NCBI GenBank assembly: GCA_903934035.1
Contig: CAIZMK010000122.1
Location: 1-44,455, forward strand
DNA length: 44,455 bases
DNA from: an uncultured Methylococcaceae bacterium
GTDB taxonomy: Bacteria > Pseudomonadota > Gammaproteobacteria > Methylococcales > Methylomonadaceae
Direction: 5' to 3'
Shown one piece after another: positions 1 through 44,455 of this stretch. Numbering within the stretch: the first letter of the stretch is position 1; the number at the start of each line of letters is the position of its first letter. The position numbers and the translations under genes were made by a program. The notes below the pieces were generated by a model. It did not search any database. It was not told where the DNA came from and was given only the letters and a program-made list of their open reading frames with translations.

Positions 1-68
1 AATAGATCAAATCTCCCCTAACCCCTCTTTGCTAAAGAGGGGAATAAAAAGAATACTTTCACAGTCTC
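1..68. repeat. Family B interspersed repeat, partial copy at window edge
   Basis: This is one half of an inverted-repeat element that recurs at 19233-19402, 21942-22110 and 33290-33426. It shows the inner hairpin of CCCCTCTTT facing AAAGAGGGG and ends in the family terminus CTTTCACAGTCTC. The other half lies before base 1 or is missing. Confidence 0.8.
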
Positions 69-96
69 GCCAGCGCATCCACTCTTCTGTATTTAT

Positions 97-423
97 TTAG
101 CTTACAGAGAAGCTTTCTCCGCAACCACAAGTTCCCTTAACATTAGGGTTGTTGAATTTAAAGGCTTCATTAATACCTTCTCTACGATAATCTAGTTCTA
201 TACCATCAACGAATTCCAAGTCATTAGCTGAGACTATGACGCACACGCCAAATTTTTCAAATACTTGGTCATTTTCATTCAGTGCGTCTGCATAATCGAG
301 AACGTAGGCATAGCCTGAGCAACCTGACTTTTTGACGGCTAGTTTTAACCCCAGACCTTTTCCTCGCTTTTCTAATTGCTTTTTGATTTGTTTTGCTGCG
401 CTTTCAGTAACTGTAACAGACAT
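97..423 (-). CDS. iscA: Iron-sulfur cluster assembly protein IscA
   Basis: A-type carrier that delivers Fe-S clusters to apoproteins in the cytoplasm. The 108-residue length is normal for the family. The three cluster/iron-ligating cysteines are present at the E. coli IscA positions: Cys35 in GCSGYAY, and Cys99 and Cys101 in GTCGCGESF near the C-terminus. It lies 10 bp downstream of iscS on the same strand and is clearly co-transcribed with iscR and iscS. In the E. coli iscRSUA order an iscU scaffold gene would sit between iscS and iscA; here there is no room for it. Further isc genes (hscBA, fdx or a relocated iscU) could lie beyond the left edge. The identification as an A-type protein is firm; IscA rather than ErpA or SufA is chosen from context. 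Confidence 0.95.
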
Positions 424-433
424 AAGACTCTCT

Positions 434-1543
434 TTATGCTTGGCAAGCCAAGGATTTTAATAAATGAATAAAGTTAGAAATTTCTTTTTGGGTATTGCTT
501 AAGCCAAGGCTGATACGAATTGCACTTTTAGCAAGTGCTGGCTCTATTCCCATGGCAATAAGTACAGGGCTAGGTTCTTTATCGCCACTAGCGCAAGCCG
601 AGCCGCTTGAAACTGCATAGCCTTTTTGATCTAGTTTCATTAGTAGCATTTCACCGTCTACTTCAGGCATGCCAATCAATACTGTGTTAGGTATGCGTTC
701 TGCCCTATCTGCAAAAATACTCAGATTTGGGATGGTTCTGAGTTCAATTTCCAATTGTGATCTTAATGTCAATAGTTGACTGTTACGTTCATTGAATTCT
801 GTTTTTGCAAGTTCTGCAGCTTTACCAAAGCCAACGATTGCTGCCACATTTTCTGTGCCTGATCTTAGATTGCGTTCTTGTCCACCGCCGATAATTAAGG
901 GGTTTATTTTTAAATCTTTGTCATAAATTAAAGCCCCGCAGCCTTTGGGTCCGTATATCTTATGGCTGGATATGGACATCAAATTCACCGCTAATTGCTT
1001 AAATGATACGGGTATTTTACCTAAAGCCTGCACAGCATCCGTATGTACTTTGATGTCATTAGCTTTTAATTGTTGAGTAATTGCAGATAAATCCTGAATA
1101 ACTCCAGTTTCGTTATTAGCTAACATAATTGAAACAAAGTCAGGTCGGTCAATAATTAATTGATCTAATGTAGATTGGCTAATTAAGCCTTGGCTATCGA
1201 CATTGATATGACTTAAGTTAATGCCTTGTTTCTGTAAGCTAGCCGCGCTTTCAGTAATGGAGTGGTGCTCCGTTGTTGAAATGGCGAGTTTGTCAGTGAT
1301 AGTTAAGGTTGCTAATGCCAGATTATTGGCTTCAGTACCACCACTAGTGAAAATGATTTGTGAGGCAGGTGCATCAGTCAGAGCTGCAAGTTGTTCGCGA
1401 GCATTGTCAATTGCGCTGCGGGCTAATCTTCCTTGGCGGTATAGACTTGAAGGATTGCCATAAAAGCTACTTAAAAATGGAAGCATCGCCTCCAACACCC
1501 GCTTATCTAAGGGTGTTGTGGCATTGTGATCAAAATAGATCAT
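434..1543 (-). CDS. iscS: Cysteine desulfurase, IscS/NifS family
   Basis: PLP-dependent enzyme that removes sulfur from L-cysteine and passes it as persulfide to Fe-S assembly and tRNA thiolation. The N-terminus [10 protein letters not shown] is typical. The PLP-binding lysine is Lys195 in [10 protein letters not shown], and the persulfide cysteine is Cys317 in SSGSACASG. At 369 residues it is shorter than E. coli IscS (404), because the C-terminal tail that docks IscU is short; it resembles the compact NifS-like subgroup. Its ATG overlaps the iscR stop codon (ATGA), so translation is coupled. Function as a group I desulfurase is secure; whether it is a strict IscS orthologue is less so, given the missing iscU. 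Confidence 0.93.
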
Positions 1544-2034
1544 TCACTCAAGTTGGCAATTAAATCTGTATGTCGATGAATCCCAATAACTTGCTCTGCT
1601 TCATTAACTTGTCTTTTAGCAACCGTTTGTACATGATGTTTTTCTAAGAGTTGAGCTAGAGTAATGCCTTTAAGATATTCTCTGATTTGATCACTGAGTC
1701 CCATCCATAAGTCATGGGTTAAGCAAGCTTGTTCTTTTTGACAATTTGCCTCGCCGCCACATTTGGTTGCATCTATAGGTTCATCTACAGCGGCAATAAT
1801 GTCAGCAATGTTGATTTTGTTGGGTGCATCAGCAAGTGTATAACCGCCACCTGGGCCGCGTATACCTTTCACCATGTTGGCGCGTCGTAAGCGTGAAAAT
1901 AATTGTTCTAGATAAGACAATGAAATAGTTTGTCTTGCAGCTATATCGTTCAAAGTCACAGGTTTTATATCGCTGTGAAAGGCTAGGTCAAGCATTGCCG
2001 TTACTGCATAACGACCTTTTGTGGTTAGGCGCAC
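1540..2034 (-). CDS. iscR: Rrf2-family Fe-S sensing regulator IscR
   Basis: Transcription factor of 164 residues that binds a [2Fe-2S] cluster and represses the isc operon when cluster supply is adequate. The N-terminal winged helix starts MRLTTKGRYAVTAMLDLA. The cluster ligands Cys92, Cys98, Cys104 and His107 are all present in the segment KCGGEANCQ...ACLTHDLW, so cluster sensing should be intact. It is the first gene of an iscR-iscS-iscA operon, with a 4-bp overlap into iscS. The upstream trmJ gene is on the same strand but about 440 bp away, so iscR probably has its own promoter (2072-2099) and is autoregulated as in E. coli. Confidence 0.96.
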   Translation of the reverse strand: MRLTTKGRYAVTAMLDLAFHSDIKPVTLNDIAARQTISLSYLEQLFSRLRRANMVKGIRGPGGGYTLADAPNKINIADIIAAVDEPIDATKCGGEANCQKEQACLTHDLWMGLSDQIREYLKGITLAQLLEKHHVQTVAKRQVNEAEQVIGIHRHTDLIANLSE

Positions 2035-2071
2035 TAGTTAAATCCCTTGGATAAAGTAAGTAATAGCTGTC

Positions 2072-2099
2072 ACTATACTTAACCTAGCAAAATAGTCAA
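2072..2099 (-). promoter_or_regulatory. Probable sigma-70 promoter of the isc operon
   Basis: On the minus strand TTGACT (2099-2094) is separated by 16 bases from TATAGT (2077-2072), ending 37 bp before the iscR start codon. The TTGACTA / TAGGTTAA arms around the -35 box loosely recall half-sites of a type 1 IscR operator, but the spacing does not match the consensus, so operator function is only a guess. Confidence 0.6.
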
Positions 2100-2160
2100 C
2101 TTTAAAATAAAGGATTGTAGCTTGGTTATTTAAATTAATCCTTTCATCAATAACCTGATC

Positions 2161-2244
2161 GTAGGGGCGTATTGCATACGCCCTTATAAATTAAGCTCTA
2201 TTACATCGAACTTTCGATATTGGGCAGGTGCAATGAGCCCCTAC
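2161..2244. repeat. Interspersed inverted repeat (GTAGGGGCG type)
   Basis: Begins GTAGGGGCG and ends with the complementary GCCCCTAC, forming an imperfect hairpin about 84 bp long. Similar GTAGGGGCG arms occur near 19170, 19440, 27674 and 37780. It fills the iscR-trmJ gap, in which I see no gene. Confidence 0.6.
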
Positions 2245-2363
2245 GTTGTTTTTTTGTCGTTCTTACGTGCGCAAAGTTAACTTCCTGTTCGATGAATGAG
2301 TCTACGTAGGTGGCGGGTGTGGATAAGTACAATACCATTGTAATTTAGAGGTCGGTCGTGATG

Positions 2364-2389
2364 TAGTGACAGGTCGCGACCTGTCACTA
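2364..2389. repeat. Perfect 26-bp palindrome
   Basis: Two 13-base arms, TAGTGACAGGTCG and its complement CGACCTGTCACTA, meet without a spacer. It lies 84 bp beyond the trmJ stop codon. It has no T-run, so it is not a standard terminator; it could be a protein-binding site or a repeat remnant. Confidence 0.6.
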
Positions 2390-2472
2390 TTGTTTGAAAT
2401 GTACCTATAATGCGAACTGACTTGTGAAGATATCTATGTTTGGCAAGGTCTAAAAACATTGATCAACAATTA

Positions 2473-3198
2473 TTATTTTTTTTGATTATCTTGGGACATC
2501 CTTAAAATGCCTCTGAGTATATCTAGCTCTTTAGTGTCTAGCTGGGTACGATTATAGAGTCGTTTTAAGCGGCGCATAATAGATTTAGATTTGTCGGGAT
2601 TCATAAAGCCTATATCTGTCAAAGCTTCTGCTAAATGTGTATAAAAAGACTCCATTTGCTGGGCAGTAGCTTTGATGTTTTTATCGACATCACCAATGCT
2701 TACTGGTATTTGTGTGTGAGTCGCTACAAATAACTCATAACAAACGACCTGTACGGCAGCCGCTATATTAAGTGAACTATATTCCGTGTTACAGGGGATT
2801 CTTAATAAAAAATGACATAAATCCAGTTCATGATTTTTTAAACCGGAGTTTTCTCGGCCAAAAATAATAGCGACTTTTTGATCAGATTCTTTTGTAGTAG
2901 TGAGTTCAGCACACTGGCGTGGACTTATTTCTGGCCAACTTATCGTGCGTGATCTTGCGCTAGCACCAATCACTAATTGGCAGTCAGCGACGGCTGTTTG
3001 TAAAGTGTCATAAATTTGAGCGCGAGCTAAAATATCATCGGCACCTGCTGCTCTTGAGGTTGCTTCTGAGCAAGGAAAAATTTTAGGGGCCACTAAGCAA
3101 AGCTCGGTCATGCTCATGTTTTTCATGGCTCTAGCTACCGCACCAATATTTCCTGGATGCGATGTTTCGACTAAAACAATCTTAATATGTGAAAGCAA
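2473..3198 (-). CDS. trmJ: tRNA (cytidine/uridine-32-2'-O)-methyltransferase TrmJ
   Basis: SPOUT-class enzyme that 2'-O-methylates position 32 of the tRNA anticodon loop using S-adenosylmethionine. The signature IKIVLVETSHPGNIGAVARAM opens the protein. The knot region contains IFGRENSGL, and NTEYSSLNIAAAVQ follows, all as in E. coli TrmJ. I place the start at a TTG (3198): it is preceded at good spacing by AAGGA, and the protein then begins at the usual family position (241 residues). An in-frame ATG at 3291 would add 31 residues unlike TrmJ and would overlap the divergent suhB start. The suhB-trmJ-iscR order is conserved with E. coli, supporting the assignment. Confidence 0.93.
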   Translation of the reverse strand: MLSHIKIVLVETSHPGNIGAVARAMKNMSMTELCLVAPKIFPCSEATSRAAGADDILARAQIYDTLQTAVADCQLVIGASARSRTISWPEISPRQCAELTTTKESDQKVAIIFGRENSGLKNHELDLCHFLLRIPCNTEYSSLNIAAAVQVVCYELFVATHTQIPVSIGDVDKNIKATAQQMESFYTHLAEALTDIGFMNPDKSKSIMRRLKRLYNRTQLDTKELDILRGILRMSQDNQKK

Positions 3199-3285
3199 CA
3201 GTGTCGTCCTTAGATAAAAATAAACAAAGTTTACCAAAAGTTTTGCTATCATTGTGCGTTTTATACGCTCATTAAGAATCTGCCT

Positions 3286-4080
3286 ATGCAACCTATGTTA
3301 AATATTGCCGTCCGTGCTGCTAGAAGCGCTGGCGACTTAATTCTTCGTTCAACTGATAATGTTGGTCGTCTACACATCGATCAAAAAGGTAAGAACGATT
3401 ATGTTAGCGAAGTCGATCGCATGGTTGAACGAGAAATCATTAATATAATCAAGGCCGCTTTTCCTGAACATAGCATACTCGCAGAAGAAAGTGGTGAGCA
3501 TTTAGGCAACGATTATGTCTGGGTGATTGATCCACTTGATGGGACGACTAATTTTTTACACGGATTTCCTCAGTATGCCGTATCTATAGCCTTAAAATAT
3601 AAAGATAAGCTAGAAGTCGGCGTAATCTATGATCCTTTACGTGATGAATTATTTACCGCAAAACGTGGCGGTGGTGCCATGTTAAATAATCGTCGCCTTA
3701 GAGTCACACAACAAACTAGCTTAAAAAACGCGTTGATTGGCACTGGCTTTCCTTTTAAGACCGATAAACACTTAGATGCTTATGTAGGCATGTTTAAGTC
3801 ATTAACGACCGAATGTGCGGGATTGCGACGAGCGGGCGCTGCCGCATTGGATTTAGCTTATGTAGCCGCAGGTCGCTTAGATGGTTTTTGGGAGATAGGC
3901 TTGATGGAGTGGGATATGGCCGCTGGCATTTTGTTAATAAAAGAAGCGGGCGGTGTTGTGACCGATTTATCGTTTAATGATAATTATCTACAATCCGGTA
4001 ATTTAATTGCAGGCAGTCCTAGAATGCATCAGTTAATGTATCAATTGATAGAGCCGCATGTCACTGATAATTTAAAGTAA
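3286..4080 (+). CDS. suhB: Inositol-1-monophosphatase family protein SuhB
   Basis: Mg2+-dependent phosphatase of the inositol monophosphatase family; in E. coli SuhB also acts in ribosomal RNA antitermination. At 264 residues it has the normal length. Metal-binding motifs are present: EESGEH near residue 66, then DPLDGTTNF (Asp, Asp, Gly, Thr) near residue 83, and the C-terminal WDMAAG motif near residue 208. The N-terminus MQPMLNIAVRAARSAGDLI matches E. coli SuhB closely, which supports the start at 3286. It is divergent from trmJ; the 87-bp gap between the chosen starts must hold both promoters. Confidence 0.96.
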   Translation: MQPMLNIAVRAARSAGDLILRSTDNVGRLHIDQKGKNDYVSEVDRMVEREIINIIKAAFPEHSILAEESGEHLGNDYVWVIDPLDGTTNFLHGFPQYAVSIALKYKDKLEVGVIYDPLRDELFTAKRGGGAMLNNRRLRVTQQTSLKNALIGTGFPFKTDKHLDAYVGMFKSLTTECAGLRRAGAAALDLAYVAAGRLDGFWEIGLMEWDMAAGILLIKEAGGVVTDLSFNDNYLQSGNLIAGSPRMHQLMYQLIEPHVTDNLK

Positions 4081-4624
4081 GATTATTCTTAATAAGTCCA
4101 TGCAGCATTTTAAAACAAATAATGATGTCGCTATCGCGAAGGTTGTTTTAATCGGGTAATCGCACCCGAGGGCGAGATACTTTCTTTGGCGCAGCCTTTA
4201 AAAATACCCAAAGAAAAGGCGGGTCGATTACCGTTCAATCTGCGATCCTCGGTTTTGCTTCTGCTCGGTAGAGAGGGCTTTCTGCCCTCCTACCAACGCG
4301 CGGCATACATGTCGCGCCCCTGTTGTGGCAAATCTAACAAAACTTGCGGTGCTAGGCACGGCAAACGTGATTAACTGTCGTATTGCTTAAGGTTGTAACT
4401 AAAGAGAATGTGGCTTAAAAAAGTCATATCTTTTTTAGATTTTTTAATCTTTAAGTTAGTCCTTATTAAAATCAAAACAAGCTGCACTCTGTTTTTATAA
4501 AAGCCAGTGCTATAAAATTAGCTTTTATTTCCAGTATAATGTGTGCGGTATTCTAAGCTTAACTCCTTATTCAAGCAGTTTGGGCGTATTTAATTTTTAT
4601 ATTAATCTAGTTATAGGAGAACTT
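4081..4624. other. Gene-free stretch with structured repeat
   Basis: No convincing gene. Bases about 4130-4375 resemble a non-coding repeat type common in proteobacteria: ATACTTTCTTTGG pairs with CCAAAGAAAAGG, and a short hairpin GAGGGC-TTTCT-GCCCTC lies at about 4273-4289. A 62-codon open frame here (4186-4374) has no family-like content and is probably chance. The last about 80 bp should hold the promoter of the next gene. Confidence 0.5.
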
Positions 4625-5344
4625 ATGTGTTTTAGTGCCAATATGTCACTGGGTTTAGGTGTTATCGGTTTAACTGCTGCCAGTATTACTTATCTTGATA
4701 AAACGGAAACATTTTGGGTGCGAGCTGCACGATCTTATGCCATATTCCATTTTTCACTCATGGAATTAATTCAATATTTTGCTTATCCAGTAGCTGATCA
4801 ATGTGGCTATGGCACTAACTATTTTTTAAGTGAATTGTCTACTTATCATATTGCCCTACAAGCGTTTGCAATTATGCCTGCGCTAGCCACTTATTCGACT
4901 GATAAAACCGCACTTAAACAAGCGACTATTTTCGGTGCAAGCTTAAGTTCTTTGTTTCTGATCTGCACCGCATTACCCAAAGAATTACAACTATTTGATG
5001 GTTCACCTAATTTTATCGGCAATATGATTTCTTGTTTATTTATGGGTACTTATCATATCGGCTATCACATATCGAGTGCCTTCGGAGCTTTTGTAACTCA
5101 TGGATCATTATTCGGTTTAGCTTTGAGTGGATTTGTTTGGAAAAATAACTGGAGAATTTCTAGTTACCATTTATTTATGGCATTGATGACGTTGTTTATG
5201 CCGCAATGGTTATTCAATGTGTCTACAGGTGAAGCAGCTGCGATTTATTGTTTCTATTCCATTCCAATCACTGCCAGTTTTATGCCTTATTTCAAGAACT
5301 TCTTTAGTGCTGAAAAATATATAGATAGACCTGATTACGCTTAA
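4625..5344 (+). CDS. Multipass membrane protein of unknown function (MCFSA N-terminus)
   Basis: A 239-residue protein with about six to seven hydrophobic segments. I start it at the ATG at 4625, preceded by ATAGGAGA at ideal spacing; an upstream in-frame start at 4541 would add 28 residues with no ribosome site. The opening MCFSANMSLG is characteristic of a group of uncharacterised bacterial membrane proteins that begin MCxSA. No catalytic motif is apparent. A HIGYHISS-type segment with histidines around residue 145 lies between membrane helices and could bind a metal or cofactor, but this is speculation. It stands alone, flanked by repeats, with no operon partner. Confidence 0.75.
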   Translation: MCFSANMSLGLGVIGLTAASITYLDKTETFWVRAARSYAIFHFSLMELIQYFAYPVADQCGYGTNYFLSELSTYHIALQAFAIMPALATYSTDKTALKQATIFGASLSSLFLICTALPKELQLFDGSPNFIGNMISCLFMGTYHIGYHISSAFGAFVTHGSLFGLALSGFVWKNNWRISSYHLFMALMTLFMPQWLFNVSTGEAAAIYCFYSIPITASFMPYFKNFFSAEKYIDRPDYA

Positions 5345-5522
5345 AGATCATGACAGTCTTAACAAGCCTTTTACTAGACATCATCATATAGCGGTCTTGA
5401 TTAGGAGATCATATTCATGAATAAATAAGGATAACTCATTAAATGATTAACAAAAGTTTCACTCATAATATGGATTTTATTAGACTGATATCCACAAAAA
5501 TTCATATATAGCCATAAAAGCG

Positions 5523-5886
5523 GTGGGTAGAAATGCGTTTCCACCCTACTTGGCTAATCCCAATTACACTGATATCGTCGGTCAGGATATGGGCATTATT
5601 GGTATATTGTCTTCGGTACAGTATTTAACGTCAGAGTTTACAGCGAGTGTGGAGCAGGGGGCGACAGGGAGTCAGGTACGTTTAGATTTTATGAAACATG
5701 GTCATGATGGTATCTCGATAGAAAGTCGTATTAATGGCGGTGAGTACGATTAAACCTTAGTTGTATGTTAGTCCACTGGCTACTGGCAATAGTCATGAAG
5801 CCCGTGAATATCGAATGCGTTGGTGGGATAAAAGCGTTGCACATGGCGAGTGGAGTGGAGTTCAAATTGCTGTATTAGGTAGTTAG
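5523..5886 (+). pseudogene. Decayed gene fragment, phage/mobile-element-like
   Basis: A readable frame (76 codons from a GTG at 5523) contains YLTSEFTASVEQGATGSQ and SRINGGEY, then stops. Coding similarity appears to resume one frame over, with EAREYRMRWWDK and GEWSGVQIAVLG ending at a TAG (5884-5886). The two halves read like consecutive parts of one short protein of the kind found in phage-related hypothetical genes, broken by at least one frameshift and stop. The first 27 bp (GTGGGTAGAAATGCG...) are a dispersed repeat rather than coding sequence. No function can be assigned. Confidence 0.55.
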
Positions 5887-5913
5887 CTGGGTAAGTCACA
5901 AGCCATTCCGTGC

Positions 5914-5984
5914 ATAGGATGTACCTACGCAAGGAGGCACATCATTGAGGAGTGATGCGCTTCACTTTGTTCGGCGTATCCTAT
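5914..5984. repeat. Family D short inverted repeat at the kdpD-like stop codon
   Basis: Bounded by ATAGGAT (5914-5920) and ATCCTAT (5978-5984), with GGAGGCACATC / GATGCGC segments inside. Related sequence occurs at 40301-40360 and 41942-42001. The kdpD-like stop codon (5981-5983) lies within its right end. Confidence 0.55.
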
Positions 5985-7156
5985 AGCTTTGATTTATCAT
6001 TACTGAGTCTTTCCGGCTTAGGGCTGCCAAGTAGATAAAGATTAATATTATGCGCATCACTAATCAAGCTATCGACCAATGAGCCAAATAATAAACGTTT
6101 CCATCCGCGCCGAGTCGGCTTACCTAGGACAATTTTAGTCACATTTCTCTCATTGCATAGATTGATAATAGCGGCGCTGATATCGAATGCACTTATAACT
6201 AAGGTTTCGGCGCCTAGTTGTTCGGCAAAACGTAAAATACGCAACACACTATCGTGTTTTTCAGCCGACATGCGTTTTAATTCCGGTGTTTCTACATAGA
6301 CTACCAGCCATTCGGCGCGCAAACTGCTGGCAAAACGCTTGCCGGCTCTAACTAAGCGTTCCGCTAAGCCATTAGGGCTTATGCAAACCATAATACGTTC
6401 GCTAACTTGCCACACATCAGCTATGGCATTGTCTTCGCGATAATCTTGCATTTGTGCATCGACTCGACTAGCCGTTTGTCTGAGTGCCAATTCCCTCAGA
6501 GCAATCAGATTACCTTTACGAAAAAAGTGTTTGATAGCGAGTTGCGCTTGTTGCGGCAAATAAACTTTGCCATCTTTAAGTCGATCTAGCAAATCATCAG
6601 GAGGCAGATCGACTAGCTCGATTTCATCAGCATTTTCAAATACGGTATCGGGGACGGTTTCCCAGACCCTTATGCCAGAAATTTGACCTATTTCATCATT
6701 AAGGCTTTCTAAATGCTGGACATTAAGGGCAGTATAAACATCAATACCGGCATTAAGTAGTTCTTCTATATCTTGCCAGCGTTTAGGATGCCTGCAGCCT
6801 TCTGCATTGCTATGTGCTAGTTCATCTACCAGAATGATAGAAGGCTTGCGTTTAAGTGCGGCATCTAAGTCAAATTCTTTAAAAGTGTTTCTACGATAAT
6901 TAATGACTTTGGGCGGCAATTGCTCCAAACCTTCTAACAAAGCGGCTGTTTCTTTGCGGCCATGCGTTTCTATCAAGCCTATGATGATGTCACAGTTTTC
7001 GGCACGTCTTTCTTTAGCCGCCAGCAACATGGCATAGGTTTTACCAACACCGGCAGCAGCTCCAAAAAATATTTTCAAGCGGCCACGAAGCGCTAGTGCT
7101 CGTTCTCGATTGACACGAGCCAGTAATTCATCAGGATCAGGGCGTTGTATAGTCAT
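5981..7156 (-). CDS. Stand-alone KdpD N-terminal sensor (KdpD + Usp domains, no kinase)
   Basis: Corresponds only to the cytoplasmic input half of the potassium sensor kinase KdpD (E. coli KdpD about 894 residues; here 391). Residues about 25-235 form the KdpD domain with a Walker A motif GAAAGVGKT (32-40) and the family hallmarks RHPKRWQDIEELL and NVQHLESLND. Residues about 250-375 form a universal-stress (Usp) domain with VISAFD...IVLGKPTRRGWK. The four-helix membrane domain and the histidine kinase are absent, and no kdpE is in the window. Short KdpD proteins of this kind are known, for example in cyanobacteria. The stop codon falls in a dispersed repeat, so recent truncation is also possible. 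kdpFABC is on the same strand 9 kb upstream. Confidence 0.9.
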   Translation of the reverse strand: MTIQRPDPDELLARVNRERALALRGRLKIFFGAAAGVGKTYAMLLAAKERRAENCDIIIGLIETHGRKETAALLEGLEQLPPKVINYRRNTFKEFDLDAALKRKPSIILVDELAHSNAEGCRHPKRWQDIEELLNAGIDVYTALNVQHLESLNDEIGQISGIRVWETVPDTVFENADEIELVDLPPDDLLDRLKDGKVYLPQQAQLAIKHFFRKGNLIALRELALRQTASRVDAQMQDYREDNAIADVWQVSERIMVCISPNGLAERLVRAGKRFASSLRAEWLVVYVETPELKRMSAEKHDSVLRILRFAEQLGAETLVISAFDISAAIINLCNERNVTKIVLGKPTRRGWKRLLFGSLVDSLISDAHNINLYLLGSPKPERLSNDKSKL

Positions 7157-7383
7157 GTTGGTTTGGTAGGTTTATAAGGGTTAATGTCCTTAGTTAAGGA
7201 TAGAAATAAGCTTTAAATCTGTATGGGGCGACAAATTCGCCTTGTCGCATAGAACATCGGATTACTGGGCAAATTGCTCGTCTCTACCCACCCTACGTTT
7301 CTGTCCTACTGGTTGCAACTTAGGTGTTATTTTGCCTTGTTTTTGGAGTCAAAACTCATGAGTTTTGTGTCTTTAAAACAGCC

Positions 7384-7435
7384 GTAGGCCGGAATAAGAC
7401 TTTTTGAGCGAAAGCGAGTAAAGCATTTCCGGCAA
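7384..7435. repeat. Family A palindromic repeat, partial copy
   Basis: One arm of the family A element, from GTAGGCCGGAATAAG through GAGCGAAAGCGAG to TTTCCGGCA. A diverged second arm may follow to about 7490. The 590-bp gap 7157-7745 otherwise holds a degenerate GGGGCGACAAATTCG-type repeat and no gene. Confidence 0.65.
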
Positions 7436-7697
7436 TTCGAACGATGTATATGCCGGTAACGCCACCAGCCAATGCGCTTTATTTTGTTTAGGGCATCCTA
7501 TAATTTTATTCGCTATATCGGAAAACAAATTTAAATTGTAATCAAATGCACTTAAAAAAGCGTACTACATGTCTTAGTTTTATGTAAAACTCGCTCGGTA
7601 TTGACTGATACTTTTTACAGTATTAACTTTATGTAATGTTAGGTGTTTTTTTTTTTCGGTCAATGACTTATGTCCGACTTTTATCTGTAATTAACGG

Positions 7698-7749
7698 AAC
7701 TAGTTTTTAATGAACCATGATAACGTAACTAGTTTTTAATGAACCATGA
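7698..7749. repeat. 23-bp direct repeat overlapping a start codon
   Basis: AACTAGTTTTTAATGAACC followed by ATGA occurs exactly at 7698-7720 and 7727-7749, period 29 bp. The second copy supplies the ATG of the HTH-GGDEF gene. It could be an operator or a small duplication. Confidence 0.75.
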
Positions 7750-8984
7750 ATAATTTGAAGAAAGTCAAAAAAAGTTTTTCTGAAGAGCTCAATAAAAGTT
7801 TGTTCCATAAATTTAACAGAAAAGTCACTACTACATTCTTCGTCAATGAATTTAATTTAAGAGCGCATGGAACAAAGGTTATTGCTTACGAAACAGGCAG
7901 AAAGTGGCTAAAAGGTATCGCTTTACCTCAAACCTCTAAAATACAGGTGCTGGTTGAATGGTTGGGACTCGATCCCAAAATATTATTTGATATTAATAGT
8001 CGGAACGATCACAAACAAGAATCAGACCCTCAATTTAATAACACCTTAGATATTTCAGATGAGCATCGCTCTTTAGAAGCTATATATTTAATAGCCAATC
8101 AACTAACTCATAATCAACGACACCTATTGTTATTTACTGCTTTAACAGCCCAGTATTTTTCGGAAAAAAAGAATTTTATTTTTGATTATGATTATTTCAT
8201 CAAGAAAAATTCTCTACTTTTACAAGGTACAGAAAGCCACGATCTAGAACAGGTATTAGCTTTAAAAAGCTCAAAAACGATGGCGCAAGCTTTCCAAGTT
8301 GAGTTACAGAATTATCGCAAAGGGGGCTCAGCGTTTTGGAATGAGCTCGACATTACATCCATCACTAATAACGAGGGGGAATTTATGGAGTCTCTAGGTA
8401 TACAAGGTGATATCAACGAAACTACTGATATCGATACCATACCTGAAAAAGGTCAGCACATAGAACATTTTGCCTATTACGATACTTTAACCGGATTACC
8501 TAATTGTTTACTGCTAAATGACAGAATAAATCAGGCTATAGTCTCTGCGAGCAGATATAAGGCTAAAATGGCGTTGTTATTTGTAGATTATGACGATTTT
8601 AAAACGATTAACAGCCAATACGGGCACGTTGCCGGTGATGCGTTTTTAGTTGACATTAGTTTAGCTATGTCTAGTATGCTTCGACGATCAGATACTCTAG
8701 CAAGACTGGGCGGTGATGAGTTTATTATATTAATGCCGGAAATTTCTCGTGTTTCTCCTATAAATATTCTGTTAGACAAAATCTTGGAAGCTTGTAATAG
8801 CCCTGTGCCCCATAACACAGATAATTTACAGATCTCTGCCAGTATAGGTTGCGCCGTGTTTAATGGCGAGATAGATAAAGACATGGATGCTCAAGATTTA
8901 TTACACCGTGCTCATCAAGCTATGCATTTGGCAAAAAAATCGGGTAAAAACACGTATCACATTTTTGATCAGCTAACAGACTGA
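7746..8984 (+). CDS. HTH-GGDEF protein, probable diguanylate cyclase
   Basis: Probably makes cyclic di-GMP from two GTP. The C-terminal GGDEF domain (about residues 240-408) has an intact active site GGDEF at 322-326 and an inhibitory I-site RRSD at 313-316, exactly five residues upstream. The N-terminal about 85 residues (FVNEFNLRA...ITYETGRKWLKG-like...WLGLD) read as a phage-repressor-type helix-turn-helix that binds DNA, an unusual partner for GGDEF. No membrane segment is seen, so the protein should be cytoplasmic. In the same frame just past its TGA the sequence continues into an EAL domain start, so this is the 5' part of a former HTH-GGDEF-EAL gene. Activity of the remaining cyclase is plausible but not shown. 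Confidence 0.85.
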   Translation: MNNLKKVKKSFSEELNKSLFHKFNRKVTTTFFVNEFNLRAHGTKVIAYETGRKWLKGIALPQTSKIQVLVEWLGLDPKILFDINSRNDHKQESDPQFNNTLDISDEHRSLEAIYLIANQLTHNQRHLLLFTALTAQYFSEKKNFIFDYDYFIKKNSLLLQGTESHDLEQVLALKSSKTMAQAFQVELQNYRKGGSAFWNELDITSITNNEGEFMESLGIQGDINETTDIDTIPEKGQHIEHFAYYDTLTGLPNCLLLNDRINQAIVSASRYKAKMALLFVDYDDFKTINSQYGHVAGDAFLVDISLAMSSMLRRSDTLARLGGDEFIILMPEISRVSPINILLDKILEACNSPVPHNTDNLQISASIGCAVFNGEIDKDMDAQDLLHRAHQAMHLAKKSGKNTYHIFDQLTD

Positions 8985-9200
8985 CAGGTCAATACCCAGT
9001 ATCAACATTTGTTTGAAATACAAACAGGGTTAGCTATAGGGGAGTTTGAGTTGTATTACCAGCCCAAAGTCAATATGCGCAAGATAGTTTTATTGGTGTT
9101 GAAGCGTTAATAAGCAGGAGTCATCATACAGGGCTTATTGGCAGCTAATGAGTTTTTGCCTTTGATTGAGGATCATCATTTGCTTAATGATTTAGGTATG
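8985..9200 (+). pseudogene. Remnant of an EAL (c-di-GMP phosphodiesterase) domain
   Basis: Immediately after the GGDEF stop codon, in the same frame, comes HLFEIQTGLAIGEFELYYQPKV, the standard EAL opening. Later frames give FIGVEALI, containing the EAL glutamate motif itself, and then AANEFLPLIEDHHLLNDLG. At least two frameshifts and several stops separate these pieces, and the homology ends at a dispersed repeat (9208). The phosphodiesterase half of the gene is therefore dead. Confidence 0.85.
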
Positions 9201-9207
9201 TCAGACC

Positions 9208-9239
9208 AAAGGTGGGCAAACGATAAAGCTGTTTGCACA
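9208..9239. repeat. 32-bp direct repeat, left copy flanking hicAB
   Basis: GGTGGGCAAACGATAAAGCT and flanks are repeated exactly at 9887-9918. The two copies bracket the hicAB pair and a family A element. Confidence 0.85.
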
Positions 9240-9259
9240 CCCTACACGCTGTTTTATTT

Positions 9260-9375
9260 GAGGTCGGAATAAGACAGCGCTAACAAAGCGTTTGATGGCG
9301 TTTCCGGCACAGGAGCCGAGTGAATGCCGGAAACGCTTTTCTCGCTTACGCTCGTAAAGCCTTATTCCGGCCTAC
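9260..9375. repeat. Family A palindromic repeat, full copy
   Basis: About 116 bp with complementary outer arms (GTCGGAATAAG / CTTATTCCGGCC) and inner arms GGCGTTTCCGGCA / TGCCGGAAACGC. Other full copies: 9981-10097, 15739-15855, 22159-22275, 26271-26386. Partial copies: 7384-7435, 19103-19157, 37926-37980. Confidence 0.9.
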
Positions 9376-9394
9376 TAGGCTGTTTTAGATAGGG

Positions 9395-9607
9395 TTATGC
9401 TTGAACTTCAACGAAGGTGCTTGCAGAATGTGGCATTGGAATATATTGCCCTTCTTCTTTAAGCCCTTCAATATGAAACTCGATGGCTTCTTGTATGAGT
9501 TGCAGGGCTTCTTGATGTGATTCGCCTGCAGCTATACAGCCGGGGAGATCAGGTACATAGGCGCCAAAGCTTGTTGGACCTTCTTCAATAACAACTAAAT
9601 AACGCAT
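9395..9607 (-). CDS. hicB: HicB-family antitoxin
   Basis: A 70-residue protein with the HicB partial RNase-H-like fold: MRYLVVIEEG, then FGAYVPDLPGCIAAG and ALQLIQEAIEFHIEGL. It neutralises HicA by direct binding. It is at the short end for HicB and has no evident C-terminal DNA-binding domain, so autoregulation may need another factor. It lies 11 bp downstream of hicA on the same strand, the usual hicAB order. Confidence 0.93.
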   Translation of the reverse strand: MRYLVVIEEGPTSFGAYVPDLPGCIAAGESHQEALQLIQEAIEFHIEGLKEEGQYIPMPHSASTFVEVQA

Positions 9608-9618
9608 ATAAACCTCTA

Positions 9619-9804
9619 CTACTTAAGTCCCGCTTGTTTCAGAACGTTTAAAAGTGTTCCTTGCGGAACATCTACGCTGGGTTTTCCAGCAACAGTAACC
9701 GTACCAGATTTAATGGGATGGTGATATTGGCGATGACTTCCTTTTTGCCGGATTTGCTGCCAACCATCCAATTCAATTGTTGCGATAAGGTCTTTAATTT
9801 TCAT
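9619..9804 (-). CDS. hicA: HicA-family mRNA interferase toxin
   Basis: A 61-residue toxin of the double-stranded RNA-binding-like HicA family that cleaves mRNA. The catalytic histidine is His24 in KGSHRQYHHP, followed by the conserved strand GTVTVAGK and the C-terminal helix GTLLNVLKQAGL. All family elements are present, so it should be active. It is the first gene of the pair, and the module is bracketed by 32-bp direct repeats, which suggests it moved or was duplicated as a unit. Confidence 0.94.
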   Translation of the reverse strand: MKIKDLIATIELDGWQQIRQKGSHRQYHHPIKSGTVTVAGKPSVDVPQGTLLNVLKQAGLK

Positions 9805-9886
9805 GAGATGAGTTTAACATGATTTAACTTATATGATTAAAGCCAGGTAGGGTAGACAATGTTTTTCTGCCCACCGTTTATCGACA

Positions 9887-9918
9887 AAAGGTGGGCAAAC
9901 GATAAAGCTGTTTGCACA
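9887..9918. repeat. 32-bp direct repeat, right copy flanking hicAB
   Basis: Exact copy of 9208-9239. Each copy is followed by a family A element (9260-9375 and 9981-10097), so the unit repeat-plus-element is duplicated on both sides of hicAB. Confidence 0.85.
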
Positions 9919-9980
9919 TTTTATTTATTACCTAGTTGTTCATCAATCCTAATATGCTTTTTTAGGTGGGAGAATAAGCT

Positions 9981-10097
9981 GTAGGCCGGAATAAGACCAT
10001 GCTAGCGTAGCGCGTGGTGGCGTTTCCGGCACAGGAGTGGAGTAAATGCCGGAAACGCTTTGCTCGCTTATGCTCGTAAAGCCTTATTCCGGCCTAC
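9981..10097. repeat. Family A palindromic repeat, full copy
   Basis: Starts GTAGGCCGGAATAAG and ends CTTATTCCGGCCTAC, with inner arms GTTTCCGGCA / TGCCGGAAAC. It lies just past the 3' end of the Rhs unit on the minus strand and could act as an mRNA 3'-end structure. Confidence 0.92.
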
Positions 10098-10119
10098 TAG
10101 GCAGTTACTGTTATAGCCT

Positions 10120-10557
10120 TTAATATTTTGGTGGTTTGTCTATACATTCATAACTTGGTATAAATGCCAAAATTTTCTTAACATTTTCAGGTGATACAAA
10201 TGTAAAAGGTCTATCTAACAAATCCTTAACATGATTCTCTATCACAGTATATGTATACAAGCCGCCTTGTGTTTCTGATATGTCTATCGTAGCACTTTGG
10301 TGCGTTATGTTTAGAGGAGCGGTATTTATCATTTTGCCATTCTTTAATTCTAAAATCCTTCCTTGCTTACCATCAAGGCTGAATATTAAAACTGCTTTAC
10401 CGGTTTGCGTCTTGCATGCTGTGTAAAGCACGGCAGTTTGTGAGCTTTCGAGTTCAGTGAGATAACGATCAGGAAATTTATCAAAGTCTACAGATTGCCC
10501 AAATGCATTAGTAGATAGTAAAAGCTGGATTACAATCAGAATAGTTCTAGCACTCAA
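10120..10557 (-). CDS. Small secreted protein, candidate immunity protein for the Rhs effector
   Basis: A 145-residue protein of no recognised family. It opens with a signal peptide (ILIVIQLLLSTNAFG, probable cleavage after FG or GQ), so the mature protein should be periplasmic. Two cysteines (in YTACKTQ and SYECIDK) could form a disulfide. Its TTG start overlaps the TGA of the Rhs gene, giving tight translational coupling. A gene of unknown family immediately after an Rhs C-terminal toxin domain is the standard position for the cognate immunity gene; periplasmic targeting fits a toxin that attacks peptidoglycan. The immunity role is inferred from position only. Confidence 0.6.
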   Translation of the reverse strand: MSARTILIVIQLLLSTNAFGQSVDFDKFPDRYLTELESSQTAVLYTACKTQTGKAVLIFSLDGKQGRILELKNGKMINTAPLNITHQSATIDISETQGGLYTYTVIENHVKDLLDRPFTFVSPENVKKILAFIPSYECIDKPPKY

Positions 10558-13500
10558 TGGCCTACCCCATATGTATTTGCATAGATACCTGTTGCATTCA
10601 GTCCGCCACCAGTGAAGCTGTTGTTTAATGGGCCAAATTGAGTTTGTATCGGCAATCTAAAAAATGGTGCTGTTGAATTATTATTGCGAAAATTAAAATT
10701 TAACGCGCCATTCGTTGGGTCTATTTCACCATTTGTGCGGGCATTTCGCGCAACAGCCACTGCGTTTTTACATGCTTGGTAAGTTTGCTGTTCAGAAGCA
10801 GGAACTATTGAAGTTGTTGGTGCTGTAGCAGGTCTATTATCACCGAGAGCATTATCTCCGTTGATTACCACCTGCGCTATATTTGATCTTGCTTGATCTA
10901 AATTAGCACCTGAAAAAGACCTTGTTTCATTGAAGATGATATTTGCAATTTGTGCATCTGTTAGTTCAAGCCCCAACAAATCAACAAAACTCAAAGGATT
11001 ATTCCCCACATACCCATAAGTATTAACCCCTCCAGCCAAGCCAATTAAATCACTCTCGATATACCGTCCTATCGCAGGATTGTAATCCCTGAATCCGTTG
11101 TAATGCAGTCCGGTACTATTATCATAATACTGACCAGGAAAACGTAAATTATAGCTGAACGTCGAGCTGGTGGCGGCTTGGGTGCCGAAGGCTTCGCTAT
11201 CCCAGCGCCAAACTACGGCGCCGGTGTTGTCGCTAATTGCTCGTGGAGCATTGAGATGGTCGGCGTAGACATAATAGGCGTTATTGCCAGATAACACGGC
11301 AACTGGCGTATTGGCTAGCCATACAGTTTCTTGGAGGGCTGTGCCGCTTTGATTGTATTCACCTAGTAACTGTCCAGCTTCGTCATAGACAAAATAAGTG
11401 CCGGTCTGGATATATTTGCTAGGATGAAGGTGCATGTCGGCAAGTTTAGTTTGGGCGCAAACTACGTCGGCTGTGGTGATTTTATTGTCATGGTTACAAT
11501 CAGCGGAAAGATTAATGGGTGCAGTGCCTAGGGTCATTAGGACTATCAGACGTAAGTCTGTCGCTGTTAAGGTGCCGTCTTGGTTAGCGTCCCCTGATAA
11601 ATCAGGTGCTAAGCCGGTGACTTTGGCATCACGTTGTCCTAGTCCATTGATTCGGTAGTATTCGCTGCCGAAACTGATGCTCGATGCTTGTTCTAATCGA
11701 CCTCTGCCGTCGTAGTTAAAAGTGTTATAACCGTCGTTTATCACATGCCCAGCTGGATCATAGCTATAGCTATTCAAGGTCTGGTTATTAGTGTCGGTAA
11801 TCCCTAATAAGCGGTTGCTATTTAGATCTAGTTTGTAGTTTTTGCTGGTTGAACCTGAAGTTAGCAGTTGTGTGCGATTGCCATTGGCATCGTAACTATA
11901 TGTCATTTGTGTGAGAGGATCGTTATAAGCGATCAAACGCCCCAGCTTATCGTAACTAAAACTTTGATCGTGGTTGAGATCGGAGTCGGTGTAACTGCTG
12001 ATGCGGCTAGCGGCATCATAAGCTAATTGCCGTGAACGGTTGCCTAAATCATAGCTAAGCAGACGCCCATCTAAATCAAAGTTGCGGCTAGTGGTTGCGC
12101 CATTGCCAAATACCCAGCTTTTTGCAGAACCAAAGGGCTGATATTTTATGGCGCTGAGTAAAGGCACGTTATTGCTATCTAGTGCGGTTACTTGGCCGTT
12201 ACTGTTGTATTTCAGTTGCACCATTTTGCCGGAAGGGTAGGTAAGTGAAGTGAGTTGACCTTTGGATGAATAACCATATTGAGTGACTAGTCTTAACGAG
12301 CCGCTGATCAGGGTTTTGCTAGCGACCCTTCCATGTAGATCATAAGCCCATAGTGTTGTGTCGGTTCCGTCACTCATCTGGGTTAGATGACCTATGCCAT
12401 TGACGCCTTGATCATAACTAAAGTTGATAGGAGCTTTGTTGGGGTAACTAGATTGAGATACGCGATTTAAAGCATCGTAACTGTAAGTAACGGTTTGCCC
12501 TCTAGCATCAATAGTACTGATGGGGTTGCCAACGGCATCACGGTTAATTTGACTTAGACCTGTGTCGGTGCTGGAAGTAATCAATTTTTGACCGAAACCA
12601 TCATAGCCATATCGAGTAATATGGTTTAAGGGATCAATCAATGCTAGCGGGTTGTTGTTGCTATCATAGCTACTGGTAGTGATGTCACCGAGAGGATCGA
12701 CACTGCTAATTAAGCGATTCAGTCGATCATAGGCCAAGTTAGTTTTGTTGCTAAGTGGATCAGCAACACTGGTGGTATTGCCATTGGCGTCATAGCCAAA
12801 TTTAGAGGTTTGGTTTTGAGCACCTATGATATTTGCCAATCGGCTAAGACCATCAAAAACCTGCGAGCGCGTACTAGCTAAAGTATTAGTTGGATCAAAG
12901 GTTTTGGTGTTAAGGCGGTTACCCATTAAATCTAATGTGTAATCGATATGATTGCCTAGTGTATCGATAATACTGATTAAACGATGAGCATTATCGTAAC
13001 TATAGGAAAGACTGCTTGCATCTGGCAAAGTTAGCTTGATGAGCTGGCCTGCGGCATCAAATTTGTATCGTGTCACTTCTGTGCCTACTGTTGAAGTAAT
13101 CAGCCTGCCACGAGCATCGTATTGAAGGCTAGTTACTAAGCCGTTAGGATCTTTAAAGCTGAGTGGTTGGCCGTCGGCGTTATAACTTGAAATGTTAGTG
13201 ACATGACCCAAGGCATCAGTAACAGCATTGAGGTTACCTAGACTATCGTAAGCAAAGTGTGTGACATCACTAACGTCAGTGCGCGGGCCGTCTATACTTA
13301 AGGGTTGACTCGAACTATTGTAAGTAAAAGTCCATATTTTTGTTTGAGTACCTGCGCTGATTGTTTTTTGCAGCAAATTACCTTTGCTATCAAAGTTAAA
13401 ATTGGAGGTTTTGGTGGGCTCTTTAATGCTGATTGGTAAGCGGAAATTAGAATGCCAAGTAGTTATTGTGGATCTTGCTTGTGGAGTTCCTGCGGCTTCG

Positions 13501-14810
13501 GTACTTAAAAGTTGAAGATTTCGTGTCGTATCGTAAGTGTAAGTACTGGTGTTTCCGTTGAAATCAATCTGGCTACTTATATTGCCATTGGCATCATAAG
13601 TCTTAGTGGTTTTGGTCGTCGCATAAGTAGCAGGGCAACTCGGGCAACTTTGATTCATCTGAGTTTCTAAAGGCACTTCATTGATGGAGGTGAAAGTTGA
13701 GGTACGAGTGACACCCAGCGCATCAGTGACCGGCACATAAGCATTGGTCAGATAGCTAAAGTCTAATGTGTATTTGTAAACGCCACCAGCAAATTCAGTG
13801 GAAATATCGCGGCCAGCACTATCGTAAGCATCGCTGGAATAACGAGTGCCTTTTTCATCAATTACGCCTGTTAGCGCATTGGGGTAAGTAATATTTTCGT
13901 AAATGAATTTTCGTTGTGTTGCATCAGGATAAGTGACAGTCGAAAGATTATTTTTTACATCGTAACTATAAGCGTAAATGCCAGCGTTCGGTACAGTGAC
14001 TGAAGAAACGTTGGTGCCCGTATAAGCAAAATTTAAGCTGCGTCCGAAGGCATTAGTAACTGTGGCCAAGTAGCCTTGGGCATTATAGCTAAGGTTCTGA
14101 CTTAAGCCAGCACGGTCGGTAACGCTGGTTAGTTGACCAATGGTATTATAGATTTCAACTTCATCCAGCCCTGTCGTATATTGCCAACCATTAGATACTT
14201 TAATCAGCCTGGAATTAATATCACTGTCAGATTGCCAAAGGCTGCCATTTTGGTAGAAATTTAGGATCTTACCGTCATCGCGCGTCACATCGACTGCATA
14301 GTTGTATTGATAATTACCATTAATAAGAAAAATTCCATAATAAACAGCACTAACATTACGACTATAGCTACCATGCCAGCCCACACCAAAACTCGTTATA
14401 CTGGTATCGGAGCTATTATAAGAACGCTTGAGTATTAGGGGCGATGAATCGCTGCTGAAATAATCAACTTCATTCATATATTTATTGCCAGTTGCAATAA
14501 CTACAGGATCGCCAGCTAATTCAAGTGTGCTATTACTATCAGGGTTAGTACTATTGCCGTAACTTTTTGATGGATTCTGGGTAATACATTCATCGCCGTC
14601 AATATCACCATCTGGCAATTCACAATAAACGGGCTGAACTGCATAAGCCGGCATAGAGACAGGAATCATGATTGCTAGTGTAAATGACAACGCGATACGA
14701 CTAGTCATTTTTGCTAAGAAATGCTTCATACTTGGTTTTTGCTTTATTACAGTCTTTTTTGAATGTACGAGTTCATTAACGGAAGATCCGTTATTTGCGA
14801 TGGCAGTCAT
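10554..14810 (-). CDS. Secreted Rhs/YD-repeat protein with internal dockerin and SleB-like C-terminal domain
   Basis: 1418 residues. A strong AGGAAGG ribosome site precedes ATG 14810. A signal-type segment (about residues 38-57, LSFTLAIMIPVSMPAYA) indicates export; it sits after an about 35-residue leader, so ATG 14727 is an alternative start. Then follow a DUF6531-like segment (GDPVVIATGNKYMNEVDYF), many YD repeats (YDxxGxL type), and at residues 1074-1117 two EF-hand-like dockerin loops: D1074-N1076-D1078...D1085 and D1104-N1106-D1108...D1115. The Rhs core ends with RDYNPAIGRYIESD and NNPLSFVDLLGL (to 1281). The 137-residue variable tail starts with a NETRSFSG segment (candidate catalytic Glu1295) and QARSNIAQVVING, resembling SleB/CwlJ cell-wall hydrolases. 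Probable role: contact-dependent or surface-displayed toxin. Confidence 0.88.
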   Translation of the reverse strand: MTAIANNGSSVNELVHSKKTVIKQKPSMKHFLAKMTSRIALSFTLAIMIPVSMPAYAVQPVYCELPDGDIDGDECITQNPSKSYGNSTNPDSNSTLELAGDPVVIATGNKYMNEVDYFSSDSSPLILKRSYNSSDTSITSFGVGWHGSYSRNVSAVYYGIFLINGNYQYNYAVDVTRDDGKILNFYQNGSLWQSDSDINSRLIKVSNGWQYTTGLDEVEIYNTIGQLTSVTDRAGLSQNLSYNAQGYLATVTNAFGRSLNFAYTGTNVSSVTVPNAGIYAYSYDVKNNLSTVTYPDATQRKFIYENITYPNALTGVIDEKGTRYSSDAYDSAGRDISTEFAGGVYKYTLDFSYLTNAYVPVTDALGVTRTSTFTSINEVPLETQMNQSCPSCPATYATTKTTKTYDANGNISSQIDFNGNTSTYTYDTTRNLQLLSTEAAGTPQARSTITTWHSNFRLPISIKEPTKTSNFNFDSKGNLLQKTISAGTQTKIWTFTYNSSSQPLSIDGPRTDVSDVTHFAYDSLGNLNAVTDALGHVTNISSYNADGQPLSFKDPNGLVTSLQYDARGRLITSTVGTEVTRYKFDAAGQLIKLTLPDASSLSYSYDNAHRLISIIDTLGNHIDYTLDLMGNRLNTKTFDPTNTLASTRSQVFDGLSRLANIIGAQNQTSKFGYDANGNTTSVADPLSNKTNLAYDRLNRLISSVDPLGDITTSSYDSNNNPLALIDPLNHITRYGYDGFGQKLITSSTDTGLSQINRDAVGNPISTIDARGQTVTYSYDALNRVSQSSYPNKAPINFSYDQGVNGIGHLTQMSDGTDTTLWAYDLHGRVASKTLISGSLRLVTQYGYSSKGQLTSLTYPSGKMVQLKYNSNGQVTALDSNNVPLLSAIKYQPFGSAKSWVFGNGATTSRNFDLDGRLLSYDLGNRSRQLAYDAASRISSYTDSDLNHDQSFSYDKLGRLIAYNDPLTQMTYSYDANGNRTQLLTSGSTSKNYKLDLNSNRLLGITDTNNQTLNSYSYDPAGHVINDGYNTFNYDGRGRLEQASSISFGSEYYRINGLGQRDAKVTGLAPDLSGDANQDGTLTATDLRLIVLMTLGTAPINLSADCNHDNKITTADVVCAQTKLADMHLHPSKYIQTGTYFVYDEAGQLLGEYNQSGTALQETVWLANTPVAVLSGNNAYYVYADHLNAPRAISDNTGAVVWRWDSEAFGTQAATSSTFSYNLRFPGQYYDNSTGLHYNGFRDYNPAIGRYIESDLIGLAGGVNTYGYVGNNPLSFVDLLGLELTDAQIANIIFNETRSFSGANLDQARSNIAQVVINGDNALGDNRPATAPTTSIVPASEQQTYQACKNAVAVARNARTNGEIDPTNGALNFNFRNNNSTAPFFRLPIQTQFGPLNNSFTGGGLNATGIYANTYGVGH

Positions 14811-14896
14811 ATTCCTTCCTATTATTTAGATATTGGAACCAGACGACAACGCTACAAAAGCAGGGCGATTGGTTTTGAATGGGTTTGTTGGGGTAT

Positions 14897-15535
14897 TTAA
14901 ATAAAATGCTTGCGATGTTGTGTTAGTAGAAATGACAAGCCACTTAGCATAAGCAACAAAAAAGTAGTGGGTTCAGGGATAGATACCAGGTTTGCGGTGT
15001 TTAGGTATGAATAATCGGTGATGGTTATGGATCTACTTTGAGTGGTAGCCTCAATATTGAGGGAATTAGCATCAGAAAGACTATTAATCGATAGTGTAAT
15101 TGGACTGATGCCTGCAACTAGCGTATTAAAAGACAATACCGCTAGAGTAAAACTGCTAGCTTGAGCAGCGCTTAAACTAGCCGGATCATACAATGAGGTA
15201 TCGATCAAACTAACAAGTCCATTACTTGGTGTCGATAAGGATAAACTATTGCCAAGGTTTAAAGGATCAAGTTGATCGATGCCCAGCACTAGTGGATCGC
15301 CAAAAGCCACATTGACTAAGGATAGTAAAGTGGAATCGAAGCTAATATTTAAATCAAAGCTACCAAGAGCGATGCCAGTAGCCAATCCAGTAATGTTGAC
15401 ATCAAAAAGAACAGTCGTTCCAGTGCTAACAGTTTGAGTGTCAGAGCTGATGCTAAGAATAGGGTTTGCATGAGATGAAGTGGTGAAAAGAAAAAATAAT
15501 ACCGTACTACTAACGAAAAAAAGGGCTTTATTCAT
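14897..15535 (-). CDS. Secreted cohesin-like PEP-CTERM protein
   Basis: 212 residues: signal peptide (LFFVSSTVLFFLFTTSSHA), a single beta-sandwich domain about residues 27-175 with cohesin-like features (VSTGTTVLFDVNITGL, GSFDLNISFDSTLLSLV, then LSFNTLVAG near the end), and a C-terminal sorting signal beginning PEPTTFLLLMLSG and ending in a basic tail QHRKHF. PEP-CTERM signals are processed by exosortase, which anchors or releases proteins at the Gram-negative surface; no exosortase gene is in the window. It lies 86 bp upstream of the Rhs gene on the same strand. Cohesins bind dockerins, and the Rhs protein carries a dockerin, so this protein is a likely surface receptor for it. The cohesin call rests on pattern, not a search. 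Confidence 0.75.
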   Translation of the reverse strand: MNKALFFVSSTVLFFLFTTSSHANPILSISSDTQTVSTGTTVLFDVNITGLATGIALGSFDLNISFDSTLLSLVNVAFGDPLVLGIDQLDPLNLGNSLSLSTPSNGLVSLIDTSLYDPASLSAAQASSFTLAVLSFNTLVAGISPITLSINSLSDANSLNIEATTQSRSITITDYSYLNTANLVSIPEPTTFLLLMLSGLSFLLTQHRKHFI

Positions 15536-15738
15536 GAGTGTCCCAAAGTATTTACAATCAGAACTTAGGCTTATGCAGTAATGATGCCAGTCAGTTTGGT
15601 TTATAGGTTTGGCGCACTATCTACTATTAAATACTTACTCAACAAGTACTCCAAAATATAAAAGTGTATAAAAGCCTGACATTTATATCGCTCCAGCGGC
15701 ATTCCCATGCGCAGCGTCACTGCTACAGTTAAGCTTTT

Positions 15739-15855
15739 GTAGGCAGGAATAAGACCATGCTAGCGTAGCGCGTGGTGGCAATACCGGCACAGGATCGATG
15801 TGATTGCCGGAAACGCTTTGCTCGCTTACGCTCGTAAAGCCTTATTCCGGCCTAC
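15739..15855. repeat. Family A palindromic repeat, full copy
   Basis: Arms GTAGGCAGGAATAAG and CTTATTCCGGCCTAC around a TACCGGCA / TGCCGGAAAC core. The surrounding gap 15536-16262 also holds TTACGCC / GGTGTAATACGC-type repeats (about 15900-16005) and a GGAACGCCAAGCCCC repeat (about 16208-16263) that abuts the kdpC stop. I see no gene in it; the promoter of the cohesin gene should lie at 15536-15700. Confidence 0.9.
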
Positions 15856-16262
15856 AATAAGTTCAAATATTTCTTAACTGTGGGCAGTGATGCGCAGCGT
15901 GGGAACGATCGAACCCGCAACTTGTGAGGCGTTGAGCGTAGCGTATTACGCCAATGATGCACGGTGAATAAGGTGTAATACGCTAAAGCTATTGCACCCT
16001 ACATACTAAGTGGATATTGAAAGTGTCAATTTTCTTTACAGTGAGTTTAAGCACTTTAAATCGATGACCTCATGATCTTGATTGACTGGTTAGGGTCATA
16101 ATCATGCCTAAATCAACATAGGCCTTAGATTGGGTGTCAGAATATTTTACACTCGGCATTTAAGCACCCTTACAAACTTTGAGTTGGCTTTGAGGGGTAG
16201 ATCTTGTGGGAACGCCAAGCCCCAGCTTGGCATTGGTGCCGCAGAGCTGGCGCTTAGCGTTC

Positions 16263-16844
16263 CTATTTTGCGATACTCGCATCTAAAGCTAAATTCAAAG
16301 CCAGTACATTAACGCGTGGTTCTCCTAGAAAGCTCCATTGACGAGACACTGTGTTTGCATCAATCAGTGCATGAATCAATTCCGGCTTTATTTTTCTAGC
16401 TTTAGCTACACGATTGACTTGATAGTTCGCAGCTGCAGGACTGATGTGTGGATCTAAGCCACTGGCCGAGGCGGTAATAAGATCGACTGGAATTGGAGCT
16501 TTATTATCAGGATCCAGATTTTTTAAGGCTTGGAGTCTGGCTTTAATGCCAGTTATCAAAGCCGGATTAGTTGGGCCTAGGTTGGAACCGCTTGATGCGC
16601 TAGCATTATAGGGGTAGGGTGCGGTGGCAGAAGGTCGTCCCCAAAAATGACTAGGATCATTAAAAGGCTGACCTATTAGAGCAGAGCCTGTCACTCTGCC
16701 ATGATTATCTGTAATCAGGCTGCCATTTGCTTGAAGAGGAAATAGTAATTGAGCTAGCCCGGTGACTACAGCCGGATAGATAACTCCAGTTAATACTGTT
16801 AATAATACAAACAAAATAATAGCTGGTTTGAAATGCTTAATCAT
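16263..16844 (-). CDS. kdpC: Potassium-transporting ATPase subunit C
   Basis: Accessory subunit of the high-affinity K+ pump KdpFABC, anchored by one N-terminal membrane helix ([20 protein letters not shown]), with a periplasmic domain containing [14 protein letters not shown] and [11 protein letters not shown], all family hallmarks. I start it at ATG 16844 because AAAGGAG sits six bases upstream; an in-frame start at 16910 would add 22 residues with no support. This gives 193 residues, the normal size. It is the last gene of the operon, 78 bp after kdpB, with a hairpin in the gap. A dispersed repeat begins right at its stop codon. Confidence 0.95.
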
Positions 16845-16888
16845 GATCAACTCCTTTAAGGGAACAACAATTGAAGTTATTGTGGAAG

Positions 16889-16921
16889 CGGCTTTAGCCT
16901 CGATCTTCACGGCTAAAGCCG
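16889..16921. repeat. Intra-operon hairpin between kdpB and kdpC
   Basis: Perfect 11-bp stem CGGCTTTAGCC / GGCTAAAGCCG with an 11-base loop. A similar GGCTTTAG / CTAAAGC hairpin is at 22309-22357. There is no T-run, so it is more likely an mRNA-stability or repeat element than a terminator. Confidence 0.75.
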
Positions 16922-16922
16922 A

Positions 16923-18995
16923 TTAAACTAGACCTAAGGTTGTTAGTAATAGGTCTATCGCCTTAATGCCTATAAATGGAACGATTAATCCACCTAAGCC
17001 GTAAATCAGTAAGTTATTTTGTAGCAGTTTAGCTGCGCCGACTGGCTTATATTTGATACCTTTTAAAGCCAGGGGAATGAGTGCCACGATGATTAAGGCA
17101 TTGAATATCACTGCCGATAAAATGGCGCTAGTGGGTGTTGCTAGTTTCATTACATTCAAAACATCAAGGATTGGATAGGTGCTTGCGAACGCTGCCGGAA
17201 TAATCGCAAAATATTTGGCGACATCATTAGCAATACTGAAGGTGGTTAAGGCGCCCCGTGTCATGAGCATTTGTTTACCGGTTTCAACGATTTCGATGAG
17301 TTTGGTAGGGTTAGAATCAAGATCAACCATGTTACCAGCTTCTTTAGCGGCTTGTGTTCCGCTGTTCATGGCGACTGCGACATCGGCTTGAGCTAAAGCT
17401 GGAGCATCGTTAGTGCCGTCTCCGGTCATCGCGACCAATCGACCTTCGGACTGATATTGTCGTATGAGTTTTAATTTCATTTCTGGTGTGGCTTCGGCCA
17501 GAAAATCATCGACACCGGCTTCTGCAGCAATGGCGGCAGCAGTTAGGCGATTGTCGCCAGTAATCATAATGGTCTTGATACCCATTTGTCGTAACTCTGC
17601 AAAGCGTTCTTTAATACCGCCTTTGACGATATCTTTTAGTTCGATCACGCCGAGTACTCTGGCGTCTTCAGCAACAATTAGCGGAGTACTGCCGCGACAA
17701 GCCACATCATCAACCAGTTTCCGAAATTCCGGCGGAAATTGGCCGCCTAGTGTTTCAATATGCGTGCGGATGGCATCGGCTGCGCCCTTACGAATTTGCC
17801 GACCTTGAATGTTAACGCCGCTCATTCGGGTTTGTGCGGAAAAATGCACAAAGGTTGCTCCTAAGGCATTGATATCTCGTTCTCGTATACCATATTTTTG
17901 CTTAGCTAAAACCACCACACTCCGTCCCTCTGGGGTTTCGTCAGTGAGTGATGCTAATTGTGCGGCATCGGCTAGTTCTTGATTTGATACGCCGTTAACG
18001 GCTATAAAAGCAGAGGCTTGTCGATTACCTAAAGTGATGGTTCCGGTTTTATCTAGCAATAATACGTCGATGTCTCCAGCGGCTTCTACTGCTCTGCCGG
18101 AAGTAGCAATCACGTTTTTCTGCATCATGCGGCCTATGCCGGCCAGACCAATGGCAGATAATAAGCCACCGATAGTCGTCGGTATTAAACAAACTAATAA
18201 CGCTACTAATACCGTAATGGTGATCGGCTGACCTGAACCTGAAGTTTCTACCGCGTATAAAGAAAAGGGTAATAAGGTCACGGTCGCCATTAAAAATACC
18301 TGAGTTAAGGCGACCAATAAGATGGTTAAGGCAATTTCATTAGGGGTTTTTTGGCGTTTAGCGCTTTCTACCATGGCAATCATTCTATCCAGAAAAGCTT
18401 CACCTGGATTGGCGGTAATTCTAACTACCAGCCAATCTGATAACACGCGTGTGCCACCCGTTACCGAACTGAAATCGCCACCTGATTGTCGGATGACCGG
18501 TGCGCTTTCCCCAGTGATGGCGCTTTCATCTACTGAGGCGACACCCTCTATAACTTCGCCGTCACCAGGGACAAAATCTCCGGCTTCTATTAATACCACA
18601 TCGCTAAATCGAAGAGTGGAACCTGATACTTTAGAGTAATTGGCGCCATAATGAGGTTCATCGAGTTTTCTTGCGGCTATATCACGCTTGGCAGTGCGTA
18701 AAAAAGCGGCTTGAGCCTTGCTGCGGCCTTCAGCCATTGCTTCAGCGAAGTTTGCAAATAAAACCGTGATCCACAACCATAAGCTGATGGCTAAAATGAA
18801 CGGGGCTGGATCTTTGCCTTCTCCGTAAAGTGCTAACACCCAAAGCAAGGTAGTCAGCATACTGCCGATATAAACGACAAACATCACCGGATTTTTCCAT
18901 TGTTGCTGCGGTGTTAGTTTGCGAAATGAATCCAACAAAGCAGTCGTTAGAATTTGGCTATCGAATAGCGACAATGTGGCAGATTTGTTGCTCAT
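16923..18995 (-). CDS. kdpB: Potassium-transporting P-type ATPase subunit B
   Basis: Catalytic subunit of KdpFABC; hydrolyses ATP through an aspartyl-phosphate to drive K+ uptake at low external potassium. At 690 residues it has the usual length. The phosphorylation site is Asp315 in DKTGTITLG, the actuator motif TGES is at 161-164 (its serine is the inhibitory phosphorylation site in E. coli), and the hinge region has [21 protein letters not shown]. Membrane helices match the family. It follows kdpA on the same strand, but the 500-bp gap filled with repeats (18996-19498) is abnormal for this operon and could reduce kdpBC expression. GTTATTTCC-type sequence precedes the start, consistent with an AAGGAAAT ribosome site. 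Confidence 0.98.
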
Positions 18996-19063
18996 GTTAT
19001 TTCCTTAGAGATATGTTCATAATGGTCTGGTAGTGCGTCAAACCATGGCTGATGTTAAAGCTG

Positions 19064-19088
19064 ATTATTTAATCCCTAACATCTGCAG
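19064..19088. repeat. 25-bp direct repeat, ectopic copy of the kdpA 3' end
   Basis: Exact copy of 19498-19522, which encodes the last seven codons and stop of kdpA. The two copies flank 409 bp of repeat-derived sequence, as expected if an insertion with duplication split the original kdpA-kdpB junction at this point. Confidence 0.9.
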
Positions 19089-19102
19089 CATAGGTAATGC
19101 TC

Positions 19103-19157
19103 GTGTTGCCGGAAACGCCACCACGCGCTGCGCTTGGGTAGTCTTATTCCTGCCTAC
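19103..19157. repeat. Family A palindromic repeat, half copy
   Basis: Carries GTTGCCGGAAACGCC through GTCTTATTCCTGCCTAC, one arm of the family element only. It lies within the kdpA-kdpB insertion. Confidence 0.75.
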
Positions 19158-19232
19158 AAAAGCTACTTTGTAGGGGCGTAATGCATAGGCCATTTATCAA
19201 ACCTTCAAAATAATAGAATGGTAATTGCAATA

Positions 19233-19402
19233 GAGGCTGTGAAAGTATTCTTTTTATTTCCCCCTCTTTAGCAAAGAGGGGCTAGGGGAGATTGGGTCTA
19301 TTAAAATAATAAATAAATATCAGTAACTTATGTCACGATAAATTCCCCTCGATCTCCCTTTTGCAAAGGGGGAAGCTAAAACCATAATACTTTCACAGTC
19401 TC
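19233..19402. repeat. Family B interspersed repeat, full copy (MITE-like)
   Basis: About 170 bp bounded by CTGTGAAAGTATT and its complement AATACTTTCACAG, with inner hairpins CCCTCTTT / AAAGAGGG and CCCTTTTGCAAAGGG. No coding capacity. Inserted in the kdpA-kdpB gap; GTAGGGGCG-type repeats lie on both sides (about 19170 and 19440). Confidence 0.85.
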
Positions 19403-19498
19403 AATAGTGTGTATGCATAAAAGCCTTATTTAATAGGGCGTATTCAATACGCCCCTACCAGTCAACACTACAACATCTAATTTATCGGGATAAATTAA

Positions 19499-21307
19499 TT
19501 ATTTAATCCCTAACATCTGCAGGTGTTCGACCACTGGCCCCAAGGCTAGGGCAGGGACAAAGGTCAATGCACCGACTAAGAGCACGATACCTATTAATAG
19601 CGTTACAAATAGTGGAGTATGGGTCGGTAAAGTACCTGGGCCTACTGGCACAATCTTTTTTGCAGCCAAAGAGCCTGCGATAGCCAGCACTGGTACCGCC
19701 AGCCAAAAGCGTGAAAACAACATCGCCAATCCTAATAGGCCGTTATAGAACGGGGTATTAGCCGAGAGTCCGCCAAAGGCGCTACCGTTATTATTGCTTG
19801 CTGATGAGAGCGCATAGAGCACTTCGGTAAAACCATGTGCTCCTGGATTAAAGACGGAGGCTTTGCCTGCAGCCAACATTACTGCAAATGCAGTTCCAGC
19901 TAAGACTATTAGTGGCGGTATCAATATTACAATGGCGGCCATTTTCATTTCGAATGCTTCAATTTTTTTACCCAAGTATTCGGGGGTACGGCCTATCATT
20001 AAACCAGACACAAATACTGCGACTATCGCAAACATGATCATGCCATATAAACCGGAGCCGACCCCGCCGAACACGACTTCGCCTAATTGCATCAGCCACA
20101 TGGCTACCATGCCGCCGATAGGTGTAAAGGAATCGTGCATGGCATTGACCGAGCCGTTGGAAGCGGCTGTGGTAGCTACTGCCCAGAGTGCGGAATTGAT
20201 AATGCCGAATCGAGTTTCTTTGCCTTCCATGTTGCCTCCAGATTGACTGATGTTTGCTGATTGATCAATATCTAAGGCAGCCAAGGCAGGATTGACGCTT
20301 TGTTCTGCTGCAACAGTCACAAAAATCAGTGTGATAAAAATAAGCGTCATTGCCGCCATTATTGCCCAGCCTTGTCGTGTATCACCCACCATCATGCCAA
20401 AGGTGTAGCACAGCGAGGCAGGTATCAGTAAGATCGCCAGCATTTCTAAAAAGTTACTTAAAGGCGTCGGGTTTTCAAAGGGATGAGCTGAATTGACATT
20501 AAAAAAGCCGCCACCGTTAGTGCCGAGTTGTTTAATGGCTACTTGAGATGCAGCAGGACCAACCGCTATGATTTGCTCTTTTGTAGTGAATGATTCCATA
20601 ATGGGTTTGCCCGCGCTATCTTGTAGAGCTACACCATCGTCGCCCAGTTTGGCTTGTTCATAGTTGAAAAATTCAACCAAAGGCACGCTTTGATAGGAAT
20701 TAAAGGTTTGCACAACTCCTTGACCAACCAACGCTAGTGCCAAAATTAATGACAGTGGCATCAGGATATACAGCGTGCTGCGAGTGAGATCAACCCAGAA
20801 ATTTCCGATTAGATCTGCATTACGCCTAGCAAAGCCACGGATCAAAGCGACCAAGGTCGCCATGCCGGTTGCAGCAGAAAGGAAATTCTGCACGGTTAAG
20901 CCTAGCATTTGGGTTAGATAACTCATGGTGGTCTCACCGCTGTAGCCTTGCCAGTTGGTGTTGCTAGTGAAACTGACGGCAGTATTGAAGGCTGAGTCTG
21001 GGCTGACATTGGGCAGGCTCTGGGGATTAAAAGGCAGGCTAGCTTGTAAGCTTTGTAATGTGAATACTATTAGTGTTCCTAGAGCGTTAAAAACCAACAT
21101 GGCAATAGCGTAATCTGTCCAAGGCATTTCTTGTTTCGGATTGATGCCACTAATACGATAAAGTATAGTTTCAACTGGCGCTAATAAGCGGTTTAAGCCC
21201 ACCGACTCATCTTCATAGACTCTGGCCATATACCAGCCTAGCGGTTTAACCAACAGTAGTAGTGTGCTGACATAACAAATAATTTGTAAATAACTGTTAC
21301 TGGTCAT
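19499..21307 (-). CDS. kdpA: Potassium-transporting ATPase subunit A
   Basis: K+-selective channel-like subunit of KdpFABC, related to KtrB/Trk-type channels. At 602 residues it has about ten membrane helices. The four selectivity-filter loops are recognisable: TSNTNWQGY, LGTNGGGFF followed by NVNSAHPFENPTP, and SNGSVNAMHDSF and SNNNGSAFGGL. The start ATG at 21307 shares its A with the kdpF stop codon (TAATG), so translation is coupled. Its last codons are duplicated at 19064-19088 by an insertion downstream; the reading frame itself is intact and ends normally in LQMLGIK. Confidence 0.98.
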   Translation of the reverse strand: MTSNSYLQIICYVSTLLLLVKPLGWYMARVYEDESVGLNRLLAPVETILYRISGINPKQEMPWTDYAIAMLVFNALGTLIVFTLQSLQASLPFNPQSLPNVSPDSAFNTAVSFTSNTNWQGYSGETTMSYLTQMLGLTVQNFLSAATGMATLVALIRGFARRNADLIGNFWVDLTRSTLYILMPLSLILALALVGQGVVQTFNSYQSVPLVEFFNYEQAKLGDDGVALQDSAGKPIMESFTTKEQIIAVGPAASQVAIKQLGTNGGGFFNVNSAHPFENPTPLSNFLEMLAILLIPASLCYTFGMMVGDTRQGWAIMAAMTLIFITLIFVTVAAEQSVNPALAALDIDQSANISQSGGNMEGKETRFGIINSALWAVATTAASNGSVNAMHDSFTPIGGMVAMWLMQLGEVVFGGVGSGLYGMIMFAIVAVFVSGLMIGRTPEYLGKKIEAFEMKMAAIVILIPPLIVLAGTAFAVMLAAGKASVFNPGAHGFTEVLYALSSASNNNGSAFGGLSANTPFYNGLLGLAMLFSRFWLAVPVLAIAGSLAAKKIVPVGPGTLPTHTPLFVTLLIGIVLLVGALTFVPALALGPVVEHLQMLGIK

Positions 21308-21396
21308 TAGAATCTCTCCGGATAAAATAACGCAGCAATTAGATAAATGAAGATTGCCAGCGCAAGTCCGCTACCTAATAAGTAAAGCCAATTCAT
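21307..21396 (-). CDS. kdpF: KdpF small membrane subunit
   Basis: A 29-residue single-helix peptide that stabilises the KdpABC complex in the inner membrane. The sequence starts MNWLYLLGSGLALAIFIY and ends LFYPERF, matching the hydrophobic core and the C-terminal YPE(R/K)F motif typical of KdpF. Its stop codon overlaps the kdpA start by one base, and its ATG overlaps the stop of the preceding 31-codon ORF (ATGA). Genes this short are often missed in automatic annotation. Confidence 0.93.
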   Translation of the reverse strand: MNWLYLLGSGLALAIFIYLIAALFYPERF

Positions 21397-21488
21397 AATC
21401 GATCCCTAAGTTTTTCAAATACATGAACTAGGGCCACAGTGAGGGCATAGAAACCTAAGATTAATAATAAATAGTAAGTGCTGATCAT
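21393..21488 (-). CDS. 31-residue single-helix membrane peptide upstream of kdpF
   Basis: An ORF of 31 codons starting ATG 21488 encodes MISTYYLLLILGFYALTVAL followed by a charged tail VHVFEKLRDRL. It has one membrane helix with a positive cytoplasmic end. It is joined to kdpF by an ATGA overlap, so it is the first cistron of the operon. Short peptides with a similar FALT...L..E/DKL pattern are, to my recollection, seen before kdpF in other bacteria, but no function is established. A role as an extra Kdp subunit or regulator is inference. The operon promoter should lie upstream of 21488, where the sequence is AT-rich. Confidence 0.7.
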   Translation of the reverse strand: MISTYYLLLILGFYALTVALVHVFEKLRDRL

Positions 21489-21739
21489 AATAGGCTCTTA
21501 TTGAAATGTAGATCGGAGTGAAAGTGATTGATGCTTTAATGGGTAGGAAGGCTAAGTCTACATGTTAATAAGATATATAACCTTATAAATTTATAGTGAT
21601 TAGTAGACTTTAGTGTAGAAATCACAAAAGCATTGAAAATTAGCTTAAAACTGGTAAAGTCAGGCTGCATTGTGGTGCGACCTAAAATGAACTGGCCACA
21701 AAGAGCTAGTATTTATATCTTTAATGAATGGGAGTTGTT

Positions 21740-21910
21740 ATGTCTGATTTTAAAAAATACGTATGTGATGTCTGCGGTCATATCTATGATGAAGCTGAAG
21801 GTGATGTAGATAGTGGTATTGCTCCTGGTACTTTATGGGCAGATATACCTGAAGACTGGACTTGCCCTGAATGTGGCGTAGATAAAGATGATTTTAGTTT
21901 GTTAGATTAA
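21740..21910 (+). CDS. Rubredoxin
   Basis: Small electron carrier with one iron held by four cysteines: CDVCG near the N-terminus and [11 protein letters not shown] near the C-terminus. I start it at ATG 21740 (56 residues), preceded by GGGAG at correct spacing; the in-frame ATG at 21728 overlaps that ribosome site. The fold-specific residues YxCxxCGxIYD, GTxWxDIPEDWxCPxCG are all there. Rubredoxins pass electrons to alkane hydroxylases, oxygen- or peroxide-detoxifying enzymes and others; no such partner gene is adjacent, so the partner is unknown. Confidence 0.97.
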
Positions 21911-21941
21911 CAAGTTATCTAATTAAATTGTCAAAGCTTTA

Positions 21942-22110
21942 GAAACTGTAAAAGTATTCTTTTTATTTCCCCTCTTTAGCAAAGAGGGGTTAGGGGAGAT
22001 TTGGTCAATTAAAAATAATCAATAAATATCAGTAGACTATGACACAATAAATCCCCCTCGATCCCCCTTTTATAAAGGGGGGAAGCTAAAATCATAATGC
22101 TTTCACAGTG
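21942..22110. repeat. Family B interspersed repeat, full copy (MITE-like)
   Basis: Bounded by CTGTAAAAGTATTC and AATGCTTTCACAG, inner hairpin CCCCTCTTTAGCAAAGAGGGG-type (arms of 9 bases) and CCCCCTTTTATAAAGGGGG-type. It follows the rubredoxin stop by 31 bp and may serve as its transcript end. Confidence 0.85.
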
Positions 22111-22158
22111 GTTTTAGCTACTCCCGCTAAAAACTAACCCCTTTAATTTAGGCATTCT

Positions 22159-22275
22159 GTAGGCCGGAATAAGGCCATCCAAGCGCAGCGCGTGATGGCG
22201 TTTCCGGCACAGGCTTCCTACCTGTGCCGGAAACGCTTTGCTCGCTTATGCTCGAAAAGCCCTATTCTGGCCCAC
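22159..22275. repeat. Family A palindromic repeat, full copy
   Basis: GTAGGCCGGAATAAGG at the left and GCCCTATTCTGGCCCAC at the right, with a particularly long inner palindrome GGCGTTTCCGGCACAGG / CCTGTGCCGGAAACGC. Confidence 0.92.
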
Positions 22276-22308
22276 AGATGCCTACTCAGAGTTAAGCATT
22301 TGAAGAAT

Positions 22309-22357
22309 TGTGGGAGTGGCTTTAGTCACGTTTGTCGTCGCTAAAGCAACTCCCACA
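22309..22357. repeat. Hairpin TGTGGGAGT...ACTCCCACA
   Basis: Outer arms TGTGGGAGT / ACTCCCACA and inner arms GCTTTAG / CTAAAGC. It lies about 60 bp past the pyruvate kinase stop on the minus strand. There is no clear T-run, so it is only a possible transcript-end structure. Confidence 0.65.
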
Positions 22358-22418
22358 CAAAAAATAACTTAATTTTGGGTAGTGATGCTTGGTGGGTAAT
22401 AAAGGCAGCGATAAATAT

Positions 22419-24299
22419 TTACCAATGTAAAGCTCTTAAGCGTGAGAACTTTTTCCGTTGATGTTCTTGCATGCGTGTCATAACGTCCACAAGAGCAATG
22501 ATGGCATCAAGGATATAAGGGCCTTTATTAAGCATCACGCATTCTGCTCTAGCAGCCATTGCGGCATCTGTAAACTCTGCTCTCGAACGGCTGCCTTGTT
22601 TGGCGATAGATTCAAGTACTTGAGTTGCCCAGATAACAGGAACATGAGCTGCTTCACATAACCACAGTAGTTCTTCTTGAATTTCAGCGAGTCTGGCACT
22701 GCCGAGTTCTACGGCTAAATCGCCTCTAGCAATCATAATGCCTAGCTGATGTCGATCGATAGTCCCCAAGATAATATCGGGTAGATTTTTTACGGCGCGA
22801 TTGGTTTCTATTTTGGCGATGATAGGCAGATCTGATTTATCACGTTTTGCAAGTTCCTCCATCAATTGTTCAATATCTGCTAAGGTTTCTACGAATGAGA
22901 ATCCAACTAAATCGGCATGTTTACAAACAAAATCTAAGTCATGTAAGTCTTTCTCGGTGAGTGGAGATAAGTTTAATTCAGCTTCTGGAAAATTAATGCC
23001 TTTATCACTTTTTATGGATACGCCACCGGTTTTGGCTTCTGTTATGCGTAATAGTGCGCCCTGTTCGGTGATCGCTTCGACGACTGCGCCTATCTTGCCA
23101 TCATCAATCCAAACGGCTTGGCCACTAGCTAATTTTGCAATCGCCGAAGAAAGAGTACAGCCAATTTGAGCAGGATGTATCAATAGTCCATTTTTATACT
23201 CGGCGGGTTTACCGTCTATGTCACCGGGTGTTAATAACAGCACATCATTTTTATGGACTTTTATATCTGAAGGTTCGCCAGCAAAGACCCCTAAAGTAAA
23301 TTCTTCAATTAGTTTATGTTTGGCTTTTTTAGGATGAGTGGTCAGCGTTAAGGTACAACCTGACGCTAAATAAGCTGATTTATCACAACTAACCAACCAG
23401 TCGGTATCGGAAAGTGCTTTGTCTATCTGTAAATGACGTTTTTTAAGTTGATGGTCAATAAAACCTAAAGATAGTCCTGGCTTAAGTTTCTTATGCAGTG
23501 TTTTGGGGATGGGTAACCTGAACAGTGTGTTATCAGTAGATTCAGCTTTATAGTCGGTCGTCAATATTAGATAAGCTGGCGCTATGATTTTGCCGGTATG
23601 ATCTTTTTTTACATGAATGTGATATATCGATTCATCTAGTTGAATATTACTAGTACGTATTTTCTGTCCAGCAAGATCCATGAGTATCCGGCATGACCGA
23701 TTAAGCTCTGTTTCTGCTTGATGGATATTGCTGATCATGTCTTGCCAAATACTAGGATCATCGTGTGCACAATTTATACGTGCACAGCTCATGCCTTTTT
23801 CGAGCATTGACCTTACCAAAGTGTAATCACTAGAGGCTATGCTGGGCAAAGTCACCATGACATGGGTCTTACAATGTTTACGAAAAGTGCCAAATAACTC
23901 GATAGTATGCTTGTCCAGTTGCTGCTGACCCTGACTGAGGCGCAAATTACGGCTATGCACATCGGGTACGTACTCTGGGTTAGTTGATCGTTGCAATATA
24001 TCGATTAAGGAGTCTAGTGTTGATAATACTGAACCTTCAGCTCTACCCAGAGAAGTTAAGCTGGCATGAGATAAGCGATCTTGTAAGTGACGTAAATCAA
24101 ACTGGCGCATAGCAAGATAGTGGGCAAGATTACTGGCGCTGGTGGAGAAAGTGCTTGAATGATCATTATAGGAGTATTTTTGCAGGCGCTGATTAGCCTT
24201 AACTTCAATGGCGTGTCGTAACTCAGTCACTTCAGTAAGAATTTGTTTTAGGGTTTCTTTGTAGGAATCTTGAATAGGTTTTTTAGTTTCTGTATCCAT
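22419..24299 (-). CDS. Divergent pyruvate kinase
   Basis: Related to pyruvate kinase, which converts phosphoenolpyruvate and ADP to pyruvate and ATP. The core starts near residue 145 (MVTLPSIA...CARINCAHDD, the R-x-N-x-x-H motif). It continues with a long B-domain-containing region, LMDLAGQKIRT, the catalytic lysine motif IIAKIETNRAV, the metal and substrate site IMIARGDLAVELG, and ATQVLESI. At 626 residues it is larger than the usual about 470: it has an N-terminal helical extension of about 140 residues and an expanded middle domain, and ends shortly after the barrel, so the C-terminal allosteric domain appears missing. Catalytic motifs are mostly preserved, so activity is plausible; allosteric control would differ. 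It stands alone. Confidence 0.85.
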   Translation of the reverse strand: MDTETKKPIQDSYKETLKQILTEVTELRHAIEVKANQRLQKYSYNDHSSTFSTSASNLAHYLAMRQFDLRHLQDRLSHASLTSLGRAEGSVLSTLDSLIDILQRSTNPEYVPDVHSRNLRLSQGQQQLDKHTIELFGTFRKHCKTHVMVTLPSIASSDYTLVRSMLEKGMSCARINCAHDDPSIWQDMISNIHQAETELNRSCRILMDLAGQKIRTSNIQLDESIYHIHVKKDHTGKIIAPAYLILTTDYKAESTDNTLFRLPIPKTLHKKLKPGLSLGFIDHQLKKRHLQIDKALSDTDWLVSCDKSAYLASGCTLTLTTHPKKAKHKLIEEFTLGVFAGEPSDIKVHKNDVLLLTPGDIDGKPAEYKNGLLIHPAQIGCTLSSAIAKLASGQAVWIDDGKIGAVVEAITEQGALLRITEAKTGGVSIKSDKGINFPEAELNLSPLTEKDLHDLDFVCKHADLVGFSFVETLADIEQLMEELAKRDKSDLPIIAKIETNRAVKNLPDIILGTIDRHQLGIMIARGDLAVELGSARLAEIQEELLWLCEAAHVPVIWATQVLESIAKQGSRSRAEFTDAAMAARAECVMLNKGPYILDAIIALVDVMTRMQEHQRKKFSRLRALHW

Positions 24300-24845
24300 G
24301 TTTATTGCCCTATAAAATATAATGTATTAGTAGTGTGACCTTACCTAGTCAATATGACAAGTTGATGACGAGCTTACAACTTAAGTTCGTAGGCTATCAA
24401 TTTTAGAAGGGGCGTGGTGCAAGACTTATCCGTTCGTCCTGAGTTCATCGAAGGATGTTAGGTTAAGCTGTTCATGGTACGACTGTACTCATCTCGAACG
24501 GCTTAACCTTAAATTGTTCCATATTAAGTTGGTAGCCAGGTGTGATAAAGCATAAGTGCCTGAATCAGGCATAATCGGGATGCGCGTTGTTTATCCAAGC
24601 TACATCCCATCGGGGTGTTTTTGATTTTCTGCTTTTAGGGATTTTTTTCGGTATTAGATTCTATAAATTAGATGTCATTTTAAATGTCATGCGCCATGCT
24701 AGCAAAATCTGAATATCATCACAATAGTAGTGGTCTTCACTACCCGAATGAGTGTTGTTTATCCACTCATAACTTTATGCCATTATAATAGCCTGTTATC
24801 AGTAAAGCGTGATGTGCCGCTTTTATAAATCCAATATTAAAAGCT
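24300..24845. other. Intergenic stretch without a recognisable gene
   Basis: Contains a TTCGTCCTGAGTTCATCGAAGGA repeat-like segment (about 24439-24465) and complementary AGGTTAAGC / GCTTAACCT arms (about 24470-24510). The promoters of the two divergent neighbours should lie here, but I cannot place them with confidence. Confidence 0.4.
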
Positions 24846-26150
24846 ATGAAAGAACAACAATCGCCACTTATTGTTAAGGCTTGTAAATTAAGTACCGAGC
24901 CGCTCAATCAAGAATGTCACTGTGCAGCGCAGTTTCATGAGACCTTACGTGATTTGCTAAGTCAGCAGGGCGCTGATGGCAGTATTTATGACATGATTAT
25001 CAAAGACCGCCCAAACTTATTAGCTAAAACAAGGGTATTTGTCAGCGAAAAATGTATACAAAAACAACTCGCCATCATTGAGGCAATAGAATCGGTGATA
25101 GCCATGCCTGCTTATCAACAACATGTTTTAAGTTACGCGCCAGATATTGCCAAATACAAACCATTAGCCCAAGGTGTGTTTTTTGGTTATGACTTTCATT
25201 TAGAGGGGATGGAGCCCAAGCTGATAGAAATTAACAGTAATGCTGGTGGCGCTTTAATTAATGCTCTGTTAATACTTAGCCAACAACAGTGTTGTGAGCG
25301 CTTTAACCCTGTGCTGATTGCCAATGAAAAAACACAACAGAGTCTTGAACAGACTTTTTTAAAAATGTTTCTGGAGGAGTGGCAAGCCGAACGTGGTTCC
25401 CAAGTATTGCTGACTATTGCTATTGTTGATGAAGATCCTGCCAATCAATATATGCTGCCCGAATTTCTGTTATTTAAAAAGCTCTTTGAGCAACAGGCTA
25501 TAGTCACAGTCATTTGTGATCCTTCTGAACTAACTTATCATGACGGAGTACTGTGGCATGATAAGTTAGCTATCGATCTAGTCTACAATCGTTTAACTGA
25601 CTTTGCTTTGGAAACTACCACTCAGCAAGCCTTATTACAGGCCTATTTATCTTCTGATGTGGTCGTTACACCTCATCCAAGAGCTCATGCTTTATACGCT
25701 GATAAACGAAATCTGGTGGTGTTAAGCGATGAAGCGGAATTAATAGCCTTGGGTGTAGAAGCAAAAATTAGAGAGATATTGCTAACAGGTATTGCTCATA
25801 CCACACAGGTCAAGCTTAGTGATGCTGATGAATTATGGGCGAATCGTAAACAGTTGTTTTTTAAACCCGCTAAAGGTTATGGCAGTAAAGCGACTTATCG
25901 TGGTGATAAGTTAACTAAGCGTGTTTTTGCTGACATCTTACATAGCGATTATGTCGCTCAAACCCTAGTGCAGCCCAGTAGGCGCAGAGTGGCTGTTGGT
26001 GATAAGTTCGAAGAGTTCAAATTAGATTTACGTCATTATGTTTATAAAGCTCATACGCAATTAGTCAGTGCTAGACTTTATCAAGGCCAAACAACTAATT
26101 TCCGCACTCCAGGCGGTGGTTTTGCCGTAGTAAGCGTGGTTGAAGATTAA
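24846..26150 (+). CDS. ATP-grasp-like protein of unknown substrate
   Basis: 434 residues, cytoplasmic, no signal peptide. Features recalling ATP-grasp ligases of the circularly permuted or glutathionylspermidine-synthase-like type: EPKLIEINSNAGGALIN near residue 125, a nucleotide-binding stretch FFKPAKGYGSKATYRG near residue 337, then YVAQTLVQPSR and FEEFKLDLRHYVY, and a C-terminal RTPGGGFAVV loop. Such enzymes form amide or peptide-like bonds using ATP. The substrate cannot be told, and no operon partner is present (flanked by a divergent pyruvate kinase and repeats). The ATP-grasp call is based on motif pattern only. Confidence 0.65.
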   Translation: MKEQQSPLIVKACKLSTEPLNQECHCAAQFHETLRDLLSQQGADGSIYDMIIKDRPNLLAKTRVFVSEKCIQKQLAIIEAIESVIAMPAYQQHVLSYAPDIAKYKPLAQGVFFGYDFHLEGMEPKLIEINSNAGGALINALLILSQQQCCERFNPVLIANEKTQQSLEQTFLKMFLEEWQAERGSQVLLTIAIVDEDPANQYMLPEFLLFKKLFEQQAIVTVICDPSELTYHDGVLWHDKLAIDLVYNRLTDFALETTTQQALLQAYLSSDVVVTPHPRAHALYADKRNLVVLSDEAELIALGVEAKIREILLTGIAHTTQVKLSDADELWANRKQLFFKPAKGYGSKATYRGDKLTKRVFADILHSDYVAQTLVQPSRRRVAVGDKFEEFKLDLRHYVYKAHTQLVSARLYQGQTTNFRTPGGGFAVVSVVED

Positions 26151-26270
26151 AGGCGACTATTAATCATTTCATAAGTTTTCCCTAAATCCCAGCCATAAAA
26201 GCAGCATTGACCACTGAGTAAAATACAAATACACCACTCGCCTCCCTAGTTGCCCACAGTTAAGCTTTTT

Positions 26271-26386
26271 TAGGCCGGAATAAGACCCTCCAAGCGCAGC
26301 GCGTGGTGGCGTTTCTGGCACAGGAACGCTACCTATGCCGGAAACGCTTTACTCGCTTACGCTCGAAAAGCCTTATTCCGGCCTAC
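26271..26386. repeat. Family A palindromic repeat, full copy
   Basis: TAGGCCGGAATAAGACC at the left, CCTTATTCCGGCCTAC at the right, inner arms GGCGTTTCTGGCA / TGCCGGAAACGC. It lies between the ATP-grasp-like gene and the EAL fragment. Confidence 0.92.
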
Positions 26387-26441
26387 AAATTCTACAAATA
26401 ATAAACTTAATGATAGTGACGCGGAGTGTTACAACTCTCTT

Positions 26442-26627
26442 TCAGACAAAAAACTGCGCTTCAAATTGCTCTATAGGCATGGCTGAACCAAATAAATGGC
26501 CTTGAAAATCTTGGCAGCCTTGATGCTCTAAAAAATCACGTTTTGCTTGTGTTTCTGAGCCTTCGGCAATGACATTAAAATCCATACTCTTGGCTAGGGC
26601 TAAGATGGTCAAAGAGAAGGCTGTCAT
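26442..26627 (-). pseudogene. C-terminal fragment of an EAL domain
   Basis: Sixty codons encode ILALAKSMDFNVIAEGSETQ, then DFLEHQGCQDFQGHLFG and AMPIEQFE, which is the last third of an EAL phosphodiesterase domain (the AEGVE(T) and QG(Y/H)LF motifs). Nothing upstream in any frame supplies the rest of the domain, so this is a truncated remnant. The front part of a broken EAL domain lies 17 kb away at 8985-9200 on the other strand; whether they come from one gene is unknown. Confidence 0.85.
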
Positions 26628-27011
26628 AAGTTTTCAGTCTTCCGAGTAAAAGAATGGAGGGGTTTAGGCTCAAAGAGCGGCCATTGTGGCATAAGCGTCA
26701 CAAAGTAAATATTAGTAGGAATACCTATATATAAAGTGTGATTTGGGATAGAAGAGTTGAGTGGGAACATTATTTGCTATTAGGTATAAATTACGTAGGT
26801 CAGGTTGCGCTATCGCTAAACCGATCTGTCATAGATAAGTCAAGCCCTTAAATATCATCTATTTTCAGATCTATACCCTGCACGAAACTACATAAAAGTT
26901 ATGTGTAGTGAGTGACGTAGAAGGTGAAAACTCTGTGAATAAGCGTGTGATAAAGCTTGGAAAATTATGTTTTGTCAGGATAGCTTTTGTTATGAGGTTG
27001 TTTCGGAGTCT

Positions 27012-27046
27012 AAACAAAAAACAGGCCGCTTAGTAGGCGGCCTGTT
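27012..27046 (-). terminator. Rho-independent terminator of the SmbP-like gene
   Basis: On the minus strand a 10-bp stem AACAGGCCGC / GCGGCCTGTT (27046-27037 and 27029-27020), loop of seven bases, is followed by TTTTTGTTT. It starts 20 bp past the stop of the gene at 27066-27404. It is a textbook intrinsic terminator. Confidence 0.92.
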
Positions 27047-27065
27047 AGATTAAGCAGTCAGTTGC

Positions 27066-27404
27066 TTATTTTTTTGGGATAGCTTTTAGATGCGCAATGG
27101 CTTCATCAACTAATTTTGTTGCTGCAGGTGCGTGATTTAAATTGCCTTCATGAACCGCTTTTTGTAGTAATTCACCTGCTTCATCGATATGATTTTTAGC
27201 AATACTTTTTGATACTAAAGAAGCCGATGCGGATTCATCTAAAGCTAATTTAGCATGTTCTACTAGTACATTTGCATGACCTGCTTTACCATGAGTTGAA
27301 GCTGCAGTTGCGTGCTGTAATGCGGCATCAGCATGTTGTTCTGCAAATACATTGCTGCTTAGGCATAAAAGTATACCTGCGAATGCTGTAGTTATTTTTT
27401 TCAT
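27066..27404 (-). CDS. Periplasmic small metal-binding protein, SmbP-like
   Basis: 112 residues with a signal peptide (ITTAFAGILLCLSSNVFA, cleavage probably after FA). The mature part is an alanine- and histidine-rich helical protein with repeated HA(A)xxH spacing: EQHADAALQHATAASTHG, KAGHANVLVEHAKLALDE, and later HIDEAGELLQKAVHEGN and NHAPAATKLVDEAIAHLK. This heptad-like pattern matches SmbP of Nitrosomonas europaea, a four-helix bundle that binds copper and other divalent metals. Likely role: metal buffering in the periplasm. It is monocistronic with its own strong terminator. Confidence 0.85.
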   Translation of the reverse strand: MKKITTAFAGILLCLSSNVFAEQHADAALQHATAASTHGKAGHANVLVEHAKLALDESASASLVSKSIAKNHIDEAGELLQKAVHEGNLNHAPAATKLVDEAIAHLKAIPKK

Positions 27405-27673
27405 AATTATTCCTCATTTTTTTATTGTGTTGTTTTTATTGCTGATATCCACTTATTTATTGTTAGATTAGTTATCAGCGGGGCTAACACTATCATTATA
27501 ATTTGTTGAAGACAACTAAAAGTAAGTGCGGAATGTATGGGCGGGTAGCTAGACAGGTAAAACTGTATTAATCCAAAAGGATAATGCTGGGTTTAGTTGC
27601 ATTTCCCTCGTTTTCACGTTTCGGAAACAAATCGTTCCTATGCTCCGCGTCAATTCCATAAAGTTAAGCATTT

Positions 27674-27739
27674 GTAGGGGCGACAGATTCGTCCTGTATC
27701 TTGGAGCATCAGATTATTGGGCGAATCTGTCGCCCCTGC
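27674..27739. repeat. Inverted repeat GTAGGGGCGACAGATTCG type
   Basis: Left arm 27674-27691 and right arm 27722-27739 (CGAATCTGTCGCCCCTGC) are complementary with one mismatch. The rest of 27405-27885 is AT-rich upstream sequence of the SmbP-like gene and GGGAACGAT-type repeats; no gene seen. Confidence 0.8.
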
Positions 27740-27834
27740 AGGTGAAATGCTTTTTTCTTACTCTTAACTGTGGGCAGTGACGCTCCGCGTGGGAACGATA
27801 AAAATATGTTGAAGATAACTTAATTGAGAGGAAT

Positions 27835-27862
27835 ACTGGGACAGTTCGGGAACTGTCCCAGT
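27835..27862 (-). terminator. Hairpin just downstream of glgC
   Basis: Perfect 12-bp stem ACTGGGACAGTT / AACTGTCCCAGT with a four-base loop, 23 bp past the glgC stop. The following T-run is weak (ATTCCTCTC), so it may act as a 3'-end stabiliser rather than an efficient intrinsic terminator. Confidence 0.6.
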
Positions 27863-27885
27863 GGTGCTTATGTAGCGATTCTTAA

Positions 27886-29166
27886 CTAGCGTACATAATG
27901 TAGCTTTTGTCCTAGCATGTCGGGTGTCACTAAAACGACTCCACCTTGGCTGACATGAAAACGTCTTTCATCTTCGACTCTATCTTCACCGATAATGGTG
28001 CCTTCTGGAATATCACAGCCTTTTTCTATAATGGCTTTGGTTATGCGGCAATGACGGCCAATATTAACTTGTGGCAAGAGTATAGAGTCTTGAACACTGC
28101 TATAAGAATTAACGCGCACATTAGAGAATAATAATGAATGCTTTACTTGCGAACCAGAGATAACACAACCACCAGAGACCATAGAATCAACTGCGAGTCC
28201 TCGTCGATCATCATCATCAAAAACAAATTTAGCGGGTGGCGTTTGCTCTTGATGCGTCCAGATAGGCCAGGTACTGTCATATAAGTTCATGCCAGGATTA
28301 ACGCCGATAAGCTCCATATTGGCTGACCAGTAAGCATCTATAGTACCTACATCTCGCCAGTAGCTTTGCTCTCCACTTTGTAAATCTAAAAAGGGGTAGG
28401 CATTAACAATATATTTGTCGATAACTGAAGGTATTATATCTTTGCCGAAATCATTGCTGGAACCCACGGTATCGGCATCTTTTTGTAATTGCTCAAATAA
28501 GAAGTCTGCATTAAAAATATAAATACCCATAGACGCCAAGGCTGTATCGGTTCTACCGGGCATGACTGGAGGATTTGCGGGTTTTTCAACAAAGGCTTTA
28601 ACCCTGCGATTGGTATCGACATCCATGACGCCAAATGCGGTTGCTTCTTCTAGTGATACTTCTAAGCAGCCTATAGTAAGGTCAGCATTTTTTTCAATAT
28701 GATCAGCAAGCATAGCGCCATAATCCATCTTGTAAATGTGGTCGCCGGCAAGAATTAGAATATGTTTAGGCTTACGAGTACGCAAAATATCAATGTTTTG
28801 ATAAATCGCATCAGCAGTACCTTTATACCAAGAATCTTCACCATGTCGTTGTTGCGCTGGCATTAAATCAACATATTCGCCAAATTCACCTCGTAAAAAG
28901 CCCCAGCCTTGCTGAATATGACGTATCAATGAGTCTGCTTTATATTGAGTTAAAATGCCTATCTTTCGGATACCTGAGTTGACGCAATTGGATAAAGGAA
29001 AGTCTATAATGCGAAACTTACCACCAAAAGGCACGGCAGGTTTGGCGCGCCAGTCGGTCATGTTGACGAGTCTTGAGCCGCGTCCCCCTGCCAATATTAA
29101 GGCAATGGTATTGCGGGTTAAATGACCGATGTTTTGTTCCTGTTTATGATGATTAGACCCTGACAT
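27886..29166 (-). CDS. glgC: Glucose-1-phosphate adenylyltransferase
   Basis: Makes ADP-glucose from glucose-1-phosphate and ATP, the committed step of bacterial glycogen synthesis. 426 residues, normal size. N-terminal pyrophosphorylase motif [12 protein letters not shown] with the [16 protein letters not shown] substrate and activator region, [20 protein letters not shown] (metal-binding Asp), VEKPA (substrate lysine), and a C-terminal left-handed beta-helix ([18 protein letters not shown]). Divergent from glgB with a 94-bp gap, so the two transcripts may be co-regulated. The antisense short frames here have no coding character. Confidence 0.98.
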
Positions 29167-29260
29167 TTTTCATCCTATGTTGATATAGATATTACAACGC
29201 TTAGTTATTTGGTAAGATTTACTAGACATTTATTCTACTACTACACCGAGGCCATTCAAA

Positions 29261-31705
29261 GTGATAAAGGATTCTAATAACACACTTGATTCTGAAGTGA
29301 CTGAGTTGCTAACCGAAAAACCGGTAGCAAGTACGCCTAAACCTAAAGCGACTAAAGCGAAAGCAGCTAAACCTGCATTACCAAAAGTTAAAGCCTCCAG
29401 CCCAAAAACTGTAAAAACCAAAACAATTTCTAAAGCCAAGACTACTGAGCTTTTAAAGCCAGAATCTAAAGTCACTGAGCTTTCAGACACAGAAACCGTG
29501 CTTACAAATACAGATAGTGAGCCTGTTATGATCAAAACACTCAAAAACAAGCAGTTAACTAATGAGTTGTTAAAAATCATGGACGCTAAACACCATGATC
29601 CGTTCTCTGTACTCGGACGTCATGCTAAAAAAGATTTAACTCAGGTTACTATTTATTTGCCTTACGCTGAATCAGTTAAGTTTAGTCATGATGGCTCTGA
29701 GTTGGAACGAATTACCGGTAGTGATTTTTTTCAAGCGACTGTTCAGCCAGAAACCTTGCCAGCTCATTATCAGTTAGTTTGGCTAGATAAAAGCGGCTAT
29801 CGTCACGAAAGCTATGATGCCTATGATTTTGGTACGCAATTACCCGAATTTGATCAATATTTATTCGGAGAAGGTAAGCATTGGCATGTTTATCAGAAGT
29901 TGGGCGCACATCTTCATAGTGTCGATGATATAGCTGGCGTGTTGTTTACAGTTTGGGCGCCCAGTGCTGGACGAGTTAGTGTGGTGGGTGATTTTAATCA
30001 TTGGGATGGTCGCTGTAACCCAATGCGCAGTTTAGGTGGTAGCGGTATTTGGGAGATTTTTATCCCTGGCCTAAAAGAGGGTTGTTACTATAAGTTTGAA
30101 ATATTAAATCGCTTTAGTAATGAAATTTTACTTAAAACCGATCCTTATGGACAGCAGTTTGAGTTTAGACCCAATACCTCCTCTATTGTAGTAAAGCCTG
30201 GTACTTATACTTGGCAAGATGAAACTTGGTTAACTGCACGTAGCAAACACGATTGGTTGCATCAACCTATGTCTATCTACGAGGTGCATCTAGGTTCTTG
30301 GCGACGTGATCATCAGGGTAATTTTATGACTTATCGTGACTTGGCTGTTGACTTAGTTACGTATGTAAAGCAGATGGGCTTTACTCATATTGAGCTATTG
30401 CCAATAACCGAGCATCCGTTTGATGGTTCTTGGGGTTATCAAACCACCGGCTATTTTGCGCCGACTAGTCGCCATGGGTCACCCGATGATTTTCGCTATT
30501 TTATAGATACCTGCCATCAAAATGGTATCGGCGTTATTCTCGATTGGGTACCGGCTCATTTTCCTAAAGATGCTTTTGCTTTGGCACGTTTTGACGGTAG
30601 TGCCTTGTATGAACATGAAGATCCTCGTAAAGGCGAACATCGTGATTGGGGGACTTTAATCTACAACTACGGTCGTAACGAAGTTAAAAACTTTTTGTTA
30701 GCTAGTGCAAATTTTTGGTTAGAAGAGTTTCACTTAGATGGCTTAAGAGTCGATGCCGTCGCTTCCATGCTGTATTTAGATTATTCCCGTGAACAACATG
30801 ATTGGGTTGCTAATCAATATGGCGGTAATGAAAATCTTGAAGCCATAGACTTTTTTAGAGAACTCAATGCCGTTACTCATGACTTGCATCCAGGTACGGT
30901 AATGATGGCCGAAGAGTCTACTTCGTGGCCTCAAGTTACTCGTCCAACTTGGACGGGTGGTTTAGGTTTTTCTATGAAGTGGAACATGGGTTGGATGCAT
31001 GATGTGCTGTCATATATGAGCGAAGAACCTATACATCGCAAATATCATCATGATCAACTGACCTTCGGTATGCTTTACGCCTTTACTGAAAACTTCACTC
31101 TGCCTTTTTCACATGATGAAGTGGTGCATGGTAAAGGTTCTTTATTGAATAAAATGCCGGGAGATGAGTGGCAGCGTTTTGCTAATCTACGTTTGTTGTA
31201 TACTTTTATGTACACTTATCCGGGTAAAAAGCTGTTATTTATGGGCTGTGAATTTGGACAAGGAACCGAATGGAATGCCAATAAAGATTTAGATTGGTAT
31301 GTACTAGATTACCCGCATCATCAAGGCACACAAACCTTGGTGAAGGATTTAAATCATCTTTATAAAACTCATCCCGCTTTGTTTACCCATGACTTTGATC
31401 ATCAAGGTTTTGAATGGATAGACTGTCATGACGTCGAACAATCCATTATTAGTTATCGACGTAAAAGTGCCTTTGAAGAATTAATTATTATCCTTAACTT
31501 TACGCCAGTGCCTAGAATGAATTATCGCTTAGGCGTTCCTGAAGCAGGTGCTTATGCAGAAATTTTTAATTCAGACTCTCATTATTACAGTGGTAGCAAT
31601 ACCGGCAATGGTGTAGTGATGTCAGAACCAACTCGATGGATGAATTTACCTCATTCAATTAGTCTTAATTTGCCACCCTTAGGCGCTTTAATTTTGAAGG
31701 TGTAA
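29261..31705 (+). CDS. glgB: 1,4-alpha-glucan branching enzyme with lysine-rich N-terminal extension
   Basis: Creates alpha-1,6 branches in glycogen. 814 residues versus the usual about 730. The first about 85 residues are a Lys/Ala/Thr/Pro-rich disordered tail ([20 protein letters not shown]) resembling histone-H1-like tails. Then the N-domains ([31 protein letters not shown], a CBM48) and the GH13 barrel with Asp498 (DGLRVDAV), Glu551 (MAEES) and Asp619 (FSHDEV) as catalytic residues. The start at GTG 29261 has only a weak ribosome site; ATG 29528 (residue 90) would give a normal-length enzyme. I keep the longer form because the tail has consistent coding composition. Followed by glgA 78 bp on. 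Confidence 0.95.
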
Positions 31706-31724
31706 GTTATAGGCTAAAGGCTAA

Positions 31725-31762
31725 AGGCGAAGGATGATGTTTTCGTCTTTCGCCTGTTTTTT
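31725..31762 (+). terminator. Terminator-like hairpin between glgB and glgA
   Basis: Ten-bp stem AGGCGAAGGA / TCTTTCGCCT (31725-31734 and 31746-31755, one G-T pair), loop of 11 bases, then GTTTTTT. It begins 19 bp after the glgB stop and ends 21 bp before the glgA start. It may lower glgA relative to glgB or act as an attenuator. Confidence 0.8.
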
Positions 31763-31783
31763 AAAACTAAATCTTAAAATCTG

Positions 31784-33217
31784 ATGAAAAAAATTCTCTT
31801 TGTAAGTAGTGAAGTTCATCCTCTCATTAAGACTGGAGGACTCGCTGATGTGAGTGGTAGTTTACCAAAAGCTATAGCTGATTTATCTCAAGACATTAAG
31901 CTGATATTGCCTAGGTATCAGGCTCTAAAAATTACTGAAGAAATTCGTTTTCTGTGTACGGTCAGGGTTGATAACCGGAATGTTAATATTTTGGAAACTC
32001 GACTACCTGATAGTAATGTCACAGTGTTGCTGGTCGATTATCCGAGTTATTTTAATTTTCCAGGTAATCCTTATGTCGATGAGCTAGGTGAACCCTGGCC
32101 CAATAATGCCGAACGTTTTGGTTTGTTTTGTCGAATTGCTGTGGAAGTGGCGATGAATAGAGCACACTTAGATTGGCAGCCTGATATCGTTCATTGTAAT
32201 GATTGGCAAACCGGCTTAGTGCCGGCTTTGTTGTCTTTAGAGTACGAACCGCCAAAGACCGTATTTACCATACACAATATGGCTTATCAGGGTTTATTTC
32301 CTAAGACGGCGGTTTATGATTTAAATATACCCGGTCGTTTATGGCATATCGCTGGTTTAGAGTTTTTTGATATGCTGTCTTTCATTAAAGGTGGTTTGGT
32401 TTATGCTGATTTTATTACCACCGTTAGCCCAAGTTATGCACTAGAAATTCAAACTGCTGAGTTTGGTTATGGTCTTGAAGGCTTGCTTGCTGCTCGTAAT
32501 GCCTCTTTAGGCGGTATTATTAATGGCATAGATGCGGAACATTGGAATCCAGAAACAGATCCTTATATTGCTCAGCCTTTTAGTGCCACAACGCTTACTA
32601 AAAAACGCCTCGATAAAGCAGAGTTGCAGCAACATTTTGCATTGCCCTTAAATGACAAAATACCGTTATTTTCATTGATAGGTCGTTTAGTTGAACAAAA
32701 GGGCATCGATTTATTAGTCGAATGTCTGCCTGAAATGATGACTATGAATTTACAGTTTGTGTTATTAGGCAGTGGTGATAAAGCGTTTGAAAAACAACTA
32801 CAAGCTTTGGCTGATCAGTATCCCGATAAATTAGCAATTAAATTGGGTTACGATGAAGCTTTGGCTCATGTCATTGAAGCAGGTTCTGATGTATTCCTAA
32901 TGCCTTCTAAATTTGAACCTTGTGGCTTAAACCAGATGTATAGCCAACGTTATGGCACGATTCCTATTGTTAGAAAAACCGGTGGTTTGGCTGATACGGT
33001 CACCGATACCTTACCCGAAACCTTAGCGTTAGGAACAGCGAGTGGCATTGTTTTTAATGAAGCGAGTGCCGGCGCTTTATTAGAAGCAATCAAACGAGCA
33101 TTGATTTTATATAGCGTTCCTAGTACTTGGAAGAAAATGCAAATCAATGCCATGAGTAAAGACTTTTCATGGCAACGTTCAGCCGAACAGTATTTGGATT
33201 TATACGATAATCTGTAA
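31784..33217 (+). CDS. glgA: Glycogen synthase (ADP-glucose type)
   Basis: Elongates alpha-1,4-glucan from ADP-glucose (GT5 family, GT-B fold). 477 residues, the standard length. Substrate motif KTGGL is at residues 16-20 after ILFVSSEVHPLI. Further motifs: HCNDWQTGLVP, FTIHNMAYQG, IINGIDAEHWNP, LIGRLVEQKG, PSKFEPCGLNQMYSQRYG and RKTGGLADTV. Catalytic context is complete. Downstream lie a family B repeat and the CBM21-EEP gene, which extends the glycogen theme. With glgC and glgB it gives a complete classical glycogen synthesis route; no glgP or glgX is in the window. Confidence 0.98.
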   Translation: MKKILFVSSEVHPLIKTGGLADVSGSLPKAIADLSQDIKLILPRYQALKITEEIRFLCTVRVDNRNVNILETRLPDSNVTVLLVDYPSYFNFPGNPYVDELGEPWPNNAERFGLFCRIAVEVAMNRAHLDWQPDIVHCNDWQTGLVPALLSLEYEPPKTVFTIHNMAYQGLFPKTAVYDLNIPGRLWHIAGLEFFDMLSFIKGGLVYADFITTVSPSYALEIQTAEFGYGLEGLLAARNASLGGIINGIDAEHWNPETDPYIAQPFSATTLTKKRLDKAELQQHFALPLNDKIPLFSLIGRLVEQKGIDLLVECLPEMMTMNLQFVLLGSGDKAFEKQLQALADQYPDKLAIKLGYDEALAHVIEAGSDVFLMPSKFEPCGLNQMYSQRYGTIPIVRKTGGLADTVTDTLPETLALGTASGIVFNEASAGALLEAIKRALILYSVPSTWKKMQINAMSKDFSWQRSAEQYLDLYDNL

Positions 33218-33289
33218 CAGGATTATTAGGGGCGTGTTGCGTATTTTGGAGTTAAACAGCTTTAGCTGTTTTAGATTGCAATAGCTAAC

Positions 33290-33426
33290 GAGACTGTGAA
33301 AGGTTGCTTTTTATTCCCCTCTTTAGCAAAGAGGGGTTAGGGGAGATTTGATCTATGACTTAAAAATCCCCCTCGATCCCCCTTTTACAAAGGGAAAGCC
33401 AAAATTGATAATACTTTCACAGTCTC
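33290..33426. repeat. Family B interspersed repeat, short full copy (MITE-like)
   Basis: Bounded by a perfect 13-bp inverted repeat GAGACTGTGAAAG / CTTTCACAGTCTC, 137 bp in all. A TTGCAATAGCT / AGCTATTGCA pair just outside extends the inverted symmetry. It ends 51 bp before the chosen start of the next gene, so it may carry or displace that gene's promoter. Confidence 0.9.
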
Positions 33427-33476
33427 TGAAGCTATTGCACTCCAACTGATTGTATGTTTATTTCGAGACTCAACAG

Positions 33477-34982
33477 ATGTATGAAATTCAACTGCTGTAT
33501 GTAGAAAATATCATCACTAGAAAGAAAAGCATTCCACAACAAGAATTGACTTTTGTTATGCGAGTCGCCAATTTAAACCATGACAAAAAAGTTGAAGTGT
33601 TGTGGTCAGGTGAACAAGGTGAATGGCACGTTTTACCCGCTAGCTATCAGCATCAACTAAGCGCAGATCAGGAAAGTTGGCAGGCAAAGCTCGTCATTAA
33701 GGCAATAGGCCATAATTGCTTACCGGGTAATATCAATTTTGCCCTGCGCTATGAATGCTTAGGTCAAGAATATTGGGATAATCAAGCAGGCAGCAATTAT
33801 GCGAGTCAAGCCGATTCGGGGATAAAATTAGGCGCTGGTCAGAACCTTCAACAACTAGGTTTTGAATCTAAATTAAAAGCTGGGCAACAACGCCTGCCTA
33901 TTACCCTTTCGATCAATCAAGCCTTGCAAGTTAAAGTCGTAACTATTCACTGGACGACTGATAACTGGCTAACGAGTCATAAAACACCTTGTCATTTTAA
34001 TCGCCATTATTGGCATGAACATGCCCAGAGTAATGCCCGAAATCCTAATCAATATGGCTCGCAGATTTGGCAGGGCTTGCTTAAAATCAAAGATGCTCAT
34101 CGTGTGCAGTATTCAATATCTTATGGCACGGCTGATGGGGTGTTATGGGATAACAATGACGGTAATAATTATGTGGTCAGTCATGAGCCTTTAAAGCTAA
34201 TGATCCTTAATTTGCATTGTTATCAGGAAGCACAGCAAGATCAAAAATTTAGCCAAATAGCCAAAGCCATAGATGACTTAGGAGTCGATATTGTTTGTTT
34301 TCAAGAAGTCGCAGAACTTTGGAATGAAGGGCAGGGTGATTGGTCTACCCAGTCAGCCAACATCATTAATAACAGGCTAAAATCCCCTTTTCATCTTTAT
34401 AGTGATTGGTCGCATATAGGTTTTGATAAATATCGTGAAGGTGTGGCAATATTAAGTCGATATCCATTGCATCATCAATCCGCTCGATATGTTTCTGATA
34501 GCGATAGCATCCATAGTATTCACTCCAGAAAAGTCATCATGGCACAAGTCCATGTCCCCACTATGGGTCTGATTAATGTGTTTTCAGCGCATTTAAGTTG
34601 GTGGGAAGATGGTTTTGCTCAGCAATTTAAAAAGCTAAGTTCATGGGCTAATGAACTTCAAGATCCATCAGTATCAGCTACTTTATTGTGTGGTGATTTT
34701 AATATTAGCTGCGGATCAGAGGGCTATCAGTTAGTCGTCAATGCTTATGAATATGAAGATCAATTTTTAGCCATACAAGATCAACTAGCCTTTCAAAAGG
34801 TTTTTAAAGTGAATGACGAGCACTGGAGTAGCTCTCATGCTGATGATTATCGCATCGATTATATTTTTATGAATAAAACCAGCGAGCTTAAAGTGCAGTC
34901 AGGACGAGTGATTTTTACCGATGATGATTACGGCAGAGTCTCAGATCATTGTGGCTATTTAATGAGTTTTGAGCCTAAATAA
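33477..34982 (+). CDS. Tandem CBM21-like modules fused to an endonuclease/exonuclease/phosphatase (EEP) domain
   Basis: 501 residues from ATG 33477 (a TTG at 33450 is possible). Residues about 1-110 and 135-235 each read as a CBM21-type glycogen/starch-binding module: RVANLNHDKKVEVLWSG...ALRYECLGQEYWDNQAGSNY, and VVTIHWTTDNW...YSISYGTADGVLWDNNDGNNY, with the WDNN.G.NY signature. From about residue 240 to the end is an EEP-fold hydrolase with all active-site motifs: ILNLHCY, FQEV, SAHLSWW, CGDFNIS, RIDYIFM and SDHCGY. EEP enzymes cut phosphodiester or phosphomonoester bonds in DNA, RNA, lipids or phosphoinositides; the substrate here is unknown. No signal peptide, so cytoplasmic. Likely recruited to glycogen granules; position beside glgA supports this. 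Confidence 0.85.
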   Translation: MYEIQLLYVENIITRKKSIPQQELTFVMRVANLNHDKKVEVLWSGEQGEWHVLPASYQHQLSADQESWQAKLVIKAIGHNCLPGNINFALRYECLGQEYWDNQAGSNYASQADSGIKLGAGQNLQQLGFESKLKAGQQRLPITLSINQALQVKVVTIHWTTDNWLTSHKTPCHFNRHYWHEHAQSNARNPNQYGSQIWQGLLKIKDAHRVQYSISYGTADGVLWDNNDGNNYVVSHEPLKLMILNLHCYQEAQQDQKFSQIAKAIDDLGVDIVCFQEVAELWNEGQGDWSTQSANIINNRLKSPFHLYSDWSHIGFDKYREGVAILSRYPLHHQSARYVSDSDSIHSIHSRKVIMAQVHVPTMGLINVFSAHLSWWEDGFAQQFKKLSSWANELQDPSVSATLLCGDFNISCGSEGYQLVVNAYEYEDQFLAIQDQLAFQKVFKVNDEHWSSSHADDYRIDYIFMNKTSELKVQSGRVIFTDDDYGRVSDHCGYLMSFEPK

Positions 34983-35004
34983 TCTAACAATGATGGGAGA
35001 TCAG

Positions 35005-36600
35005 ATGACACGCGCAGAACACTATGCCAAACCAATACATGGGCATTTAGGCGGCTATTTTGAAAGAGTGAATGATTTCAGTGATATTTTTCATATTCGC
35101 TGGGGAAAAATAGACTTCGATGTCAGTTATGGTGTGCAAGCCAATGTAAAAGTGGTTCTTAAAGTATATCGAGAGCAAGGTAGTTGTGAAACGTATCTAA
35201 TAGATACTGATGCTTATGATATTCAATGGGATAGACATAAACGTAAAACTAGAGATTTTTATATCTTACCGTTCTCCAATCATTTTGGCCCGATTACCTG
35301 TGTTAAGTTTGCTTATTTAATCCATCTTAATGAGCATTCTTTGGCATCAGAGTTTGATTATTTATTCATGGATAGCCTGCAAGTCCAAGATGGCCATGAC
35401 CAAAATCATTTCATAAGTACTGAAAGCACTACGCTTAATCATTATCGTAGTTACGAACTTAATGCCGTTGAATTACAGTGCGATGCTGATTGGTATAACC
35501 AGCATTTTGATGATTTAAAGTTGACACCTAAGTTTACCAAAGGTCAGCAATTTCATCCCTACCATCCTAAACGCTATATTCACGACCATATCGACAAAGT
35601 TATTCAGAGTCATCGGCAAAATCCATTGCGTCTTTGTACCATTAAAGTCAGTGTTGATTGTATAGACGATACCGATTTTATTAATCATTTAATTCATGCT
35701 AGTCATGAAGGCGTTTTAGTTCAGTGTATCGTTGATTGGCGAAAAATGACTCTGACTAATAGTGATAATTATGCACGCTTAAAATGTGCCAGAGTTGAAT
35801 TGATCGGCGTATTTTGTACACCGCACCATCATCTGATTGAAGTCGAACCCGATATGCACACTAAATTTATTATCTTTAATGATGAAGATTGTATTTTAGG
35901 CTCCTTTAATATTACCTTTGATCGCTGGTGGGCGAATTGGGAGTCAGGTATGACCTTCCAATCCAAAGGTGTTTGTCGCTTATTAGATAATATATTTCAA
36001 AGCCAGCGCGGCGGTGTTAATCAACGTTATGGTATTGATCCTCTAAGTCACTTTAATCTGCTCTATACCTTTGGTAGGCATTTGATGCAAAACGGCCAAC
36101 TCTATCGTCCGCATCATGCCATTTTGGCTGAAGTGCACAGAGCTAAGCATTCTATTAAGTTGTGTCTATTTTTAATGGGCGATTTGTTGGGTGATTATAA
36201 TGATAGCGTGGTAGATGCGTTAATACAGGCACATCATCGCGGTGTTTATGTGCATATTTTATTCAATGGCCATTTGGCTAGGCAAGGGCGCATCGGTGTA
36301 GAGCGCCCTATGGCAGAAGAACTTATACGACCCTTACTGCCTGCTGTGCAGCGTTTAAAAAATGCCGGTATTGCTGTGGGCTTGGTTTATGGTCAAGATG
36401 ATCATCCCGTACCATATTCACCGATACATTCTAAGTATTGTATTATTGATGACTCTATCGTCATAGAAGGCAGTTTTAACTGGTATAACACCTCGGTTTT
36501 TTCACATGACCTGTTGGTAGTCGTGAATAATTATGGTGTAGCCGAACCCTATCGCTATGAGTTTGAGCAAATACAGCATTCGTTTAGAGTTTATTATTAA
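35005..36600 (+). CDS. Phospholipase D-superfamily protein with two HxK motifs
   Basis: 531 residues from ATG 35005, preceded by GGGAG at good spacing; an upstream start at 34969 would overlap the EEP gene. The N-terminal about 130 residues are a non-PLD, beta-rich region (VKVVLKVYREQGSCETYLID...FAYLIHLNEH) that might be another binding module. Two PLD-type catalytic motifs follow: HTKFIIFNDEDCILGSFN near residue 290 and HSKYCIIDDSIVIEGSFN near residue 480. The family includes phospholipases, nucleases and phosphatidyltransferases; the fused pair of half-sites in one chain suggests a monomeric enzyme. It follows the CBM21-EEP gene by 22 bp, certainly the same transcript, so the two probably act on one pathway. 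No signal peptide. Confidence 0.85.
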   Translation: MTRAEHYAKPIHGHLGGYFERVNDFSDIFHIRWGKIDFDVSYGVQANVKVVLKVYREQGSCETYLIDTDAYDIQWDRHKRKTRDFYILPFSNHFGPITCVKFAYLIHLNEHSLASEFDYLFMDSLQVQDGHDQNHFISTESTTLNHYRSYELNAVELQCDADWYNQHFDDLKLTPKFTKGQQFHPYHPKRYIHDHIDKVIQSHRQNPLRLCTIKVSVDCIDDTDFINHLIHASHEGVLVQCIVDWRKMTLTNSDNYARLKCARVELIGVFCTPHHHLIEVEPDMHTKFIIFNDEDCILGSFNITFDRWWANWESGMTFQSKGVCRLLDNIFQSQRGGVNQRYGIDPLSHFNLLYTFGRHLMQNGQLYRPHHAILAEVHRAKHSIKLCLFLMGDLLGDYNDSVVDALIQAHHRGVYVHILFNGHLARQGRIGVERPMAEELIRPLLPAVQRLKNAGIAVGLVYGQDDHPVPYSPIHSKYCIIDDSIVIEGSFNWYNTSVFSHDLLVVVNNYGVAEPYRYEFEQIQHSFRVYY

Positions 36601-36611
36601 GATTTGTACTC

Positions 36612-36690
36612 GTAGGTCGGGTTAGCGATAGCGTAACCCGACAATTCGTTGCCCATTGCGTCGGGTTACGCTGACGCTAACCCGACCTAC
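36612..36690. repeat. Long inverted repeat after the PLD gene
   Basis: Perfect 16-bp outer arms GTAGGTCGGGTTAGCG / CGCTAACCCGACCTAC enclosing further complementary GTAACCCGAC / GTCGGGTTAC arms. It begins 11 bp past the stop codon. Related AGGTCG / CGACCT sequences are found at about 39907-39943. It may form the 3' end of the glg-EEP-PLD transcript. Confidence 0.88.
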
Positions 36691-36773
36691 CTGTTTTATT
36701 CAGCTGTAGGCCGCGTCGCTAACCACTATAACCCAATTGCACACCCCAAATCCCTAAGATTCAAGGCAAATCA

Positions 36774-37751
36774 ATGACCACACATCATCAGCATCATAGT
36801 CACGCTCATGGCGGACATAGCCATAGCCACAATCATAACCATAACCATCACAATCATACTGAACAAAATAAACAAGGGCTAGCATTCGCCTGCGCTATTT
36901 TCTTGAACACTGCTTTTGTTATCGTCGAATTCAGTTATGGTTTTATTGCCAACTCCACTGCGCTCATAGCTGATGCCGGACATAATCTGTCTGATGTGTT
37001 GGGTTTAATATTGGCTTGGGGCGCGGCAGTACTATCACGTAAGCTACCCAGTGAGCGCTACACTTATGGTTTGCGCAGTACCTCGATTATGGCGGCCTTG
37101 GCAAACGCCATGTTTTTATTAATAGCGTGTGGGGCTATTGCTTGGGAGGCTATTCATCGTTTCTCAGAGCCGCCTTTAGTGGCCGGCTTAACTATCACAG
37201 TGGTGGCAGGTATAGGTATTGTTATTAATGGTATATCGGCATGGTTGTTTGCTAAAGGCAGTAAGGGTGACTTAAATATACGCGGCGCCTATCTGCACAT
37301 GGCAGCCGATGCTGTTGTATCACTTGGTGTGGTCGTTGCTGGCATAGCAATGATGTATAGCGATTGGTATTGGCTAGATCCGGTTATTAGTTTGGTCATT
37401 GTTTTGGTCATTGTCATGGGTACCTGGGGATTATTACGCGAGTCTATGCAATTGGCTTTAGTTGCTGTCCCTGCCCACATTGACGTCTCAGAAGTAGCCC
37501 GTTATTTACGTCAATGTCAGGGCGTAACCGACATACACGACTTACATGTCTGGGGTATAAGCACTACCGAAAGCGCCTTAACGACTCATTTAGTGATGCC
37601 AGCGGGCTATCCCGGCGATGCTTATTTAGACGCTATCGTTAAGACACTCAAGGAGCGCTATGCGATACAGCACTGCACCTTACAGGTAGAACAAGGCACG
37701 ACACATCATGCGTGTGCCTTACATCCTAATAGTGCTGCACATAGTCATTAA
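36774..37751 (+). CDS. Cation diffusion facilitator, zinc-type exporter
   Basis: Exports Zn2+ (possibly Co2+, Cd2+) in exchange for protons across the inner membrane. 325 residues with a histidine-rich metal-binding N-terminus (about residues 4-28, more than ten His) and six membrane helices. Transport-site residues are in DAGHNLSDVLGL (helix 2) and HMAADAVVSLG (helix 5). The C-terminal domain (about 240-325) has the usual HDLHVWGI and HCTLQVE motifs and a further His pair at the tail (THHACALH). It resembles CzcD/ZitB. It stands alone after an inverted repeat; regulation is not visible. Confidence 0.95.
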   Translation: MTTHHQHHSHAHGGHSHSHNHNHNHHNHTEQNKQGLAFACAIFLNTAFVIVEFSYGFIANSTALIADAGHNLSDVLGLILAWGAAVLSRKLPSERYTYGLRSTSIMAALANAMFLLIACGAIAWEAIHRFSEPPLVAGLTITVVAGIGIVINGISAWLFAKGSKGDLNIRGAYLHMAADAVVSLGVVVAGIAMMYSDWYWLDPVISLVIVLVIVMGTWGLLRESMQLALVAVPAHIDVSEVARYLRQCQGVTDIHDLHVWGISTTESALTTHLVMPAGYPGDAYLDAIVKTLKERYAIQHCTLQVEQGTTHHACALHPNSAAHSH

Positions 37752-37925
37752 GCTAATGTGTTGTCGTTCCTAAACTGCGTGTTGCATACGCCCCTACGGT
37801 GTTTTTTTATCGTTTCCACGCCGATAAGAAACTTGTGTAGATACCTATGCTTTGTAAAAAGGGGACTGAGGGGTTAAATCATAAGTTGCTGATATTTATT
37901 GATTATAATCCGACCACATAAAACT

Positions 37926-37980
37926 GTAGGCCGGAATAAGGCTTTTCGAGCGTAAGCGAGGAAAGCGTTTCCGGCATAGG
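37926..37980. repeat. Family A palindromic repeat, half copy
   Basis: GTAGGCCGGAATAAGGC, then CGAGCGTAAGCGAGGAAAGC and TTTCCGGCATAGG, i.e. one arm of the element. The gap 37752-38061 also has a degenerate GCATACGCCCCTACG repeat and no gene. Confidence 0.85.
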
Positions 37981-38061
37981 CACAGTACCCCACAGATGGC
38001 ACAAGTCTCCGTCACTGTCTTCATCATCCAAAACTTAATAACTCCTAAAGAAACATTAACA

Positions 38062-39240
38062 ATGACCACTAAAACCACCCTAAGCCAAATTCCAATAAGC
38101 ATCTGGATGCTAGGCTTTGTTAGCCTGCTTATGGATATTTCTTCCGAAATGATTCATAGCCTATTGCCTATGTATATGGTCACTACATTAGGTGCTAGCG
38201 CATTTGCAGTGGGCATGATAGAAGGGCTAGCAGAATCTACTGCCTTGATGATTAAAGTGTTTTCCGGTGTCTTAAGTGATTATTTGGGTAAGCGTAAAGC
38301 GCTTGCCTTGTTCGGCTATACCTTGAGCGCTTTGACTAAACCCTTGTTTGCAATTGCACCTAGTTTAGCTATCGTGCTGACTGCTAGATTATTGGATCGA
38401 GTCGGCAAGGGCATACGTGGCGCGCCTCGAGATGCTTTGATAGCTGACCTTGCACCTGTGCATCTGCGCGGTGCGGCATTTGGGCTGAGACAATCCTTAG
38501 ATACGGTCGGTGCATTTATTGGGCCTCTGTTAGCGGCAGGTTTGATGCTGCTGTGGGCAAATGATTTTCGTGCGATATTTTGGGTGTCGGTAATTCCTGG
38601 ATTAATGGCCGTTGCACTGCTATTGTTCGGCGTTCGTGAACCTAAAAACCTAGATCCTGTTAAGCGTACAAATCCGATTAGTAAAGAAAGCCTTAAGCGG
38701 CTAGGTAACAATTATTGGTGGGTGGTCGCTATTGGCGCAGTGTTTACTTTGGCGCGTTTTAGTGAGGCTTTCTTAGTGCTGCGTGCTCAGCAAACAGGTA
38801 TTCCGATGGCACTGGTGCCTCTAATTATGGTGGCTATGAATCTTATATACGCCTTATCGGCTTATCCCTTCGGTAAGCTTTCTGATCGTATGAGTCATAC
38901 TAAGTTATTAGCAATCGGTTTAGTTATTCTTATTGCAGCTGATTTGGTATTAGCCACTAATGATCATTGGGGTGTTTTGATAGCGGGTGTTGCTCTATGG
39001 GGCATTCATTTAGGGATGACACAAGGTTTACTGGCAAGAATGGTCGCAGATAGTGCACCTGCCGATTTACGGGGTACTGCTTATGGGTTCTTTAATTTGA
39101 TGAGCGGCATAGCGCTGTTGATAGCCAGTGGCGTTGCAGGATTACTTTGGGATCAGTTTGGACCTGAATTTACTTTTTATGCAGGGGCAGGCTTTTGTCT
39201 TGTGACACTTGTGGGTCTTGTTTGGCAGCCAAGGCGTTGA
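38062..39240 (+). CDS. Major facilitator superfamily transporter
   Basis: About 392 residues with 12 predicted membrane segments; cytoplasmic-loop motifs of the MFS are visible in SGVLSDYLGKRKALAL and in YPFGKLSDRMSHTKLL. RLLDRVGKGIRGAPRDALIAD and DLRGTAYGFFNLMSG match a subgroup of bacterial MFS proteins of uncertain substrate often labelled as sugar or drug transporters. I prefer ATG 38062 because it begins the conserved IPISIWMLGFVSLLMD region; an in-frame start at 37996 adds 22 residues, and neither has a strong ribosome site. Monocistronic, convergent with the tRNA gene downstream. Confidence 0.88.
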   Translation: MTTKTTLSQIPISIWMLGFVSLLMDISSEMIHSLLPMYMVTTLGASAFAVGMIEGLAESTALMIKVFSGVLSDYLGKRKALALFGYTLSALTKPLFAIAPSLAIVLTARLLDRVGKGIRGAPRDALIADLAPVHLRGAAFGLRQSLDTVGAFIGPLLAAGLMLLWANDFRAIFWVSVIPGLMAVALLLFGVREPKNLDPVKRTNPISKESLKRLGNNYWWVVAIGAVFTLARFSEAFLVLRAQQTGIPMALVPLIMVAMNLIYALSAYPFGKLSDRMSHTKLLAIGLVILIAADLVLATNDHWGVLIAGVALWGIHLGMTQGLLARMVADSAPADLRGTAYGFFNLMSGIALLIASGVAGLLWDQFGPEFTFYAGAGFCLVTLVGLVWQPRR

Positions 39241-39292
39241 TTGCCTGAATCATATTCGGCAATATAGACAGGGAAGTTAGATCTAAGAAAGA

Positions 39293-39369
39293 TGGCGCGC
39301 CCGGAGAGATTCGAACTCCCGACCGATCGGTTCGAAGCCGATTACTCTATCCAGCTGAGCTACGAGCGC
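39293..39369 (-). tRNA. tRNA-Arg (anticodon TCG)
   Basis: A 77-nt cloverleaf on the minus strand. The acceptor stem GCGCTCG pairs with CGGGCGC (one G-T). The anticodon stem ATCGG / CCGAT encloses loop CTTCGAA, giving anticodon TCG, which reads CGA and other CGN arginine codons. The T arm GGGAG-TTCGAAT-CTCTC is standard. The 3' CCA is encoded (complement at 39293-39295). Confidence 0.97.
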
Positions 39370-39418
39370 TTTATTGATGCCTTGCTATTTAAGCTTCTAA
39401 TAGCAGAAAAGACGCTTA

Positions 39419-39766
39419 CTATAACCGCAAAGTCCTATCGTTGTAAACTCCTATGATCACCCGATGAAACCATTGAGGTCTGCTTAAAATAATTATAAAA
39501 GCAATCACAGGAGTCACAGGCACTGGCGCTATATCTATGATGAATAAAGTTAATAAACATACAAAAGCCTTAATACGCATGTGTTTGCTCTCAATAAGGT
39601 TCGGAACGCTGCGATTGCTATATAGATTGTTTGCCAATTGTAAAAACCATCTTGGACGCATCATAACAACGTACATGCCGATTAAACACCCTGGAGAGAT
39701 AGGGCCAAAACCAATAATGGCAAAGATGGCAAATACCGCTAGACATTTTATTTGAGTGTTATTCAT
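39419..39766 (-). CDS. Small membrane protein with two homologous halves
   Basis: 115 residues, no recognised family. It has about four hydrophobic segments. The two halves look alike: the first has ISPGCLIGMYVVMMRPRWF followed by LYSNRS, the second has VTPVIAFIIILSRPQWF followed by VYNDRT, which suggests an internal duplication with a conserved RP(R/Q)WF motif. The ribosome site is weak (AAAAATCC), so expression is uncertain. It is upstream of and on the same strand as the tRNA-Arg gene. Function unknown; the self-similarity argues it is a real protein. Confidence 0.6.
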   Translation of the reverse strand: MNNTQIKCLAVFAIFAIIGFGPISPGCLIGMYVVMMRPRWFLQLANNLYSNRSVPNLIESKHMRIKAFVCLLTLFIIDIAPVPVTPVIAFIIILSRPQWFHRVIIGVYNDRTLRL

Positions 39767-39951
39767 TGGATTTTTAAAGTAAATTAATAAGATGATTATA
39801 ATGGAAAATGTTTAAAGTATTAAGCATTCCCACGCAAGAGTGACAATATCGCGGTGATGGTCTAGGGGCATATTGGGCTATCACTAAAGATGGGGCAGTA
39901 TTAGCTGTAGGTCGTGTTAAGGCTAGCGCCTAACCAGACCTACGTAAACTG

Positions 39952-40119
39952 TACTTTGATACCACCCCACTCGATTATTCTCCTTAGTCACTGTACTTGG
40001 ACACAAATCCAGCCAATTTATCCTCTTACTCACCCTACTTAGACACCAACTTGGTCGATTGTAGTTCTTTTTTCCTGTACTTGAACACTAACTCAGTCAG
40101 TTTGTCCTCCTATTGCCCC
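39952..40119. repeat. Degenerate 42-bp tandem repeat, about four units
   Basis: The motif TACTT(T/G)GA(T/C)AC recurs at 39952, 39994, 40036 and 40078, exactly 42 bp apart. On the plus strand it translates as 14-residue units of the YLDTNxxxLSSYSP type, interrupted by a TAG after the first unit. A diverged inverted segment (ACAAACTGCCTGAGT) follows near 40232. It may be a dead repetitive gene or a minisatellite. Confidence 0.75.
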
Positions 40120-40802
40120 AGTTGGAGGCCAAACAAAGCGACAAGTAAACTAAAGTGGCGGTAAAGAAGAGAAACATAAGCGACTTGAAGAACCAATAGC
40201 CCCACTAGCGCGAATAAATGACTGACTCTGAGAACAAACTGCCTGAGTAGGAGAAATATTAGCCTCTACAGATGCCCGTGTTGTCTGTAAAAAGTGAAAA
40301 GCCTCCTTACGTCGGCACATCCTATAATGAGTTATAAATTTATGTAATATCCGGCATAAAAAGCCTATCCAAGCTAATCCCTAAGTCGTAGGGCGGTTTC
40401 GCGACAGCAAACCGCCACACACGCAATACCGAAAACAATCGAACAAAAAATCACTCGACTAAGCATCTAAGTGGGGGGTATTTTGTCGCTCCGTATGTGG
40501 TGGATTGCTAGCGCGAATCCACCCTACGCAAATATTTCGTATAGATTAAACCGCCTACGGCCCTAATTAATCAGGATACTTCTAAAGACAGATTTAATCA
40601 GTCTAGCGAACGCTAGTTAGTTCTAGCGTTTCTTTGAGGTCTAGCGAGCATTCGGAAGTACTAGCATGATTAGATCTGTTACGAATAGATGCAAAGGCCA
40701 GAAGCACATCGTTCGCGGTATAATGATTTATAATTTTAGCCGTTAGCTGTATCAGGTCAAGAGCCCTTTAGTATAGAACCCTTAAGATAAACCGAGTTAT
40801 TT
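40120..40802. other. Gene-free repeat-rich stretch
   Basis: Holds a family D copy (40301-40360), a GGTTTCGCGACAGCAAACCGCC-type inverted repeat near 40392-40420, a TAGCGCGAATCCACCCTAC repeat near 40509, CTAGCG repeats at 40610-40660 and an AAGCACATCGTTCGCG element near 40700. I find no gene; the promoter of the next gene probably lies after 40740. Confidence 0.5.
40301..40360. repeat. Family D short repeat
   Basis: GCCTCCTTACGTCGGCACAT plus the following TCCTATAATGAGTTATA is nearly identical to 41942-42001 and related to 5914-5984. Confidence 0.8.
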
Positions 40803-41090
40803 ATGAAATTGATTAATGTAGAACCGAAAGATAATTATATTCTGCGCATATTTTTAGATGATGATTCGATAGTAGACTTTAATATTAAGGCCGAGCTGGA
40901 GCGTATCCCTAGTTACAAACCGCTTTGTGAATATGCCTTATTTAAAACGGTAAAGTTTAAAAATAAACGCATCTATTGGAGCGATCAGTTTGATTTTCAT
41001 TTGGATCAAATTTTAGAGCGTGGACATCTTGTGGAAAGTTCTAAAGCAAGTGTTTTATCAATTAACGCGATAAGATACGCCATGTATTAG
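40803..41090 (+). CDS. DUF2442-like small protein
   Basis: 95 residues. The N-terminal half (INVEPKDNYILRIFLDDDSI, then DFNIKAELERIPSYKPL) matches the DUF2442 pattern, a small family often found next to toxin-antitoxin genes and in mobile regions. The C-terminal part has FKTVKFKNKRIYWSDQFDFH. No catalytic residues are evident. It is the first of four small plus-strand genes separated by short repeats. A weak AAACCGAG precedes the ATG. Function unknown; an association with toxin-antitoxin modules is inferred from position. Confidence 0.75.
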   Translation: MKLINVEPKDNYILRIFLDDDSIVDFNIKAELERIPSYKPLCEYALFKTVKFKNKRIYWSDQFDFHLDQILERGHLVESSKASVLSINAIRYAMY

Positions 41091-41157
41091 TGCAAAGGCA
41101 CGATGCGCATCGTTCGTAGTTATCAACTAGCAGAATATTTTAAACAGGAGAAATCTT

Positions 41158-41406
41158 ATGCAAATGATCGTTAACTATCCTGAACAATTACCGGATGCTT
41201 TGCAACAATCTTCAGAACAATTTGAGCATGAGGCTAAAATGGCCATGGCCGTTAAGTTGTATGAGCTCAAGCGTATTTCCAGTGGTACAGCTGCCGCTCT
41301 TGTGGGCATGGAGCGGGTAGAGTTTTTGCTAAGCTTACATCACTACGGTGTTGCCGTTATTGATTTAACTGAGCATGATCTGCAATCGGATTTTGACAAT
41401 GCTTGA
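41158..41406 (+). CDS. UPF0175-family antitoxin
   Basis: 82 residues. The segment FEHEAKMAMAVKLYELKRIS followed by SGTAAALVGMERVEFLLSLHHYGV is the UPF0175 helix-turn-helix-like signature. Members sit directly before PIN-domain DUF3368 genes and act as their antitoxin and repressor. A clear AACAGGAGAAATCTT ribosome site precedes ATG 41158. Its 3' end overlaps the PIN gene by 8 bp, so the two are translationally coupled. Confidence 0.92.
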   Translation: MQMIVNYPEQLPDALQQSSEQFEHEAKMAMAVKLYELKRISSGTAAALVGMERVEFLLSLHHYGVAVIDLTEHDLQSDFDNA

Positions 41407-41893
41407 GAAAAAAGAGCTGGTAATCAACACGACGCCAATCATTTCTTTGATTGCCGCAACAGGTTCATTGGACATGTTGCCATTGTTATATAGTCGAGTC
41501 TGGGTGCCTTTTGAAGTATGTAAGGAGATTCAGGCGGGTGGGGTAGATGGCTTTGCTATTTCAGAATTTGATAAGCTGACGTGGTTGCACAAGCAACAGC
41601 AGCCTACTAAAATTCCTTTGTTATTACAAAATTCACTTGATTCAGGAGAAGCCGCCGTCATTCAGTTGGCTTTGCAACAAGGCATCTACTTGGTTGCCAT
41701 TGATGAAAATGTCGGTCGACGCTTTGCCCGTTTATCAGGGTTAACGCTGACTGGCTCCTTGGGTATTTTGTTAAAAGCTCAAAAACAGGGTTATCCTATT
41801 TTAATGACAGAAGCCATAAGGCGTATGCGCCAGCGTGGTATTTGGCTTAGCGATAAAGTAGTCGACTTTGCCCTACGTGAGGCTGGGGAATAG
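41399..41893 (+). CDS. PIN-domain ribonuclease toxin (DUF3368, VapC-like)
   Basis: 164 residues from ATG 41399, which overlaps the antitoxin stop; an upstream start at 41375 adds eight residues inside the antitoxin and is less likely. PIN domain: VINTTPIISLIAAT (the DUF3368 variant with Asn in place of the usual first Asp), the central acidic DSGEAAVIQLA, and VAIDENVGRRFARLSG, followed by LTGSLGILLKAQKQG. Such toxins cleave RNA, typically tRNA or rRNA. All expected acidic residues for the subfamily are present, so the pair should be functional. Confidence 0.93.
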   Translation: MLEKKELVINTTPIISLIAATGSLDMLPLLYSRVWVPFEVCKEIQAGGVDGFAISEFDKLTWLHKQQQPTKIPLLLQNSLDSGEAAVIQLALQQGIYLVAIDENVGRRFARLSGLTLTGSLGILLKAQKQGYPILMTEAIRRMRQRGIWLSDKVVDFALREAGE

Positions 41894-41941
41894 TACGATA
41901 AGATATGTAAAGACATAAGGCACATCGTTCACGATTGATGC

Positions 41942-42001
41942 GCCTCCTTAGGTCGGCACATCCTATAATGAGTTATAATTTTATGTAGTGTTGGGCATAA
42001 A
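41942..42001. repeat. Family D short repeat
   Basis: GCCTCCTTAGGTCGGCACAT plus TCCTATAATGAGTTATA, near-identical to 40301-40360. It lies between the PIN toxin and the next antitoxin-like gene. Confidence 0.8.
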
Positions 42002-42029
42002 ATATTTCTTGAACATAACGGAGTACATA

Positions 42030-42254
42030 ATGACTATTATTAACTTAGATGACGCCTTAATTAATGAAGTGATTACTGTTAGTCATTATCATAATGCTCA
42101 AGAAGCCATTGTTAAAATACTAACCGACTATATAAAGCAACATAAAAATCAAGCCAATATTGCTGAATTACTGGCAATGCCTGATGGCGCAGATATTGAC
42201 TTTGATCCGTCCCGCTTAAAGTCAACTATGTTTCATCCGGCTGATTTAAAATAA
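42030..42254 (+). CDS. VapB-type antitoxin-like protein, apparently orphan
   Basis: 74 residues from ATG 42030, which has CGGAG at good spacing. MTIINLDDALINEVITV, then NAQEAIVKILTDYIKQHK, is the ribbon-helix-helix-like N-terminus of small VapB antitoxins; the C-terminal ADIDFDPSRLKSTMFHPADL would be the toxin-binding tail. No toxin gene follows: the next 170 bp hold an inverted repeat and then remnants of a different pair. It may be an orphan or regulate elsewhere. Confidence 0.72.
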   Translation: MTIINLDDALINEVITVSHYHNAQEAIVKILTDYIKQHKNQANIAELLAMPDGADIDFDPSRLKSTMFHPADLK

Positions 42255-42274
42255 ATTCTTTTTTGAAATAACGT

Positions 42275-42350
42275 AGCCTCGATGCAGCAACGCGCTGCGA
42301 GGGTTTTCGAGGGTTCTATTTCCTCGATTCCACTATGTTCCATCGAGGCT
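42275..42350. repeat. Inverted repeat AGCCTCGATG / CATCGAGGCT
   Basis: Ten-bp perfect arms (42275-42284 and 42341-42350) with further GCAGC...GCTGC symmetry. It follows the VapB-like stop by 20 bp, and may be its 3' end or a dispersed repeat. Confidence 0.75.
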
Positions 42351-42427
42351 GCTTGCTGTTAACCCAAACTTGTTAGATTTCTTTTATACTAAAGTTCACT
42401 ATACGTATAAAGTATTAAGAGATTAAT

Positions 42428-42605
42428 ATGCACAAGAAAATGACAATTACCCTAAATGAAGCGGTTTACGATGGTTTCTATAGAATTATTAGCTAACGAA
42501 GTTGAGTTTGTTATCGAGGTCTTATTGCGGCCACATGTACTCGATACTGCCTTGGATGCTGGCTATAAGGCGATGGCCGCTGATATGGTAAATGAAGCGA
42601 GGTGA
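42428..42605 (+). pseudogene. Broken antitoxin gene of a MazF/PemK-type pair
   Basis: The frame opens MHKKMTITLNEAVYDGFYRI and stops (42494-42496). In another frame it continues FVIEVLLRPHVLDTALDAGY, then KAMAADMVNEAR, ending at TGA 42605. This reads as one ribbon-helix-helix antitoxin interrupted by a frameshift or deletion near 42485 and with part of its middle deleted. It overlaps the following toxin remnant, as intact pairs of this type do. Confidence 0.8.
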
Positions 42606-42659
42606 GGTCTGGTCTGGTGGGTAGAATTTGATCCCTACCATGCGGGACGTGGTTTATAA
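42592..42659 (+). pseudogene. MazF/PemK toxin remnant with a 5-bp duplication
   Basis: From ATG 42592 the frame reads MKRGEVW and then fails. Bases 42606-42615 are a tandem duplication of GGTCT; removing one copy restores MKRGEVWWVEFDP, the standard MazF/PemK opening. After that the frame soon ends at TAA 42659 and the remaining about 80 residues of toxin are missing. So the toxin was both frameshifted and truncated. Confidence 0.82.
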
Positions 42660-43058
42660 GCCCGTCTCTAATGTTTGATATTGCATCTATCATTAGAAAA
42701 AAACTGCGATCATACATTCCACACTTCCTTTAGTTATATAGCAACACTTAGGTTCTTCCAAACGTTTCGGTCGGGGTTGCAAGCCCCGACCAGCATTGGA
42801 GTTAAATAATGGTGGCGCATGCTGCTGTCATTGCTGCCTTGGTTAAATTACTCTGACAAAAATTTATGAGCTACCCTATAAATTTTATTTAATATACATT
42901 ATTAACATGTATTGCAATATGCTATGTATGTCATGGTTAGTACCCCCGATCGAAACGTTTTGATACTTCAATAGTTTTTGAAATCTAAAACCTTAAAGAT
43001 GGGGTTATAAGTCTCGTCCAGCTTGGGTGAAGAATTTTAAATAAGTTTAAAATAAAAA
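42660..43058. other. Intergenic region before the methyltransferase
   Basis: Contains the hairpin GGTCGGGG-TTGCAAG-CCCCGACC (42769-42791), a repeat-like element, then increasingly AT-rich sequence. No gene seen. A promoter for the methyltransferase is likely in 42880-43040, but I cannot fix it. Confidence 0.45.
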
Positions 43059-44201
43059 ATGAATGACACTGATATAAATAAATACACAACCATAGATCTT
43101 TTTTCTGGCATTGGTGGTATTAGAAGAGGATTTGAACTGACAAATCGCTTTAAAAATAAACTTTCCGCAGAGGTTGATAAATACGCATGTAAAACATACG
43201 AACATCTTTATGGAGAAAATCCTTTTAATGACGTGTCATCGGAAGAATTTAAAATAAAAATAAATGAAATTAAATTTGATGTTTTATTGGGTGGATTTCC
43301 ATGCCAAGCATTTAGTATAGCTGGGCAAAAAAAAGGTTTTAAAGATAAAATTAGAGGCACATTATTCTATGATGTCGCAGATATAATAGAAAGAAATAGA
43401 CCCAAAGCTTTTTTTCTAGAAAATGTTGAAGGTTTAACAACACATATGAAAGGGCAAACTTTCAAAACAATCCTAGAAGTTTTATGTATCGATTTAGATT
43501 ACATAATAGAAGGTGTAAAAGTAATTACAAATTTATTCGGTATGAAAGAAGTAATATTTGATAGAAATAATTTTATACGTAACACCAAAAACTTTGGTCT
43601 TCCTCAAAGAAGAAGTCGCGTATATCTAATCGGATTTAGACGTGACATAATTCAAGACCAAAAAATACCACCAATCCCATTTTCAAGAACTGATATTAAC
43701 TTATACAAAGATCTACATGATGTAATCGAATTAGGTGCTAGCTCTGATTATTATATTTCTTCAGGTTGTCTTGAATCGATGAAAAAACATAAGATTAGAC
43801 ACAAGGGTAAAGGTAATGGTTTTGGTTATATAGTTGTTAATGATAAATCGATAGAAGTACCAATATCTAATACTATCTTAGCAACTGGTGGGTCTGGTAA
43901 AGAGCGAAATATAATAATTGATTTCCAAGAACATATTGGGGGGGCTTTAGTTCCATCAAAAAAAACTAGCCTTAATAAAGAAGGATTAAGAAACATGACT
44001 GTACGTGAATGGGGTAAATTACAAGGATTTATAAATTATGGATTTATAGATGATAAAGGTAATGACAAATTCTCATTTCCATCAGATATTAGTAGAGCTC
44101 AACAATATAAACAATTTGGTAATTCGGTATCAATAACAGTTGTTGAGTCAATGGCTAAACACATAGCAGATGTTTTAGATAAAAATTTTATTAAAATATA
44201 A
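43059..44201 (+). CDS. DNA (cytosine-5) methyltransferase
   Basis: Transfers a methyl group from S-adenosylmethionine to C5 of cytosine in a specific DNA site. 380 residues. Motif I TTIDLFSGIGGIRRGF (residues about 10-25), motif IV with the catalytic Cys82 in GGFPCQAFSIAG, motif VI ENVEGL (121-126), motif VIII GLPQRRSRVYLIGFR, a variable target-recognition region about residues 210-310, and motif X QYKQFGNSV. All are intact. The gene is distinctly AT-rich with many ATA and AGA codons, unlike its neighbours, which suggests recent transfer. No restriction endonuclease gene is adjacent in the window, so it appears solitary; the recognition site cannot be told. Confidence 0.96.
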   Translation: MNDTDINKYTTIDLFSGIGGIRRGFELTNRFKNKLSAEVDKYACKTYEHLYGENPFNDVSSEEFKIKINEIKFDVLLGGFPCQAFSIAGQKKGFKDKIRGTLFYDVADIIERNRPKAFFLENVEGLTTHMKGQTFKTILEVLCIDLDYIIEGVKVITNLFGMKEVIFDRNNFIRNTKNFGLPQRRSRVYLIGFRRDIIQDQKIPPIPFSRTDINLYKDLHDVIELGASSDYYISSGCLESMKKHKIRHKGKGNGFGYIVVNDKSIEVPISNTILATGGSGKERNIIIDFQEHIGGALVPSKKTSLNKEGLRNMTVREWGKLQGFINYGFIDDKGNDKFSFPSDISRAQQYKQFGNSVSITVVESMAKHIADVLDKNFIKI

Positions 44202-44309
44202 ACTAATAAATTTTATTAGATAATTATTAATTTTCTCATAAACTTAAGCTAATAAAATGAAATTTTTATTAGAACAAATAAACTCAAAATAATACTAAGG
44301 TAAAACTAA

Positions 44310-44455
44310 ATGATTCAATGGTTATTTGTCCCCGTTGCATATCTTGTCGGCTCAATTTCAAGTGCGATTATAATTTGTCAGTTGATGGGATTACCAGACC
44401 CAAGAGATCAAGGCTCAGGAAATCCAGGTGCTACTAATGTTATGCGTATTGGTGG
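44310..44455 (+). CDS. plsY: Glycerol-3-phosphate acyltransferase PlsY, N-terminal part (runs off the window)
   Basis: First 48 codons of the membrane acyltransferase that makes lysophosphatidate from acyl-phosphate and glycerol-3-phosphate. The sequence begins [20 protein letters not shown] and contains the signature [15 protein letters not shown], where the SGNPGATN motif is catalytic. A CTAAGG ribosome-like site lies about nine bases before ATG 44310. In gammaproteobacteria plsY is commonly beside tsaD and folB; only its start is visible here. The AT-rich methyltransferase was apparently inserted just upstream of it. Confidence 0.93.

What the first reader, a model, noticed from the sequence alone, without database searches (positions are those of the whole stretch)
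10120..15535. Three-gene unit: surface cohesin, dockerin-bearing Rhs effector, periplasmic partner
On one strand and in order lie a signal-peptide/PEP-CTERM protein with a cohesin-like domain, an Rhs/YD-repeat protein that carries a two-loop dockerin, and a small secreted protein whose start overlaps the Rhs stop. Cohesin-dockerin pairing is known from cellulosomes; PEP-CTERM is known to sort proteins to the surface of Gram-negative bacteria; Rhs proteins are known polymorphic toxins with downstream immunity genes. Together they suggest a toxin that is docked non-covalently to an exosortase-anchored receptor on the cell surface. I do not know a described system of this composition.
Basis: partly seen in the sequence, partly recalled or inferred. 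Interest (0 to 1): 0.88.

Follow-up and report, generated by a model that had tools for sequence, protein, structure and literature searches.

The report
Toxin docked on surface cohesin receptor
A methane-oxidising bacterium appears to hang a swappable toxin on its outside by a clip-and-socket pair best known from cellulose-degrading complexes, and related genomes suggest the same clip is used to display other secreted proteins too.

Summary
Window 14897-15535 encodes a cohesin fold (AlphaFold pLDDT 86.5; best PDB matches are cohesins, Z 17.2) with a PEP-CTERM tail; 10554-14810 an exported Rhs protein with a two-loop type I dockerin inserted in its core; the 145-aa gene overlaps the Rhs stop. 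The pairing is not chance: in Methylococcales 34 of 49 examined Pfam-cohesin places have a same-strand dockerin ORF within 500 bp, and 8 of 12 Rhs-dockerin genes have a cohesin gene directly upstream; both of two loci examined outside the order are pairs too. The Rhs C-terminus behaves as a polymorphic toxin: shells are 40-93% identical, while one of 66 pairs among 12 C-termini is related; in the orthologous G018 locus homology stops at the toxin start and a VanY/M15 peptidase domain follows. A copy of the window's toxin domain with its small gene lies without a shell in G025, which supports toxin/immunity. Best reading: a Sec-exported Rhs toxin held by its own exosortase-sorted cohesin receptor, one cargo of a wider one-receptor-per-cargo display arrangement. 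Binding, surface location and killing are inferred. No such system was found in the paper searches made.

The parts
14897..15535 (-). 212-aa anchor/receptor gene: signal peptide (about aa 1-23, by eye), cohesin domain (aa 23-175), PEP-CTERM (aa 186-209)
15011..15466 (-). cohesin domain (aa 24-175)
   Evidence: VIA-align Z 17.2, rmsd 2.0 over 138 residues to 6kgc_A, model range 23-175
14909..14980 (-). PEP-CTERM sorting signal (aa 186-209)
   Evidence: TIGR02595 18.0 bits over cut-off 16; Exosortase_EpsH in the own genome E 5.8e-52
10554..14810 (-). 1418-aa exported Rhs/YD-repeat protein with internal dockerin and variable C-terminal domain
11442..11594 (-). type I dockerin (aa 1073-1123), two D-x-N-x-D loops, inserted in the Rhs core; absent from the same-genus Rhs of G008
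10968..11195 (-). Rhs-associated core domain (aa 1206-1281)
   Evidence: TIGR03696 82.4 bits
10557..10964 (-). variable C-terminal domain (136 aa), candidate toxin; DNA homology to the orthologous G018 locus stops at 10962
10120..10557 (-). 145-aa protein with signal-peptide-like start, candidate immunity; an 82% identical homologue follows the 85% identical shell-less toxin domain in G025

Best explanation
The unit encodes a polymorphic Rhs toxin that is displayed through a dedicated cohesin receptor. (1) The 212-aa protein crosses the inner membrane by its signal peptide and is processed by the genome's exosortase at its PEP-CTERM tail, which sends it outward (inferred from the family). (2) The Rhs protein is exported with its own signal peptide and folds as a shell around its C-terminal domain (inferred; Rhs structures recalled). 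(3) A two-loop dockerin, inserted in the Rhs core, binds the cohesin with calcium and holds the toxin on the producer (domains, insertion and gene adjacency shown; binding inferred). In 30 of 37 partner proteins examined the dockerin is at the C-terminus; in Rhs it sits inside, plausibly because the C-terminus is the exchangeable toxin. (4) On contact the C-terminal domain enters a neighbour (inferred); in G018 it is a VanY/M15 peptidase domain by Pfam, in the window an unclassified domain. (5) The overlapping small exported protein protects the producer (inferred from linkage). The Rhs pair is one use of a broader one-receptor-per-cargo cohesin/dockerin display arrangement in these bacteria.
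For: Cohesin fold: pLDDT 86.5; Foldseek best 6.4e-10; Z 17.2. Dockerin: 103, 102, calcium-loop positions invariant in 6 of 6 aligned Rhs copies. Insertion: dockerin absent from the 57% identical same-genus Rhs of G008 and from a G003 Rhs, with no cohesin in those two fetched stretches of 12 and 10 kb. Adjacency: 34 of 49 fetched cohesin places, 29 of 34 genomes (69; 52 places listed, 3 not fetched). Rhs-specific: 12 Rhs-type dockerin places in 11 of 311 genomes, cohesin directly upstream in 8 of 12, four genera. Genome level: of 34 cohesin genomes 33 have a Pfam dockerin (E 0.1) and 33 an exosortase, against 85 and 131 of the other 217. C-terminal dockerin in 30 of 37 partners. Cohesin and dockerin distances correlate, Mantel r 0.68 over 38 pairs, 0.51 over 28 non-redundant ones, 0 of 5000 permutations as high each; cohesin tree clusters by cargo label. 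Outside the order: 2 of 2 examined cohesin genes paired. Toxin: 12 C-termini, 1 of 66 pairs related, 7 shells 40-93% identical; homology to G018 stops at 10962; M15/VanY domain in G018; shell-less toxin domain plus small gene, and a homologue of the G018 small gene, in G025.
Against: No binding, localisation or killing data. Four of 12 Rhs-dockerin places show no cohesin gene nearby: an N-truncated Rhs (G087), G201, G662:C4, and G662:C190 where the contig starts inside the Rhs. Fifteen of 49 cohesin places lack an adjacent dockerin ORF by my HMM (69). TIGR02595 matches 13 of 36 cohesin proteins at E 0.1, other PEP-CTERM models up to 16, so the tail is not detected in all; the cohesin protein of G631 has no Pfam PEP-CTERM match. 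In the M. koyamae plasmid no plus-strand ORF of 50 aa or more starts between 15300 and the integrase, so no immunity candidate. G129 has only a weak candidate. G120's downstream gene is an ankyrin protein without obvious signal peptide, so not every target need be periplasmic. The window's own C-terminal domain matches no Pfam, PHROG or PDB sequence. Correlated distances could come from co-inheritance of linked genes. The AlphaFold model of dockerin+core+toxin is unusable (pLDDT 42.9). The route of Rhs across the outer membrane is unknown.
Confidence: 0.6

Rival explanations
1. The cohesin/dockerin pair is real, but it holds the Rhs protein in the exopolysaccharide matrix or escorts it across the outer membrane; the receptor is a matrix or export partner and not a cell-surface launch pad.
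For: PEP-CTERM proteins are tied to exopolysaccharide genes and proposed to join the extracellular material (passages of PMC1569441); the same kind of pair serves non-toxin cargoes such as BNR-repeat, MauG-like and metallopeptidase proteins.
Against: Nothing here tells matrix from surface; the variable C-termini and small genes still point to a toxin.
Confidence: 0.25
2. An ordinary Rhs toxin/immunity locus in which the cohesin gene is a hitchhiking neighbour and the dockerin only a calcium-stabilised spacer.
For: 4 of 12 Rhs-dockerin places show no cohesin nearby, one of them at a contig end.
Against: Cohesin directly upstream in 8 of 12, in four genera; general adjacency 34 of 49; two dockerin-free Rhs of the same genus have no cohesin in the fetched stretches.
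Confidence: 0.08
3. The Rhs C-terminal domains remodel the producer's own wall or matrix, the small protein being a regulator rather than immunity.
For: The G018 domain is a VanY/M15 peptidase by Pfam, a class also used for self-remodelling (recalled).
Against: Strong C-terminal turnover on a conserved shell and shell-less modules are hallmarks of competition toxins (recalled).
Confidence: 0.07

Closest known systems
Non-cellulosomal cohesin/dockerin proteins (Peer et al. 2009, not held, seen only as a cited reference; ANME archaea, PMC9012536 and PMC5244752; Cloacimonadota, PMC8542988; passages read)
   Same: Cohesin and dockerin modules on secreted proteins outside cellulose degradation
   Different: Here single-cohesin proteins with PEP-CTERM-type tails are encoded next to their dockerin cargo, and one cargo class is a polymorphic toxin; the passages read do not mention either
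Cellulosome anchoring (type I cohesin-dockerin)
   Same: Fold of the cohesin, two-loop dockerin
   Different: No multi-cohesin scaffoldin and no carbohydrate-active enzyme in the unit; exosortase signal instead of Gram-positive anchoring
Rhs/WapA-type polymorphic toxins (recalled)
   Same: YD-repeat shell, Rhs core, exchangeable C-terminus, downstream small gene, shell-less modules
   Different: Internal dockerin and an upstream PEP-CTERM cohesin partner; signal-peptide-like start and no PAAR domain in the Pfam scan
PEP-CTERM/exosortase sorting (Haft et al. 2006, PMC1569441, passages read)
   Same: Signal peptide, C-terminal PEP-CTERM, exosortase in the genome
   Different: Here the sorted protein appears to be a receptor for another protein rather than the final cargo

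Membership tests
Cohesin | cohesin jelly-roll fold | tested here: met
   best matches are cohesins, Z up to 17.2; profile E 1.1e-19; Pfam model itself just below cut-off
Cohesin | binds a dockerin | not testable with these tools
   only gene adjacency and correlated divergence
Dockerin type I | two calcium-binding loops with D/N at positions 1, 3, 5, 12, and the Pfam cut-off | tested here: met
   25.0 bits vs 22.9 for the domain alone, 16.6 in the full-length scan; loop residues invariant in 6 of 6; PDB dockerins E 3.3e-4
PEP-CTERM | C-terminal PEP motif, hydrophobic helix, basic end, over curated cut-off | tested here: met
   TIGR02595 18.0 vs 16; Pfam model below its cut-off; helix 191-208
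PEP-CTERM | exosortase in the genome | tested here: met
   Exosortase_EpsH E 5.8e-52 in G000
Rhs polymorphic toxin | YD repeats and Rhs-associated core | tested here: met
Rhs polymorphic toxin | conserved shell with unrelated C-termini | tested here: met
Rhs polymorphic toxin | linked immunity gene that travels with its C-terminal domain | tested here: met
   the window's domain and small gene recur together in G025 at 85% and 82%; no candidate in the M. koyamae plasmid, weak in G129
Rhs polymorphic toxin | toxicity and neutralisation | not testable with these tools
   experiment needed
T6SS-delivered Rhs effector | N-terminal PAAR domain (typical, recalled) | tested here: not met
   no PAAR family at E up to 1; signal-peptide-like N-terminus by eye. 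Presence of a T6SS in the genome was not tested
Cellulosome | multi-cohesin scaffoldin with carbohydrate-active enzymes | tested here: not met
   single cohesin, no such enzyme family in the unit; one Pfam cohesin place in the own genome

The most novel reading that the evidence does not exclude
PEP-CTERM bacteria own a general display system that I could not find described: each cargo protein carries a dockerin and is encoded beside its own private cohesin receptor, which an exosortase sends outward. Rhs toxins have joined this system by taking a dockerin into the shell, which frees the C-terminus for toxin exchange, giving a contact weapon held non-covalently on an exosortase-sorted receptor.
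Probability: 0.55. Interest if true: 0.88.

Novelty: new variant of a known kind. Interest (0 to 1): 0.78.

Why it matters
If true, it gives PEP-CTERM/exosortase sorting a concrete task, namely making receptors to which other proteins dock; it gives a function to non-cellulosomal cohesin/dockerin pairs, which a passage of PMC5244752 calls not known; and it shows a way for a Gram-negative cell to present a polymorphic toxin other than T6SS or two-partner secretion (recalled). It is directly testable with two small recombinant domains. It would also supply many natural, possibly orthogonal, cohesin/dockerin pairs.

Tried and rejected
Chance domain calls: the weak Pfam scores made this the first suspicion; rejected by fold and adjacency.

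A mobile cassette bounded by the 120-bp repeats at 9980-10097 and 15738-15857: rejected as specific evidence, because the repeat has 45 matches in the own genome and several in the window.

Dockerin in plasmid Rhs proteins that align over nearly the whole query (1107 records, 10 listed): reading two of them (Vibrio rumoiensis, Calothrix) showed no dockerin.

Naming the window's toxin domain: it looked to me like a SleB-type wall hydrolase, but Pfam, PHROGs and PDB sequences gave nothing and the AlphaFold model of that region is unusable, so I make no claim. No match to it or to the small protein in plasmids. A defence-system reading: PADLOC gave one weak match, to the small protein.

Paper searches (library of open PMC papers only): cohesin+dockerin+PEP-CTERM 0; PEP-CTERM+cohesin 0; exosortase+dockerin 1, an ANME review (passages read); cohesin+dockerin+Rhs 4; polymorphic toxin+dockerin 1; PEP-CTERM+Rhs 2; methanotroph+dockerin 14; two of noncellulosomal/cohesin/dockerin 474, 25 listed; three of four anchoring terms 88, 15 listed; PEP-CTERM+floc+exosortase 9. 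Apart from the four papers whose passages I read, these were seen as listings only.

Rows dropped before counts: one search leaves out 3 of 52 cohesin places that were not fetched. The pair list leaves out L093 and L101 (near copies for which I made no cohesin row), L106 (same as L016) and pairs more than 500 bp apart; the tree and Mantel test also leave out L094 and L024 (cohesin inside larger proteins). Cargo labels on the tree (BNR 12, PIG 8, RHS 5, other 10) were given by me from the sequences; Pfam itself found BNR in 9, BNR_2 in 8 and He_PIG in 7 of 37.
Full report
What is there. On the minus strand, in order, lie a 212-aa gene (14897-15535), a 1418-aa gene (10554-14810) and a 145-aa gene (10120-10557) whose TTG start overlaps the Rhs stop. 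The unit, with a HicA/HicB pair and a GGDEF gene after it, lies between kdpC (16263-16910) and a short kdpD (5981-7156). The window is a whole contig of a 3.19-Mb genome, of the order Methylococcales as judged by its named relatives.

The first protein. Pfam Cohesin scores 21.6 bits, under its cut-off, so I tested the fold. AlphaFold with 36 relatives gives pLDDT 86.5. The best Foldseek hit is a cohesin (6kgc_A, E 6.4e-10); VIA-align gives Z 17.2, rmsd 2.0 over 138 residues. The profile of the 36 finds PDB cohesins at E 1.1e-19. The C-terminus passes TIGR02595 and the genome has an exosortase. Of the 36 cohesin proteins, 13 match TIGR02595 at E 0.1 and up to 16 match another PEP-CTERM model, so the tail is common but not detected in all.

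The second protein. It has a signal-peptide-like N-terminus (by eye), YD repeats and a Rhs core. Residues 1073-1123 are a type I dockerin with the calcium-loop positions invariant in 6 of 6 aligned Rhs copies. The Rhs protein of the genus-mate G008, 57% identical, has the same core without this stretch, so the dockerin is a clean insertion of about 68 residues; a G003 Rhs lacks it too. No cohesin was found in the fetched stretches around those two.

Pairing in the order. Pfam Cohesin finds 52 places in 34 of 251 genomes; 49 were fetched. Of these, 34 (29 of 34 genomes) have a same-strand ORF with a dockerin within 500 bp; 44 of 862 ORFs of 150 aa or more in the fetched stretches carry a dockerin, 34 of them being these neighbours. 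The 15 without: six in two clusters of G144 and G136 where cohesins and a dockerin share or adjoin one long frame, three with a dockerin gene 2.8 kb away, one at a contig edge, and five unexplained. My dockerin HMM was seeded partly with members of such pairs; Pfam alone finds Dockerin_1 in 21 of 37 candidate partners at E 0.01. Pfam Cohesin misses some members: G018's cohesin gene is absent, and those of G120 and G081 beside Rhs were found only by my profile, so these counts are lower bounds. The common arrangement is a cargo with a C-terminal dockerin (30 of 37 partners), 26 of 37 ending in a CT-x-C motif, then the cohesin gene. Cargo includes BNR-repeat proteins, He_PIG proteins, a MauG-like peroxidase and a VWA protein. 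The Rhs arrangement is reversed, cohesin first. Of 34 cohesin genomes 33 have a Pfam dockerin and 33 an exosortase, against 85 and 131 of the 217 others; the exceptions are G228, where my HMM does find an adjacent dockerin, and G003, whose cohesin lies in a 964-aa protein. Cohesin and dockerin distances correlate (r 0.68 over 38 pairs; 0.51 over 28 non-redundant; 0 of 5000 permutations each), and the cohesin tree clusters by cargo label (4 changes against 19 shuffled; Rhs cohesins need 2); linkage alone could produce this.

Outside the order. In a phylum-wide draw of 398 genomes, 4 including the own had a Pfam cohesin at E 0.001. Two of the other three were examined and both are pairs: a reprolysin-type peptidase with C-terminal dockerin beside a cohesin-PEP-CTERM protein (G557), and an endonuclease/phosphatase-family protein with dockerin beside a cohesin protein without Pfam PEP-CTERM match (G631). 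G336 was not examined.

The Rhs cases. The Rhs-dockerin profile finds 12 places in 11 of 311 genomes. A cohesin gene lies directly upstream on the same strand in 8, in four genera: G000, G018, G025, G144 (a Methylomonas koyamae plasmid, NZ_AP019778), G129, G120, G671 and G081; in G081 the Rhs is split into two ORFs. None was found beside G087 (N-truncated Rhs of 928 aa, on a contig of the same length as that of L130), G201 and G662:C4; in G662:C190 the contig starts inside the gene. The scan of genome contigs, a different set, gave 23 dockerin loci of which 4 are of this Rhs type.

Toxin and immunity. Between window and G018 the locus is orthologous (92-96% DNA identity in the four long aligned blocks, kdp genes included), and homology stops at window 10962, the start of the C-terminal domain. 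The G018 domain is a VanY/M15 peptidase (38.8 bits against 25), followed by a different small gene with a signal-peptide-like start. Twelve C-termini compared with each other gave one related pair of 66 (34% over 58 residues), while the last 600 residues of seven shells are 40-93% identical. In G025, contig C310 carries a copy of the window's domain without a shell (85%), followed by a copy of the 145-aa protein (82%), and also a copy of the G018 small protein (84%). Two other C-termini match DUF4329 and eCIS_core. Against: no immunity candidate in the M. koyamae plasmid, only a weak one in G129, and an ankyrin gene without a clear signal peptide in G120.

Mechanism and limits. The most economical reading is a Sec-exported Rhs toxin held by its own exosortase-sorted cohesin receptor. 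Cohesin fold, dockerin, insertion, adjacency, C-terminal exchange and shell-less modules are shown by sequence or predicted structure; binding, surface location, delivery and killing are inferred. The route through the outer membrane is open. PEP-CTERM proteins are proposed to cross the outer membrane into the exopolysaccharide layer (passages of PMC1569441), so matrix retention is a serious rival. The model of dockerin, core and toxin domain came out at pLDDT 42.9 and was not used.

Known or new. Cohesin/dockerin modules outside cellulosomes are on record for ANME archaea and Cloacimonadota (passages of PMC9012536, PMC5244752, PMC8542988). In the library searched, no paper holds PEP-CTERM together with cohesin; papers with cohesin, dockerin and Rhs, or with dockerin and polymorphic toxin, were seen only as listings. 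I therefore rate it a new variant of a known kind: known parts, a combination I could not find described, and a wider display arrangement behind it.

Noticed in passing
G144:C1:2435133-2436813 and G136:C22:73852-75635 (L109, L110): Several cohesins with a dockerin between them; in G144 two cohesins and the dockerin lie in one open frame of 10762 aa, a scaffoldin-like surface protein in a methanotroph.
   Followed up: no
L199:3300-8025 (G081) and L196:1042-5809 (G662): Rhs shells split into two ORFs, the second with its own signal-peptide-like start, as if a two-subunit shell.
   Followed up: no
window 9980-10097, 15738-15857, 26271-26388 and others: A 120-bp interspersed repeat with inverted ends and 45 matches in the genome.
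   Followed up: partly
window 9395-9804: HicA/HicB toxin-antitoxin pair directly after the unit, flanked by copies of the same repeat.
   Followed up: no
window 5981-18995: The unit interrupts the kdp genes: kdpB and kdpC on one side, a short KdpD (sensor plus Usp domain, 391 aa) on the other; the kdpC side is kept in G018.
   Followed up: partly
window 14565-14624, also G018, G025 and G120: A conserved acidic stretch CELPDGDIDGDECITQNPSK shortly after the Rhs signal peptide, function unknown.
   Followed up: no
L179:1952-6845 (G025 contig C310): A run of several different small genes, most with signal-peptide-like starts, after an Rhs tail, like an immunity-gene array.
   Followed up: partly
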